This document shows positions 1-64,000 of a stretch of 64,000 nucleotides of DNA, one piece after another. Within the stretch, counting starts at the first letter, position 1. Every line of letters begins with the position of its first letter. The notes below the pieces were generated by a model. That model did not search any database. It saw nothing but the letters and a program-made list of their open reading frames with translations, and was not told the DNA's origin. Origin of the DNA: Zhongshania aliphaticivorans (GTDB taxonomy: Bacteria; Pseudomonadota; Gammaproteobacteria; Pseudomonadales; Spongiibacteraceae); NCBI RefSeq assembly GCF_001586255.1, contig NZ_CP014544.1, positions 4,124,501 to 4,188,500 of the forward strand, written 5' to 3'. Position numbers and translations under genes: made by a program.

Positions 1-78
1 AGTAAAACCGAACATCAGCCGAATTTTTTCCGCGTAAGGCGAGTTCTCATAGTGATGCAGAATAATTGAATCGTTCAT
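1..78 (-). CDS. Glutathione S-transferase family protein, N-terminal fragment (cut by window edge)
   Basis: Only the first 26 residues are in the window, starting at the ATG at 78. The segment HHYENSPYAEKIR looks like the first beta strand and first helix of the thioredoxin-fold domain of glutathione S-transferase family proteins, where a Ser or Cys near this turn contacts the thiol of glutathione. Such enzymes usually continue for about 200 residues, so the rest lies to the left of the window. It reads leftward. The call rests on a short stretch and is family-level only; the substrate cannot be inferred. Confidence 0.6.
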   Translation of the reverse strand, partial: MNDSIILHHYENSPYAEKIRLMFGFT

Positions 79-123
79 TGTTTCGCTCAATTGCTTAATG
101 AAAAAACAGCTACTCGCGAGTTA

Positions 124-1212
124 TTAACCCGGCGGATTTTGGTATCTGTTATGCGGCATAACGAATTTTCTCGTGCTTAAAATATTTGCGGACACGATGT
201 GGCTTCCGTTGCAGCATACGCATGTGCTTCGATACCTTCTGTTTGAGTTGCTCTTTATTGCGTGCGGGCTGCCCACTATGCACACCACCCTTGAGGTCAC
301 AATTCAAATACTCGTCAGGATTTAGTTCTGGCGAATAAGCTGGCAGATAAAATACCTGAATCATTTTTTTGTGCGCCTCTAACCATTCTTTTACCGGCTT
401 GGCATGATGCACCCGCAGATTATCCAGAATCAAAAACACTTTGCGCTTCGCATCTTTGAGCAATCGCATCATGAAATCAATCAGTCTATCCGCATTCATG
501 TTGCCTTCAAATATCTGGTATCTTACTTTGCCCTGATTGGTCACTGCTGAAATCATGTTGCACGATTCACGCTTGGCATTTAGACGAATCACTGGGGTCT
601 TTCCTTTGGGCGCATAGCCCCGCTCATGCTGGCAGTCGTTACGCAGACCAGTCTCATCGCCCCAGTAAATCTCGGCATTTTGCTGCTTCGCTTGCACTTT
701 TATCGCCGGATATTCTTCCTCTAGCCATGCTTTCACTTCCGGCGCGCGTTGTTCATACGCACGCTTTTGTGGCTTCTGCGGTGTCATGCCCCAGCGCTTT
801 AGGTAATCGCCAACGGTGCGTACGGGTAGCGCCAGCCCATAGCAATTAAGGATCAGTTCGCGAACCGATTCCCGCGTCCACAACGCATAGGGCATTTTTA
901 ATTGATCCGGCGTTTTGTCGATCAGCACCGATTCAATATGCTGTTCCTGTTCAGCCGTTAACCGCCGCCCACTACCGGCTTTTCGCCCCGGCTTATCGTA
1001 TCCTAGTTGATTCTTGTCGCGCTTTAACCAACGACCAATCGTATCCGCGTGAATGCCCACTATTTCGCCAATCTCGGCTCTCGTCATTCCGCGTTTCCGA
1101 AGTCGATGCGCCTGTCGACGTTTTTCTTCAAGAACTTCTAAGGATAATTTTCTTGCATCAATTTTTTCGTCCATTCGCGCATTATATCAGATACTTTTGA
1201 TCGCCGGGTTAA
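124..1212 (-). mobile_element. Intact IS630-family insertion sequence
   Basis: The element is bounded by imperfect inverted repeats. The left end reads TTAACCCGGCGGATTTTGG and the right end, reverse-complemented, reads TTAACCCGGCGATCAAAAG; both are followed by GTATCTG. A TA dinucleotide lies directly outside each end (122-123 and 1213-1214), which is the target duplication expected for IS630/Tc1-mariner elements. One transposase gene fills the interior. Matching ends, TA duplication and an uninterrupted transposase indicate a recent and possibly still active insertion. It landed in the stop codon of the small gene to its right. Confidence 0.93.
149..1174 (-). CDS. IS630-family transposase
   Basis: This 341-residue protein is the DDE transposase of the surrounding insertion sequence. 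The N-terminal third (about residues 15-60) is a helix-turn-helix resembling RAEIGEIVGIHADTIGRWLK, followed by a winged-helix-like segment near 75-135. The catalytic domain carries the expected acidic residues: Asp in WGDETG (about residue 172), Asp in LILDNLRVHH (about 249) and Glu in SPELNPDE (about 287). Length and motif order match IS630 transposases, which cut at TA sites and move by cut-and-paste. There is no frameshift or internal stop, so it is probably functional. Confidence 0.95.
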   Translation of the reverse strand: MDEKIDARKLSLEVLEEKRRQAHRLRKRGMTRAEIGEIVGIHADTIGRWLKRDKNQLGYDKPGRKAGSGRRLTAEQEQHIESVLIDKTPDQLKMPYALWTRESVRELILNCYGLALPVRTVGDYLKRWGMTPQKPQKRAYEQRAPEVKAWLEEEYPAIKVQAKQQNAEIYWGDETGLRNDCQHERGYAPKGKTPVIRLNAKRESCNMISAVTNQGKVRYQIFEGNMNADRLIDFMMRLLKDAKRKVFLILDNLRVHHAKPVKEWLEAHKKMIQVFYLPAYSPELNPDEYLNCDLKGGVHSGQPARNKEQLKQKVSKHMRMLQRKPHRVRKYFKHEKIRYAA

Positions 1213-1433
1213 TAGTAAGTAGAGTTAGGCGTATTCTCAGGGTTTATTTCGCCATAAACCTCATCAGGGTCTACATCATTAATCAGTAAAATTTCTCTCA
1301 CTGTTTCAACATGATCTAATACCTTTTGGAAGCCATCACTATACTCATATTTAGTGACTTCAATGGCTTTTGGCATATAGGTAAACGCGATTTTTAATGC
1401 GTTTAAAGCAGAGGGGCTTAGTTTTTCAGTCAT
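1209..1433 (-). CDS. Small cassette protein of unknown function, 3' end altered by IS630
   Basis: I do not recognise this 74-residue protein. I place the start at the ATG at 1433 (MTEKLSPSA) because a second, truncated copy at 19238-19324 is conserved from that codon onward but lacks the upstream ATG at 1448. The protein is acidic and has no signal peptide or membrane segment. The IS630 element inserted into the TA of the original TAA stop codon. The reading frame now runs through TAT into a TAA supplied by the IS inverted repeat, so the product gains a single Tyr. The gene lies just downstream of an attC-like site, consistent with an integron cassette. Confidence 0.6.
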   Translation of the reverse strand: MTEKLSPSALNALKIAFTYMPKAIEVTKYEYSDGFQKVLDHVETVREILLINDVDPDEVYGEINPENTPNSTYY

Positions 1434-1462
1434 TATAATGCTCAACATCTAATTTTTGGTAT

Positions 1463-1536
1463 TCATAGCGTCTTGCTCTGCGGAAAATTGGGGGGCGTAG
1501 CGCAAAAATTTGTCCCGCAGCAGCGCTTTGTTATGA
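1463..1536 (-). other. attC-like integron recombination site
   Basis: The 74 bp between the ABC-3C genes and the small gene form an imperfect palindrome. Read on the minus strand it opens with TCATAAC followed by AAAGCGCTGCTGCGGGAC and closes with CCGCAGAGCAAGACGCTATGA. CTGCGG pairs with CCGCAG, and AAATTT-like arms extend the stem around a GC-rich loop. This is the layout R''-L''-loop-L'-R' of attC sites in marine bacteria. The final R' box is GCTATGA rather than the canonical GTTRRRY, so recombination competence is uncertain. The repeated small cassette gene starts its homology exactly after this box, which supports the boundary. Confidence 0.6.
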
Positions 1537-1551
1537 GCTTTCCCATGGCGG

Positions 1552-3273
1552 CTAGGGAGCCAATTCTTGGTATTGCATCTTCAAAAATCTATTCTCTTTT
1601 GTAAATGCCGCTCGGGAGTATTCATTAAGGTTTATGTTTAGTAATTCTAAATCTGAACCACTAAATTTATCGCTATTAATAGTAAGTATATATTGCCTGC
1701 CACTGAGCAAATCAATATTTTCGCCAATGTAATTAATACTTTGAATTAAAGTATCTTGGTCAACATCAAAAATATTGTCATGCACTAAGAAGCCGGGGTG
1801 ATGCTTCGATGTTTCTGGGTTTATCAGCAAAGCAAAGTCATATAGAAATACTTTTTCTCTGTTGATACTGTGACTTCCATCTGAGTCAGTGCGAAGTTCA
1901 AATTTCAAAACTTCCTTTCGTTTTGAAACTTCAATTCCAAATGAGCTTCTTCTGTTTCCAAAAACATAATCGTGCATATCAAGAATTGTTCTTTCAAAAG
2001 AATCAATTACTTCTTGTGAGTTATTCACATAGCTTTCTAAAAGATAAACTTCACTTTCTCGATCACGTTTTTTTGCTTTATATTCGCTGTCATAATCAGC
2101 GTGTTTTTGGATAAATGAGGATAAGGCGGAAAACTCCGCAATCTTTTTTTCGTGTATTGCGATTGTTTGCTTTAAACTGACAAGCAGACCTTCTTGGTCA
2201 AGTAATGATATTTTTTCTCTGTACAGCTTGTTGAGTGAAGATATACTGTCTTCAAATGCCTTTATTTCTTGTTCAATCGAAGATTTTCTATCATCCATTA
2301 TGCTTCGCTGAAAGTTGTCAATCTTTTGTTTGAAAGCAGTGACCTCATCCAATTCACGCTTAATTAAGTCGCCCAATCCTTCTTTGAACTGATTATAAAG
2401 GTCTGCAACTTCCTGGCCGTCAATATAGTTATCCCCGCGAAAAAGCTTTATTTTTGATAGCTCTGATTTCAAAACACCTTGCCTTGAGCGTTCTTGATCA
2501 AGCTGATTTTCAATACCAATGATTTCATCTTTTACGACATCAAAGCCTTCAATGTTCTCAAGCCTATCAATGTCACCCTGAATTCTACGCACTTGATTTT
2601 CTAATTCGTTTAAGTCTGCCTTGGATTCTGATATGTTTTTGCTTGTAAGCGTAGTTATGTTTTCTTCCATCTTTTTTCTAGCTTTTGAAACGTTTTCCAT
2701 TTCAGAATATAGCCGTTTGGCTTCGCTGTATGGATTTGGATCAACGTGCAGCAAAAAAAGATGAGGAGTGTAATCAGGCGGTATTCTTTTGTTTGTGTCG
2801 AAACAGCTAATAATGGACTTAAATTCAGAACCTTCATCACGCATCAATGGACCCATCATCATTCTAAAGGAAGGTGGATTTTCATAGGCTACGCCTGCAA
2901 ATAACAAGGTGCTTAGGTGATCGTTAGCATCAGAAAGCCTCGAGTAAGATTTTCTTTCGCCGTCTATGATTAGAGTCGGACACTCTTGATCATTTATAAC
3001 TCGCCTAGAAGTGATGGCGTGACCATTTAATTCAAAGTCTAAACATACGACTGTATCACGTGATAAATTTTCTTCAGGTATTAGTGATACTCGGCTATCG
3101 TGGTGACGTTTCAACAAGGCGTAGTTGATGAACTCGACAGCCATGGATTTTCCCACACCGTTAGTTTTAACATTCCCTTCAGTGGTTTCACCTAATATAA
3201 GGTTGAACCCATCTTCAAAAATAATGGGCTCAAAAATTTCAGGTTCGCTGTAAAGTTTTTTAATTTTTAACAT
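1552..3273 (-). CDS. ABC-3C system ATPase component (DUF2326-like, SMC/RecN-type coiled-coil ATPase)
   Basis: This 573-residue protein is a split ABC ATPase of the kind found in ABC-three-component conflict systems. The N-terminal lobe has a beta strand, then a Walker A with an unusual insertion (GETTEGNVKTNGVGKS, about residues 28-43). A long heptad-rich coiled coil occupies about residues 190-430. The C-terminal lobe carries a DUF2326-like region with a Walker B-like strand ending FLVHDNIFD (about 500-508). In known families such ATPases are thought to sense nucleic acid or another invader signal and gate a partner. It overlaps the next upstream gene by 14 bp, indicating one transcript. AT-rich composition contrasts with the core genes and suggests transfer. 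Target and effector activity are not known. Confidence 0.8.
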   Translation of the reverse strand: MLKIKKLYSEPEIFEPIIFEDGFNLILGETTEGNVKTNGVGKSMAVEFINYALLKRHHDSRVSLIPEENLSRDTVVCLDFELNGHAITSRRVINDQECPTLIIDGERKSYSRLSDANDHLSTLLFAGVAYENPPSFRMMMGPLMRDEGSEFKSIISCFDTNKRIPPDYTPHLFLLHVDPNPYSEAKRLYSEMENVSKARKKMEENITTLTSKNISESKADLNELENQVRRIQGDIDRLENIEGFDVVKDEIIGIENQLDQERSRQGVLKSELSKIKLFRGDNYIDGQEVADLYNQFKEGLGDLIKRELDEVTAFKQKIDNFQRSIMDDRKSSIEQEIKAFEDSISSLNKLYREKISLLDQEGLLVSLKQTIAIHEKKIAEFSALSSFIQKHADYDSEYKAKKRDRESEVYLLESYVNNSQEVIDSFERTILDMHDYVFGNRRSSFGIEVSKRKEVLKFELRTDSDGSHSINREKVFLYDFALLINPETSKHHPGFLVHDNIFDVDQDTLIQSINYIGENIDLLSGRQYILTINSDKFSGSDLELLNINLNEYSRAAFTKENRFLKMQYQELAP

Positions 3274-3502
3274 TTTTAATCAAATATGGTTCGTCGAATT
3301 CAACTATGTCTAAACAATACAAGAAAAGCATTCCATAGTAGATGCTTCGTGCCGTAATTTTATTGGTCTTTCTTAAATTCTTTGCCAGATCGAAAATGCT
3401 AATTCGACCATCATCACTACTCTGTATCTGCTTTAATATTTCTGACCCAATAAATGGTGCTGACTTCATTAAGTCTTCATCTTTTGTGAACAAGTTAGCC
3501 AT
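3260..3502 (-). CDS. ABC-3C system middle component (small winged-helix-like protein)
   Basis: This 80-residue protein sits between the SMEK-domain gene and the ATPase gene, overlapping both (8 bp and 14 bp). That position and size define the middle component of ABC-three-component systems. The sequence is predicted mainly helical, with a pattern (ISIFDLAKNLRK...ARSIYYGMLFLYCLDIVEFDEPYL) resembling a winged-helix fold. It is probably of the MC6-like type, but I can support the sub-class only weakly. In known systems it is thought to bridge the ATPase to the sensor or effector protein. It is too short for confident recognition outside this context; the operon context carries most of the call. 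Confidence 0.7.
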   Translation of the reverse strand: MANLFTKDEDLMKSAPFIGSEILKQIQSSDDGRISIFDLAKNLRKTNKITARSIYYGMLFLYCLDIVEFDEPYLIKNVKN

Positions 3503-4454
3503 TTTCTACTTCCTTGTTTGGGAATACGTTGCACCTAATTAGATGCTTAACGATATAGAACTGTGCAGCACCAGTATCAGCTTCAAAACCGTTTTCAGCC
3601 AACATTCCAATGAAGTTGTCAATTAGCTTTTCAAGTGCATTTTTCGAGTCACCACCACATTCAGTTAAGACCTTATCACTGTAAACTCGTAAATGTTGCG
3701 AAACACGACGAATTTTAACCTGACCAATATCTGATTCTTGTTCTACCGAATCAAGAACAGCACCGTAATCCTGATAAAGTGTTAGAAATTCCTGTTTAAG
3801 GAAATCTGAATGATCTGCAAAACGTTTATTAATTTTTTCTTCTGGAAATGGCTCATCAAGAAACCCTTCACCAGCGGCGGGGTGTTCTTCGTCACTGATT
3901 AGTTCAATTAGCCGTAAAATGGTTTCTACATTACGCGGAAGGCTTTCAATGGGCTTCACGTAAAGCTGCTTATTCAGAAAGTTACTGATCTCCTTAATTT
4001 TCGACAGCTCTAAGTCATTGATCATCACAGCCAAGTCGCCTATGTCCCATATATCATCTTTGGTGTTCAGGCTGTAAGTGCTGTCGCCAACAGTTTCGGC
4101 AGTGTGTGCGGTCTTCGCTGTGATGTTTAGAATTACTAGATGATCGTACTTTTCGTACAAGCCTTTTTCAATAAACTTAGTAACGGTGTGCCTTGTTTTG
4201 GCAAGTGCTGAAGTAGATGTCACCTGAATAGCAAACTTGTTACCTTCGTCCCCAAGGTCTATAGCGGCAGCGTTGGCGTCAATGATGTTTATATTGACTA
4301 AACTGTAACCAAAAGCCAGATTCAACAGATCGCGATAGAAGTTTTCGGAGTGAACGTTTATGTCCGTAAGATTCAGTCTATTGTGTACTGTTACCTGAGT
4401 AGAAAGCCAAGTAAGCGAGTTGATAACTGATTTTTGATAGTCTTGGCGATTCAT
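3495..4454 (-). CDS. SMEK-domain protein, first gene of the ABC-3C operon
   Basis: The 319-residue product begins with an approximately 150-residue SMEK domain. Hallmarks are LTDINVHSENFYRDLLNL (about residues 28-45), NAAAIDLGDE and the strand FAIQVTSTSALAKTRHT (about 74-90), and the run YEKYDHLVILNI. The domain has a restriction-endonuclease-like look, with Glu36, Asp67 and Gln76 as plausible active-site positions (inference). The C-terminal half is helical and of unknown function. It is transcribed first in a three-gene operon with the small middle component and the DUF2326-like ATPase, matching published ABC-3C organisation. A phage-defence role is inferred from the family and not shown here. 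Confidence 0.78.
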   Translation of the reverse strand: MNRQDYQKSVINSLTWLSTQVTVHNRLNLTDINVHSENFYRDLLNLAFGYSLVNINIIDANAAAIDLGDEGNKFAIQVTSTSALAKTRHTVTKFIEKGLYEKYDHLVILNITAKTAHTAETVGDSTYSLNTKDDIWDIGDLAVMINDLELSKIKEISNFLNKQLYVKPIESLPRNVETILRLIELISDEEHPAAGEGFLDEPFPEEKINKRFADHSDFLKQEFLTLYQDYGAVLDSVEQESDIGQVKIRRVSQHLRVYSDKVLTECGGDSKNALEKLIDNFIGMLAENGFEADTGAAQFYIVKHLIRCNVFPNKEVENG

Positions 4455-4530
4455 CTTGCTTTCATTATTTTAGGTACGTTCATCACACTATACAGTCTTA
4501 TATAAAGGCTGGTTAAGCTCGAAATCATAC

Positions 4531-4596
4531 GCATAACGCTGTAGATTTGCATCTCATATTGACCCTCTAGTTGCACAAAAAGGTAACCCGCTATAA
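4531..4596 (-). other. attC-like site upstream of the ABC-3C operon
   Basis: About 75 bp upstream of the ABC-3C operon an imperfect palindrome runs on the minus strand from TTATAGCGGG to CAGCGTTATGC. The terminal GTTATGC has the canonical crossover GTT, while the other arm reads TATAGC instead of TATAAC. An internal pair TTTGTGCA / TGCAAA can extend the stem. Together with the site at 1463-1536 it would bracket the operon as one three-gene cassette of about 3.07 kb. The evidence is weaker than for the downstream site because the arms match poorly. Confidence 0.4.
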
Positions 4597-4694
4597 TCAG
4601 CTTAAGCCATTGAAGAACTGCGTCTTTTGTGCGTTAAAGTGGGTCAGATCATCCTGCAAATTTTTACGATAATTGGTTCAAAATTAAATGCAAA

Positions 4695-4901
4695 TCAACA
4701 CTCACGATCGTTATCTGACAGCTCGGCGGGCAAGGGCCAGCAAAGCCCCAGCACAGAGGCGCGTTTGCCGTAGGTTGATACAGTGCCCACGCCGATGCCT
4801 AGGCTGCGCGCTATCTGTCTGTGACTTAGCTTTGCCTCAAGTTTAAGGCGGAGAATTTCTTTGATATGTCGCATTGCTAATCTCGTGTTTGGCATCGTCA
4901 T
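4695..4901 (-). pseudogene. IstA transposase, N-terminal fragment
   Basis: The 68-residue reading frame matches the beginning of IS21-family IstA: MPNTRLAMRHIKEILRLK, then the helix-turn-helix HRQIARSLGIGVGTVSTY, then WPLPAELSD. Normal IstA continues for about 500 residues with a DDE catalytic domain, and none of that is present here. The frame ends after a few unrelated residues (NDREC) where the element is cut. It is a dead fragment; residual DNA binding to the adjacent IS end is conceivable but speculative. Confidence 0.85.
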
Positions 4902-4976
4902 CCCGGCGCAAAAGCGGCAAGGATAACGTGCAGTACAGGATGAGTTTCAATGCATGAGGTGGTGTGGAGATTGATG

Positions 4977-5122
4977 GTGATCAGTCATTGCGGCAACCTG
5001 ATCACCCGTTGCGATAAGTCCCGTAAAGTGATCACTTTACATCGCAATGAGTGATCACGTTCGTTCGCAACAGGTGATCACGTTGCGTCGCAGGCGGTGA
5101 TCAGGTTGGGTCGGAATACGCA
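4977..5122. repeat. Terminal repeat array of the IS21 remnant
   Basis: GTGATCA or its complement TGATCAC recurs six times at irregular spacing of about 20-25 bp. The last three units share the longer form GTGATCACGTT-n-GTCGCA. IS21-family ends contain several such transposase-binding repeats, and the adjacent istA start fits. Spacing and unit sequence are too irregular for a CRISPR array. Confidence 0.75.
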
Positions 5123-5354
5123 GCGCTAGGAGTATATAAAATTTAATAAAGGAGATGCTAGGTATTTATGTTCATAGGTGTTGATAGGGTGGGAGTGTGC
5201 GGTAGGGTTAAAGGTTAACTTTTACGGTAGCAACTGAAATGTAAAGAACGGCCCTATTTTGGTTAGCTGAATCACGAGTATGTAGTTTAGTTTAGGTGAG
5301 ATTGCTACTTTTTGTCATTAATATCAGTATCTTGTGGCTTTGTCAAAGTCACTC

Positions 5355-5398
5355 TGGGGGTGTGGGGGTCGCAGGTTCGAATCCTGCCGTTCCGACCA
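5355..5398 (+). other. 3' fragment of tRNA-Pro(GGG), probable integration scar
   Basis: Forty-four bases match a tRNA-Pro with anticodon GGG from the anticodon loop (TGGGGGT) through the T arm (GCAGGTTCGAATCCTGC) to the acceptor strand and encoded CCA (CGTTCCGACCA). The expected 5' half, beginning CGGAACG with a D arm, is absent upstream. It is therefore not a working tRNA gene. Such fragments arise when a tyrosine integrase recombines in the anticodon loop of a tRNA gene. The sequence to the left would then be the former or current island. Confidence 0.75.
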
Positions 5399-5405
5399 GT
5401 TTAAT

Positions 5406-5437
5406 AAAAAAGGCCACTCAATTGAGTGGCCTTTTTT
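5406..5437 (+). terminator. Rho-independent terminator
   Basis: A perfect ten-base-pair stem, GGCCACTCAA/TTGAGTGGCC, is flanked by six A on the left and six T on the right. It lies directly after the tRNA-Pro fragment and is probably the original tRNA terminator. The A/T symmetry lets it also end leftward transcription from the MerR-type gene at 5461. Confidence 0.93.
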
Positions 5438-5460
5438 ATTTGTTGCAGATAATTGTCAGG

Positions 5461-6969
5461 CTAATCCAAGCGCGAATAAGCGAAGGCGCTAAAGTTGGAC
5501 GCCGGATCTAACTTAATTACCTCTTCATAGTGTGGTTGGGCCTTTTCGTGCGCATTTTCTAGGTCGTAGGCTCTAGCGAGGTAAAAGTGTGCGTAGGTTT
5601 TATATGCAGCGTGACTTGCCTGTATTGGCAAGCCCAACTCCTTGACGGTCGAGGATTCTAGTGAGGCGAGTAGGGAGGTAAGGCGTTCTATAATAACGGG
5701 ATTGTGTGATACCCATTGAGGAAACATTGAACGTGCTCGGCCACCTATTAGCAGTGCTTCAAGCTTTTCCATAGGTTCGATAGCAGGTGTGGCAGCAACC
5801 TGTATGAATAGTTCATAGGCCTGCCTGAGCTGGACTGATGCATCGGAGATTCCGCCGACTTTTGAGGCTTGAATAAGTAAAAAATATATTTTTGCCTCGA
5901 GTGTCCAAATACTCTCGGTCGGAATGTCACGCAATGCTTGATACGGTATTGCCGCATCCTCTGGCTTTTGTTCTAGGCAATAGGCAAGGCATTCTATCGC
6001 CGTCAGTTGTGCGTCGCCTGGATATGCCTTTAGGCCTTGTTTTATAAAGTTATGTGCGGAGGTGTAGTCGGCAACGAAGACGCAGGCGCCGGCGTAAGCG
6101 GTATATGTCTGTCTATTGTTGGGTTTGGGGCCAAGCGCTAATTGTTCAATACTTTCCTTAATTTTATATCTTTTGTTATACGCCTTACTCGGAATGTAGA
6201 TGGAGTCTGATATGGCATCTAAGCCGACATCCACACTATCTATAATTTCTAGATATATTTTGCGCAATATGTTTGTTTTTTCTGCTATCAGCCAGCGGTT
6301 GATGATTCTGTCGGCACTATAGTGAACAGATAAGCTGTCGGCGAAACCGAGGTCAGGATGTACGGCGCCTTTCAATACCTCTATTTGCGCTGAGACTAAA
6401 TCGTGTATTTTTGTTCGGGTGCCGATGAAATAGTTTAGCGATACCCCGAGCTCCATTGCACTCCAAATTAATCCTGCAATGTTTTGGTCGTGCGCAGAAA
6501 GTTGTGATCCGGCAGATATCAGATTATGTTGTTTCAGCGTCGCGATAAAGCCTTGATCGAATTCTAAGGCTATGCTTTCCGTGAGTTCTGGTGTTGAGCC
6601 GTCTAATACATTAGTGGCTATTTCGGCTTCAATTCTGTGAGACAGGGGGCTTTCGACATCTTTTAGATAATTTCCCGATAGCAATTGAAGTTCAATTTTA
6701 TGGGGGTCGTGATTGAGTTCGTTAAATATCTTGCTGATTTCCGGCAATGATAATTTTGTATCTTTTTGGAACAGTCGAATCAGTCGAATTAGCTTTATAT
6801 GTTGTGCGCTGTATAGCGACAGGTTGCGTCTTGGCTTTTCTGGGTGGGGTAAGAGGCCATCGCGTAGATAGTATTTGATCATTTCGCGAGACACGCCAGA
6901 TTTATCTATCAGTTCCGCAATAGGGAAGGTGCCTGAGTCATCCATAGTTGGTGTTGTGTCTGTTGTCAT
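5461..6969 (-). CDS. MerR-family regulator with large TPR-like C-terminal domain
   Basis: The 502-residue protein opens with a MerR winged helix (about residues 14-85). The N-terminal pattern is FPIAELIDKSGVSREMIKYYLRDGLLPHP, followed by LYSAQHIKLIRLIRLFQKDTKLSLPEI. The middle (about 100-270) resembles no effector domain I know. The C-terminal 230 residues are helical with repeat character, including a terminal TPR-like unit (YAHFYLARAYDLENAHEKAQPHYEEVIKLDP). Ordinary MerR proteins are about 130-270 residues, so this is a long, unusual architecture. It follows the START-domain gene by 31 bp in the same direction and is probably cotranscribed. It is the likely controller of the divergent DUF3604 gene series; ligand unknown. 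Confidence 0.75.
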   Translation of the reverse strand: MTTDTTPTMDDSGTFPIAELIDKSGVSREMIKYYLRDGLLPHPEKPRRNLSLYSAQHIKLIRLIRLFQKDTKLSLPEISKIFNELNHDPHKIELQLLSGNYLKDVESPLSHRIEAEIATNVLDGSTPELTESIALEFDQGFIATLKQHNLISAGSQLSAHDQNIAGLIWSAMELGVSLNYFIGTRTKIHDLVSAQIEVLKGAVHPDLGFADSLSVHYSADRIINRWLIAEKTNILRKIYLEIIDSVDVGLDAISDSIYIPSKAYNKRYKIKESIEQLALGPKPNNRQTYTAYAGACVFVADYTSAHNFIKQGLKAYPGDAQLTAIECLAYCLEQKPEDAAIPYQALRDIPTESIWTLEAKIYFLLIQASKVGGISDASVQLRQAYELFIQVAATPAIEPMEKLEALLIGGRARSMFPQWVSHNPVIIERLTSLLASLESSTVKELGLPIQASHAAYKTYAHFYLARAYDLENAHEKAQPHYEEVIKLDPASNFSAFAYSRLD

Positions 6970-7000
6970 ATACTCGAATGCCGATTAATACGGGCTGGTT

Positions 7001-7729
7001 TCAATTTGCTTTCTTCATTTCTGCTTTAAGCGCGCTTGCTTTCAAGGCCAGCATTTCCTTAACGGTCGATTCAACAAGCTGAGAATTGAATAGCGATGTA
7101 GGAACATCGCCGTTCAATAATGTATGCATTTCATAAATCACATCGGTACCGTTGTCGCCGTTTGGCTTAATACAATACAGAAGAGTTGATTGCGCTCTAA
7201 TCAAGCCTTGCTGAGGGTAGCTATTATCGACGGTCTCGCCATAGAGGCGCCTCATTCCTGTGTTTTGAAATTCGTCCACGCGGTACTTTAACACAAGGTC
7301 TCGATCCGCAATCGGCCATGGCAGGTCAAGCACCAAATATATAACGTTACTCTGTTCTGAAATTGTCTCAATTACCTTTGATTTCTTGCATTGCGAGCGC
7401 CATTCGGAGCAGCCGTTTGGCTTTGTGAAATCGCTGCCGAACGCAGAAAAAACCGATGGCGCAGTCGCGTCAATCTTCATCACGGCGCGCACCGCCTTGT
7501 AATCGCTCCCGCTGACTGTTTTGACGAAGATCTCAAGGTCTTTTTTAGTTTCACTTAACTCCCATGAGTCGTGAGTACTATTGCTGGCCTCAGGTGTTGG
7601 GAGCTGAAGACTGCAGACCTGGTTGCTGGAGTCGGCAAGCGCCGTGGTGGGATAATTGCTTGCAATACCTAGGATGAAAATTGTTAGGGCTTTAGCTAAA
7701 TCTCTTTTAAAACAATAGATTATATTCAT
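7001..7729 (-). CDS. START-domain lipid-binding-like secreted protein
   Basis: The 242-residue protein has an N-terminal signal peptide (hydrophobic stretch about residues 12-32, cleavage probably after ALA). The remainder resembles a START/polyketide-cyclase-type fold: DLEIFVKTVSGSDYKAVRAVMKIDATAPSVFSAF near 65-100, VIYLVLDLPWPIADRDLVLKYRV near 130-152, and a C-terminal amphipathic helix. START domains form a hydrophobic pocket for sterols, phospholipids or other hydrophobic ligands. It is the first gene of a leftward pair with the MerR-type regulator and is divergent from the DUF3604 gene. This context suggests it binds the compound processed by the locus, but that is inference. Confidence 0.75.
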   Translation of the reverse strand: MNIIYCFKRDLAKALTIFILGIASNYPTTALADSSNQVCSLQLPTPEASNSTHDSWELSETKKDLEIFVKTVSGSDYKAVRAVMKIDATAPSVFSAFGSDFTKPNGCSEWRSQCKKSKVIETISEQSNVIYLVLDLPWPIADRDLVLKYRVDEFQNTGMRRLYGETVDNSYPQQGLIRAQSTLLYCIKPNGDNGTDVIYEMHTLLNGDVPTSLFNSQLVESTVKEMLALKASALKAEMKKAN

Positions 7730-7815
7730 TTTTCGCCTTTCTATGCTTAGTTTTTCTGTGTGGCTGCCGCAAATTATACAATGGATAATTTAAATACCCA
7801 ATAATGTTGTCGTTG

Positions 7816-7848
7816 TTGACATTAATTATTGGATAACTGTATTATCCA
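7816..7848 (+). promoter_or_regulatory. Candidate promoter and operator for the DUF3604 gene series
   Basis: TTGACA at 7816-7821 and TATTAT at 7840-7845 are separated by 18 bp. A perfect inverted repeat TGGATAA-CTGTA-TTATCCA (7830-7848) overlaps the -10 element. A further TGGATAA half-site lies at 7782-7788. MerR-type regulators bind inverted repeats between unusually spaced promoter elements, and a MerR-type gene is divergent from this site. The pairing is plausible but untested. Confidence 0.55.
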
Positions 7849-7925
7849 TTAATTCAAGCATATTGATATTTTGGTAATAGTTTAGCGAGTGTTTAAGTCT
7901 CTTCGCTGTTGGGAAGGCTTCGTTT

Positions 7926-9962
7926 ATGAATAGCAAAAAAATAATAGAGTCGTCGATATTTGCTGCCGTCTTGTGTTTAACAGGCTGTGGGCATGGCGGC
8001 AGCGCTGTTGAAGCACGCGATTTGGCGGAGATATTTGGCAGTCGTTTGTTCACGCCGAACTATGAGGTGTTGGCGCTACCAGCAGAGAAAATTACAGGCA
8101 GCGTTGCGGTATATCCAGATAAACGGGCATTTTACGGCGATATGCATGTTCATACGGCATTTTCATTTGATGGCTATTCAATGGGAACGGTCGCGACGCC
8201 GCGAGATGCGTATCGATATGCGACGGGTGAACCGCTGAGCCATCCCGCTGGTTTTGATATGAAGCTCAAACAGTCGCTCGATTTTTATGCGGTCACTGAT
8301 CACGCCATGTTCCTTGGCTTGGCGATGGATGCTGATTCGGCAGGTTCTGACTATTCAAAGACTGATGTGGCGACGGATTTCCAAGGTCTTAATAATTTCG
8401 AAAAACAAAAAAACACCCTCCTTAATGTGGCGCGTCGAGCGAAGGCGTTCGGTGATTTCCTCCCTAAGAATGTGGGTGCTATTAACAGCGGGGAGCTGCC
8501 AAAAGAGGTTGTTAAATCAGTCGCCAGTCGAGCTTGGTTGGCGACGATAGAGGCCGCTCGTGATTTTTATAAGCCAGGTGAGTTCACAACATTTGTTGGC
8601 TATGAGTATACCTCTATGGCTTCAGATGCTGGCAATTTACATCGAAATGTTATTTTTAAGGATGCGGAGCATCTTCCGGCTGAGCCTTTCTCAACCATGC
8701 ATTCGGAAAACCCGGAACACCTTTGGGATTGGATGGATATTCTTAGATCTAAGGGGGTGGATAGCCTAGCGATACCACACAACTCAAACGGTTCAAATGG
8801 TCATATGTTTGAGATGACGAAGTGGGATGGCTCCAAGATGGACATAGATTATGTCCAGAAGCGACGTCGAAATGAACCGCTTGTAGAAATTACTCAGATA
8901 AAAGGGACGTCAGAGACGCATCCTTCACTATCGCCCGATGACGAGTGGGCGAATTTTGAGATAGATGATTATCGTGTTGCATCCAACGCAAAGAGCGAAC
9001 CTAACGGTAGCTATGTGCGGCAAGCCTATCAGCGGGGTTTGGAGTTAGATCGGCAAGAGTTAGGAAATCCCTACGATTTCGGTGTTATTGGATCATCCGA
9101 CACCCACAATGCAGCGAGTGGCGTTGATGAAGAGGATTTTGTATCTAAGATCGGATTACTTTCCTCTGACGCAAAGCGGCGGGGATCGGTCCCTTTTACA
9201 ATGCTAGAAGCCACGGCGGTGGGAACATTTGGTAAAGAATTCAGTGAGAAAGTGGATGGTAGAACCTATATCTCAGGTGCTGTGCCTAGCTTTGGTGCGT
9301 CGGGTTTAGCCGGGGTATGGGCGGAATCTAATACTAGAGAGGCTATTTACTCGGCCTTTCAGCGCAAGGAGACCTTTGGTACATCGGGTCCTCGAATATC
9401 GATTCGATTCTTTGCCGGTAAAGATTATGACGACTCACTCCTTGTTAATGTCGACGCTATTGCGCGTGCCTATAAGGGCGGTGTGCCGATGGGGGGCAGG
9501 CTCAGCCTGTCTGAGGACGAGAAGCCAAGGTTCTTTATTTGGGCAGCATTTGATCCGAATAGCGCGCCTTTGCAGCGAGTTCAGGTCGTTAAGGTCTGGC
9601 TTGGAGAGGATGCGAGTCAACATGAGGCCGTTTATGACGCAGCTTGCGCCGGAGGTGTGGCCGTTGATCCAGTAAGCCATCGATGCCCGAATAACCATGC
9701 AGAGGTCAATCTAGAGGATTGTTCAATATCTGATGGTACAGGAGCGTCTGAGATAAAGACGATTTGGCTTGATCCTACCTATCAGGCGGGAACTAAAGCC
9801 ATTTATTACGCGCGGGTGCTCGAGAACCCAACATGTCGTTGGTCTACCTGGGATGCTATTCGTGCAGGTGTTGAGCCCCGCTCAGACCTTCAAACGATAA
9901 TTCAGGAAAGAGCTTGGAGTTCAGCTATTCACGTCTCAACGCAACCCATTGCTGTCCCATAA
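7926..9962 (+). CDS. DUF3604-domain lipoprotein
   Basis: The 678-residue protein starts at ATG 7926 after GGGAAGG. A lipoprotein signal ends in LTGC (about residues 18-21), so it is probably anchored to a membrane facing the periplasm or surface. The rest is one DUF3604 domain: FYGDMHVHTAFSFDG (about 70-84), DFYAVTDHAMFLG (about 120-132), SLAIPHNSNGSNG (about 281-293) and VIGSSDTHNAASG (about 387-399). The clustered His and Asp residues resemble the PHP metal-dependent phosphoesterase fold, suggesting a metal hydrolase (inference). The last codons are altered: the IS4 element entered at 9947 and its end supplies PIAVP and the stop. Without it the frame would end STQPLKPLAK. The enzyme core is intact. 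Confidence 0.88.
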   Translation: MNSKKIIESSIFAAVLCLTGCGHGGSAVEARDLAEIFGSRLFTPNYEVLALPAEKITGSVAVYPDKRAFYGDMHVHTAFSFDGYSMGTVATPRDAYRYATGEPLSHPAGFDMKLKQSLDFYAVTDHAMFLGLAMDADSAGSDYSKTDVATDFQGLNNFEKQKNTLLNVARRAKAFGDFLPKNVGAINSGELPKEVVKSVASRAWLATIEAARDFYKPGEFTTFVGYEYTSMASDAGNLHRNVIFKDAEHLPAEPFSTMHSENPEHLWDWMDILRSKGVDSLAIPHNSNGSNGHMFEMTKWDGSKMDIDYVQKRRRNEPLVEITQIKGTSETHPSLSPDDEWANFEIDDYRVASNAKSEPNGSYVRQAYQRGLELDRQELGNPYDFGVIGSSDTHNAASGVDEEDFVSKIGLLSSDAKRRGSVPFTMLEATAVGTFGKEFSEKVDGRTYISGAVPSFGASGLAGVWAESNTREAIYSAFQRKETFGTSGPRISIRFFAGKDYDDSLLVNVDAIARAYKGGVPMGGRLSLSEDEKPRFFIWAAFDPNSAPLQRVQVVKVWLGEDASQHEAVYDAACAGGVAVDPVSHRCPNNHAEVNLEDCSISDGTGASEIKTIWLDPTYQAGTKAIYYARVLENPTCRWSTWDAIRAGVEPRSDLQTIIQERAWSSAIHVSTQPIAVP

Positions 9963-11219
9963 ATCTGACATAAAAAGGGCTTGAATCCCAACAAGTTGTT
10001 ACAATGGATGTGCGACCAAACACTGTAAAAACAGGGAGATTCAAGCCTTGGCACATCATAACACGGTATTTTCTCAATTGTTAAAACTCGTATCGAGACA
10101 TGAATTTGAGAATCTCGCCAAACAGCATCACGAGGGTCAAAAACTGCGCAAAATGTCGCGCTGGTCTCAGTTCGTCGCGCTGAGTTTGGCGCAATTTTCT
10201 GGCCGATCCAGCTTACGCGATATCGTCAGCAATCTGTCTGCCCAAGCGGCCAGGCTTTACCACCTCGGTACCGGTAATGTGTCGAGAAGCACTCTTTCCC
10301 GCGTGAATGAAAGTCAGCCCTATACGCTTTACGAAGCGCTGTTTCATAAACTGCTTTCTCGCTGCCAAGGCGTCGCGCCCAAACATGGATTTCGCTTTGG
10401 GAACAAACTGTATTCTCTCGATTCCACAACTATTGACCTGTGTCTTTCCGTGTTCCCTTGGGCAAAATTCCGTCGTGCCAAAGGAGCAGTAAAAGTGCAT
10501 ATTGGCCTAGATCATGACGGACTACTTCCCAGCTTTGTCAGCATTAGCGATGGCAAAAAGCACGATGTCACTGTCGGTCGCGTCCTTGAATTCCCTGCTG
10601 ATAGCATTGTGGTAATGGATCGTGCCTATACCGATTACACATGGTTTAAGGCCCTGAATGACAAAGGAATATTTTTCGTTACTCGACAAAAACGTAATGC
10701 CACGTACCGTATTATCGAACGCCGCGAGGTCATTAAATCCAAAGGCCTGACATGTGATCAGACCATACTGATCACCGGGGCAAAGGCAAAGACTTGCCCA
10801 ATTCCTTTGCGCCGGATCGGCTTCCGTGATGCTGAAACCGGCAAGCACTATGTGTTTCTGACCAACAACTTCCATCTTGCCGCCAAGACCATTGCTGATA
10901 TCTACAAATCCCGCTGGAAAATTGAATTGTTCTTCAAATGCATCAAGCAAAACCTGAAAATCAAATCCTTTGTCGGCACGTCCAAGAACGCGGTCATGAC
11001 CCAGATTTGGATTGCTATGTGCGCCTATCTACTGCTGGCTTGGATTAAGTTCAGTAGCCAAATTGATCGCAGCCTGCAGCAAATGATTCGCCTTTTGCAG
11101 CTCAATTTATTTGAGCGCAGAGAGTTGCTGCCTTTGCTAAGAGGTGATCCACCGGAGCCAATCGACAACAACATTCATCCGCAACTATGCTTGATGTGAA
11201 TATTTATGGGACAGCAATG
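9947..11219 (+). mobile_element. Intact IS4-family insertion sequence with 9-bp target duplication
   Basis: The 1273-bp element has perfect 18-bp inverted repeats: CATTGCTGTCCCATAAAT at the left and its complement at the right. AACGCAACC is duplicated directly outside (9938-9946 and 11220-11228). It carries one uninterrupted transposase gene. Perfect ends and duplication indicate a recent event. It lies between the DUF3604 gene and the TonB receptor gene in the same orientation as both, so it may be polar or may supply readthrough to the genes downstream. Confidence 0.95.
10048..11199 (+). CDS. IS4-family transposase
   Basis: The 383-residue protein begins at a TTG codon (reads MAHHNTVFSQLLKL), preceded by GGGAG. 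An N-terminal DUF4372-like region is followed by the DDE catalytic core. The first Asp is in LYSLDSTTIDL (about residue 130), the second in SIVVMDRAYTDY (about 191), and the Glu lies in the YREK-type motif YKSRWKIELFFKCIKQ (about 295). Length and motifs fit IS4-family elements. No frameshift or stop interrupts it, so the element is potentially mobile. Confidence 0.93.
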   Translation: MAHHNTVFSQLLKLVSRHEFENLAKQHHEGQKLRKMSRWSQFVALSLAQFSGRSSLRDIVSNLSAQAARLYHLGTGNVSRSTLSRVNESQPYTLYEALFHKLLSRCQGVAPKHGFRFGNKLYSLDSTTIDLCLSVFPWAKFRRAKGAVKVHIGLDHDGLLPSFVSISDGKKHDVTVGRVLEFPADSIVVMDRAYTDYTWFKALNDKGIFFVTRQKRNATYRIIERREVIKSKGLTCDQTILITGAKAKTCPIPLRRIGFRDAETGKHYVFLTNNFHLAAKTIADIYKSRWKIELFFKCIKQNLKIKSFVGTSKNAVMTQIWIAMCAYLLLAWIKFSSQIDRSLQQMIRLLQLNLFERRELLPLLRGDPPEPIDNNIHPQLCLM

Positions 11220-11267
11220 AACGCAACCATTAAAACCATTGGCAAAATAAAAAAGGGATTTAAGATT

Positions 11268-13619
11268 ATGATCCGTGCTAAACGCATTTTCACCGTAGTT
11301 ACGATTCAGTTTTTACTGACAAGTTCTCTGCAGGCACAAACGAGTTCGAGGCAGATTGAAGAGGTTGTAGTCACTTCGCAAAAACGTGCGCAAGATGTCA
11401 GGGATGTGCCTATCTCCATTGCGGTAGTCAGTGAAGAAATGATCGACAAAGTCGGTATCTCAGATGTTGGTGAACTCAGCCAAGTGGTGCCAAATTTGGT
11501 TATTACCATGACGACAACCCGTGGATTTGTGTCTATGCGCGGCTTGGGTTCTGGTAGTAATAAGGGCTTCGAGCGTTCGGTTGCTATGCAGATTGACGGT
11601 ATTTACTACGGTCGTCAGGAATATCTTTTCGAGACGCTAGCTGACACTAAGCAAGTTGAGGTGTTGCGAGGGCCGCAGGGTACTTTGTTCGGCAAAAACG
11701 CGATTGCCGGAGCATTAAATATTACCACCGGTCAGCCAAGTCCTGACTTCACAGGGCGTATTGCCGTGCAGGGAGGGGATTATGATCGACAGCGAGTAAG
11801 AGTGGCTGTCGCGGGTCCAGTAATTGAGGATGTTGTGAATGCGCGTATTTCATGGGACGGCGATACCATGGACGGGTCAATCAAAAATACAACCTTCGAT
11901 CTTGATCCTGCACAAAATCCCCATCGTGGCGATATAGACCCAGAGTTGCGTAGTCAAGATTTCGGCATTGGCCGATTTAAATTGAGTTTCCCGAACATAG
12001 TTGAAGGTTTGGATTTAAATCTTTCCGCAACGAAAACGCGGATTTACGGCAACTCCATCGGACTTCAGCTAACACAAGCAGAAGATTATACGCTGGATTT
12101 GTACCGCAAATATGACCCTCAGGTTGAAGATGATCCGAGTGATTTTAGAGGTTCAATAAACGAACGCGAGACTTCTCTAAGAGAGGGAGAAACATATACG
12201 GCCCAATTTGATTACTACGTGGGTGAGTACCAAATATCGGCAATACTAGGCACCTCGGAATTCGATAAGGGTTCTATTTTTGATGCGGATTTCGGCCCTA
12301 TTGATGCCATCGTTTTGGCAGATGATGATCACTATGAACAACGCAGCGCAGAATTACGTTTGGTTTCTCCTGAGGGTCCATTTGAGTATGTCGCAGGCTT
12401 ATTTTACTTTGAGAATCAAATTGTCGGAGATGGCAGAATTATTATTAACCCCAACCGTGTTATTGAGATGATAGGTGCGGCCCAAACTTCGGGAGCGACA
12501 AATCTATTACCGTTAAATATGCCAATACTGAGCGGCTTATTAGATTCTATTGGAAATCAAAAGCGCAATAATATTCGCCTATTTGATCAAGAGACAGAGT
12601 CCTATGCTGTCTTCTCTCAAAGTACGTGGAATGTAACTGATTCTCTCGCATTAATTTTGGGTTTGCGTTATTCCGAAGAGGAAAAACGAGCGAAGCAGAT
12701 ACTGGCTTATAATGATGTCGCGTCGCAGGCGCTTTTTAATGTATTTCTTGGAGAGTCTGCGTATGACACCACAGGCGTTAGGCAGGAGAATGATTTTTCG
12801 CCCAAGTTCAGTGTGCGATATGACTTGAATGACGAAATAAGTTTGTACGCTACCTACGCTACCGCATTTAAGGCGGGAGGGTTTAATGAGCAGGCCGTGG
12901 ACGATACAAACCTAGAATTCGAACCTGAAAATGCGAAGACCTATGAGGCCGGTGTTAAAACTCGGTTTTACAATGGCGCGGCGACACTTAATGTCGGCCT
13001 TTTTTATACGGAATTTAGTGATTTGCAGGTGAGTTTATTTGACGGATTAAATTTCTCGGTTGGTAATGCGGCCTCGGCTATCTCCCAAGGTGTCGAAATT
13101 GATGGTCAACTTTTACCCACAGATTGGTTTGCTTTTACCGGCTCACTCGCCTACTTGGATGCGACTTACTCAGAGTATAAAGACGGTCAGTGTCCGGCAA
13201 ATGGTGGCACTAGCGCTACGTCGGACAGTACCTGTGATCTTACCGGCCGCGAGCTTCCGCGAGCGCCAAAATGGGAGGTCAGCGTATCGAACTTAATCAG
13301 TTTTACTCGCATGAGTTCATGGCTTGATGACGCGCTTCCCATTGATATTGGAATCGGTTTATTCGCTACCTATAGAGCGCAACAGTATTTGACGACGGAT
13401 CTTGATCCTGCCGACGCTATGGGTGGTCATACCGAGCTTAGTGCGGCGTTGAGCTTTACCGACGAGGCAGAGCATTGGGACTTTACTGTTTCGGTTAAAA
13501 ATATATCCAATAAAATAATCTTAGCCGGTTCCAATGATGTCCCGCTTCAGCCTGGATCGCACTCTGGCGTGATTTCTGAGCCGCGTCGAGTATTTGCCGA
13601 ACTTAAATATGAATGGTGA
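11268..13619 (+). CDS. TonB-dependent outer-membrane receptor
   Basis: I start this 783-residue protein at ATG 11268, preceded by AAAAGGGA, because a signal peptide (RIFTVVTIQFLLTSSLQAQ) follows directly; an earlier in-frame ATG lies inside the IS4 element. The TonB-box-like segment IEEVVVTSQKR is near residue 28. The plug domain follows (about 45-160, with VEVLRGPQGTLFGKNAIAGALNI) and then a beta barrel ending in the aromatic-terminated strand VFAELKYEW. It resembles the large receptor group of marine and sphingomonad bacteria that take up non-siderophore organic substrates. It precedes the monooxygenase and SDR genes by short gaps, suggesting it imports their substrate. Its original promoter connection to DUF3604 has been split by the IS4 element. 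Confidence 0.93.
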   Translation: MIRAKRIFTVVTIQFLLTSSLQAQTSSRQIEEVVVTSQKRAQDVRDVPISIAVVSEEMIDKVGISDVGELSQVVPNLVITMTTTRGFVSMRGLGSGSNKGFERSVAMQIDGIYYGRQEYLFETLADTKQVEVLRGPQGTLFGKNAIAGALNITTGQPSPDFTGRIAVQGGDYDRQRVRVAVAGPVIEDVVNARISWDGDTMDGSIKNTTFDLDPAQNPHRGDIDPELRSQDFGIGRFKLSFPNIVEGLDLNLSATKTRIYGNSIGLQLTQAEDYTLDLYRKYDPQVEDDPSDFRGSINERETSLREGETYTAQFDYYVGEYQISAILGTSEFDKGSIFDADFGPIDAIVLADDDHYEQRSAELRLVSPEGPFEYVAGLFYFENQIVGDGRIIINPNRVIEMIGAAQTSGATNLLPLNMPILSGLLDSIGNQKRNNIRLFDQETESYAVFSQSTWNVTDSLALILGLRYSEEEKRAKQILAYNDVASQALFNVFLGESAYDTTGVRQENDFSPKFSVRYDLNDEISLYATYATAFKAGGFNEQAVDDTNLEFEPENAKTYEAGVKTRFYNGAATLNVGLFYTEFSDLQVSLFDGLNFSVGNAASAISQGVEIDGQLLPTDWFAFTGSLAYLDATYSEYKDGQCPANGGTSATSDSTCDLTGRELPRAPKWEVSVSNLISFTRMSSWLDDALPIDIGIGLFATYRAQQYLTTDLDPADAMGGHTELSAALSFTDEAEHWDFTVSVKNISNKIILAGSNDVPLQPGSHSGVISEPRRVFAELKYEW

Positions 13620-13668
13620 TTACTTGTCACTACACATTTTATAGCGCGAAGGGTAATAGGATTTTATT

Positions 13669-15129
13669 GTGACTATCGATCAGTTAGATGCCGTTATAAT
13701 TGGGGCGGGAATATCAGGTGTTAATGCAGCTTACGATCTGCAAACTAAATGCCCGCAATGTCGCTACACCATTATTGAATCCCGCGAATCGCTTGGGGGA
13801 ACGTGGGATCTATTTAAGTATCCTGGAATAAGATCTGATACTGATATGTATTCCCTCGGCTATCGCTTTAAACCGTGGACATCTACAAAAGCAATTGGCA
13901 GCGGTTCGGATATTCTAAATTATCTGAGATCCGCCGCACGTAGTCACGATATCGACAAGCATATACGTTTTCAGCGGCGAGTTATTTCGGCGAGCTGGTG
14001 TTCCACTAGGGCGCGCTGGGATATTGTAATTCAGTGTGTTAAATCGGGTGATACTGAAAGGCTGGCGGCGCGCTTCCTTTTTGCCTGCAACGGATACTAC
14101 TCTTACAAAGAGGGATACACACCGGTATTCCCAAACCAAGACATGTTTTCTGGCGACATTTTGCACCCCCAATTTTGGCCCGCTGATTATTCTCTTGCTG
14201 GTAAGAAAGTCGTTGTTATTGGCAGCGGTGCAACTGCAATTACTTTGGCGCCAGCAATGGCAAGGCAATCGGCAAAAGTAACCGTACTACAGCGGTCACC
14301 GACCTATATTGTTTCGCAGCCAGAGCAGTCATTCTTGCCAAAAATACTAACATTGCTGTTACCTGACAACGGTGTTCATGCCTTAATGCGTATGGTGGGA
14401 ATATTAAAGCAAACCTCGTTTTACCTAGTGGCAAAACGGTTCCCAAAACTTGTTAAGTCAGTGTTACTGCATGATATACGCAGGAGGCTGGGTAAAGATT
14501 ATCCGGTCGAAAAACACTTTACCCCTTCTTATGAACCATGGGATCAGCGGGTCTGCGTAGTGCCAAACGGAGATCTGTTTAGCGCCATTAAGGCAGGCGA
14601 GGTAACGATGGTTACCGATCACATTGCGGGCTTTGAAAGCGGTGGTATAAGGCTTAAATCTGGAAAAATTATAGTCGCAGATGTCATCGTGACAGCGACA
14701 GGGCTAAAAATGGAAATGCTGAGTGGTATGGATTTAGCGGTCGACGGTAAGAAGGTCGAGATCGGTAAACATTTTCTTTACAGAGGGGGGATGTTGGACT
14801 CCGTTCCAAACGCCATATTCTATATTGGTTATCCCAACGCGTCGTGGACACTTAAGACTGATCTATTAGGCAGGTTCGCGTGCCGGCTAATCAATTACAT
14901 GAGAAAAGAGCGCTTTGATTATTGCACCCCAGTTTTGCCGAATAACAGTATGAATCAGAATCCATTGATGAGTCTTTCGTCGGGATACATTGTTCGCGCA
15001 ATAGACAGCATACCGAAAGCTGGGCCAAAGAGCCCGTGGCGAACCAGTCAGAATTACTTTCGTGACTACATCGAGCTGCGGTTAAAGTCGATTAACAATA
15101 ATGATTTAAAGTTCTTTCGGAAGAATTAA
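13669..15129 (+). CDS. Baeyer-Villiger-type flavin monooxygenase
   Basis: The 486-residue enzyme probably starts at the GTG at 13669. The FAD-binding glycine motif is GAGISG (about residues 12-17), followed by the segment GGTWDLFKYPGIRSD (about 43-57). The Baeyer-Villiger fingerprint FxGxxxHxxxWP is present as FSGDILHPQFWP (about 161-172). A second Rossmann motif for NADPH, GSGATA, follows at about 185-190. Such class B flavoproteins insert oxygen into ketones or oxidise heteroatoms using NADPH and O2. Length is slightly shorter than typical BVMOs (about 500-550). The neighbouring SDR could create or remove a ketone for this step, which fits stepwise oxidation of a cyclic or lipidic compound. 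The substrate is not inferable. Confidence 0.88.
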   Translation: MTIDQLDAVIIGAGISGVNAAYDLQTKCPQCRYTIIESRESLGGTWDLFKYPGIRSDTDMYSLGYRFKPWTSTKAIGSGSDILNYLRSAARSHDIDKHIRFQRRVISASWCSTRARWDIVIQCVKSGDTERLAARFLFACNGYYSYKEGYTPVFPNQDMFSGDILHPQFWPADYSLAGKKVVVIGSGATAITLAPAMARQSAKVTVLQRSPTYIVSQPEQSFLPKILTLLLPDNGVHALMRMVGILKQTSFYLVAKRFPKLVKSVLLHDIRRRLGKDYPVEKHFTPSYEPWDQRVCVVPNGDLFSAIKAGEVTMVTDHIAGFESGGIRLKSGKIIVADVIVTATGLKMEMLSGMDLAVDGKKVEIGKHFLYRGGMLDSVPNAIFYIGYPNASWTLKTDLLGRFACRLINYMRKERFDYCTPVLPNNSMNQNPLMSLSSGYIVRAIDSIPKAGPKSPWRTSQNYFRDYIELRLKSINNNDLKFFRKN

Positions 15130-15226
15130 AAAATATAGAATTAATATGTTGGTGGAGGTATTGATTTAATTTTTTATTTTTTGCGCAGAACCAAGTTGAT
15201 GCTTATTTCAAAAGGAGTGTTCGGTA

Positions 15227-16054
15227 ATGAATTTGAACAACAAACTTGCATATGTTAGCGGTGCAGGAAGTGGGATTGGTAGGGAAACCGCGCTTGTGTT
15301 GGCAAAGAGCGGATGTCGATTGGCGATAACGGATATCTGTGAGGACTCACTGGGAGAAACCGCGTCACTTATTGGTGAGTCAGTCGTGTTTATCCATAGA
15401 TTAGATGTGGCGGATGAATCCGCTTATCGCCAGTGTGCAGATAAACTCATTGGCGATATCGGCGTGCCCGATATCGTTGTTAATAACGCAGGAGTCGGAT
15501 TAACAGGTTTTTTTAATGACTGCTCTCTACTGAATTGGCAGTGGATCATTGGTATTAATTTGAAGGGCGTTATTCACGGCTGTCATTTTTTTGCACCGGC
15601 GATGCTAGAGCGTGGTTCGGGCCAAATCGTCAATATTTCGTCTGGTCTTGGTTTGTTCGCCGCCCCCAAAATGTCGGCTTATTGTGCAAGTAAATATGCG
15701 GTGGTAGGGCTGAGTGAGTCCTTGAGGTCTGAGTTTTCGACATCGGGAGTTGGCGTTACCGTTATTTGCCCCGGTATCGTGAATACGGCCATTACAAAAA
15801 ATATGAGAGTAGCGTCCGGGGAGCAGGCTGCGGTAAGGGCGACCACCTCGGCGATGTATCAGCGTCGAAATTATACCCCAGATAAAATTGCGGCTCGCAT
15901 CGTCCGCGCTATTGAAAAAAATCACGGTGTCGTTCCCGTCTGTCCGGAGACCCATATAGCCTATGCTTTAAAGCGCCTTTCCCCACGTTTTTCTTCAGCA
16001 ATACTAAGCCGTTTAATGGCTAAGACCTTAGATCCAAGCATAGTAAGATGCTAA
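15227..16054 (+). CDS. Short-chain dehydrogenase/reductase
   Basis: The 275-residue protein is a classical SDR. The cofactor motif is SGAGSGIG (about residues 11-18). The strand motif NNAGVG is near 88-93, the catalytic Ser in NISSG is near 140, and YCASK (about 153-157) supplies the catalytic Tyr and Lys. Asp at the end of the second strand (TDICED) suggests NAD(H) rather than NADP(H). AAAAGGAG precedes the ATG. It lies 97 bp downstream of the monooxygenase gene and probably oxidises an alcohol to the ketone used there, or reduces a later intermediate (inference). Confidence 0.92.
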   Translation: MNLNNKLAYVSGAGSGIGRETALVLAKSGCRLAITDICEDSLGETASLIGESVVFIHRLDVADESAYRQCADKLIGDIGVPDIVVNNAGVGLTGFFNDCSLLNWQWIIGINLKGVIHGCHFFAPAMLERGSGQIVNISSGLGLFAAPKMSAYCASKYAVVGLSESLRSEFSTSGVGVTVICPGIVNTAITKNMRVASGEQAAVRATTSAMYQRRNYTPDKIAARIVRAIEKNHGVVPVCPETHIAYALKRLSPRFSSAILSRLMAKTLDPSIVRC

Positions 16055-16153
16055 TACTGGCTTTTGGTTTTTAGTGCGGCAAAAGTAGCTCTAATTTCTG
16101 TTTGCGGAAAACGTATGAGAATGGGTATGACGATATATACATATGGAAATAAT

Positions 16154-17527
16154 ATGAAATCACACATTTCTAAGTCTAGGGTCTCTGTGCCCCTGTTTAT
16201 TGCGCTTTTAATCGCCGCCGTTATTTCGCTAGCGAGCATTGCATATATTAAGCGCGAGCAAATTAAAGCTGCAGCGCACGCCTATGTTTTCGGCTACCCG
16301 CTGGTAATAATGGATATTACCAAGCAGGCCTTCGTGGAGAAGATGGGGCCGGAAAACCAACTTTTTCATATTGAGCGTTTTCCGCCGGTAGATTTTAGAG
16401 GAGTCGTAAGGCCGAATTTGGACACCTTGTATTCCTTAGCGTGGTTAAATTTAAATGATACGGAAATGGTGCTAAGTCTACCAGCGGAATCAAAGCGCTA
16501 CTATCTTTTAACTATTTTAGATGCGTGGACAAATGTACCGGCTACCTTTGGTACGCGACAGGGAACGCAAGATGGCTCAAGTTATCTTTTGGTTGGACCG
16601 CAGTGGCGGGGCGATACACCAGATGGCTTAGAGCTAGTTAGATTGCCGACTAATATGTCTTGGATTCTCGCCCGAATACAAACAAATGGCGAGAAAGATT
16701 ATCCCATTGTTAATACGCAGCAAAGGTCGATGTCATTGGTGTCTTTAGCCGATTGGCGCGCAGGTAAAAAACCGCTACCAGTTAAGAATTGGGATCAGGA
16801 AGATATGCCTGAAGAGCCGATTTATCAATTGGAGAAAATGTCAGCAAAGGCATTTATGGGGCATTTGATATCATTAATGGACAAAAATCCTCCCTTTGAG
16901 GAAGATACTGTCATGGTGAAAACATTAGAGCGAGAAATAGTTAGTCCAAACTCGTGGGGATTGTTAGACCAGTGGGCCATATCGACCGGAGTTTGGTTAG
17001 CAAAATACAAGCTCAAAGAGGCCCGTCAAGATGTATTTGAGAGGGCTGGCTGGCAAAATCCGCCGATGGAACTGGGTAACTACGGCAATGACTACGCATT
17101 GCGCGCTTTTATCGGGATGGTAGGTTTGGGTGCTAACCGGCCGGAAGATGCGATGTACCCCACCGCACGTACTGACGCGGACGGCGAGAAATTGAGCTCA
17201 TCGGAAGATTACGTTATACATTTTGATTTTGGCGAAACACCACCAGTCAACGCATTTTGGTCAATTACCCTGTATGACGAAGAGGGCTATTTAGTCGACA
17301 ATAAAATAAATCGTTATGCGCTTGGTGATCGCGATGACCTTTATTTTAATGCCGATGGCTCGCTTGATTTGTATATCCAGCGACATGAGCCTGCCGGAGA
17401 GAGGGCAAGAAATTGGCTGCCTTCCGGTGATGCTCCAATATTTTCGCTAACAGCGCGTTTGTATTGGGCAAAACCAGCGGCCTTGTCGGGCCAGTGGAGG
17501 CTGCCCTTAGTCAAGAAACAGCAGTAA
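16154..17527 (+). CDS. DUF1254/DUF1214-domain membrane-anchored protein
   Basis: I start this 457-residue protein at ATG 16154, where an N-terminal membrane anchor follows (SVPLFIALLIAAVISLASIAYI). An upstream in-frame start would add about 30 residues before it. DUF1254 occupies the first half, with AYVFGYPLVIMDITKQAF near residue 45 and DFRGVVRPNLDTLYSLAWL near 83. DUF1214 occupies the C-terminal third, with PPVNAFWSITLYDEEGYLV near 360-378 and DLYIQRHEP near 405. These paired domains often occur beside degradative genes in environmental bacteria, but no reaction is firmly established. It ends the rightward gene series begun by DUF3604. Confidence 0.85.
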   Translation: MKSHISKSRVSVPLFIALLIAAVISLASIAYIKREQIKAAAHAYVFGYPLVIMDITKQAFVEKMGPENQLFHIERFPPVDFRGVVRPNLDTLYSLAWLNLNDTEMVLSLPAESKRYYLLTILDAWTNVPATFGTRQGTQDGSSYLLVGPQWRGDTPDGLELVRLPTNMSWILARIQTNGEKDYPIVNTQQRSMSLVSLADWRAGKKPLPVKNWDQEDMPEEPIYQLEKMSAKAFMGHLISLMDKNPPFEEDTVMVKTLEREIVSPNSWGLLDQWAISTGVWLAKYKLKEARQDVFERAGWQNPPMELGNYGNDYALRAFIGMVGLGANRPEDAMYPTARTDADGEKLSSSEDYVIHFDFGETPPVNAFWSITLYDEEGYLVDNKINRYALGDRDDLYFNADGSLDLYIQRHEPAGERARNWLPSGDAPIFSLTARLYWAKPAALSGQWRLPLVKKQQ

Positions 17528-17642
17528 ATACTAAATAAGTTAATATTATAGGTTGGGCGATAAGCTGCCCCTGTTTAGGTGGAATTTGAATGGCTATATT
17601 CTGCTGTTGTCGCTTAACTAAGCCTTTTGCAATGCAATTTAG

Positions 17643-18629
17643 TTACCAGTAATACTGGCTGCCTACCCACAATCCATAGCCTCTATCTAGGCACCAGAAT
17701 ACGGCCATTCCTCCCATTGTGTAGACTGCGACTTTGCGCATTAGCCATTCTGTTCGACCGGATGCCATACTTATGATTTTTAGCAGTGCGCCTAGCCCGA
17801 CGACAAATAATAATTGGCCCGCCTCAATGCCAATGTTGAATGCCACTAAGCTTGCAACGACATCGGTTTGTGGAAGTCCTAATTCCTTTAATACGGTGGC
17901 AAAACCTAAGCCGTGAATTAGGCCGAAGATAACAATGAGTGGCCAACGTGTATGAACGCCATGGCGCTTGCCATAACTAAGGTAAATGGCCAAGTAAAGA
18001 ATGGTTGCCGCTATGGCGAGTTCGACCCATACCGCGATATTGGGGATGATGCCGAGACTCACAAATACTAATGTAACACTATGACCTATCGTGAACGCAC
18101 TAACCGTTAGCAAAAGTTGTTGCCATGACGTTGCAAGTAATAGCAGTCCGGTTACAAAAAGCAGGTGGTCTAAACCAATAAGAATATGCTCAATGCCTAG
18201 GAGGAAATATTGAACGACAGACTTTAGCGTACTCGCAGTGGCGGGAACGGTGAAGGTTTGATCATCGTGCCGTATTAGTTGATTGTAAGAGCGTTTGTCG
18301 GCAAGCTCGATTTTGATTAGCGCCGCCGTCCTACTCGATGTTAAACCTACAATGCTAATATCTTGATTGTCTAAGCCCTGAGGGCAGCTTATCTGCCAAG
18401 TTATTTCGAAAGCACTTCCAGTTATCCTATCGTTCAGTGGGCTAATAGTGCCGCAGCTTTGAGGAAGTGTTGGCTGCGGGCGTTGAAACTCTCTGCTCGA
18501 TGGCGTGCGCCATAGAACATCAAATATATTATTAGTCAGCTCTTTTATTTCTAGTAGTGATGGCGCCAAAGTGTGCGAGTGGGCCGGCATGCAAACTAGG
18601 ATTAAGAATAAACTCAGTACATATTTCAT
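17643..18629 (-). CDS. HupE/UreJ-family membrane protein
   Basis: The 328-residue protein has a signal peptide (MKYVLSLFLILVCMPAHSHT), an extracytoplasmic N-terminal domain of about 150 residues, and a C-terminal membrane half of about six helices. That half carries the signature FLLGIEHILIGLDHLLFV (about residues 145-162), the His-bearing segment TIGHSVTLVF (about 185) and FGLIHGLGFATVL (about 240). HupE/UreJ proteins are proposed metal (nickel) permeases, and this longer form often follows a parvulin-type isomerase gene. Here only the 3' end of such a gene survives directly upstream. It is convergent with the DUF1254 gene. Confidence 0.85.
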   Translation of the reverse strand: MKYVLSLFLILVCMPAHSHTLAPSLLEIKELTNNIFDVLWRTPSSREFQRPQPTLPQSCGTISPLNDRITGSAFEITWQISCPQGLDNQDISIVGLTSSRTAALIKIELADKRSYNQLIRHDDQTFTVPATASTLKSVVQYFLLGIEHILIGLDHLLFVTGLLLLATSWQQLLLTVSAFTIGHSVTLVFVSLGIIPNIAVWVELAIAATILYLAIYLSYGKRHGVHTRWPLIVIFGLIHGLGFATVLKELGLPQTDVVASLVAFNIGIEAGQLLFVVGLGALLKIISMASGRTEWLMRKVAVYTMGGMAVFWCLDRGYGLWVGSQYYW

Positions 18630-18631
18630 TA

Positions 18632-18754
18632 CTATTTGCCGTCTCCAGCTATCACGTAGTACTTGCGTAATGTCGCTATGTATTTTTCTAGGGCGTCGTT
18701 TTCACGTTGCTCTCGCAGTGTTTGTGAAACTTGCTCGCGGACGTCTTCGAATCG
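18632..18754 (-). pseudogene. Parvulin-type peptidyl-prolyl isomerase, C-terminal remnant
   Basis: Directly before the HupE/UreJ start, the minus strand encodes RFEDVREQVSQTLREQREN followed by DALEKYIATLRKYYVIAGDGK and a TAG stop. This is the recognisable C-terminal helix and tail of PpiC/SurA-like isomerases. The N-terminal and catalytic parts are missing because the sequence joins a REP-associated transposase gene in another reading frame at about 18755. The remnant explains the apparent foreign tail of that transposase frame. Confidence 0.7.
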
Positions 18755-19131
18755 TCGGGGTTTAACTCTATGTACCGCATCACCGTAAAAAGATACGCCT
18801 CGTCCTGAACTAGACTAGCTTTGTATCGCCCTTCCCACGCCGAGCCGCTCCGGCCATATTTGTGATTGAGATACGGTACGTAACGTCTTCCGATAAATTG
18901 CATCAACCGGCTTATCTGAATTCCATCCTCAGGTGTAACGAGCAGATGGATATGGTTAGTCATAAATACGAAGGCATGTATGGCGACATCATACTTTTGA
19001 GCCCCTTCACCTAACCAATACGCATACGTCGCATAGTCCTGCGCTTCAAAAAATATTGGTTCTCGCGAATGACCTCGCTGAACTATATGAACAGGTACGT
19101 CCGGTAAATAATAGCGTGGCTTTCTAGGCAT
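18688..19131 (-). pseudogene. REP-associated tyrosine transposase (RAYT), 3'-truncated
   Basis: The 147-residue frame begins as a normal Y1/RAYT transposase: MPRKPRYYLPDVPVHIVQRG, then the metal-binding HUH motif in FMTNHIHLLVTP (about residues 56-67). Next come FIGRRYVPYLNHKYGRSGSAWEGRYKA and VMRYIELNP (about 115-123). Full-length relatives continue for roughly 80-100 residues, including the catalytic Tyr helix region. Here the last 22 residues are read out of frame from the parvulin remnant. It is therefore truncated and probably inactive. These enzymes mobilise palindromic repeats by single-strand cleavage. Confidence 0.82.
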
Positions 19132-19203
19132 CGTTTCTTCCCTGAAACAACTTCGACAAAGTCAGACTAGCAAAGCGTCAATGCGCAGTCACCCCAGCCG
19201 ATC

Positions 19204-19241
19204 AAAAAAGGGCTCTGACCCCTTTAATTTGACCCCTTTAA
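19204..19241. repeat. RAYT-associated terminal repeat
   Basis: The sequence contains AAAAAAGGGCTCTGACCCC followed by two TTTAATT units joined by TGACCCC, just upstream of the RAYT gene. GGGGTCAGAGCCC-type ends accompany this transposase group. The repeat abuts the truncated copy of the small cassette gene, marking the probable insertion boundary. Confidence 0.55.
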
Positions 19242-19324
19242 TTAGTGACTTCGATGGCTTTTGGCATATAGGTAAACGCAATTTTTAATGCGTTTAAAGC
19301 AGAGGGGCTTAGTTTTTCGGTCAT
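19238..19324 (-). pseudogene. Truncated second copy of the small cassette gene
   Basis: Twenty-eight codons, MTEKLSPSALNALKIAF then TYMPKAIEVTN, match the first 27 residues of the protein encoded at 1209-1433. In about 89 aligned bases only three differ. The similarity ends where the RAYT-associated repeat begins, which supplies the TAA stop. Upstream, similarity continues through the leader to the attC-like site at 19354-19438. The copy lacks the C-terminal 47 residues and is presumably non-functional. Confidence 0.85.
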
Positions 19325-19353
19325 TATAATACTCAGTATTTAATTGTTTGTAT

Positions 19354-19438
19354 TCAGAACACCGCTAGTATGCGCGGCCTTGTAGTGGAGGTGAAGCCAC
19401 AACGAAAAAAGTTGTCGCAATGACTACCCTTGTTATAG
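19354..19438 (-). other. attC-like site
   Basis: On the minus strand an 85-bp imperfect palindrome runs from CTATAACAAGG, which overlaps the stop codon of the gene at 19433, to GTGTTCTGA. ACAAC-TTTTTTC-GTTGT forms the inner hairpin and GTAGT pairs with ACTAC further out. The repeated small cassette sequence begins immediately after the GTT, exactly where cassette insertion would occur. The R' box GTTCTGA is degenerate. Confidence 0.5.
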
Positions 19439-20020
19439 AGCGATCTCGTTCTTAGCTTGGAAGCAGTCTGCAAATTTATCAAATGATTCGTAAACATCTT
19501 TGGTTAACTGAGGTTGACCGGTTAGTATTGATGCAAACACAGCAGTTAATCCATTTACACCATTTGATGCTTTAAGAGCATGTTCTAGTATTTGGATGGG
19601 ATAGCCTTTGCTATGGCGGTCAATCGCGTGTAGACCGCCATGCACATAGGAACTTAATGGCTTCCAAGAATATTGTTTAAACTCTAGGATTGGATCAATA
19701 GCATTTTTTGGAGCTTTCTTTTCAAGCTGGCTAATCATTTCACTCAGCATGGGGAGCTTGTTGGCTATTTTTTGGTTCTCTTCGTTTAGTTCAGCCGTTA
19801 GCTTGGTCAATTCTGTTTCAGAAGCTGCATAAAGAACCCATATGCCACGTACCAAACACTCAAATTGAAGGCGAAGTAAACCTATAGCTGAAGTGAAATT
19901 CCTTAATGACAATAAAATCTTAAAGCTCTCTGCATGCTCTAAAGACACACTGCACATCACCTTACTCACTCTGATTCTGTCAGAATTGTCGTAAAAAGGC
20001 TGCTTGAGAATATGCAACAC
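19433..20020 (-). CDS. Cassette-encoded helical protein of unknown function (DUF6988-like)
   Basis: The annotated frame of 195 residues begins at a GTG. Coding similarity seems to extend upstream: FIIDKLLVRSSEFEDY is in frame before it, and AAAGGGA precedes an ATT or ATA codon at 20060-20065. The true start may therefore be a rare non-ATG codon there, adding 14-15 residues. The protein is mostly helical, with the segment SAIGLLRLQFECLVRGIWVLYAA (about 44-66) and a conserved-looking YVHGG near 125. It resembles a DUF6988-type family of unknown function, an assignment made from memory of the pattern only. attC-like sites flank it. Confidence 0.55.
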   Translation of the reverse strand: MLHILKQPFYDNSDRIRVSKVMCSVSLEHAESFKILLSLRNFTSAIGLLRLQFECLVRGIWVLYAASETELTKLTAELNEENQKIANKLPMLSEMISQLEKKAPKNAIDPILEFKQYSWKPLSSYVHGGLHAIDRHSKGYPIQILEHALKASNGVNGLTAVFASILTGQPQLTKDVYESFDKFADCFQAKNEIAL

Positions 20021-20080
20021 ATAGTCTTCAAACTCTGAGGATCTTACAAGTAACTTGTCTATAATGAATCCCTTTTAGTT

Positions 20081-20135
20081 TTATAGCGGCCGGTTAAGCA
20101 ACCCCGTTGATGTCGGATTAAACCGGTTGCTATGC
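20081..20135 (-). other. attC-like site
   Basis: A compact 55-bp imperfect palindrome separates two cassette genes. On the minus strand it opens GCATAGCAACCGGTTTAA and closes TTAACCGGCCGCTATAA. The arms pair well (CCGGTT-AA with TT-AACCGG), around a short loop. Both outer boxes have GC where attC consensus has AA or TT (TAGC/GCTA), a compensated change that keeps the stem. It starts four bases after the stop codon of the upstream gene. Confidence 0.45.
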
Positions 20136-20138
20136 TAA

Positions 20139-20858
20139 TCATCCGCACTCACCATGTTCAAATCTTGCTTTCTTTGCGGCGCTGTAGGCATCAGCGATAA
20201 TAGTTAACGAATCATTTGGTTCGGATGCAAACTTTACATCATCATTAGTAGTAATAACCCAATTGACGTTATCTTGATACCGGCCCCATCTATAACGAGG
20301 ATGCTGTTTGGAATATTTTTTTTGATAATATATTTCGTCTAGCTCAATCAGTAATTTTCTTTGAGCTTCACTGTCTATTTGAGGTATTTCTCGATCCGGG
20401 AACTGATCCGATATGAATGGAGGCAAATCAGTCTCTAGAGTCCAACTCCAAAAAGCATGATCAAAAGATTTTGCATTCCATACTTCCCACGCTTGCCCAG
20501 CAAACAGCTCCATTCGAAACCCATCCGAAGGCCATTCCCACTCATAATTTTTAAAAGCCATTTTCGTGGTCTTAATCTGCCCACTAGCAAGCACAACAAT
20601 TTTTTTTGAATCGACGCTTAATTGGTAAGCTTTTTTTCGGTCGAGATCAGTTGGTTCTGGGCCTTTCACTTCAAACCAACAGTCCAATTGAGGAAGCCAA
20701 AAGTCAGGTAGATATTTGACGCCGGAACTTAATGTGAACCCTTCGGGCTCATAATCCCATTTGAGCTTGAGACTCTCAAAGAAAACAGCCCATCTAGCTT
20801 CTAGGCGCGACCTAAACTTACAACCTCTGTACACTGTTTCAATCGGACTCATAGGCAT
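20139..20858 (-). CDS. PD-(D/E)XK-like nuclease candidate in a cassette
   Basis: The first 70 residues of this 239-residue protein form a compact nuclease-like motif series. These are the basic Arg in YRGCKFRSRLEARWAVFFE (about residues 10-28), with Glu in RLEARW, then KYLPDFWLP (Asp near 52) and CWFEVKG (Glu-x-Lys near 63-65). E...D...ExK is the order expected for PD-(D/E)XK enzymes, including Tn7 TnsA-like and phage-type nucleases. The C-terminal 170 residues are not recognised; they are rich in Trp and charged residues. It is flanked by attC-like sites on both sides. A DNA-cleaving or defence-related role is inference. Confidence 0.6.
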   Translation of the reverse strand: MPMSPIETVYRGCKFRSRLEARWAVFFESLKLKWDYEPEGFTLSSGVKYLPDFWLPQLDCWFEVKGPEPTDLDRKKAYQLSVDSKKIVVLASGQIKTTKMAFKNYEWEWPSDGFRMELFAGQAWEVWNAKSFDHAFWSWTLETDLPPFISDQFPDREIPQIDSEAQRKLLIELDEIYYQKKYSKQHPRYRWGRYQDNVNWVITTNDDVKFASEPNDSLTIIADAYSAAKKARFEHGECG

Positions 20859-20875
20859 CCGAAATTACTTTTAAA

Positions 20876-20916
20876 GCATAGCGCATCGATAGTCGGCGGC
20901 TACGCAGTAGCTATCC
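20876..20916 (-). other. Short inverted repeat, possible degraded attC
   Basis: GCATAGC at 20876-20882 and GCTATCC at 20910-20916 form outer arms. GCTAC-GCA-GTAGC lies inside. The spacing of 41 bp is shorter than typical attC sites, so the identification depends on its position between two cassette-like genes. A transcription terminator is an alternative, but no T run follows. Confidence 0.3.
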
Positions 20917-20939
20917 GTGTTGATTGACCTTTTAAATGG

Positions 20940-21884
20940 TTATTTTTTGTCTTTCTCAAAAGCATCGAAACCCGTATCTACAGAACCAACATATCGGATG
21001 TTCTTCTGTTTAAAAATACCAAACAGAAAGTCAACGAAGTTTAAGAATTCATATATTTCATTAGCCGCTTGATACTCGCTAGTACCTACTTTAATAATCT
21101 TACTACCGAGTAGCTCAGTAGCTTCGTCAGAATCTATTACAAAGCTGTGGTCTTTATAGTGATTGGTAAAGTGATCAGCTAAACCTTCGCAAGTTTTTCC
21201 CTCAGGTAACTGCTTGCCATTGAGCAAGCGAATGGCGTATTGCGTTGCAGACTCATTGATGCGCTCAAAATAACCAAGATCTCGAATGTTTACATTGTCA
21301 GTTAGATATTTCGAAAACATGTCAGATGCTGATGGAAATCGCTCGGTCATTTGAGCAATCTTTTCTACAGCATTTGCCAAACCTAGAGCAGGAAATCCTC
21401 CAAATTGTGGATCAATAGGTCCTAATTCACTTAGAAGCCCCATATGTATTTCACTGGCACCCAACGAAACCAGAGTTGCTGCTGACTTTGCTCGCCGAGC
21501 GATAGCAACAGAAAATTTCTTTTTAGATAAACGTTTACACGTTTTACTAATTAGGTAAGCAGGTTCAATTTGACCTCCGCCACTTTCGACGAACATCAGA
21601 ATGTCTTTTTTCTTATCTAAATCAGATATTGCGCGATATATACGGTCTGAATGGTAGCCGGCTATAGATTTATATTCATCGAAAAGTAAAATAACGCAAT
21701 ATTTATCAAGGTCGTAGTCTTCGACAATTTTTTTAATATGGGAAGTGATTTTGTCTTTAATATCATCTTCTTCTAACTTATCACGAAACATTGCGACCTG
21801 ATCTGCGACAAGACTAAGATCATAAGACTTTTCTTCGATTTTTTTTTCGTCTTGCTCCACTTCGTTATTTTCTTCGTCTGCCAT
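20940..21884 (-). CDS. SDH-family serine protease (ClpP/SppA-class)
   Basis: The 314-residue soluble protein has an acidic, charged N-terminus (about residues 1-30) and then a crotonase/ClpP-like fold. ILMFVESGGGQIEPAYLISK (about 95-114) contains the oxyanion glycines. ARRAKSAATLVSLGASEIHMG (about 128-148) holds the probable nucleophile Ser. LLSELGPIDPQFGG (about 150-163) completes the signature of serine dehydrogenase proteinase (SDH) proteins. GGAGATAAT lies directly before the ATG. No membrane helix is evident, unlike most SppA proteins. It is the outermost gene of the cassette-like block. ClpP-class proteases occur in several conflict systems, but no partner is visible here. Confidence 0.78.
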   Translation of the reverse strand: MADEENNEVEQDEKKIEEKSYDLSLVADQVAMFRDKLEEDDIKDKITSHIKKIVEDYDLDKYCVILLFDEYKSIAGYHSDRIYRAISDLDKKKDILMFVESGGGQIEPAYLISKTCKRLSKKKFSVAIARRAKSAATLVSLGASEIHMGLLSELGPIDPQFGGFPALGLANAVEKIAQMTERFPSASDMFSKYLTDNVNIRDLGYFERINESATQYAIRLLNGKQLPEGKTCEGLADHFTNHYKDHSFVIDSDEATELLGSKIIKVGTSEYQAANEIYEFLNFVDFLFGIFKQKNIRYVGSVDTGFDAFEKDKK

Positions 21885-21915
21885 ATTATCTCCGTGTAAT
21901 TTTAATTTAACCGCT

Positions 21916-22023
21916 TAATAACGACTCAGGCTAAATATCACCTTGGTCCCCTTATCAAGGAGCGGGCTTTAACTTTGATTAAAAGATTCTAGGAAATTCA
22001 ATAAGGTGGCGACCTCGCTATTA
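21916..22023 (-). other. Long attC-like site
   Basis: TAATAAC at 21916-21922 and GCTATTA at 22017-22023 are inverted, giving TTAATAGCGAG to GTCGTTATTAA on the minus strand. Inner arms CACCTT and AAGGTG can pair. The 108-bp length is within the range of long attC sites. The site lies just upstream of the protease gene, where the preceding cassette would end. Confidence 0.4.
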
Positions 22024-22179
22024 ACGAGTGCCGACAAACAAAGATTGCTTCCCTGTATCTCTGCCAAACATTCCTTCCCACTGATCATATCCCGTTTTTT
22101 ATAAATTTCAATGCGTTAATGCGTGGGTACAGCGAGTGCCTGCGAGGGATCGGCAATCTGGCGAGTCGCTAATAGCGGG

Positions 22180-22256
22180 CTTGATCCAGTGCCTGGTTGG
22201 GGGGATATGAATTACTTCGGTGGTATGTGGATTCTGAATCAAGTTCAGAATGACGG
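22180..22256. repeat. 77-bp direct repeat, copy 1
   Basis: The unit starts CTTGATCCAG, includes GGGGGATATGAATTAC and TGTGGATTCTGAATCAAG, and ends TTCAGAATGACGG. GATTCTGAA and TTCAGAATG within the unit form a REP-like hairpin. A near-identical copy begins 199 bp to the right. Confidence 0.85.
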
Positions 22257-22378
22257 GACGAGGAATTCAGAATGACGGTGCGTGGGTTTCAGAAAGACGG
22301 GGCGGAGAGAGCGACGGGGTGCGGAGATTTACCGAGCGAGTGGGGTAACGCCAAAATAGGTAAAGCCGTCTTACCGAA

Positions 22379-22455
22379 CTTGATCCGGCATCTAGTGAGG
22401 GGGATATGAATTACCTCGGTGGTATGTGGATTCTGAATCAAGTTCAGAATGACGG
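22379..22455. repeat. 77-bp direct repeat, copy 2
   Basis: The length equals copy 1, with a few substitutions in the first 25 bases and one in the middle (TTACCTCGG versus TTACTTCGG). The 3' part with the REP-like hairpin is identical. Shorter TTCAGA-GTGACGG units follow at about 22489. Confidence 0.85.
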
Positions 22456-22668
22456 TAGGTGGGATTCAGAAGACGATGTGCGACGTTCAGAGTGACGGTA
22501 GGTGACGCTCAGATTTACGGCACTTACATCGCTGGCTGGCGATGTGTGACTCGCACAATGGTTTTTGGGCCACCGTCTGCGCCAAAGCCAATAAATGCCA
22601 CTCTGTGCATATTGTCGAATTTCCATTTAGACCGTATAAAGGCGCTCCTCAATTTTCTGTAGTCAATC

Positions 22669-23499
22669 ATGGCTTGGATTTCATTCGATATTTTCCGCAC
22701 CCTTGGCTTTAGCGACACTAAGCAGTTAAAACCCGAGCAAATTTTTAAGCACCGCGACGAGATCAGTTCCGCCGATTGGGTTTTATACCCTGAGTATTGG
22801 CAGCTCAATGCCTTGATCTATGGCCTTAAAGCGCGGGTGTTCCCCAGCCAAGCCAGCTACCTGCTAGGCCACAATAAAATTGAGATGACTCGCGCCTTTG
22901 AGATGGTCGCGCCAGCGAATACCCCCCACACCGAGATTCGGGCCAACACCCCCAGTAACGCGGAGGAATTGTGGGAGCTTATGCTGCACCCCTTTGTTGC
23001 CAAGCTTCCCAAAGCGTCTCAGGGCAGTGGCGTTTGGTTGATAAAAGACCGGGCCGACTGGCGCGCGTATTTGGAAAAAACCGATGTTTTGTATGTGCAG
23101 GAATACTTGCCCATTAACCGTGACATTCGCGTGGTAATTATTGGCGATACGGTAGTGAGCGCTTACTGGCGACTGCAATCTGACCAAGGGTTTTACAATA
23201 ATGTCGCCAAAGGCGGAGTGATTGAACAAAGCGCAGTGCCCGCGCAGGCGGTGAATTTGGCGCTGCACTTAGCGCAAACGCTGGACATTGACCACGCCGG
23301 TTTTGATATTGCCATGGTCGGCGACCACCCCTATGTGTTTGAGTTTAATCGCCTGTTTGGCAATCAGGGCATTGAGGGTGGCGAGCAAAAGATTCGGGAA
23401 GCGATCATCGATTATTTACTGCGCAAGCAGGAGCCAACGGGGCCGAACTTCCCCAAAGCGCCAGCCAGCGGCCGAAAGCGTTTGCGCAGCGTGGCGTAA
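22669..23499 (+). CDS. RimK-like ATP-grasp protein
   Basis: The 276-residue protein resembles ATP-grasp ligases of the RimK type. FVAKLPKASQGSGVWLI (about residues 108-124) is the ATP-binding Lys and glycine-rich loop. VQEYLPINRDIRVVIIG (about 143-159) and VFEFNRLFGNQG (about 223-234) supply the metal and nucleotide ligands; the Glu and Asn of EFN are the classic Mg2+-binding pair. Such enzymes join a carboxylate to an amine using ATP, for example in peptide or glutamate ligation. There is an in-frame stop shortly before the ATG, fixing the start. The substrate is unknown. Confidence 0.8.
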   Translation: MAWISFDIFRTLGFSDTKQLKPEQIFKHRDEISSADWVLYPEYWQLNALIYGLKARVFPSQASYLLGHNKIEMTRAFEMVAPANTPHTEIRANTPSNAEELWELMLHPFVAKLPKASQGSGVWLIKDRADWRAYLEKTDVLYVQEYLPINRDIRVVIIGDTVVSAYWRLQSDQGFYNNVAKGGVIEQSAVPAQAVNLALHLAQTLDIDHAGFDIAMVGDHPYVFEFNRLFGNQGIEGGEQKIREAIIDYLLRKQEPTGPNFPKAPASGRKRLRSVA

Positions 23500-23593
23500 T
23501 ACACTCGCTGCAGAACTGAGCAAATGCGCCTCTCTGCAGGTGTGCGTCGACAGTGTTACCATGAGGGCTTGTTCGTTCCTTGAGGCCTGAATC

Positions 23594-24208
23594 ATGCAAG
23601 CAGCTACATCGTCCTTTGTCCGTCGCAGTCATACCCTGTTTATTTTGCTTTTGGCCAGCCTACTGCTGAGCGGCTGTGGTATTAACAATATTCCCCGTTT
23701 GGACGAAGAAGCCAAAGCCGCTTGGGCGCAGGTAGAAAACCAGTATCAGCGCCGCGCCGATCTTATCCCCAATTTAGTGGCCACCGTGAAGGGCTTTGCC
23801 GCGCAGGAGCAAGAAACCCTAACTGCGGTGGTTGAGGCCAGAGCAAAAGCAACCTCGATGCAGGTTGATGCCAGCATTTTAGATAACCCCGAGAAACTGC
23901 AGCAGTTTGAGGCGGCCCAGGCCAAACTCAGCGGCGCGCTAAGCCGCTTGATGATGGTTCAGGAGCGCTACCCAGATTTAAAATCCAACCAGAACTTTTT
24001 GGCGCTGCAATCTCAGCTGGAAGGCACCGAGAATCGCATTAGCGTTGCCCGCCGCGACTTTATTCTGGCGGTAGGTCGTTATAACACCGAGATTCGCACC
24101 TTTCCTGGCAAGATCTGGCACAGCATGATGTATAGCGAGCTAAAAGAGCGCGAAACCTTTAAAGCCACTGCACCAAAGGCGGAAGAAGCGCCCCAGGTTA
24201 ACTTTTAA
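23594..24208 (+). CDS. LemA family lipoprotein
   Basis: The 204-residue protein has a signal with lipobox LLSGCG (about residues 23-28) and the LemA domain. Key segments are AAWAQVENQYQRRADLIPNLVATVKGF (about 40-66), ARRDFILAVGRYNTEI (about 158-173) and the end FPGKIW (about 175-180). LemA proteins are mostly helical and membrane-associated, with no firmly known function. It is immediately upstream of two TPM-domain genes, the usual lemA-ygcG arrangement, and overlaps the next gene by one base. Confidence 0.92.
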   Translation: MQAATSSFVRRSHTLFILLLASLLLSGCGINNIPRLDEEAKAAWAQVENQYQRRADLIPNLVATVKGFAAQEQETLTAVVEARAKATSMQVDASILDNPEKLQQFEAAQAKLSGALSRLMMVQERYPDLKSNQNFLALQSQLEGTENRISVARRDFILAVGRYNTEIRTFPGKIWHSMMYSELKERETFKATAPKAEEAPQVNF

Positions 24209-24948
24209 TGCGCTTATTCCTAACGCCTTTATTAATCGTATGCAGCCTGCTGTTCAGCCTGTCTGCCCTCGCCGCCGAGCCGGAATTTCCCAAGCTTAGC
24301 GGCAGGGTGGTCGACAATGCCAAGCTGCTGTCTGCCGCCACCGAGCAAGATCTGAATCGACAGTTGGCGGCGCAGGAGCAACGCACCGACAATCAAATAG
24401 TGGTGGTAACCCTGCCCGACTTACAGGGTTATGAAATTAGCGACTACGGCTTTCAGTTGGGTCGGCATTGGGGCATTGGTCAAAAAGATGCCAATAATGG
24501 CGCGCTGCTGATTATTGCGATGAAAGAACGCAAGATGCGGATTGAAGTTGGTTATGGCTTAGAAGGCTTGTTGACCGACGCCCGCAGCGCGCAAATTATT
24601 CAGCAAATTTTAACCCCCGCCTTTAAATCTAGCGATTTTGACGGCGGCGTAAAGGCCGCCGTTGAGGCCATGGTGCTGATCATCGACGGCAAGCCCGCCG
24701 CGATTCCTAAAACCCAACAAGCCAATAAAAAGTCGCCACCAAAACTCGGTGGGCTATTACTGCTGATTATTATATTTTTGATGATGAGCGGTGGCCGAGG
24801 TGGGCGCGGATTCTTGGGTGGCGCCTTGCTCGGTGCCGCATTAGGTAGTCGCCACGGTGGTGGCTTTGGCGGCGGTGGTTTTGGTGGTGGCGGCTTCGGC
24901 GGAGGTGGCGGCGGTTTTGGCGGCGGCGGTGCATCGGGAGGCTGGTAG
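24208..24948 (+). CDS. TPM-domain protein with glycine-rich tail (YgcG-like)
   Basis: The 246-residue protein has a signal peptide (residues 1-22, ending ALAAE), a TPM domain (about 28-160) and one membrane helix (LLLLIIIFLMM, about 187-197). The C-terminus is a tail of GFGGGG repeats. Within the TPM domain, NRQLAAQEQRTDNQIVVVTLPDLQG and MKERKMRIEVGYGLEG are typical. TPM proteins have been linked to photosystem repair in plants and to membrane or envelope roles in bacteria; the bacterial function is unresolved. Its ATG overlaps the lemA stop codon, so translation is probably coupled. Confidence 0.9.
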   Translation: MRLFLTPLLIVCSLLFSLSALAAEPEFPKLSGRVVDNAKLLSAATEQDLNRQLAAQEQRTDNQIVVVTLPDLQGYEISDYGFQLGRHWGIGQKDANNGALLIIAMKERKMRIEVGYGLEGLLTDARSAQIIQQILTPAFKSSDFDGGVKAAVEAMVLIIDGKPAAIPKTQQANKKSPPKLGGLLLLIIIFLMMSGGRGGRGFLGGALLGAALGSRHGGGFGGGGFGGGGFGGGGGGFGGGGASGGW

Positions 24949-25003
24949 CAATCCCTAATCAATGTAATGCACTAAACCTCGATACCTTAATACGGAATAC
25001 TTT

Positions 25004-25618
25004 ATGTCGCTGATAAATACCCAAGAACAGCAGTTACTGATTGACGCAATACAACGTGTCGAAAACAAAACAGATGCCGAACTCGTCACCGTTTTGGCTC
25101 GGCAAGCAGACGATTACCGCTATATACCCCTGCTGTGGGCTAGCCTATTGGCTTTGCTGCTGCCGGGCGCGGTGAACTATTACCCCGAGTGGCTTAATCC
25201 CCACCAACTCATACTAAGCCAGTGGGCTTTATTTATCGGCCTTGCACTATTGTTTCAAATACCGGCCCTGCAAAGCCGCCTTGTGCCTCGCCAAGTTCGT
25301 CACTGGCGGGCAAGTAATTTGGCACGGCGGCAATTTCTGGAACAAAACCTTCACCACACCACAGGTGAAACCGGCATGTTAATTTTTGTTTCTGAAGCTG
25401 AGCGTTACGTTGAGATTTTAGTAGATCGCGGTATATCGGCAAGAATACCCGATGCCTATTGGCAGGGTATTGTTGCGCAATTTACCGAGCAAGTTCGGCG
25501 GGGCAATGTCGCTAAGGGTTTTGTGGAATGTATTGACGCCTGCGGTGTGGAATTGCAGCGCCAACTTCCCGCCACCACTGCGAAAAATGAACTGCCTAAC
25601 CATTTGGTAATTCTATAA
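25004..25618 (+). CDS. Second TPM-domain membrane protein
   Basis: This 204-residue protein begins with INTQEQQLLIDAIQRVENKTDAELVTVLARQADDYRYIPL, a short-form TPM domain. Two membrane helices follow at about residues 44-62 and 73-92. The second part of the domain comes after them, with TGETGMLIFVSEAERYVEILVDRGI at about 125-149. It lacks the Gly-rich tail of the preceding protein. The 55-bp gap and same direction suggest it completes a lemA-TPM-TPM operon. Confidence 0.87.
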   Translation: MSLINTQEQQLLIDAIQRVENKTDAELVTVLARQADDYRYIPLLWASLLALLLPGAVNYYPEWLNPHQLILSQWALFIGLALLFQIPALQSRLVPRQVRHWRASNLARRQFLEQNLHHTTGETGMLIFVSEAERYVEILVDRGISARIPDAYWQGIVAQFTEQVRRGNVAKGFVECIDACGVELQRQLPATTAKNELPNHLVIL

Positions 25619-25624
25619 CACCTG

Positions 25625-25879
25625 TTAATTAATCACTTCGCGCTCGTTTAAACACTCATAGGAACCGGTCGCAAATTCCCGACAGATAAAGGGCCGGTTT
25701 TCATAGATAGTGCACCGCATGGTGTGACGATCCAATGCTGCACACCAGCCATCACTCAAGCGCGCCATCACTTCCCCGCCCCATTCGTCGCGCTGAATAT
25801 AGCGCTCCGGCACACCGGTTTCGGTTATGAGCATCACTTCTAAACGGCAGCACGAGGCTTTGCAGGTCGAACAGCTCAC
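25625..25879 (-). CDS. YkgJ-family cysteine cluster protein
   Basis: The 84-residue protein begins with a GTG giving MSCSTCKASCCRLEV. The C-x2-C-x3-CC cluster together with later Cys residues (CAALD, CTIYENRPFICREF, YECL) defines the zinc- or iron-binding YkgJ family. The reading frame remains open for about 20 codons upstream (KERTEYFSAEQPIATD), but I see no good start there, so the N-terminus is uncertain. It faces the TPM operon end to end. The role is unknown. Confidence 0.8.
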   Translation of the reverse strand: MSCSTCKASCCRLEVMLITETGVPERYIQRDEWGGEVMARLSDGWCAALDRHTMRCTIYENRPFICREFATGSYECLNEREVIN

Positions 25880-25979
25880 CGCCTGCTCTGCACCTGCGTC
25901 AGTGGCAATAGGCTGTTCTGCGGAAAAATATTCGGTACGCTCTTTGATACATGGCCTCTTAGGCTAGGTTAAAAATTTA

Positions 25980-26882
25980 TTAGCTCGCAATGGATTTTTT
26001 AACGCCCTGCTCAGCAAGTAAAATACCACCCACCACCATACATAAAGCAAGAAAATGATAGGTTTTAAACTCTTCGGCCAGTATGACAACGGCCATTATC
26101 GAACCAAACACCGGTACCAAATTGATAAATAAATTGGCGCGATTGCCACCGATTAAGTCTACTCCGCGCATATACAAAGACTGGGCAATAAGCGAAGGGA
26201 ATATCGCAATATATAAGACCACGCCAAAGCCGCGAGCGTCAGGCATTACCGCGTAACCAGCCCAATATTCGTAGCCGCTAAACGGCAGTGACGAGATAAA
26301 TGCAAAAAATGCTAACACCATAATCATGCTGCGCCAATGCAGTGGCGGTCTAAATCGGAGGGCAACGGTATAGCCGCCATATAATAAGGTTGCTAGTAGC
26401 ATTAAGGCGTCACCGCGATTCAAATCCAAACTTAATAAGCTGCCTAAATCGCCGTGGGCGACGGTGATTAATACGCCCAACAGGGTCAAGCTAAAGCCCA
26501 GCATTTGCAGTTTTACCGGCCGCAAACCAAACAGGAGGAAATTGCCCAAAAACACAATCAGCGGCATGGCCGACTGTTCAATGGTCACATTGATGGCACT
26601 GGTGTAGTTTAATGCCCAATAAAACAGCGCATTGAATGTGGTAAACCCCAAGACGCCGTACAAAAATAAAGTGAGCCAATGTTGGCGAATCAGCGACCAC
26701 TCTCGCACCGCGTCTTGCCATGCAAAAGGTACAATAAATACACAGGCAAAAAGCCAGCGCAACGACGTGAGTAACATTGGCGACACATGGCCAACCGCCA
26801 ATTTACCGGCAACGGCATTGCCACCCCAAAGCAGGGCAACCACGATTAAAAGAATGAAGGGATTGCGGAACAGCGTTTTCAT
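25980..26882 (-). CDS. EamA/DMT-superfamily permease
   Basis: The 300-residue protein has about ten hydrophobic helices arranged as two EamA repeats. Repeat 1 begins NPFILLIVVALLWGGNAVAGKLAVG; repeat 2 begins NRGDALMLLATLLYGGYTVALRF near residue 155. The end, YHFLALCMVVGGILLAEQG, is a typical last helix. Members export amino acids, metabolites or drugs; specificity cannot be read from sequence. It is transcribed toward the groEL end and stands alone. Confidence 0.9.
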   Translation of the reverse strand: MKTLFRNPFILLIVVALLWGGNAVAGKLAVGHVSPMLLTSLRWLFACVFIVPFAWQDAVREWSLIRQHWLTLFLYGVLGFTTFNALFYWALNYTSAINVTIEQSAMPLIVFLGNFLLFGLRPVKLQMLGFSLTLLGVLITVAHGDLGSLLSLDLNRGDALMLLATLLYGGYTVALRFRPPLHWRSMIMVLAFFAFISSLPFSGYEYWAGYAVMPDARGFGVVLYIAIFPSLIAQSLYMRGVDLIGGNRANLFINLVPVFGSIMAVVILAEEFKTYHFLALCMVVGGILLAEQGVKKSIAS

Positions 26883-27003
26883 TGCCTGCCAAACTTGCCT
26901 TGATTAAGGCGAGCCAGTTTAACAGCAAGACCGTGCAATTACTTTACGGAGCTTATTGCAATGTTCAGCTCGGGCAATATGGTGGTACTGAAATAGGTGA
27001 GAA

Positions 27004-27027
27004 CACAGGGGGCTTTCGCCCCCTGTG
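27004..27027 (-). terminator. Hairpin after groEL
   Basis: CACAGGGGGC-TTTC-GCCCCCTGTG is a perfect ten-base-pair stem eight bases past the groEL stop codon. No long T run follows on the minus strand, so it may be a Rho-independent terminator of modest strength or an mRNA-stabilising hairpin. Confidence 0.7.
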
Positions 27028-27034
27028 CAGCGGC

Positions 27035-28980
<1,946 letters not shown>

Positions 28981-29077
28981 GAGTTAGTCCTCCAACAAAA
29001 AAATGACAAGCGTATTTTCCATTTCCCAATAGGGAATGAAGGAAGGGGCTGTTGATTGGCCACTCCTTCTGATTTTC

Positions 29078-29106
29078 AAAATGGGATCCCAACGGCATTT
29101 TTCAAG
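29078..29106 (-). promoter_or_regulatory. Sigma-32 heat-shock promoter of groES-groEL
   Basis: On the minus strand CTTGAAA (29106-29100) is followed after 14 bp by CCCATTTT (29085-29078). This fits the RpoH consensus CTTGAAA-N13/14-CCCATNT. It lies about 100 bp upstream of the groES start. An AT-rich tract lies further upstream. Confidence 0.9.
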
Positions 29107-29207
29107 TACGTTTTTTTATATCTTTTTTTTCTAAATTAAGTGGTTTTTTATAATTTGTTTTTTTGCTTATATAGCTTGAGACAAGTGTCGCAGATGTGGA
29201 GAAAAGC

Positions 29208-29804
29208 ATGGCAAACGGCCCAAGCGTATCCCTAAATCACAAACTGGCAGATTATTTTCATCTTAGGCTACAGGAGCTTGGCCGACGGCAGTCGACGCCC
29301 CCACAAGATGACACGCTCTGGTATATAGGCGATATGTTGGCGCGCTTTGGTGACAGCGATCAGTTGTTTAGCTACGAAGACGGCCGCATTGATATACGCC
29401 CCCTGGCCTTACTTTATAAAGATGCCCACGAGACTAATAATGTCCGCGAGCGCGGTTTAATCCTTAGACAGCTCGGCGATATGGCGCTGTTTATCGGCGC
29501 CTTGTTTCCGGAAAACTACCAGCGCCGAGGGCTAAAGAAAGACTATTTTGTGGGCATGGGTGGCGGCGCGTATAGCTATCTTTCTGAAACAGAATTACAA
29601 CATCGCCACATCTTCGCGGAGCTAGCAACACGCTTTACGCGAATACTTGAGTTGATTGCACAAGCCTGTGAAAAGCAAACCGCCTTTGATGACGGCGATG
29701 TGTTAACGCTGTATCAGCGCTGGCAAAAACATCGGGAGCCCAGAATTGCGGCGCAGTTGCGAGCGCTGGGGATCACGATATCAGATACCCAAGCTTTACA
29801 TTAG
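29208..29804 (+). CDS. Conserved-looking protein of unknown function
   Basis: I place the start at ATG 29208 (MANGPSVSLNH) because GGAG lies at 29197-29200, inside what would otherwise be codons following a GTG at 29196. The 198-residue product is soluble and mostly helical, without signal peptide or membrane segment. Noticeable segments are DTLWYIGDMLARFGDSDQLF (about 34-53), RGLILRQLGDMALFIGALFPENYQRRG (about 80-106) and the glycine run VGMGGGAYSYL (about 114-124). I do not recognise the family. It is divergent from groES and not obviously heat-shock controlled. Confidence 0.75.
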   Translation: MANGPSVSLNHKLADYFHLRLQELGRRQSTPPQDDTLWYIGDMLARFGDSDQLFSYEDGRIDIRPLALLYKDAHETNNVRERGLILRQLGDMALFIGALFPENYQRRGLKKDYFVGMGGGAYSYLSETELQHRHIFAELATRFTRILELIAQACEKQTAFDDGDVLTLYQRWQKHREPRIAAQLRALGITISDTQALH

Positions 29805-29887
29805 CAGCATATGTTTTTGAGGAAATAGCATCCAATCTAGTGGCAGGCCTGAGCACTTTAAATTACCGGTATTAACCGGCTGCCTCG

Positions 29888-31564
29888 CTATCCCTGTATA
29901 TGTAAACCTTCATCACCACGATCTGGCGCATCATCACGCCAGCGAACGGAGCCCGCAGGGCGGTCTAACCACCGCAACACTTTGATTGGCTCAATACCCA
30001 TATGCATTGTAGTCGCCTGCCGGTGGAGTTCGCTATCTTCGATTGTACGACGGATACGCAGCCGCAAGTAATCGTGCCAGGTCGGGCAACTAAAACGTTC
30101 CGACCAATGTTCCGGGTCTGCAATATCGCGAGATATTGACCAAGCGTAGGCACCATTGCGGGTTCGTACTTTTTGCTGCTGACGCATTAAGTGATAAAAA
30201 TCACGCGCTTTATCTTCTGGAATCCGGTAATGAAGTTCGATACTTACCGGCCCACTGCGGCCACTAATTCCTAACTTTACATCGGGGTCTTCGTGTAGCT
30301 GTTCATCCAGCTCAGTCGATTCTGAGCGGTCGGCAACCGGTAAAAAATAACCTAGTATTAAAGACAAGGTTAAGCCTACTGCTGCCGCCTCAAAGGCCAA
30401 CACCAGACCATAATCTCTGGCGACAATACCCCACAACCAGGATCCAATAACTACCCCTAACGTTAATGATGCATTACAAGTCGCAATAGCACGCCCCATA
30501 ACCCAGCGCGGTACAAACAGTTGAACTAAAACGCTAATGGTTGTTGTAACCATCATCCAGGCCATACCGGCGAATAGTAAAATCATTAAGTCGAGCACCA
30601 AACTTCGGCTATAAGCCAACGCAACAAGACTTGCTGCAATGGCCAAACAACACACACGCAAGGTGTTCTCATTCCCAATTTTAGTCCGCATAGGGTGCAA
30701 TACAAAAATTCCACACACGGCACCAATACCGAAAGCACCCAGCAATAAGCCAAAAGTACTTGCGTTACCTACCAATAGATCGCGGGCAATAAGCGGCATT
30801 AATGCTGGAAGTGCCGCGCCAAGCAAACAAAGAATAAATGCACGACCAACAGCGCGACGTACTGGCTGCATGTTTAATACATAACGCACCCCGGAGTTAA
30901 TTGATCGCAACAATTTTTCGGGGGGCAAGCGCGAAGTTTCGGGTACTCGTTTCCAACGCCGTAGCGATTCAAGCATCGGCAAAAACGAGATTGCATTAAT
31001 AGCAAATGCCGCCGTGACACCAAAGGCGACAACGATTAGACCACCAATGGCGGGACCGACACTACGAGCGATATTAAAACTAATATTGTTTAATGCAACG
31101 GCTTGTGAAAGAAGTACTTTAGGCACTTGCTCGGCAATTGACGCCCCGCGCGCGGGTGCTGCCAAGGCTGTGCCTGTGCCCACCAAAAAGCACAAACCCA
31201 ACAAAACCCACGGGGTGATTAATCCAAATAAAGACACAAGTGTCATAATAACTGCCGCGAGCAAGGACAGAAAAAAGAATAACATTTGAACCTTGCGTCG
31301 ATCGTAAATATCGGCAATAGCGCCCGCCGGTAACGCAAACAACGCCATAGGTAAAAAGGTCGCCGACTGCACCAAGGCTACATGATCTGCGGTTGAAATA
31401 CTGGTCATAATCCAAGCGGCGGCAACACTTTGAATAAGGCCACCGGCGTTGGTTACGGTATTACTGACCCACATATTACGAAAAGACGCATGCTTAAGGG
31501 GCGAAAATGTACCAATGCCGTGATTCTTATTGTTGTCTGATGCCTCAGCCATTGCCGCCCCCAT
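29888..31564 (-). CDS. MFS exporter of the MFS_3 (EntS-like) group with C-terminal cytoplasmic domain
   Basis: The 558-residue protein has about twelve membrane helices in the first 420 residues. It starts SPLKHASFRNMWVSNTVTNAGGLIQSVAAAW and has the MFS loop motif GAIADIYDRRKVQM near residue 82. The last 135 residues are soluble, including VSIELHYRIPEDKARDFYHLM and WHDYLRLRIRRTIEDSELH, a tail characteristic of the MFS_3 family. Members export siderophores and other small molecules; the substrate here is unknown. It stands alone on the minus strand, with no regulator beside it. Confidence 0.88.
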   Translation of the reverse strand: MGAAMAEASDNNKNHGIGTFSPLKHASFRNMWVSNTVTNAGGLIQSVAAAWIMTSISTADHVALVQSATFLPMALFALPAGAIADIYDRRKVQMLFFFLSLLAAVIMTLVSLFGLITPWVLLGLCFLVGTGTALAAPARGASIAEQVPKVLLSQAVALNNISFNIARSVGPAIGGLIVVAFGVTAAFAINAISFLPMLESLRRWKRVPETSRLPPEKLLRSINSGVRYVLNMQPVRRAVGRAFILCLLGAALPALMPLIARDLLVGNASTFGLLLGAFGIGAVCGIFVLHPMRTKIGNENTLRVCCLAIAASLVALAYSRSLVLDLMILLFAGMAWMMVTTTISVLVQLFVPRWVMGRAIATCNASLTLGVVIGSWLWGIVARDYGLVLAFEAAAVGLTLSLILGYFLPVADRSESTELDEQLHEDPDVKLGISGRSGPVSIELHYRIPEDKARDFYHLMRQQQKVRTRNGAYAWSISRDIADPEHWSERFSCPTWHDYLRLRIRRTIEDSELHRQATTMHMGIEPIKVLRWLDRPAGSVRWRDDAPDRGDEGLHIQG

Positions 31565-31867
31565 CCGCTACCTTTAATTTTTTCTAGCGTAGTGCCTTAT
31601 AAACCGTAATTTGGCAATTCAATATCATACGCCAAAGCTATGCCAAAAAGCGTCGGTAAACACGAATTAAATACAAGGTTCTCGCACGACAATGCAGAAA
31701 TTTACCATGTATTAATAAAACACTGATAAGTCCTAGGGCTGTGACACAGCTTTCATTACAACCAACCTTTGGTTTGGTGCCAACACGGGTCTATAGAGAG
31801 CATGCTAATGAAGTATAAATGACCATAAAAACCGCTAACCGTGTTTAGCTAATCCAAGGAATATATA
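31565..31867. other. Intergenic region between divergent genes
   Basis: These 303 bp separate the MFS exporter from the secreted protein gene. They are AT-rich and must hold both promoters. A perfect short palindrome GCTGTG-A-CACAGC lies at about 31739-31751 and could be a regulatory site. AAGGAA lies eight bases before the ATG at 31868. No other gene is visible. Confidence 0.5.
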
Positions 31868-32446
31868 ATGACTAAACGATTACTGTCTTCCCTGACATTG
31901 GGCGCAAGCATGCTTTTAAGTATCGCTACCGTGCAAGCGCAAGTACCAACGCTAGGCATGCTAACACCGGGCGCAGGCCTTGACCTTGGGGAGCTTGGCG
32001 TGCCAAGTTTAGGCGGGGGATTACCGGGATTCGACGCATTAAATATACTTGGGTCGCAAGATTTAATAGCGCTGGACGGCCCGCTATTTGCCCTCAATAA
32101 TCTTCACCCGACGCTTACCAACCCAGCTAAGCTGGTGCCAGGCTCACTTGGTGGCCCCGATATTCTGTTTGGGTTTGTACCCTCGTCGGAGGTGCTCTAC
32201 CACAATCCCGCTGGGATTTTAAACTACATACTCAATGGCGGGATTATCGTATCGTCCGGCGTCAGTGCAGTACCGCCGCTGCCTATTATTTCTCAACCTT
32301 TAGATATATCGGGTCTTGGACTGCCAGATATTAGCGGTGCCTTGCCCGCTAATATTTTGCCACTTGGGCTAATCAGCCCCAGTAGCGCGATAGATCAAGT
32401 ACTCGGCCTCGGATCACAATTTACCGTTTTTATCCCAACGCTTTAA
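31868..32446 (+). CDS. Secreted Gly/Leu/Pro-rich protein of unknown function
   Basis: The 192-residue protein has a clear signal peptide (TKRLLSSLTLGASMLLSIATVQAQ, cleavage after about residue 24). The mature part has a low-complexity bias toward Gly, Leu, Pro, Ile and Ser, with recurring short hydrophobic turns such as GLGLPDISGALP and LGGGLPGFDALN. It has very few charged residues and no Cys. I do not recognise a family. The composition suggests a secreted or outer-surface structural protein (inference). A strong terminator follows, so it is probably monocistronic. Confidence 0.75.
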   Translation: MTKRLLSSLTLGASMLLSIATVQAQVPTLGMLTPGAGLDLGELGVPSLGGGLPGFDALNILGSQDLIALDGPLFALNNLHPTLTNPAKLVPGSLGGPDILFGFVPSSEVLYHNPAGILNYILNGGIIVSSGVSAVPPLPIISQPLDISGLGLPDISGALPANILPLGLISPSSAIDQVLGLGSQFTVFIPTL

Positions 32447-32486
32447 ACCGAGCTTAAATTATTTTTTTGTTTTAATTCTATGCTTT

Positions 32487-32509
32487 GAGCCGCTTTGCGG
32501 CTCTTTTTT
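32487..32509 (+). terminator. Rho-independent terminator
   Basis: GAGCCGC-TTT-GCGGCTC forms a seven-base-pair stem followed by six T. It ends the secreted-protein transcript 40 bp past its stop codon. On the opposite strand it lies just beyond the end of glmS. Confidence 0.9.
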
Positions 32510-32537
32510 CTTTGCAGCACTCAATCGATTCTAACGC

Positions 32538-34367
32538 TTATTCTACAGTCACCGATTTAGCCAAATTGCGGGGTTGATCTACATCTGTGCCTTTTAAAAT
32601 AGCAACGTGGTATGAAAGCAGTTGTAGGGGAATTGTGTAAAGGATGGGGGCTATTACGTCATTAACGTGGGGCAGTTCGATGATGTCCATGCCCTTGGCG
32701 GCGGTGAATCCCGCTGCTTTATCACAGAATACAAATAGCTGGCCGCCTCGCGCCTGAACCTCTTCAATATTCGATTTTAGTTTTTCTAGTAGCACGTCGT
32801 TGGGCGCAACGGCAATGACCGGCATATCGGCGTCGACTAGGGCCAGTGGGCCGTGTTTTAACTCACCGGCAGGATAACTTTCGGCGTGAATATAGGAAAT
32901 TTCTTTTAACTTTAACGCGCCTTCCATCGCCACCGGCCACTGGGCACCACGACCCAAGAACAGGGCGTGGTGTTTGTCGGCAAAGGCGTTGGACATTTGC
33001 TGGATTTTTAAATTTAAGGCGAGGGTTTCTGTAAGTAAATCCGGCAATTGATGCAGCGCGCTTACGATTTCATTTTCTTCCTTCTCGGTCATATCGTGAT
33101 GACGTCCGAGTGCAACCGTTAGAAACAGCAGTGCCACTAATTGCGTGGTAAACGCTTTGGTCGAGGCAACGCCAATCTCTGGACCAGCCTCGGTCATAAG
33201 ATACAAATCGGACTCTCTAACGAGTGAACTCTGTGCCACATTGCACACCGTTAGTGACGCTGAGTAGCCGAGGGTTTTGGCTAATCGCAACGCCGCTAAG
33301 GTATCTGCGGTTTCGCCAGACTGAGAGATGGTAACCAATAAGGTATTTTCTTGTACTTTAAATTTCCGGTAGCGAAATTCGCTGGCAACCTCAACTCGGC
33401 AAGGCACGCCAGCCAGACCTTCGATCCAGTATTTAGCCACCATACCCGCGTGGTAACTGGTGCCGCAGGCAACAATTTGAATTGATGAAACGGTTTTGAG
33501 TATTTCTTCCGCGCGCGCGCCCATGGCCTCGGCCAGTATTCTTTTGGCGCCTAATCTGCCCAGTAACGAACGTCGAATTACTGCCGGTTGCTCGTAGATT
33601 TCTTTGAGCATGTAATGGCGGTAAAGGCCCTTGTCGGTCGTTTCTGCGGCGGTATCGATTTGGGTAATGTCGCGGGATACTAAGTTAAAATCGCTGTCGC
33701 GAATAATATAATTATCCGTGTATATTTCAGCAATATCGCCTTCTTCTAGGTACACGAAACGATCTGTAACCTGACGTAGTGCAAGCTGATCTGAGGCGAT
33801 AAAGTTTTCACCGATACCCATACCAATAACTAAGGGACTGCCCTTGCGGGCACAGAGAAGGCGATGAGGTTCCTTGGCGTGAATGACGGCCAAACCGTAG
33901 GCTCCGTCTAGCTCTGGAATAGTATCGCGCAGTGCTGTTAATAGATCACCACTTTGTTGGTAGTGGTAATGCATTAAATGCACGACGGTTTCGGTGTCGG
34001 TTTGTGAGACAAATACATAGCCGAGTTTGGCTAAGCGCTCGCGCAGTTCAGCGTGATTTTCAATAATGCCGTTATGGACTAAAGCGATGTCACCGGAGCA
34101 GTGGGGATGAGCATTTACTTCTGATGGTTGGCCATGCGTGGCCCAGCGAGTATGAGCAATACCAAGGTGGCCTAGCAACGGGGCGCTATCGAGTGCGTCT
34201 GCCAAGGTTTGAACTTTACCCACTTCTTTACGGATATCTAGTTCTGCTGCGCCGGTAATGACGGCCATACCCGCTGAGTCGTAACCTCGGTATTCAAGAC
34301 GCCTTAGGCCCTCGAGCAAGATTCCAGGAACCTCACGTTGCGCGACCGCGCCGACTATGCCACACAT
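32538..34367 (-). CDS. glmS: Glutamine-fructose-6-phosphate aminotransferase
   Basis: The 609-residue enzyme makes glucosamine-6-phosphate from fructose-6-phosphate and glutamine, the first step to UDP-GlcNAc. The start [10 protein letters not shown] exposes the catalytic Cys of the N-terminal amidotransferase domain (about residues 1-220). Two SIS sugar-isomerase domains follow (CGTSYHAGM near 301; [28 protein letters not shown] near 470), and the conserved C-terminus [13 protein letters not shown] is intact. It lies 16 bp after glmU in the same direction, so the two steps of amino-sugar synthesis are probably cotranscribed. Confidence 0.98.
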
Positions 34368-34383
34368 ACATTGGTTTCCTTAT

Positions 34384-35766
34384 TTAATCGCGGGCTAATT
34401 TCTTCGGCCGCTGCCAACCGCTTATATTACGTTGTTTACTACGCGCTACGGCCAATTCGCCGTCGGCAATATTGCCAGTGATAACCGAGCCCGCGCCAAT
34501 CGTTGCGGCTTTGCCAACGCTAACGGGGGCAACCAGCGCGGTATTAGAGCCGACAAAAACCTCGTCAGCCAAGGTGGTCTTATATTTGTTTACACCGTCG
34601 TAATTACAGGTGATGGTGCCGGCACCCACATTAACATCGCGCCCAATCTCGGCGTCGCCAATATAACTAAGATGGCTCACTTTACTGCCAATGCCAATAT
34701 TGGCCTTTTTGGTTTCCACAAAATTACCGATTTTCACCTCTGCCGCCAATATCGTACCCGGCCGCAGGCGAGCAAAGGGACCGACGCTACAATCTGCACC
34801 TACAACGGCGCCCTCGAGTACGGAGTTTGCTTTGATCTCTGCATTGCTGGCTATTTTGGTATCGCTAATATGGCAGTTAGGTCCAATACGGACGCCATCA
34901 CCCAGGGTTACTTCGCCTTCGAAGACGCAATTAATATCAATGTAGACGTCATTGCCCGTTGTTAAGCTGCCGCGCACGTCGATGCGACTAGCATCGGCTA
35001 GGCTGGCACCGGCAAGCATGAGTTTATCGGCATAGCGGCGCTGGTAAAAACGCTCTAACTCTTCGAGTTGAATCCGGTTATTCGCGCCCTGAACTTCCAT
35101 GGGCTCGGTTGCTTGGCAAACATGTATTGCCACGCCATCAGAGACTGCCATGGCGATAATATCGGTTAGATAGTATTCGCCTTGGGCATTGTTGTCGCTG
35201 AGCTTAGGCAGCCAGCGCTTTAGCGCGCTCGCTGAAACACACATAATACCGGTGTTAACTTCGCTTATGCGTAATTGCGCGGCGCTCGCGTCTTTCTGCT
35301 CAACAATCGCCGTCACTTGGTCGCTATTATTGCGAATGATACGGCCGTAGCCATTGGGGTCGTCTAATTCAACGGTAAGCAGGGTAACTTGCTCTGTATT
35401 GGCTTTGTTGGCGCTGGTGCTAACTAATTTTTGGATGGTTTCTGGCGTTGTTAGCGGTACGTCGCCGTAAAGAATTAAGACTTGGGCGTCGTCACTTACT
35501 GCGGGTAGGGCTTGCGCGACTGCATGGCCGGTGCCTTTTTGCTCACTTTGCAGTGCCCACTGTACAGTTGAATTGGGAATACTGCTTTTTACCTGATCAG
35601 CCCCGTGGCCTATCACCACATGGGTTTTATCACTTGCGACCGCGGTGGCTAGGTCGATAACATGGGAAAGCATGCTTTTACCCGCGACAGGATGCAATAC
35701 TTTCGGGAGAGTTGATCGCATCCGACTGCCTTGTCCGGCAGCTAATATAATCACTTCTAATATCAT
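34384..35766 (-). CDS. glmU: Bifunctional GlcNAc-1-P uridyltransferase / GlcN-1-P acetyltransferase
   Basis: The 460-residue enzyme makes UDP-GlcNAc for peptidoglycan and lipopolysaccharide. The N-terminal pyrophosphorylase domain begins VIILAAGQGSRMRSTLPKVLHPVAG (about residues 5-29), with YGDVPLTTPE near 104. The C-terminal left-handed beta helix (about 255-450) has hexapeptide-type repeats, including CNYDGVNKYKTTLADEVFVGSN. The length is close to the E. coli enzyme (456). It lies between the ATP synthase operon and glmS, an arrangement common in gammaproteobacteria. Confidence 0.98.
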   Translation of the reverse strand: MILEVIILAAGQGSRMRSTLPKVLHPVAGKSMLSHVIDLATAVASDKTHVVIGHGADQVKSSIPNSTVQWALQSEQKGTGHAVAQALPAVSDDAQVLILYGDVPLTTPETIQKLVSTSANKANTEQVTLLTVELDDPNGYGRIIRNNSDQVTAIVEQKDASAAQLRISEVNTGIMCVSASALKRWLPKLSDNNAQGEYYLTDIIAMAVSDGVAIHVCQATEPMEVQGANNRIQLEELERFYQRRYADKLMLAGASLADASRIDVRGSLTTGNDVYIDINCVFEGEVTLGDGVRIGPNCHISDTKIASNAEIKANSVLEGAVVGADCSVGPFARLRPGTILAAEVKIGNFVETKKANIGIGSKVSHLSYIGDAEIGRDVNVGAGTITCNYDGVNKYKTTLADEVFVGSNTALVAPVSVGKAATIGAGSVITGNIADGELAVARSKQRNISGWQRPKKLARD

Positions 35767-35844
35767 GTTATGCCCTTTTCTTATCGGGATTTAATTTACA
35801 AATCAGTACCTGCTGGATTGTAACGGGAAATAATAGCGGATACG

Positions 35845-35873
35845 AAAAAGGGCGACCGGAGTCGCCCTTTTTT
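35845..35873. terminator. Terminator of the atp operon
   Basis: AAAAAGGGCGAC-CGGA-GTCGCCCTTTTTT forms an eight-base-pair GC-rich stem flanked by A and T runs on both sides. It lies 17 bp beyond the atpC stop codon on the minus strand and separates the atp operon from glmU. Confidence 0.93.
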
Positions 35874-35889
35874 ATGACAGCAAAATTGT

Positions 35890-36315
35890 TTATTTGCTCA
35901 GTGATTTCCGGATTTGTTGCAATGTCCGAAGCTGAGCGCTTGCCGCCGCTAGTTGCGCTGCTGCTCTTGAGTAGTCGATATCGCCACTCTGATTCAGCAT
36001 CGCTTGCTGTGCGTGTTTCTGTGCTTCCAACGCAGAAGCCTCGTCGAGGTCGCCAGCGCGGATCGCAGTGTCAGCCAGAATACTTACCACATTGGGCTGT
36101 ACTTCTAGAAAACCACCAGAAACGTAAAAGATCAGCTCTTCACCGTTGTCCTGCACAATACGTACTGGGCCGGGCTCAAGCGATGTCAGCAACGGCGCGT
36201 GACCATAAGTCACACCCAAGTCACCTTGGGTACCGTTTGCAACGATCAGCTTAGCGCGACCAGAAAACAACTCTGCTTCTGCACTAACGATGTCACAATG
36301 AATAGTCATAGCCAT
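35890..36315 (-). CDS. atpC: ATP synthase F1 epsilon subunit
   Basis: The 141-residue subunit has the N-terminal beta sandwich ([32 protein letters not shown]) and a C-terminal helical hairpin beginning near residue 90 ([18 protein letters not shown]). It couples rotor rotation to the catalytic head and can inhibit ATP hydrolysis. It is last in the operon, and the terminator follows. Confidence 0.97.
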
Positions 36316-36353
36316 ATTTTAGCCTCTCAGGCGTAAAGCTCGCTTGCGCGAGC

Positions 36354-37772
<1,419 letters not shown>

Positions 37773-37808
37773 TTAAATAATCAAATTCTGTTTCAGTGGT
37801 GAAAATAC

Positions 37809-38675
37809 TTACGACGATACCGCCGCTGCACCACTCACGATTTCTGACAGTTCCTGGGTAATCGCTGCCTGACGTGCTTTGTTATAAACCAGCTGCAGAC
37901 CGTCGATAATATCGCCGGCATTGTCAGTCGCGTTCTTCATCGCGATCATTCTTGCAGCTTGCTCACAGGCACCGTTCTCAATCACTGTCTGGTAAACCTG
38001 TGACTCAACATAGCGAGTCAATAAGCCTTCCAGTAATTCTTCAGGGCTGGGCTCGTAAATATAATCCCAGTGATGCTTTAAACTGTCGTCTTGCTCTGCT
38101 TCCAAAGGCAGTAACTGGCTTACAAATGGGCTCTGAGTCATGGTGTTCACGAACTCATTGCCGACCAGATACAGGCGGTCGATATTGCCTTCGCCGTAAG
38201 CGTCGAGCATAACTTTTACACTGCCAATCAAATCAGCAACGCTGGGCGCTTCGCCCATGTCTTTTGCAGCGGCAACAACATTGCCACCGTAGCTCTTGAA
38301 AAATGCTCCAGCCTTGCTGCCGATTAAGCACAAATCAATTTCTACGTTCTTGTCAGACCAGCCTTTCATTGCCTTGATCGCTTTCTTGAACACATTGGTG
38401 TTCAAGCCGCCACACAGGCCACGGTCTGTAGAAACAATGACGAAACCGACGCGCTTAACTTCCCGCTCAGTCATATACTGATGACGGTACTCTGGATTAG
38501 CATTGGCGATATGACCCACCACCGCGCGCATGCGCCGTGCGTAGGGTTTACCCAATTCCATGCGATCTTGAGCTCTACGCATTTTACTCGCCGCAACCAT
38601 TTCCATGGCGCTAGTGATTTTTTGCGTGCTCTTGATGCTGGATATCTGGGTGCGTATCTCTTTTGCACCTGCCAT
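37809..38675 (-). CDS. atpG: ATP synthase F1 gamma subunit
   Basis: The 288-residue central-stalk subunit begins [35 protein letters not shown] and ends with the conserved helix [38 protein letters not shown]. Both terminal helices form the rotating coiled coil within the alpha-beta hexamer. It sits between atpA and atpD as usual. Confidence 0.98.
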
Positions 38676-38726
38676 GATTCAACAATCCTCAAGCAGAAAA
38701 GCTGCGCGGTGGCGCAGCTTAACGTC

Positions 38727-40271
38727 TTACCAAGTCTGAGTTGCCTTGAACTTTTCAACAAGTTCTTTGAACTTGCCTTCAAGATCTGCGTTCCAGTTAC
38801 CGCTGTCGTTGATTTCTTTCATTACGCCAGCGTATTCGGCATTGGCGAAAGACAGAATTGCTGATTCAAAATCGAGAATCTTGGCAACTTCAACGTTTTT
38901 CAGGTGACCTTCGTTAGCGCAGTACAAAGATAAACCCATTTCAGCAATGCTGAGGGGGCTGTACTGTTTCTGCTTCATCAGTTCGGTAACGCGCTCACCT
39001 TGTGAAAGCTGAGCTTTAGTCGCTTCATCAAGGTCAGATGCGAACTGCGAGAACGCCGCCAATTCACGGTACTGAGCCAGTGCGGTACGGATACCACCAG
39101 ACAATTTCTTGATAATCTTGGTCTGCGCTGCACCACCAACCCGCGATACCGAAATACCGGCGTTCATCGCTGGGCGTATACCTGAGTTGAACATATCTGT
39201 TTCAACAAAGATCTGACCATCGGTGATGGAGATAACGTTGGTCGGTACGAAAGCCGATACGTCACCCGCTTGGGTTTCGATAACAGGCAGAGCCGTTAAT
39301 GAACCTGTTTTACCTTTCACTTCACCGTTGGTGAATTTCTCAACGTAATCTTCTGAAACGCGGGCTGCGCGCTCAAGTAGACGAGAGTGGAGGTAGAATA
39401 CATCGCCGGGGTAAGCTTCACGACCCGGTGGACGACGCAGCAACAGGGAGATTTGACGGTAGGCCCAAGCCTGCTTAGTCAAATCGTCATAAATGATCAG
39501 TGCGTCTTCGCCGCGATCACGGTAGTACTCACCAATAGTACAGCCAGTGAAAGGAGCAATGAACTGCATAGATGCTGGATCGGATGCGGTAGCAGCAACA
39601 ACCACTGTGTGGTCCATTGCGCCGTGCTCTTCTAATTTACGCACAACAGCGGCAATAGAAGATGCTTTCTGACCGATTGCGACGTACACACATTTAATAC
39701 CAGAAGACTTCTGGTTAATGATGGCGTCGATTGCAATGGCGGTTTTACCGATCTGACGGTCACCGATAATCAGTTCGCGCTGACCGCGACCGATTGGCAC
39801 CATGGCATCAACGGCTTTAAGGCCGATCTGCACAGGCTGGTCTACCGACTTACGCCAAATTACACCGGGAGCAACTTTTTCAATTGCGTCGGTTAATTTT
39901 GCGTTGATTGGGCCTTTACCGTCGATTGGGTTACCCAGTGCGTCTACAACGCGACCAAGCAATTCCGGACCAACCGGTACTTCTAATATACGACCTGTAC
40001 ATTTACAGGTCTGGCCTTCGGCGATACCAAGGTAGTCGCCCAAAACCACGGCGCCGACCGAATCGCGCTCAAGGTTAAGTGCCATACCAAAACGGCCACC
40101 TTCAAACTCGATCATTTCGCCGTACATCACATCGGTTAAACCGTGGATGCGTACGATACCGTCAGATACCGATACTACCGTGCCCTCATTCTGGGCCTGG
40201 GCAGACACATCTAAATTGTCGATGCGCTGTTTGATAATATCGCTAATCTCGGATGGATTCAGTTGCTGCAT
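38727..40271 (-). CDS. atpA: ATP synthase F1 alpha subunit
   Basis: The 514-residue subunit begins [17 protein letters not shown], which also forms the peripheral-stalk contact. It has the non-catalytic nucleotide site [15 protein letters not shown] (about residues 170-184). [27 protein letters not shown] lies near 376, with the conserved Arg that reaches into the beta site. Length agrees with E. coli AtpA (513). Confidence 0.98.
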
Positions 40272-40302
40272 GCTCTGTTCCTCAATCCTATTCTTAAAAC
40301 GC

Positions 40303-40839
40303 TCAGGAATTTAATGCTTCAGCGAGTTTCGCCAAGCGACCGCGCACCGAGCCATCTATCACCAAGTCACCTGCTCTAATCACCACGCCGCCAATTAACT
40401 GGGCATCTACATGGGAGTGAACATTTACTTGGCGAGCCAATTTCTTAGTCAAAACTTCGGCAAGACGCTGCTCAGAGGCTGTGTCCAAGGCAAACGCGGT
40501 GGCGATTTCGACATCCACGGTTTTTTCTTGAATCGCCTTCTGTGCTTCAAACAATTCACTGATTGTTGGAAGCAGGCTCAGTCGCTTATTCTCTGCGAGT
40601 ATCTTGATGAAATTTTCGCCGCCAGCATTAAATGTATCGCCGCAGATATCGATAAATGCCTGCGCCTGCTGAGCGGTTGTCAGTGCCGGAGAGCTCAGAA
40701 CTTTCTGAACGCCTGCTTGCTGAGCAACTGCTGCTGCGGTATTCAGCATTTTTGACCATTCGGCCAATGCTGAAGCTGCCAAAGCATGCTCGAAAGCTGC
40801 TTTGGCATAGGGTCTAGCTGTTGTGCTTAATTCCGCCAT
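40303..40839 (-). CDS. atpH: ATP synthase F1 delta subunit
   Basis: The start is the ATG at 40839 ([20 protein letters not shown]), since GGAG lies just upstream; a TTG two codons earlier is less likely. The 178-residue protein has the helical N-terminal domain (about 1-105) and the C-terminal domain with [32 protein letters not shown]. It joins the F1 head to the b-subunit stalk. Confidence 0.97.
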
Positions 40840-40851
40840 GATCAACTCCGC

Positions 40852-41322
40852 TTACAGGCTTGCTGCCAGCTTGTCGACCATGTCTTTATGAACAGACTCA
40901 TCGATAGATGCTTCCAGCACTTTGCTCGCGCCTACCAAGGCCAATTTAGCAACCTGTGAGCGCAGTTGTTCTTTGGCGCGGTTCACATCTTGCTCAATCT
41001 GGGCTTCGGCGGCTGCTTTCAGGCGTTCGCCTTCAACACGTGCCACGTCTTTAGCTTCTTCAACGATTTGGCTAGCGCGCTTATTAGCAGCATCAATAAT
41101 AGCTGCTGCTTCGCCTTTCGCTTCGCGCAGTTGCTTGGCGGCTTTTTCTTGAGCTAACTCAAGATCACGGCCAGCACGATCTGCGGCATCCAAACCATCA
41201 GCGATTTGCTTTTCACGCTCTTCCATTGCTTTGCGAATGGCGCTCCACACAAATGCGTGGCAGAACCATACAAAGAACAGAAAGCTGATCGATTGTCCAA
41301 TCAGTGTGAGATTAATATTCAC
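40852..41322 (-). CDS. atpF: ATP synthase Fo b subunit
   Basis: The 156-residue subunit has one N-terminal membrane helix (LTLIGQSISFLFFVWFCHAFVW) followed by a long charged, Ala-rich coiled-coil helix (KQIADGLDAADRAGRDLELAQEKAAKQL). It forms the dimeric peripheral stalk. Length equals E. coli AtpF (156). Confidence 0.97.
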   Translation of the reverse strand: MNINLTLIGQSISFLFFVWFCHAFVWSAIRKAMEEREKQIADGLDAADRAGRDLELAQEKAAKQLREAKGEAAAIIDAANKRASQIVEEAKDVARVEGERLKAAAEAQIEQDVNRAKEQLRSQVAKLALVGASKVLEASIDESVHKDMVDKLAASL

Positions 41323-41375
41323 GCCGATACCTCTGCTGTATGAATTTGCTGTCTATGTTTTGTCGTAGCGAGCAA

Positions 41376-41642
<267 letters not shown>

Positions 41643-41658
41643 TTAATAAAAATGGTAA

Positions 41659-42615
<957 letters not shown>

Positions 42616-42643
42616 TTAACGCGTTGAGCTAATCCGACGTTTT

Positions 42644-43054
42644 CTATATACCGCGCTTAAGCGTGGCAAGTAGTACGGCGTTCAGCAGCATAACGATTAG
42701 ATATGCCAAAAATAAGACAAACACCTGCAAAGGTTTTACAAATACAAATGCGCTAGCAAACAGCCCCAGTGTCGTTATAAATTTCCCCGATTCACCCCGG
42801 TAAAAACCTTGGGTAACTTGGCGTGCGTACGCCGCGCCGGTAAATCGGAATACCTGGCGCGCAAAATACGCATTGGGTATAACGGAAATCATTCCCCCGA
42901 TTGCTATGGAATAGGCCGCGACCATATCCAGAGGGAGTGCTGTAACACTGGCCAAAAGCACAACTGCAATTTGCAATCCGTATATCTTCAGCAGCGGCGG
43001 TCTGGCAATTTGATGAGCAGTGCGCGGGTTTTTCCGCTGTCGATCTGCTGTCAT
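42644..43054 (-). CDS. atpI: ATP synthase accessory protein I
   Basis: I start at ATG 43054 (MTADRQRKN); an earlier ATG at 43075 would add seven residues. The 136-residue protein has four hydrophobic segments (for example IYGLQIAVVLLASVTALPLDMVAAYSIAIGGMISVIPNAYF). AtpI assists c-ring assembly or magnesium uptake. It is first in the atp operon; the 245-bp gap upstream to parB holds no gene and probably carries the operon promoter. Confidence 0.88.
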   Translation of the reverse strand: MTADRQRKNPRTAHQIARPPLLKIYGLQIAVVLLASVTALPLDMVAAYSIAIGGMISVIPNAYFARQVFRFTGAAYARQVTQGFYRGESGKFITTLGLFASAFVFVKPLQVFVLFLAYLIVMLLNAVLLATLKRGI

Positions 43055-43299
43055 ATAGCCACCACTTCTGCCCAAAATAGGCTGATTTTATGCCTGCTCT
43101 GCTTGTCCAAAAAGCGGGGCGAATTATAGGGGCTATATGGTTAATGTTCAACCGATTTCAGCGTATATGGTACTAAAGTCATATATTCACGAAATCTATT
43201 TTAACTACTAAAATCAAGAATTTATCTTCTAATACCCGCTTCGCACCACAAAAACACACTACATAATGTAGGATCTTATACATTCAAGCACAAAATACG

Positions 43300-44217
43300 C
43301 TATTTGATATGATTTAAAATACCGTCGAGTTCGTCGAGGCTGCTGTATTTAATACTCAGGGTTCCCCGACCTTTGGCACCGTGTTGAATCGCCACTGGGG
43401 AGCCCAAGCGCTCTGACAAACTTTCTTGCAATTGCTTGATATCGGGGTCCAGTGATTTTTGTGGCTTACTGCTGGTTTTTTCTTCAACTAGGCGACGGAC
43501 TAGCGCCTCGGTTTGTCTCACTGATAATCCGCGGCTGACGACGGTCGATGCCGCAGCGGATTGCTCTTCTTGAGCCAAACCTAAAAGTGCACGCCCGTGA
43601 CCCATTTCAATATCGCCGTTTTCCAATAAGGTCTGCACTTCTTCACGAAGGCCAGTTAGGCGCAGTAAGTTGGTGATAGTGGTCCGGGATTTTCCAACTA
43701 ATTGCGCTATTTCGGCATGAGTTAGCTCAAACTCCTTCTGCAGGCGCACCATGGCCAAGGCTTCTTCCATGGGGTTGAGGTCTTCGCGCTGGAGGTTCTC
43801 GATTAATGCCATCGCCGCTGCGGACTCGTCGGGAACCTCGCGAATAAGTGCAGGAACAGTATCTAGCCCCGCTAATTGGCAGGCTCGCCAGCGGCGTTCA
43901 CCGGCAATAATTTCGTAGCGGCCACCGTCGATGGGGCGAACTACGATGGGCTGCATAATCCCTTGCGAACGAATAGAGTTAGCCAACTCCTCCAATGCTT
44001 CGGGCTGCATATCTCGGCGCGGCTGATAGCGGCCGCGCTGCATAAACTCGATTGGCACATTGCGCAAGCTACCATCAAGCGCGATAGGCGTGTCGGTATC
44101 GACAGCTGCATTGGCGGGCTGTTCGTCGTTATTTTGCTTTGGCTGAATACTTACTGGTGTCGCCGTTTCACCCAATAGGGCATCCAAGCCACGACCCAAA
44201 CCTCGTTTTTTAACCAT
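43300..44217 (-). CDS. parB: Chromosome-partitioning protein ParB
   Basis: The start is the ATG at 44217 (MVKKRGLGRGLDALLGE), the standard N-terminus that contacts ParA. The CTPase/ParB-N domain spans about residues 55-145 and includes GRYQPRRDMQPEALEELANSI and the GERRWRACQLAGL motif. A helix-turn-helix follows (THAEIAQLVGKSRTTITNLLRLTGL), then the dimerisation domain. The 305-residue protein binds parS and spreads to organise the origin. Matching parS-like sites lie in recF in this window. It overlaps parA by 8 bp. Confidence 0.97.
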   Translation of the reverse strand: MVKKRGLGRGLDALLGETATPVSIQPKQNNDEQPANAAVDTDTPIALDGSLRNVPIEFMQRGRYQPRRDMQPEALEELANSIRSQGIMQPIVVRPIDGGRYEIIAGERRWRACQLAGLDTVPALIREVPDESAAAMALIENLQREDLNPMEEALAMVRLQKEFELTHAEIAQLVGKSRTTITNLLRLTGLREEVQTLLENGDIEMGHGRALLGLAQEEQSAAASTVVSRGLSVRQTEALVRRLVEEKTSSKPQKSLDPDIKQLQESLSERLGSPVAIQHGAKGRGTLSIKYSSLDELDGILNHIK

Positions 44218-45031
44218 GACTATGTCCAAGCTGCTCGTTTGCACTTAAATCGCTGGAGACTTCCGTTTTGCCTGCGCGTCGTAACATTTCGCCGGCCAAG
44301 GCCAAATACGCTAAGGAGCCTTTAGATTGCTTATCGTAAAACAAAATTGGCAGACCATGACTTGGCGCTTCAGCCAAGCGAACATTACGTGGAATGACGG
44401 TGCTATACAATTTTTCACCAAAATGGCGCCGTAACTCGTCGGTCACCTGGTTGGTTAGGCTGTTACGACCGTCGAACATCGTGCGCAGAATGCCTTCAAT
44501 TTCTAGTTTGGGGTTAATGAGCTGTTTTACTCGGTTTATCGTAGTAATCAGCGCACTCAAACCTTCTAGTGCATAGTATTCGCACTGCATTGGGATAATT
44601 ACCCCCGTTGCACCAGCTAAGGCGTTGATTGTAAGCATATTCAGCGATGGCGGGCAGTCGATAAGAATGTAATCGTAATCACCGAGTATTGGCGCCAGCG
44701 CTTCGCGCAAGCGAAACTCGCGACCAATTTCATTCAATAGTTCTACTTCGGCAGCGGTGAGATCCTGATTCGCTGGCAAGACCATAAAGCCGCAGTCCGG
44801 CGCCGCAACGACCGTATCAGCAATGCTGCGCCCCGCCACTAAAACATCGTAAACAGAATGGGCTAACTCGGCCTTGTTAATACCGCAACCCATGGTGGCG
44901 TTACCTTGGGGGTCAAGGTCGATTAATAATATCTTACGCTTGGTCGCCGCCAGAGAGGCAGCCAGGTTTACCGTGGTAGTGGTTTTGCCGACGCCACCTT
45001 TCTGGTTGGTGATTGCATATACCTTGGCCAC
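44210..45031 (-). CDS. parA: Chromosome-partitioning ATPase ParA
   Basis: I choose the GTG at 45031 (reads MAKVYAITNQKGG), because AGGAAA lies seven bases upstream and the standard N-terminus follows at once. The deviant Walker A is KGGVGKTTTTVNLAA (about residues 10-24). Walker B-like IDLDPQGNATMG and DYDYILIDCPPSLNML complete the site. The 273-residue ATPase forms the gradient that moves ParB-bound origins. It lies between rsmG and parB as in other gammaproteobacteria. Confidence 0.97.
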   Translation of the reverse strand: MAKVYAITNQKGGVGKTTTTVNLAASLAATKRKILLIDLDPQGNATMGCGINKAELAHSVYDVLVAGRSIADTVVAAPDCGFMVLPANQDLTAAEVELLNEIGREFRLREALAPILGDYDYILIDCPPSLNMLTINALAGATGVIIPMQCEYYALEGLSALITTINRVKQLINPKLEIEGILRTMFDGRNSLTNQVTDELRRHFGEKLYSTVIPRNVRLAEAPSHGLPILFYDKQSKGSLAYLALAGEMLRRAGKTEVSSDLSANEQLGHSHG

Positions 45032-45069
45032 GGAATTTTCCTGTAAATTTAGCGTAATAGGCTGAGTAA

Positions 45070-45696
45070 TCAATGCCGAGCAATAAGCAGTAAATGCCTA
45101 GCTTCCTCGACAGAGGGCACTGATAGTGTGTGCGAATGCTCGACGATAAAGTGTTTTGGAAGCTGACTCAACTCTGCTTCAGGAAAAATACCTTTCATGG
45201 CGTACAGCTTACCCGTTGGACTAAGCAAGGCTTCACAACCCGTTACCATATCTTTCAGCGAAGCAAAGGCACGCGAAACAATGCCATCAAATAGCCTATC
45301 ACTCTTAAATTGTTCGACGCGCTCGGTATGAACACTGATGTTTGTCAATTTCAGCTGCATTTGGGCTTCAATAAGAAACCGGGTTTTTTTGCCATTGCTG
45401 TCGAGTAGCGAAAACAGCTTATCGGGGAACAGAATGGCGAGTGGGATGCCAGGCAGACCCGCACCGGTACCCACATCCAAACAATGTGTTGCAGCCATGT
45501 ATGGGGCGATACTCAAGCTATCGAGAATATGGCGGATAACCATCTGTTCTGGATCACGAATCGCCGTTAGGTTATAGGCCTTATTCCATTTGTGGAGTAA
45601 GGCGACATAACGTAACAGCAATGCTTGCTGAGTGTCAGTAACGGCCAAACCGAGTGTATCAATACCTGCTGCCAGGGTCTTTTCTAAAACATCCAC
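45070..45696 (-). CDS. rsmG: 16S rRNA (guanine-527-N7)-methyltransferase
   Basis: The 208-residue enzyme methylates G527 of 16S rRNA. The SAM-binding motif is CLDVGTGAGLPGIPLAILFP (about residues 68-87), with RHILDSLSIAPYM and SDRLFDGIVSRAFASLKDM as further family blocks. The GTG start directly follows the mnmG stop codon, so the two are probably translationally coupled. Confidence 0.96.
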   Translation of the reverse strand: MDVLEKTLAAGIDTLGLAVTDTQQALLLRYVALLHKWNKAYNLTAIRDPEQMVIRHILDSLSIAPYMAATHCLDVGTGAGLPGIPLAILFPDKLFSLLDSNGKKTRFLIEAQMQLKLTNISVHTERVEQFKSDRLFDGIVSRAFASLKDMVTGCEALLSPTGKLYAMKGIFPEAELSQLPKHFIVEHSHTLSVPSVEEARHLLLIARH

Positions 45697-47589
45697 TCAG
45701 GCTGATTTCCTGTCCAACAATCCACGTTTTTTTAGATAAATCAACAACAAAGACACCGCTGCCGGGGTCACGCCGGGTATCCGCGATGCCTGCGCCAAGG
45801 TTTGCGGCCGAGTATTACCAAGCTTCTGTTTTACTTCGTTGGAGAGGCCTTCGATGATGCTGTAGTCGAAATCCAAGGGCAAAGACGTGTCTTCGTAACG
45901 GCGCAAGCGGTCAATTTCTAGCTGCTGACGGTCGATATAGCCGGCGTATTTCACGCCAATTTCAATTTGTTCTGCAATTTGCTCGTCAACAATTCCAATC
46001 GTTCCCTGTGCAAACGGGGCGAGATCAACGTATTTCAATTCCGGCCGTTTAAGCAAATCAAGCAGATTGTATTCGTGACTTATGGGCTTTTCGATTTTTT
46101 CCGCCAAAATGGCTGCTTCACTACTGCCCGGTTGAACCCAGCAATCGGCCAAGCGCTGGCGCTCAATCTCAATATTTTCGCGTTTTGCTGAAAATGCCGC
46201 CCAGCGGGTGTCATCGACAAGACCGAGTTCACGGCCCTTCTCTGTTAAACGAAGATCTGCGTTATCTTCCCGCAGTAACAAGCGATATTCAGCCCGCGAA
46301 GTGAACATTCGATAGGGCTCTTTGGTGCCCATGGTGATTAAATCATCGACTAAAACGCCAATATAGGCCTCATCGCGACGGGGACACCAAGCGTCTTTGC
46401 CTTGCGCGAGAAGCGATGCATTGGCGCCCGCTAATAATCCTTGCGCGGCCGCCTCTTCGTATCCGGTCGTGCCATTGATTTGACCGGCAAAAAACAAACC
46501 TTTAACAAACTTGGTTTCCAGAGAATATTTCAAATCCCGTGGTTCAAAATAATCATATTCAATCGCGTAGCCTGGACGGGTCATATGGGCATTCTCAAAG
46601 CCCTTGATTGAGCGTACTAAATTTAATTGAACGTCAAAAGGCAAGCTGGTCGATATGCCATTTGGGTAGAGTTCGTGGGTATTTAAACCTTCAGGCTCTA
46701 TAAATACTTGATGCCCGGTTTTGTCAGCGAAGCGATGGACTTTATCTTCAATTGACGGGCAATAGCGAGGCCCAATACCTTCAATAACTCCGGTGTACAT
46801 AGGCGAGCGGTCTAAGCCACCACGGATGATTTCATGGGTGCGCTCATTGGTGTGGCTTATCCAACAACACACTTGCTCAGGGTGTTGATTGCGATTGCCC
46901 AGATAAGACATGACTGGTCGCGGGTTGTCGCCCCATTGGGCTTCAAGGCCTTCAAAATTAACGGTTTTTGCATCAATTCGAGGAGGTGTGCCGGTTTTTA
47001 GGCGATCAACCCGGAATGGCAATTCCCGCAAACGTGATGCGAGTGCTAAAGATGGCGGGTCGCCAGCACGACCACCGCTGTGGTTATCGAGGCCAATATG
47101 AATTTTTCCGCCTAGGAATGTACCTGCAGTCAGTACGACGCTGTTAGCGAAAAACCGCAGGCCAATATTGGTAACAACACCCTGAACTTGATCATTTTCG
47201 ACAATAAGATCGTCAACGGCTTGCTGAAAAATCGCTAGATTTTCTTGGTTTTCTAAAATGGTGCGTATAGCGGCTTTGTATAAAACCCGATCTGCTTGCG
47301 CGCGAGTTGCTCGTACCGCAGGCCCTTTGCGGGCATTTAAAACGCGAAATTGTATGCCGCCAAGGTCGGTTGCTTTGGCCATTGCGCCACCAAGGGCGTC
47401 AATTTCTTTAACGAGGTGACTTTTACCAATGCCGCCAATGGCTGGGTTACATGACATTTGACCCAGAGTTTCAATGTTGTGAGTCAGCAGCAAGGTCTTT
47501 GAGCCCATACGCGCAGCAGCAAGGGCAGCCTCCGTACCAGCGTGACCACCACCTATGACAATGACATCGAAACGTTGCGGATAATCCAC
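45697..47589 (-). CDS. mnmG: tRNA uridine-34 5-carboxymethylaminomethyl synthesis enzyme MnmG
   Basis: I start at the GTG at 47589 (reads [21 protein letters not shown]), giving 630 residues, one more than E. coli MnmG. The upstream 29 codons have no family support. FAD motif [18 protein letters not shown] (about 13-30), [22 protein letters not shown] (about 47-68) and the helical C-terminal domain are intact. With MnmE it modifies wobble U34 of several tRNAs. An origin-like region lies just upstream. Confidence 0.97.
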
Positions 47590-47689
47590 GAAACACCTAA
47601 TTCCAAGAAAATGAGAAGAGGCGAAATTATACGGGTATCCCTGATACCTGCAATGAATTGGTGAATATTTAATCAATGCATTAGTTAAT

Positions 47690-47940
47690 AAATCTTTATG
47701 TATATATATGTCATATATCTTATGTTCTTTATTCTAAATACTGTTATTAAGAAGCGCTATTTTGTTGATAAGTATTGTAAGTTACTGATAATAAAAGATA
47801 TTAACAGATGATAACTAGGTGTTTTATCCACAGAGAGCTTGTCAGGATCATGGGGAGGCCTTGTGGGTGAAATGTGGATAACTTCGACCTTTTTGTTAGC
47901 CTGTGAATAATGACGCTTATTCAGGCCCTTTATCCACACT
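47690..47940. other. Candidate replication origin beside mnmG (AT-rich stretch plus DnaA boxes)
   Basis: About 120 bp of very AT-rich sequence (47690-47815, including TATATATATG and several TTATT/GATAAT runs) is followed by four DnaA-box-like nonamers. These are TTATCCACA at 47824, TGTGGATAA at 47873, TGTGAATAA at 47902 (one mismatch) and TTATCCACA at 47930. An unwinding element next to a box cluster at gidA/mnmG is the arrangement of many gammaproteobacterial oriC regions. The last box lies inside the 3' end of the histidine kinase gene. Confidence 0.72.
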
Positions 47941-49848
47941 CTCGGATAGGCTTGTCCCAAGGCTTTTGCTCAGCCAGAAGCGTATTTTTTCTTTTAAATT
48001 TGTCAGTGATACCGGTTTACTAAGGAAATCGTTCATTCCTACACGAAAACAGTAGTCGCTATCGTCTTTAAAATTATTCGCGGTGAGGGCAATTATCGGG
48101 GTATGACGGTATTGTGCATGGCGTCTAATCGCTTGGGTTGCTTCAAATCCGTCCATTACCGGCATTTGGAGATCCATTAGGATGATGTCAAAGCGCTGCT
48201 TCTCGATCGCGATAAGGGCTTCAGCGCCATTATCCGTCGTGACAGTCGTCATGCCCCAGCGTCGCAGGATCTTGCTGACCAGGAGTTGATTAATGGGATT
48301 GTCTTCTACTATTAGCACCGTTTTACCGGCCAATAGCGTCTCTTCCTGCAGCGTGTGGTGCTCTAAATCACTGCTTATTTGGTAGGGACATGACCAACGG
48401 ATAGTAAAAGCAGAGCCTTTATTTTCAGTGCTTGTTAGGCTTATGTCGGCGTTCATTAAGTCGCAGAGTCGGCGGACTATAGCCAGTCCGAGGCCTGAGC
48501 CACCGTATTTCCGACGGTGGCTACCGTCGGCCTGGCGGAAACTATCAAAGATGATTTGCTGATCCTTTTCACTAATTCCGATACCTGTGTCAGTGACCTT
48601 CAATTCTAAAATTGCCTGTTTGCCCGTCAGTTGGAGCGCGTTTAGGGCAATAGTTACACTCCCTTGCGGAGTAAATTTAACAGCATTTGCCACCAGATTG
48701 AGTAGGATCTGGCGAATACGAACGTCATCACCTAGTACGTTAATATCTTTCAATTGAGGGTCTATATGGGCAGTAAATTCTAGACCTTTCTTTTTGGCCT
48801 CATAACTAAGCGGGGTGAGAAGATTGTCGAAAATAGCATTAATATCGAAGTACTTTTCTTGCAGCTGTAGTTCGCCTTTTTCAATTTCAGAAAAATCGAG
48901 AATATTATTGACGATGTTTAATAGCAGCTCGCTCGATTCCCTAGCAATAAGCAAGTAATGGTTTTGCTCAGCGTTTAATTGGGTATTAGAGAGTAATTGC
49001 ATCATTCCGAGAGCGCCATTTAGCGGCGTTCGCAATTCATGGGTCATCGTGGCTAAGAACTGGCTTTTTGCTAAATTGGCCTTATCGGCCTCCTCTTTTG
49101 CTTGAAGTAGATTTTGTAGATTATCTTTCAATTCTTGTTGTTGCTTTTCTATGCTCCTAGCCATGTTATTGACATGACTCTGTAATTCTCCAAGCTCGCC
49201 GGGCTTTATATTTCTGATCTGCTTATAGAAATTTCCTGCAGTAATATTTTTTGTGAGGCTAATTATTTCTGCTAGCGGCTGGGAAAATCGTCGACTAATA
49301 AACCACGCAAAACAAATGCATACTAAAATCGAGATAAATGCGATAAAGCTCGATACCTTAATGATTTGCCGTTGTAGTTTTAATAGTTTATCTCGGGACT
49401 GCTTAATACTTACTGTGCCAATAGTCTTTTCTTCTACTTCACTTATATTCTCTCCCGTTATTGAGTCTGCTAATGGAATGCTATGCTGAATAATGGGAAC
49501 AGTTATTTCATTGTGGTCGATACTATTACTTTGGTTGTTGTTAAGAATGAGATGATGTCCTGACTCGGCATTGAATATTGTAATGGATGTTATGTCGCTG
49601 TCTAAGGCTGAGGCCATAATATCCAATAGTTGTGCGTCGCTCCCGCTGATAATTGCGAGCTCACTCACGGATGCAATATTTTCTGCAATACGTGTTGCTA
49701 ATTCATTTTGACTTTGAACGGCGTCATTTAGTCGCGCAAAAAGAGAATAGCCAAATAGCGCTAGAAAAAGAATGAGCGCTGGACTTAGCACGGCAATGAG
49801 AATTTGCCTAAATATAGTATTCTTTTTGAAATAATGACTGACATTCAT
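47917..49848 (-). CDS. Hybrid sensor histidine kinase
   Basis: The 643-residue protein has a membrane helix near residues 14-36, a periplasmic sensor of about 125 residues, and a second helix near 165-187. HAMP follows (about 188-240), then the HisKA H-box MTHELRTPLNGALGMM (His near 272). The HATPase boxes are LLNLVANAVKFT, TDTGIGI and GSGLGLAI, and a C-terminal receiver has the phosphoacceptor Asp in ILMDLQMPVMDG. No Hpt domain or separate response regulator gene is adjacent, so the output pathway is unseen. It is last of three genes with a periplasmic binding protein and a TonB receptor. Confidence 0.93.
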   Translation of the reverse strand: MNVSHYFKKNTIFRQILIAVLSPALILFLALFGYSLFARLNDAVQSQNELATRIAENIASVSELAIISGSDAQLLDIMASALDSDITSITIFNAESGHHLILNNNQSNSIDHNEITVPIIQHSIPLADSITGENISEVEEKTIGTVSIKQSRDKLLKLQRQIIKVSSFIAFISILVCICFAWFISRRFSQPLAEIISLTKNITAGNFYKQIRNIKPGELGELQSHVNNMARSIEKQQQELKDNLQNLLQAKEEADKANLAKSQFLATMTHELRTPLNGALGMMQLLSNTQLNAEQNHYLLIARESSELLLNIVNNILDFSEIEKGELQLQEKYFDINAIFDNLLTPLSYEAKKKGLEFTAHIDPQLKDINVLGDDVRIRQILLNLVANAVKFTPQGSVTIALNALQLTGKQAILELKVTDTGIGISEKDQQIIFDSFRQADGSHRRKYGGSGLGLAIVRRLCDLMNADISLTSTENKGSAFTIRWSCPYQISSDLEHHTLQEETLLAGKTVLIVEDNPINQLLVSKILRRWGMTTVTTDNGAEALIAIEKQRFDIILMDLQMPVMDGFEATQAIRRHAQYRHTPIIALTANNFKDDSDYCFRVGMNDFLSKPVSLTNLKEKIRFWLSKSLGTSLSESVDKGPE

Positions 49849-49853
49849 TTTTT

Positions 49854-50717
49854 TCAGTCGTCCTTCATTATTTTTAGAAGCTGATCTTCGCTTGAAATAC
49901 TAATGCCCAAGGATTCCGCAACGTGTGTATTTATTTTAATAATGAAATTTTTTGGATACCTCGATTCCGGTAATTTTTTAGTTTCAATATAGTCCTCTAT
50001 CATAATTATTAACTCGTCAATATATTGATCGGAGCTGCTTGCCACTGATGCTAATGCGCCCGCAGTTACAAAACCTTCATTAGGCCCAATCACTGCTGTT
50101 TGATGTCGATAACTACTTAATAAAATTGAGCGAATAGTTTGTGAGTTATAAATTTTCTTCTCTGGAGTGGCAAGCAGTACGTCGCTATTTTGAATTACTT
50201 TACTTACAGTTCTAATATCGTTTATTTCAGTCTTGACGATTAAAAATTCTAAATCGTTAAAATTATCAGCTTCTTTTGTTAATACGCTTTTGTAAAAATC
50301 GTTGTAGTAAGGTATTCCTACTATTATTTTTTTGTCAAATATATGAGATAAAAGTAGTAATTGGCGTTGAATTGGCTGATCTGAGAATAGTGCTGCGCTA
50401 GCCTTTAAGTTTTTACTTTTAAAATTTAGCGAGTTTACATATAAGGCAAATTTAGCTGGGTAGCTGTCAGTGTTCATTAGAGGTAGTAGTTTGTCGGAAA
50501 CTATTATTAGTAAATCTCCGCGATTTTCTTCCTTTGGTAAAGCGTTGATGTAAGTTGTTACATTAAATGCATTGTTTTTTGATAATTTTTTAGAAATGTA
50601 TTCAAGTTCTGAAGTTTCTGTAGGCAATATTAGATCTACCACAGGCTTGTTAATTTGACTAAACACCTGTGGTATAAAGATTAAAAAAAGTAAAATTCCA
50701 TGTAGTAACTTTTTCAA
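49854..50717 (-). CDS. Periplasmic binding protein-like, ABC_sub_bind type
   Basis: The 287-residue protein has a signal peptide (KKLLHGILLFLIFIPQVFSQ). The remainder looks like a two-lobed type 1 periplasmic binding protein, with alternating beta strands (DLLIIVSDKLL; KIIVGIPYYNDFYKS; DVLLATPEKKIYN; TAVIGPNEGFVTAGALASVASS). The pattern fits the ABC_sub_bind-like proteins found beside sensor kinases, and no ABC permease is encoded nearby. It is separated from the kinase gene by only 5 bp, suggesting it presents a ligand to the kinase periplasmic domain (inference). It is AT-rich compared with the flanking core genes. Confidence 0.7.
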   Translation of the reverse strand: MKKLLHGILLFLIFIPQVFSQINKPVVDLILPTETSELEYISKKLSKNNAFNVTTYINALPKEENRGDLLIIVSDKLLPLMNTDSYPAKFALYVNSLNFKSKNLKASAALFSDQPIQRQLLLLSHIFDKKIIVGIPYYNDFYKSVLTKEADNFNDLEFLIVKTEINDIRTVSKVIQNSDVLLATPEKKIYNSQTIRSILLSSYRHQTAVIGPNEGFVTAGALASVASSSDQYIDELIIMIEDYIETKKLPESRYPKNFIIKINTHVAESLGISISSEDQLLKIMKDD

Positions 50718-50741
50718 GAGCTATCCTTTACCCTTGGTTTA

Positions 50742-52703
50742 TTAGTAACGAAGTGTTACAGATACTGATTGGCGTAATTTATTACTGTAAATATTGTCCC
50801 TTAATAACTCGCTGTCGTCGTCGTGACGATATTGTCCCGCATAGCCTAATTCTATTTCAGTTTTGCGAAGTTTGATTATTTTTTTAATCATAATATCTGT
50901 TCTAGAAAATTTATTAGCTGCTGTTCCTATTTCCTTTGCGTAATATTTTGATATTGATATTTGTAGGTCTGGCTTGTATTTGTAGCTAAGTAGCAAGCTT
51001 GCGGAATTTCGTGGAGTGAAACTCGTTTCTGTTAGAGTATTTGATTCATCGGTGATATAGGCGTAATTAGCATGAATAAGCCACTGGTGGCTAGGTCGAT
51101 AATCGATCTCTGTTTCTATTCCTTGTTGCTTTAAGTAGCCGTCATTAATGGGGTCAAATCGCGCTAGCGAGATGGAATTGGACATTAACTGCTCTAGTTG
51201 GTCGCTAAAAATTTTCACGTCCCATTGTAAATGCAAAACCGGGAAATTGCCGTAATAGCCAATTTCTCGGGACTGTATTAACTCAGGTTTAAGATCTGGG
51301 TTGCCTTGAGCAGTTTGAAGTAGAATCGCAGTGGTGGGTCCGCCATTGTGAGGTCTTACATTGCGTCCTGTGTAGGTCCAGTTGGCTGATGTTTCTAATA
51401 GATCAGGGGTTCTTATAGCTTCTGAATAAATATAGCGGAGGCTATTTTTTTTATTTATGTGGTAGTGGAAAGAAATACGTGGCGAGAAGTTTTTTCCTAT
51501 GTCTTCTTGGTATTCATAGGAACCGCCGCTATTTACTGTAAATTTATCAGACAATTTCTTTTCTAAGTTATAAAAAAATTGATAATTATTACTTTTAAGC
51601 GTCCTTCCGTAATATGTTTCTGAGCTTACTCGCGATTGTTTTAAGTGAACTCCGGCAACGCTCCTTAGGCTTTCGCTCCATATATAGGTATCTTGGAAGT
51701 CAATGTCGTGGCGATTTACTTGCTGATCTTCGTTGGCATCGACAAGAATAAAATCGGCTGGATTTTGATTTAAGTTAGTATAATAGGGTGGGATTTTTGC
51801 CGTCCAACGGTGAATTTGTTGTTGGCCAGAAAAATCATACTGGACTTTAATGTGATGGAATACCGAGAGCTCATTTTCAATTTTTGTAGAAAAATAATAA
51901 TCATCAACTTTGCTATCAGGCGAGGTTACATCGATATCTGAATAGTCGTCGGTAACACGTCCTTCCTTATACCCTAAACTTAGACTTAAGCTCCCGCTAT
52001 TTAATTGACGCTCGTAGCGCGTATTAATGAGTTGCAGTGTTTTGCTATCTAATCGCTCTTGACCATTATTCCTTATATCAAAGCCGTCGTCATGGCGACT
52101 GGCTACGCTAACGCGATAGTGACCGCCAAGATATTCACCTGCGTGGCTGAGCCGGTAGTTTTCGGTATGTTCTGAACCTCGCTCGACGCTGGCTTCTAAA
52201 TGGTCAATATCAGCGGGATGGCGTGTAATAATATTAATTACACCGAGAAAAGCATTGGCGCCGTAACTCGCGGTAGCCGGACCGCGTACGACTTCAATAC
52301 GCTCAATGTCTTCTATTGTTATAGGGATATCATTCCAATCAACGGTCGCCAAGCCTGCTTGGTAAACTGAGCGACCGTCGATTAATACTTGCATGCGTCT
52401 GGAGTCGCGGTAATTGCTGCCGTGATAACTAACGACATAATTCCAACCGTCGCGAGCACCAACAGAGGTGCCGGGGATGAGTCGAAATAATTCCGGTATT
52501 TCCCGTAGGCCAGATGCGTCTATCATGTCGCGGTCAATAACACTCACGCTCGCAGGTACTTCGCTGCGATTTTGCTTAAGTCGAGCTGGCGTTAACACGA
52601 TGGGCAATTCTTCATTTGTTAGAAAGCTTGCGTGTAGCGGCATCGCTAGGCTTAGAATAACAAAGCTTGGTAGAACAAACTGATATTTACGTGCGCTGTA
52701 CAT
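50742..52703 (-). CDS. TonB-dependent outer-membrane receptor of the sensing module
   Basis: The 653-residue protein has a signal peptide (LPSFVILSLAMPLHAS) and a plug domain (about residues 35-150). Plug hallmarks are VPASVSVIDRDMIDASGLREIPELFRLIPG and IERIEVVRGPATASYGANAFLGVINII. A 22-strand type barrel follows, ending in LRQSVSVTLRY with terminal aromatic. It is smaller than typical siderophore receptors and resembles the CirA/vitamin-type or TonB-receptor-like proteins. It leads the three-gene unit with the binding protein and the hybrid kinase. The unit may link outer-membrane uptake to signalling. Confidence 0.9.
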   Translation of the reverse strand: MYSARKYQFVLPSFVILSLAMPLHASFLTNEELPIVLTPARLKQNRSEVPASVSVIDRDMIDASGLREIPELFRLIPGTSVGARDGWNYVVSYHGSNYRDSRRMQVLIDGRSVYQAGLATVDWNDIPITIEDIERIEVVRGPATASYGANAFLGVINIITRHPADIDHLEASVERGSEHTENYRLSHAGEYLGGHYRVSVASRHDDGFDIRNNGQERLDSKTLQLINTRYERQLNSGSLSLSLGYKEGRVTDDYSDIDVTSPDSKVDDYYFSTKIENELSVFHHIKVQYDFSGQQQIHRWTAKIPPYYTNLNQNPADFILVDANEDQQVNRHDIDFQDTYIWSESLRSVAGVHLKQSRVSSETYYGRTLKSNNYQFFYNLEKKLSDKFTVNSGGSYEYQEDIGKNFSPRISFHYHINKKNSLRYIYSEAIRTPDLLETSANWTYTGRNVRPHNGGPTTAILLQTAQGNPDLKPELIQSREIGYYGNFPVLHLQWDVKIFSDQLEQLMSNSISLARFDPINDGYLKQQGIETEIDYRPSHQWLIHANYAYITDESNTLTETSFTPRNSASLLLSYKYKPDLQISISKYYAKEIGTAANKFSRTDIMIKKIIKLRKTEIELGYAGQYRHDDDSELLRDNIYSNKLRQSVSVTLRY

Positions 52704-52786
52704 CCGCTACCCTTGTTTTTTTTAGGAGGTATTCAGTGTAGCGTTAATATGGGGATTTTGACTATTGCTTGTGGGTGATCGGGGGC

Positions 52787-54154
52787 TTATTTACCGATAC
52801 AAAAGCTGGAAAAAATTCGACCTAGTAGATCGTCGGAGCTGAATTCGCCAGTGATCTCTGCCAAGGCCTGTTGGGCTATTCTTAGTTCTTCAGCCAATAA
52901 TTCCCCAGCATTGTAATTGAGCAGTTGTTGCTCACCAGCGTGGATGTGCTCACGACCGAGGTTTAGCGCTTCAATGTGACGTCGTCGTGCGATAAAAGGC
53001 GTATCGCCGTCGTTATAGCCAACGCAGGATTTTAGGTGCTCACGAAGGAGATCGATACCTTTTGCGTGTTTTGCTGATAGGTATATCCGCGAAATTTCAC
53101 TATTATCAATGGCTACTTGATGGCCAGACAGGTCGCATTTATTGTAGATGATGCTGAGTTTTTGTTGGTCGATAAAAGGCTGTAATTCGCTGGGTATGGC
53201 GTCGCTTTCTGCTTCGGCGGTTTGACTGTCTATAACGAGTAGAATACGGTCGGCATTGGCTATTTCGGTCCAAGCGCGCTTTATCCCCTCTTGTTCGACC
53301 AAATCTTCGCTGTCGCGTAAACCTGCGGTATCAATGATGTGTAAGGGCATGCCATCTATGAGGATATTTTCTCTTAAAACATCTCGGGTGGTGCCCGCAA
53401 TATTGGTGACGATAGCGGATTCTCTGCCAGCAAGCGCATTTAATAGGCTGGATTTACCGGCATTGGGTCTGCCTGCGATGACAACCGTCATACCTTCGCG
53501 GAGGATGCTGCCTTGTTTCGCTGAGGCGAAAACTCGTTCGAGATTTTGTTTTATGGCGCTTAGTTCGCTGGCAACACGACCGTCGCTTATGAAATCGATT
53601 TCCTCTTCGGGGAAGTCGATTGCGGCTTCAACATAGATACGAAGCTGGGTAATGGCTTCTACCAGCTGGTTTATCTCTTTGCTGAATTCACCTTCTAAGG
53701 AGCGTACTGCCTGACGGGCGGCTTGTTCTGACGCGCTATCAATTAAGTCGGCAATTGCTTCTGCCTGAGCGAGATCAATCTTGTTATTGAGGAAAGCACG
53801 CTCTGAAAACTCACCCGGTCTCGCTATTCTGGCGCCGGCTTTTATAACTTCACGCAGTAGACAGTCAAGAATAATTGGGCCGCCGTGACCTTGCAGCTCA
53901 AGAACGTCTTCGCCAGTAAAGGAGTTGGGGCCAGGGAAATAGAGCGCGATGCCTTGATCTAGGCTGCGCGGGCCGTCATCGCTGGCTTCATAAAAGCTGC
54001 CGTAGTGGGCGTAGCGCGGTTTTAGGTCTGCTTTGCCAAGTAGGCGGTGGCCAATTTCTTGGGCTTGAGGGCCAGATACCCTAACAATGCCTACGCCGCC
54101 TTTTCCGGGAGGCGTGGCGATTGCGGCAATCGTATCTTGATAGCTGGTTTGCAT
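52787..54154 (-). CDS. mnmE: tRNA modification GTPase MnmE
   Basis: The 455-residue protein has the N-terminal folate-binding domain ([20 protein letters not shown]). The inserted G domain has P-loop [16 protein letters not shown] (about residues 226-241), DTAGLRD and NKCD. The C-terminus ends FCIGK, which carries the invariant Cys. It works with MnmG on wobble uridines. In this genome the two genes are separated by the receptor-kinase module and the origin-like region. Confidence 0.97.
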
Positions 54155-54162
54155 AGCGGCTA

Positions 54163-55833
54163 TCAGCGGGTGGTTAGCCCACTCTTCTCAATACGTTTGG
54201 TAATAAAATACTGCTGAATAATCGATAAGGTGTTGTTAACCACCCAGTACAAGACTAAGCCTGCGGGGAAGAAGAGGAAGAAAAAGGTAAACACCACCGG
54301 CATCCACTGCATAATTTTAGCTTGCATTGGGTCTGGCGGCGGCGGATTGAGACGTTGCTGGATGAACATGGAGACGCCCATCACTAAGGGCAAAATGAAA
54401 TAGGGGTCCATTGCCGACAAGTCATCAATCCACAAAATGAACGGTGCGTGGCGTAGCTCAATGCTTTCCATTAATACCCAGTATAGGGCCATAAATACCG
54501 GCATTTGCACGACCATTGGCAAGCAGCCGCCAAGTGGGTTTATTTTCTCAGTTTTATAAAGCTCCATCATGGCCTGTGATTGCTTTTGGCGATCGTCGGC
54601 GTAGCGCTCCTTAAGTTCTACTAACTTAGGCTGAACTTTGCGCATATTGGCCATAGAGGTAAATGCTTTGGCGTTAAGCTGGAAGAAGGCCGCTTTTACT
54701 AACATTGTTAAGCCAATAATGGCGAACCCCCAGTTGCCAAGCACGCCGTGGATTTTGGTGAGCAACCAGAATAAAGGCTGCGCAATCCACCACAGAAAGC
54801 CGTAGTCAACGGTTAACTCTAGGCCAGGTGAGATTTCCTGTAAGCGATACTGGTCTTTTGGGCCGGTATAAAAAGAAGCAGCAACGCTACCTTGGCTGCG
54901 GGGTTCAACTGTTACGGCGGGGCTGGTAACGCGGGCAATATTTATGCCCTGCTTAGTAACAATGGTGCTGAGTTCGTTAACGCTTTCAGGGTTGGGTACC
55001 CATGCACTTAGGAAATAGTGTTGGATAATGCCGATCCAACCGCCATTGACCGCGGTTTTTAGAGGCTTGTCTTTCATTTTGGCGAAGGCCAATTTGGTGT
55101 ATTTGTCTTCATTATCGGCATAAGCAACGCCCATAAAGGGTTTCATCGCAAACATACCGCCTTCGCCGTCAACGCTCGGGTCGGTGCTATTGCCGCGCTT
55201 TAACTGACCGAAGAAGCTTGCTTGAAATGTTGAATCGCTTTGGTTGTCGATCAGGTATTCAATTTTAATCAGGTATTCGCCACGCTTGAAGTGGAAGCGC
55301 TTGACGATGTTGATTTGATCGCTGTACTGGTAGTGAAGGTCGACATTAATAGATTCGCCACCGTCGGCAAGCTCATAGCTGTCGGCGTTGGCTATAAACT
55401 GTGGGCGGCCCTTAGATGTATCCGTCGCATTTTGACCGATTAAGCCGCTTTGGGCGATGTAATCGCGGCTCTCGTTACTTTCTAGAATAACAAAAGGGTC
55501 GTCTGACTCTAGGTTAGCCGTGTATGCAGGTAAACCAGCGTAGACAATATCGCCACCATGTAGATCGATTTTAATATTTAGAACGTCAGTGCTGACAGTA
55601 ATGACGCCGCTGCTGTTGTTAGTGGTTGGCGCTAAGCTACTGCTCTCAGTATTTTGATTGAGAATCGGTAGATCGCTATCGCCACTGCTCGTTACCGGTG
55701 ATGCGGCCTTATTAGCGGCGGTGGAGCTGGCAATAACGGTTTCTGGCCCCTCAAAATTTTTCCACTCAATCAATAACATAAAAGAGAGGGCAGCGATGGC
55801 GGCGATAAGGAGATAGCGCTGAATATCAATCAT
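54163..55833 (-). CDS. yidC: Membrane protein insertase YidC
   Basis: I start at ATG 55833 ([20 protein letters not shown]), giving 556 residues; the earlier in-frame start would precede the known N-terminal membrane helix by 23 residues. The periplasmic domain spans about 60-340. The conserved insertase core has helices from about 345 ([26 protein letters not shown]) through [22 protein letters not shown] to [21 protein letters not shown]. It inserts membrane proteins with or without Sec. The start overlaps the end of yidD by 8 bp. Confidence 0.96.
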
Positions 55834-56089
55834 TGCTTGAATGCCTTGAAAGTTTGAGTTCGGTTGGATGACAGTGACAGGATGGTACAGGATCGTAGCC
55901 ACCGCGGCTAAAGGGGTGGCAGCGGAGCAGACGTTTAATACCTAAATAGCCGCCACGGAGTGCGCCGTGGTGCTTTATTGCGTCGATGGCGTAACTGGAG
56001 CAGCTAGGATAAAAACGACAGTGCGGAGCCATCAGCGGACTGATAAACAGGCGGTAGAACGAAATGCAGGCGATAAGCAACCGCTGCAT
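55826..56089 (-). CDS. yidD: Membrane protein insertion efficiency factor YidD
   Basis: The 87-residue protein has the amphipathic N-terminal helix [17 protein letters not shown] and the conserved [46 protein letters not shown], with its Cys residues. It assists YidC-dependent insertion. It lies 5 bp after rnpA in the conserved rpmH-rnpA-yidD-yidC order. Confidence 0.96.
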
Positions 56090-56094
56090 AGTAT

Positions 56095-56472
56095 TTAACC
56101 CTCTCGCTGACGGAAGCGCTTTTCAGCTCGTTTTTCTAATTGCAGCCAAAGCTGATTACAGATTTCTTGCATTTGGGCGTTATCAAGTTGGTCAAGACCA
56201 CGTCGAGCGAGCACGATAACATCGATACCCTTCAAATTAGCTTGATTATGCCTGAAGGTTTCTCTGACGTTGCGTTTTACTCTATTGCGCTGAACGGACA
56301 GGCGCACATTTTTCTTCGCAATCACTAAACCCAGTCGCGGGCGATCTAAATTATTTTTCCGCGCTAAAAACAATATTTCAGCAGAGGAAACTTTCAGGCG
56401 CGACTCATCAAACACCGCTTGGTATTCGCTGGCGTTTAGCAGGCGCAGTGCTTTTTCAAATTGAAAACTCAC
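56095..56472 (-). CDS. rnpA: Ribonuclease P protein component
   Basis: The 125-residue basic protein assists RNase P RNA in tRNA 5' processing. The conserved RNR motif is present as [15 protein letters not shown] (about residues 60-74). [22 protein letters not shown] and [15 protein letters not shown] are typical upstream blocks. It follows rpmH by 31 bp. Confidence 0.96.
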
Positions 56473-56503
56473 TGCGTTGCCAGTGATATTACAGGTCTAA
56501 AAT

Positions 56504-56641
56504 TTAAGCTGACAGTACCGCACGGCCTTTAGCACGACGACGGTTGATCAGCTTGCGGCCGTTCTTGGTAGCCATACGTGCACGAAAACCGTGGTTGCGG
56601 GCTTTTTTCAGATTGCTTGGTTGAAATGTTCTTTTGCTCAT
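56504..56641 (-). CDS. rpmH: 50S ribosomal protein L34
   Basis: The minus strand encodes a 45-residue basic protein starting [19 protein letters not shown]. It contains [21 protein letters not shown] and ends AVLSA. This is bacterial L34 almost residue for residue. The start ATG lies at 56641 and the stop at 56504-56506. It heads the rpmH-rnpA-yidD-yidC group and is divergent from dnaA. Confidence 0.98.
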
Positions 56642-56699
56642 GATCTCTGACCTTGACTAAATTAGCCGACATAGCAGTCGGCGCTGTTCGAGTTTGTAA

Positions 56700-57076
56700 G
56701 CCCAATACAGCGAAAAATCGGATCGCGAATTTTAGTGGACATTACGCTTAATAGCAATGCTTTGTCGTGGTTGGCGCGATGCTTTTGGATATTTATTGTT
56801 TTGATAGTTGGGCACAGCTTGTCAAAAGCTTATCCACAGTGGTTTTGCATAGTTATCCACAGAGTGAGTGAGGGGATAGTTTTTCGCTGGAGTTGTCATG
56901 CTTATTGTTTATCGCATTGAAAAAGAAGGAGTTTTTCAGAGGGTGTGAAATAATATTTATGATATTTTGTGGATAACTTTGTTTATGGGGAGTAGAATAG
57001 CAGCTCATAAAATTCGCTTTATTTACTGTTGTTGCTAAGCCTGCGCAATGCAGCTGCACATGGATATTTGGTGCTA
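56700..57076. other. rpmH-dnaA intergenic region with DnaA boxes
   Basis: Between the divergent rpmH and dnaA genes lie three perfect DnaA boxes: TTATCCACA at 56830-56838 and 56853-56861, and TGTGGATAA at 56968-56976. The surrounding sequence is moderately AT-rich (for example 56945-56970). This is the position of the origin in Pseudomonas-type chromosomes. The boxes may also autoregulate dnaA. No gene is visible in the interval. Confidence 0.7.
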
Positions 57077-57130
57077 ATAAAAAGGTAAAAGCGGTTTTTG
57101 TCTTTTTCTACACTATTTTGGAGAACAGCG

Positions 57131-58648
57131 TTGTCGGAAGCTACTTGGCAGAAATGTATTGCACATTTGCAAGACGAATTGCCAGCGCAGCAATTTAATA
57201 CCTGGATTAGGCCATTACAGGTTGAACTTGCTGGCGATCTGATTTCGCTGTCTGCGCCTAACCGCTTTGTAAGAGATTGGGTGAACGATCGTTTTTTTGC
57301 GCGGATTATTGAGTTAGTCGCAGAATTGTCCCCCTCGGATCGTAAAATGGCTGTTGAGCTGGGGGTTATAGATCGGCAGTCGCCCCAGGTACGCAATACG
57401 GCCGTTAGGCAAAATGCGCCGGTATCTGCGCAGCCGTTTACGCAGGGTGCCCATGTTGTCGGCGGCTATTCTCCGGATTCGCGGCAGAGCCCCCCGGGTG
57501 TTTCTGCACACCAGCAACATCAGCAGCCAGACTCAAGTATTGCGAGACCTCAGGCACCGGGGATTATTACCTCGTCGCAAAATATTGGTGGCCAGCGGCA
57601 AGTTGAGGTTGAAGGCGGAATACGGCACCAGAGCTCCTTAATGGAGGGCTACACCTTTGATACGTTTGTTGAGGGTAAGTCGAATCAGTTAGCGCGAGCG
57701 GCAGCGAGTCAGGTTGCTAGCAACCCTGGTCGGGGCTATAACCCATTGTTTTTGTATGGTGGTGTAGGTTTAGGAAAGACCCATTTGATGCATGCGGTTG
57801 GGAATTCGTTGATGCAGCAAAACCCGAATGCCAAGGTCGTTTATCTGCATTCAGAGCGCTTTGTGGCCGATATGGTAAAGGCCTTGCAATTAAACGCAAT
57901 AAACGAATTTAAACGCTATTATCGTTCGGTAGACGCCTTACTGATAGACGATATTCAGTTCTTTTCCGGCAAAGACCGCTCGCAAGAAGAGTTTTTTCAC
58001 ACATTTAACGCCTTGCTAGAAGGTGGTCAGCAAATGATTTTGACTTGCGACCGTTATCCCAAAGAGATTAAAGGCCTAGAGGAGCGTCTTAAATCGCGTT
58101 TTGGTTGGGGACTTACAGTGGCGGTAGAGCCGCCCGAATTAGAAACCCGTGTTGCGATACTAATGAAGAAGGCGGAGCAGGATAAGACTGACCTGCCATC
58201 AGACGCCGCGTTTTTTATCGCCCAGCGGGTACGCTCTAATGTGAGAGAGCTTGAAGGCGTGCTTAAGCGGGTTATTGCTAGCTCGCGATTTATGGCTAAG
58301 CCTATTGATATTCCTTTAATCAAAGAATCGTTGAAAGATTTATTGGCGCTGCAAGATAAGCAAGTGAGCTTGGACAATATTCAGCGCACCGTGGCTGAGT
58401 ATTACAAAATTAAAATGGCGGACTTAATGTCCAAGCGTAGGAGTCGGTCGGTAGCGAGGCCTAGGCAGGTAGCTATGGCGCTGTCTAAAGAGTTAACAAA
58501 TCACAGTCTTCCAGAAATTGGTGAGGGCTTTGGCGGTCGGGATCACACGACAGTCTTACATGCATGCAGAAAGATCAAAGAACTTCGGGAAACCGACGGC
58601 GATATGAGAGAAGATTATCAAAATTTGATCCGCCTGCTTACAAGCTGA
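57131..58648 (+). CDS. dnaA: Chromosomal replication initiator DnaA
   Basis: I start at the TTG at 57131 (reads [25 protein letters not shown]), because GGAGA lies upstream and the family N-terminus begins there. The 505-residue protein has domain I, and a Gln/Pro-rich linker domain II (about 85-165). The AAA+ domain III has Walker [14 protein letters not shown] and Walker [16 protein letters not shown]. Domain IV carries the DnaA signature [16 protein letters not shown]. It opens the origin by binding the nearby boxes. Confidence 0.97.
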
Positions 58649-58762
58649 TGTCTTAAAGCGGCTTTATATAATAAAGTAATACAATGGTCGGGTGTTTTTG
58701 GTGGAAAGTCGTTTTAAGGCCACCAACCTTGAGATTTATGATAAGGAACAGGAACCGAAAGC

Positions 58763-59872
58763 ATGAAATTTTCGATTTCGCGGGAAGCGTTGATTAAGCC
58801 CTTAAATTTAGTGGCAGGTGTAGTCGAGCGTCGTCAAACACTACCTATTTTGGCGAACGTTCAGCTGGTTTTAGCGGGCCAGGAGTTGGCGCTTACGGGG
58901 ACAGATCTCGAGGTTGAGCTTATTGGTCGGGTTCAGTTGCCCGAAGGGGCGATACAAAGTCTTGGTGAAATTACTATCCCAGCGAAAAAACTGGTGGATA
59001 TTTGTAAAGCCCTTCCCGACGGCTCTGATATTAATCTGCAACTGGATGATCAGAAGCTAATTATAAAGTCTGGACGTAGTCGCTTTCAGCTCTCTACTCT
59101 CCCTGCAAATGATTTTCCCAGTGTAGATCAGGCTAAGGGCGGTCAGGTATTTACCTTAAAGCAAGGGGAGTTAAAGCGTTTAATTGAGCGCACTAGCTTC
59201 GCAATGGCACAACAGGACGTCCGTTATTATTTAAACGGCATGTTATTCGAACTCACCAATGGTCAGTTGCGCTTAGTTGCTACCGATGGCCACCGCTTGG
59301 CGATGGCGACCTATGTCGGCGATATTAACGTAGAGCAAGGCGCTCAAGTTATTGTTCCGCGCAAGGGTGTAGTGGAGTTAGCACGGTTATTGATCAATGA
59401 AGAGGAAGAGGCAGAAGTTATTATTGGTAGTAATCATATTCGGGTTATTACTAAAGATTTTACCTTTACCTCTAAGCTTATTGACGGCAAGTTTCCAGAT
59501 TATGAGCGAGTTTTGCCTCGCGGTAGTACTAAAGTGGTCCTGGGGTCACGGGCTGATCTGCGTCAGGCGTTTGCAAGAACCGCGATACTTTCAAATGAGA
59601 AGTACCGCGGTATACGGATGTTACTAAGCAATGGTGAGCTTCGGATCGTTGCCAATAACCCGGAGCAAGAGGAAGCTGAGGAAACGGTTGCAGTTGATTA
59701 TCAGGGCGAAAACCTTGAAATCGGCTTTAATGTTAGCTATTTGCTGGATGTCCTGTCGGCAATTCATGGGGAAACGGCGCGATTCTCGCTGTCTGACGCT
59801 AATAGTTCGGCGTTGGTTGAAGAATCCGATGGCAGCGATTGCCAGTACGTTGTGATGCCAATGCGGCTTTAA
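58763..59872 (+). CDS. dnaN: DNA polymerase III beta sliding clamp
   Basis: The 369-residue clamp starts MKFSISREALIKPLNLVAGVVERRQTLPILANV and ends QYVVMPMRL, the conserved C-terminus that forms part of the partner-binding pocket. Three tandem clamp folds of about 120 residues are present. The ring tethers polymerase to DNA. It follows dnaA by 114 bp. Confidence 0.98.
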   Translation: MKFSISREALIKPLNLVAGVVERRQTLPILANVQLVLAGQELALTGTDLEVELIGRVQLPEGAIQSLGEITIPAKKLVDICKALPDGSDINLQLDDQKLIIKSGRSRFQLSTLPANDFPSVDQAKGGQVFTLKQGELKRLIERTSFAMAQQDVRYYLNGMLFELTNGQLRLVATDGHRLAMATYVGDINVEQGAQVIVPRKGVVELARLLINEEEEAEVIIGSNHIRVITKDFTFTSKLIDGKFPDYERVLPRGSTKVVLGSRADLRQAFARTAILSNEKYRGIRMLLSNGELRIVANNPEQEEAEETVAVDYQGENLEIGFNVSYLLDVLSAIHGETARFSLSDANSSALVEESDGSDCQYVVMPMRL

Positions 59873-59995
59873 GTGAGGCCTGTCGTTCTCTCCTTGCACT
59901 GTGATATTTGCTCTGCCACATACAATAAAATGGGGTGCTGTATGCGCCCCACCCTTCCCTTCTGTATGAAAGCCTCGTCTTTGGTGTTGATTTAA

Positions 59996-61168
59996 GTGCG
60001 TATACGTAAACTCAACATTCATAGTTTTAGAAACTTAAAATCGACCAGTTTGATTGATTTTCAGGATTTCAATTTTATACACGGTCTTAACGGAAGTGGT
60101 AAGACGAGTATATTGGAGGCTATACATACCTTGGCCCTCACTCGCTCCTTCCGTTCTCGAAAAATGCAAACCGTCATTTCATTTGATCAAGACGCCTTAA
60201 CTGTTCGCGGCGAATTTGACGCAGTTGGGCGCAAGCGTAATTGCGCGCAGCAGCCGCCAGAAGATATTTCCTCGATTGGCGTTCGGCGATCTCGTCAAGA
60301 TTTGGTGCTTGTTAAGGTTAATGGCGAGAAGCTTGGGTCGGTAGGTCAATTGGCTGGGGTTCTTCCTGTTCAAGTTATTAACCCGGCGAGCTTCGAACTG
60401 CTCGAAGGGAGCCCCGGTGTTCGGCGACAATTCTTAGACTGGGGAGTGTTCCACGTGAAACATTCAGGTTTTTTTGAGTTGTGGCCGCGGTACAGGAAGG
60501 CGCTACAACAGCGTAATTCTCTGCTCAGACGTGGTAATATAGACGCTGCAGCACTCGCGCCTTGGGATGCTGAATTGTCGACGACAGCGGCGCTTATCAC
60601 GGCTGCGCGGCTGCGCCATTTTGACGAGTTAGCGATCGCCTTTGACAGTGTATATCGCCAGCTTTTACGTAACAGTGTGGTGTTTTCCGGTTTGGATGGT
60701 TTAGTGCCTGATTCAATGCCCGCGCTGAGCTTAGAGTTCTTTGGTGGGTGGAAGGATTTTGATGAGCGTGGCTATGCCGAGGTATTAAAGGACGACGTGG
60801 CGCAAGACCTCCGCGCGGGCTTTACTCGTAGTGGGCCCCATCGCGCAGATATCGATTTGAAGTGCGGCAAACTTAGGGCTGGAGAGGTGTTGTCTCGAGG
60901 TCAAATTAAGACCATCGTTTGCGCTCTGAAGTTGGCGCAATCAAAAGTGCTGTTGGATCAAGGCATTCCGACAGTTTTTTTGATTGACGACTTAGCGGCA
61001 GAACTCGATGAGGGGCGGTGTAGAGCTGTCTTTTCCGAATTGGTAGATTTAGATGTTCAGGTTTTTGCGACGGCTGTTAAGGAGTCAGACTTACATAATG
61101 ATTGGTGTCGCGACAAGCCCTTGAAAAGGTTTCACGTGGAACATGGCATCGTTACGCCGTTAATGTAA
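59996..61168 (+). CDS. recF: DNA repair protein RecF
   Basis: The 390-residue protein starts at the GTG at 59996 (reads MRIRKLNIHSFRNLKS). Walker A is GLNGSGKTSILEAIHTL (about residues 31-47). The signature LSRGQIKTIVCALKLAQ and Walker B VFLIDDLAAELDE lie near 300 and 330. It loads RecA at gaps. It is about 20-30 residues longer than most RecF proteins, partly through a Gln/Pro-containing segment near residues 80-100. Two ParB-binding parS-like sites lie within its coding sequence. Confidence 0.96.
   Translation: MRIRKLNIHSFRNLKSTSLIDFQDFNFIHGLNGSGKTSILEAIHTLALTRSFRSRKMQTVISFDQDALTVRGEFDAVGRKRNCAQQPPEDISSIGVRRSRQDLVLVKVNGEKLGSVGQLAGVLPVQVINPASFELLEGSPGVRRQFLDWGVFHVKHSGFFELWPRYRKALQQRNSLLRRGNIDAAALAPWDAELSTTAALITAARLRHFDELAIAFDSVYRQLLRNSVVFSGLDGLVPDSMPALSLEFFGGWKDFDERGYAEVLKDDVAQDLRAGFTRSGPHRADIDLKCGKLRAGEVLSRGQIKTIVCALKLAQSKVLLDQGIPTVFLIDDLAAELDEGRCRAVFSELVDLDVQVFATAVKESDLHNDWCRDKPLKRFHVEHGIVTPLM
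60447..60462. promoter_or_regulatory. parS-like ParB-binding site 1 (inside recF)
   Basis: TGTTCCACGTGAAACA matches the bacterial parS consensus TGTTTCACGTGAAACA at 15 of 16 positions. ParB and ParA are encoded about 16 kb to the left. A coding-region location is common for parS sites, which nucleate ParB spreading near the origin. Confidence 0.88.
61128..61143. promoter_or_regulatory. parS-like ParB-binding site 2 (3' end of recF)
   Basis: GGTTTCACGTGGAACA matches the parS consensus at 14 of 16 positions, and its complement contains the same TGTTCCACGTGAAAC core as site 1. It lies 681 bp from site 1. Two sites sharing the same non-consensus C supports a real ParB target. Confidence 0.82.
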
Positions 61169-61307
61169 TTGCGATTATAAGTTCGTTAATCGAGGGTGTG
61201 TCAGGCTAAATACCGGTAGTGTTTGGTTTGGTGATAGAAATTGGCAGTCTGTGCTGCAGTACAACAATAAGTTCTCGCCTGCTCGTCAGGCGTAAGAGGT
61301 TTTATAA

Positions 61308-63725
<2,418 letters not shown>

Positions 63726-63734
63726 AACCGTTTT

Positions 63735-63764
63735 AAAGCTCAACCTGCGTATAGGTTGGGCTTT
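63735..63764 (+). terminator. Hairpin after gyrB
   Basis: AAAGCTCAACCT-GCGTAT-AGGTTGGGCTTT forms a stem of about eleven base pairs with one G-T pair, nine bases past the gyrB stop. The T run is short (three), so termination may be partial, but it also faces the convergent plsC-like gene. Confidence 0.75.
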
Positions 63765-63843
63765 AACGCTGGCCCCTCCTCTTACTCGTCTTACTTCCTT
63801 TTACTGCTATAGAATTCCATGCTGTTTTTTAGACGGGTGACGC

Positions 63844-64000
63844 TTAAGGCTGTCGTTGTTGCGGCATTTTTGCGCATTGGTCCTCAATCCAGTTTTCTAC
63901 TTCTAGGGTGAGTTCGCGGCTTTCCCGACCGGTACTGGGAATTGCGTCGCCAATCACTAGGCTTACTGTTCCCGGCCGAATTAACAGGCTTTTAGTAGGC
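63844..64000 (-). CDS. 1-acyl-sn-glycerol-3-phosphate acyltransferase-like protein, C-terminal part (cut by window edge)
   Basis: The last 52 codons are present: TKSLLIRPGTVSLVIGDAIP, then STGRESRELTLEVENWIEDQCAKMPQQRQP and a TAA stop. RPGTVSLVIGDAIP followed by an amphipathic helix is the typical end of PlsC-type acyltransferases, which make phosphatidic acid. A plsC-like gene convergent with gyrB is also the usual arrangement in Pseudomonas-like genomes. The catalytic HX4D region lies outside the window. Confidence 0.72.
   Translation of the reverse strand, partial: PTKSLLIRPGTVSLVIGDAIPSTGRESRELTLEVENWIEDQCAKMPQQRQP

Follow-up and report, generated by a model that had tools for sequence, protein, structure and literature searches.

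A three-gene ABC-3C operon as a probable integron cassette in Zhongshania aliphaticivorans

The operon and the described systems closest to it

Integrons are now regarded as repositories of small defence genes. Their cassettes usually hold one or two genes, as a review says in similar words. Among described defence systems, the closest to the operon reported here are ABC-3C systems on rhizobial and Sphingomonas plasmids (PADLOC PDC-M68B), which have the same three genes (SMEK, MC6-like and DUF2326) with the same order and overlaps. Identity to these is 43-44% for the SMEK protein, 35-40% for the middle component and 39-41% for the ATPase. No attC was found in the four plasmid loci searched, whereas the window copy is probably a cassette. 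According to PMC12409362 and PMC10586767, DdmABC/Lamassu type II systems are also similar, combining a nuclease effector, a small middle protein and an SMC-like ATPase in an ABC-3C layout. However, the DdmA nuclease is Cap4 where ours is SMEK, DdmB is DUF6521, and DdmABC lies on a genomic island. Short prokaryotic Argonaute systems of the SMEK/Mrr-APAZ type have a nuclease domain family in common with our operon (26bh, Aga_REase; PMC10810196), but the operon has no Argonaute and its SMEK partner is an ABC ATPase. Finally, defence genes likewise occur as integron cassettes in the studies of Darracq/Littner, Kieffer and Getz, as summarized in PMC12409362. That review describes defence systems with more than two genes as "notably absent" from integrons, in contrast to the three genes in about 3.1 kb described below. 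The sequence-only reading had judged a three-gene defence cassette unusual.

We analyzed a 64,000-nucleotide stretch of Z. aliphaticivorans (contig NZ_CP014544.1, positions 4,124,501 to 4,188,500; hereafter the window). It is likely, in our judgment, that three of its genes make up a single integron cassette and encode a conflict system of the ABC-3C (Lamassu/DdmABC-like) kind with a predicted defence function. The genes overlap on the minus strand and encode, in order, a SMEK_N nuclease-like protein of 319 aa (3495..4454), an MC6-like middle component of 80 aa (3260..3502) and a DUF2326 coiled-coil ABC-type ATPase of 573 aa (1552..3273). The first two ORFs overlap by 8 nt and the last two by 14 nt; these coordinates agree with the three overlapping genes proposed from the sequence alone. 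The proposed SMEK and DUF2326 families held in HMM searches, with PF21941 (SMEK_N) matching at E 3.7e-44 (150 bits against a cut-off of 27) and PF10088 at E 1.1e-19 (71 bits against 28.7). The middle component has the place and size expected for ABC-3C, and its own MC6 match (PF20293, E 2.4e-4) scores 21.4 bits, below the gathering score of 27.2. Of 19 aligned middle-component members, 16 match MC6 at E<=0.01, among them the window's own; the best value in this set is 7e-6.

The N half of the SMEK protein resembles Mrr-type nucleases (PDB 26bh, the Mrr domain of an Mrr-APAZ pAgo, E 4.5e-13), and the protein matches the PADLOC Aga_REase model at E 2e-40. The ATPase matches PADLOC PDC-M68B at E 4.1e-43 and LmuB weakly at E 0.012; its homologue in locus L112, described below, reaches 2.7e-4 for LmuB versus 7.8e-57 for PDC-M68B. 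With scores this weak the ATPase does not qualify as an LmuB-type SMC protein, so the operon is not filed as Lamassu. A PDB search with the ATPase and an Rfam search returned no match, and no relative of the ATPase was found in viral contigs. All three genes are under purifying selection, with dN/dS of 0.05-0.23 in eight gene comparisons with loci L066, L067 and L068 (all pairs except the ATPase against L067). The leader contains a promoter-like TTAACC-18-TATAGT (4487..4516, minus strand), with the same -10 in L066 and a similar one in L067; promoter-like sites are no commoner here than in shuffles (5 found against a mean of 8.6).

Predicted function

In the proposed mechanism, the DUF2326 ATPase would sense foreign or abnormal DNA and the MC6-like subunit would couple it to the SMEK protein. 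The Mrr-like SMEK nuclease would then cut DNA, either stopping phage or plasmid propagation or killing the cell. The predicted role is thus anti-phage or anti-plasmid.

The unit could also be a true cassette with a different task, such as stabilizing its array by addiction or another role in DNA metabolism. Toxin-antitoxin cassettes stabilize integron arrays, and the function of ABC-3C systems is itself inferred from family membership. Nevertheless, the ATPase matches a model in PADLOC, which collects known as well as candidate defence proteins. A nuclease, a small middle protein and an SMC-like ATPase also make up the layout of the tested DdmABC/Lamassu II systems, as PMC12409362 describes them. 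We regard a non-defence role as unlikely and the predicted defence function as the better reading.

Boundaries of the proposed cassette

As we delimit it, the cassette spans 3,068 bp (1469..4536, minus strand), from the crossover in a GTTATGC motif to the crossover in the R' box of its attC. This attC (1463..1536, minus strand), with R'' TCATAAC at 1536-1530 and R' GCTATGA at 1469-1463, sets the 3' end; L066 diverges at 1533, inside R''. The site scores 29.8 bits with model R1, which we trained on 50 attC sites from the genus and whose E-values are rough. With filters off it is the top score in window positions 1-24000 (E 8.7e-6), and with default filters it reaches E 1.2e-4 in 325 kb. Eight control sites outside the model, taken from a pattern scan of integrase-adjacent arrays, score 26.7-48.4, a range that includes the window attC; the model misses at least one other pattern-scan site (L050:5042-5140). 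The R' core of the window attC has GCT instead of GTT. Its bottom strand folds slightly better than shuffles (z -1.10), and we discarded fold energy as proof of an attC, the signal being weak for this site and absent for the L066 attC (z +0.96, no better than shuffles). Downstream of the attC lies a 78/79-aa gene (1209..1448, minus strand), which has different DNA on its upstream side in related species.

The sequence-only reading had placed attC-like sites at both flanks. The one at 1463-1536 stood, but at 4531-4596 the unfiltered search gave nothing at E<=10, and the fold of this site is no better than that of shuffled sequence (z +1.29). Only the GTTATGC matters there (4531..4537, minus strand), as the R' core that forms the 5' cassette boundary, and the sequence beyond is a repeat. 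Read from 4537 to 4531, this core is complementary at six of seven positions to the cassette's own R'' (TCATAAC); in the units of L067, L068 and L112 the R'/R'' match is 7/7. At the level of sequence, the 5' boundary is confirmed by L066, a locus in a Porticoccus MAG that is 92.3% identical to the window over 3,007 bases starting at this boundary, with homology beginning at 4539.

A MITE-like repeat of about 161 bp (4540..4700, no strand assigned), whose inverted ends were recognized by eye, abuts the cassette upstream. Copies with differing junction DNA occur in other genomes (two in G005 and others in G002, G003 and G009). Between the repeat and the boundary is a GC dinucleotide (4538..4539, minus strand). 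It is ambiguous: it could be the end of an upstream att site that has been lost, or it may belong to the repeat, whose homology begins at 4538, 4539 or 4540 across five loci. Directly upstream of the cassette, the genus model with filters off detected no attC, and a search allowing up to three mismatches found no attI-like motif. The missing upstream att site is a feature of the array and not of the cassette itself. Under our model, the cassette would have entered an array by IntI-mediated recombination; the repeat would later have taken the place of the att site upstream, and the R' core would also have changed, leaving a chromosomal copy that is probably no longer excisable. The sequence upstream of the operon contains repeats and the 3' fragment of a tRNA-Pro.

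Relatives and the same locus in the genus

In L066, the operon is the second cassette. Ahead of it lie an attI-like motif, a small ORF and a 30.2-bit attC that ends in GTTATGC; no attC was detected behind the operon. In L067 the operon is followed by an attC of 31.7 bits, with another of 37.3 bits further on. Its alignment to the window reaches 4545, 8 bases past the R' core, and its ATPase is frameshifted. The attC of L068 is weak (17.9 bits, E 0.21), and the alignment reaches only 4468. In L112 (genome G707), the operon, whose SMEK protein is 50% identical to the window's, is the second cassette of an array, flanked by attC sites of 50.5 and 55.4 bits. This stretch has eight attC matches at E<0.01, and an integrase fragment adjoins it. 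Together with the real attC and the boundary confirmed by a relative, these attC-adjacent copies (L066, L067, weakly L068, and L112 on both sides) support the single three-gene cassette first proposed from the sequence.

The single attC remaining in the window, and the repeats and tRNA-Pro fragment upstream, would also be accounted for if this were an ordinary defence operon, of the chromosome or of an island, that happens to have a stray attC next to it. This fits the wider sample too, as just 3 of the 32 loci have an attC adjoining the operon and most relatives are not in cassettes. However, homology to L066 starts at the 5' crossover point, which ends an attC there, and in L066 and L112 the operon occupies a cassette position, behind an attI-like motif, ORF and attC in the former and between two attC sites in the latter. 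A stray attC is already contradicted by these two loci, and we consider it very improbable. That two or three separate cassettes lost their intervening attC sites is barely credible: one or two genes per cassette is usual and fusion by attC loss is conceivable, but the reading is already refuted by the gene overlaps, since 8 and 14 nt leave no room for an intervening attC and plasmid loci that lack attC have comparable overlaps of 8 and 11 nt. Gene order is identical in loci L062-L064, where the overlaps are likewise 8 and 11 nt.

The SMEK protein was found in 2 of 369 genomes of the class, the window's own and one with 29% identity. A search with alignment A5 gave 6 of 398 phylum genomes, the window's own included, with only G775 full-length besides it. 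In the family of G707, 2 of 22 genomes, G707 among them, have relatives. In the joined-protein tree, a single clade of the cassette-borne copies (window, L066, L068 and L112) was rejected (p-AU 4e-5), in a test run after the SMEK-only tree had been viewed. L069 and L070, which have no attC, fall between cassette-borne copies, a pattern that may reflect either separate captures or later losses. Alignment A5 and the SMEK tree leave out L079 and L082 (close to others), L086, L088 and L089 (short or broken frames) and L092 and L093 (other architectures), and the tree also L065. The joined-protein tree further leaves out L067 (frameshift), L072, L074, L078, L084, L090, L091 and L114.

Judged by titles and abstract openings, we found no ABC-3C integron cassette in the literature. 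A whole three-gene system of about 3 kb appears as a cassette in several bacteria, and in G707 it sits between two strong attC sites. Multi-subunit systems can thus be passed on whole as single cassettes, and surveys of cassettes may be missing other large units. A more speculative proposal, which we think improbable, is that integrons captured this three-gene family at least twice, so that the limit of defence cassettes to one or two genes is not recombinational, and that a cassette among palindromic attC sites polices or stabilizes its array, acting on hairpin DNA or incoming cassettes. Such a role may apply because DdmABC-type systems are reported to react to palindromic DNA.

Sister-strain relatives at the same locus without cassette boundaries, which the sequence-only reading had named as evidence against a cassette, were absent, as none of 16 other genomes of the genus matched the operon at E<=1e-20. 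Where the neighbouring 78-aa gene is kept, other DNA occupies the operon's place, and in G015 that DNA is cassette-like. Cassettes can also insert at attG, a non-attC chromosomal site. The GCT core prompted us to consider such a single-cassette insertion. The repeat upstream, together with G015's cassette-like DNA at this position, makes it unnecessary, and it is possible for the first cassette inserted there. With no upstream attC, an altered R' core and a distant integrase, the window copy looks stranded. The genome has one open integrase above the family cut-off, at a contig distance of 3.04 Mb (or about 1.2 Mb should the contig be circular), and a second integrase, about 0.28 Mb away, is broken.

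The operon and its predicted functions

ABC-3C systems and integron cassettes are each known; in the operon described here the two are combined. The source genome (G000) is one contig of 4.20 Mb, with the window at bases 4124501-4188500. As the sequence-only reading had it, three minus-strand genes overlap, by 8 nt and 14 nt: SMEK (3495-4454), an 80-aa middle component (3260-3502), and a 573-aa ATPase (1552-3273). Searches against Pfam bore out the SMEK_N (E 3.7e-44) and DUF2326 (E 1.1e-19) assignments, while the middle component matched MC6 at E 2.4e-4, short of the gathering score. The ATPase matched PADLOC model PDC-M68B (E 4.1e-43), and the SMEK protein matched a PADLOC Argonaute-associated nuclease model (E 2e-40). 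The sole PDB match of the SMEK protein up to E 0.1 was 26bh (E 4.5e-13), the Mrr nuclease domain from an Mrr-APAZ Argonaute system. The cassette leader contains a promoter-like element (4516-4487, minus) whose -10 is identical in the Porticoccus MAG locus L066 and similar in the related locus L067; promoter-like sites showed no enrichment relative to shuffles.

Reviews describe ABC-3C/Lamassu II systems as consisting of a nuclease, a small linker protein, and an ATPase of SMC-like type, and DdmABC as defending against plasmids and phages, the latter via abortive infection, and as possibly reacting to palindromic DNA (PMC12409362, PMC10586767); SMEK is counted among Argonaute-associated nuclease domains (PMC10810196). 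We propose that the ATPase would sense, the middle component would couple, and SMEK would cut.

attC model and cassette boundaries

As an Rfam search returned nothing at gathering scores, we made our own attC model with sites from the genus. An integron integrase was found at E<=1e-40 in 15 of the 18 genus genomes searched and passed the family cut-off in 14 of 18, and a pattern scan revealed many attC sites in the arrays adjoining these integrases. A stricter scan gave 82 sites in 11 loci (ten from the genus plus L112 of G707) versus one on the antisense strand. The alignment A1 and the covariance model R1 were built from 50 sites, four of them from G000 and none from the window.

With filters off, the top R1 match in window 1-24000 was 1463-1536 on the minus strand (29.8 bits, E 8.7e-6; E 1.2e-4 when 325 kb were searched). 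This supports the proposal of an attC here, as the score lies within the range of eight pattern-scan sites left out of the model (26.7-48.4). It also stands higher than the other matches absent from the pattern-scan list, at 23.1 (L026), 21.5 (L013, outside the stretch covered by that scan), 20.0 (L050), and 18.0 bits (a second window site). R1 missed at least one pattern-scan site (L050:5042-5140). We count two features of the window attC as weak points: its R' core is GCT instead of GTT, and its bottom strand folds just slightly better than shuffles (z -1.10). The second palindrome proposed as an attC, 4531-4596, is ruled out, R1 giving no match there up to E 10 in window 1-24000 with filters off.

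Homology between the window and L066 (92.3% over 3,007 bases, window 4539 to 1533) begins two bases ahead of GTTATGC (4537-4531, minus), the 5' cassette boundary. In L066, GTTATGC is the end of an attC (30.2 bits), ahead of which come a small ORF and an attI-like motif; four genus integrases (L013, L052-L054) have this motif beside them as well. At the other end the homology block breaks off within R''. Behind the operon, L066 lacks an attC and continues into other DNA; the 3' limit of the cassette in the window is therefore set by the window's own attC. L067 aligns as far as window 4545, eight bases beyond the R' core, and L068 only as far as 4468, in the leader. The cassette is 3,068 bp long. 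Directly beyond GTTATGC lies a MITE-like repeat of roughly 161 bp with inverted ends (4540-4700), which occurs at five loci in G005, G002, G003, and G009 with different junction DNA. A transposable-element-like insertion or a deletion has therefore probably removed the upstream att site.

Relatives of the operon

Scanning a SMEK alignment against 84,980 species genomes yielded 28 loci. L066 is the closest (93%), followed at 87% each by L067 of Alteromonadaceae Bs31, in which the ATPase gene has a frameshift, and by L068, on a MAG contig that bears the label Maribacter. R1, run on these 28 and four plasmid loci, found an attC adjoining the operon in 3/32: L066, L067 (31.7 bits, with 37.3 bits further along), and, weakly, L068 (17.9 bits, E 0.21). 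The L068 operon ends are GTTATGT and ACATAAC (7/7 match). Beyond these, R1 matched only L074 (13.3 bits, E 3.4). Neptuniibacter L069 and Halomonas L070 (67-68%) gave at most 10.9 bits with filters off, L114 had no match above 10.9 bits within 1.5-kb flanks, and the rhizobial and Sphingomonas plasmids carry the same three genes with no R1 attC match. Window homology to L067 and L068 ends close to the ATPase stop; these three operons are closely related and their attC sites apparently unrelated. The L066 genome (on a different contig from the operon) and the L067 genome encode an integrase above the family cut-off; the other five genomes searched do not.

Among 390 genomes of the order, four had a match at E<=1e-20: G000, G460 (at L066's contig coordinates), G632 (nearly at L069's), and G707. 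The G707 SMEK is 50% identical, and its operon is cassette 2 of an array adjoining an integrase fragment, between attC 7387-7464 (50.5 bits) and attC 4183-4254 (55.4 bits). More cassettes follow the latter site, with eight attC matches at E<0.01 altogether. This unit measures 3,204 bp; of 71 distances between attC sites (median 529), no other exceeds 3 kb.

A tree of the three joined proteins grouped the window with L066 and L068 and placed G707 outside L069 and L070. A single clade of the four cassette rows (window, L066, L068, G707) was rejected (p-AU 4e-5), which means that the cassette-borne copies are separate captures or reflect later losses. The SMEK-only tree recovered the window with L066, L067, and L068 (support 96/98); G707 was poorly supported there. 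The dN/dS values of 0.05-0.23 in eight gene comparisons speak for proteins kept by selection, the L067 ATPase being the exception.

At L117 (G574), a 476-aa SMEK-type protein (1471-2901), of which the N half alone matches the SMEK alignment A5, is preceded by an attC-like match (1227-1282, 26.1 bits). Integrons may also take up SMEK nucleases in other forms.

Chromosomal surroundings

Downstream of the window attC is a 78-aa gene with homologues in G015, G002, and G006 of the genus and G039 of the order. Ahead of it, G015 carries another gene together with an attC-like sequence (L026, 23.1 bits), G002 has a palindrome by eye that R1 does not score, and G006 has no palindrome by eye. A truncated second copy of 33 codons (19238-19336) belongs to a cassette-like minus-strand stretch (19238-21884) that also contains an SDH-protease gene, a 239-aa gene with no Pfam match, and a DUF6988/PDC-S52 gene (E 4.6e-82), followed by an attC-like site (19354-19438, 18.0 bits; E 0.011 in window 1-24000, 0.15 in 325 kb). 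Given this cassette-like DNA in G015 and at the second window copy, the spot ahead of the 78-aa gene has probably held several cassettes. Two intergenic palindromes in 19238-21884 have, by eye, GCT rather than GTT cores.

The open integrase, which is VchIntIA-like, lies 3.04 Mb off along the contig, or about 1.2 Mb on the assumption of a circular contig. A second (G000:C1:3849654-3850584, L014), about 0.28 Mb from the cassette, is broken across two frames with two internal TAG codons; an attC of 49.6 bits nearby is also among the sites behind R1. With one integrase remote and the other broken, the window cassette looks stranded and is probably no longer excisable.

Other mobile-element traces lie close by. 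An IS630-family transposase gene (149-1174) belongs to an element at the 3' end of the 78-aa gene. Right after the MITE-like repeat, a 422-bp repeat (4701-5122; three more copies in G000, 96%) overlaps a small ORF of the HTH type that weakly matches IS66 TnpA. A 28-bp tRNA-Pro(ggg) 3' fragment (5371-5398), identical to the intact gene (G000:C1:1527177-1527204), may be what an integrated element left behind.
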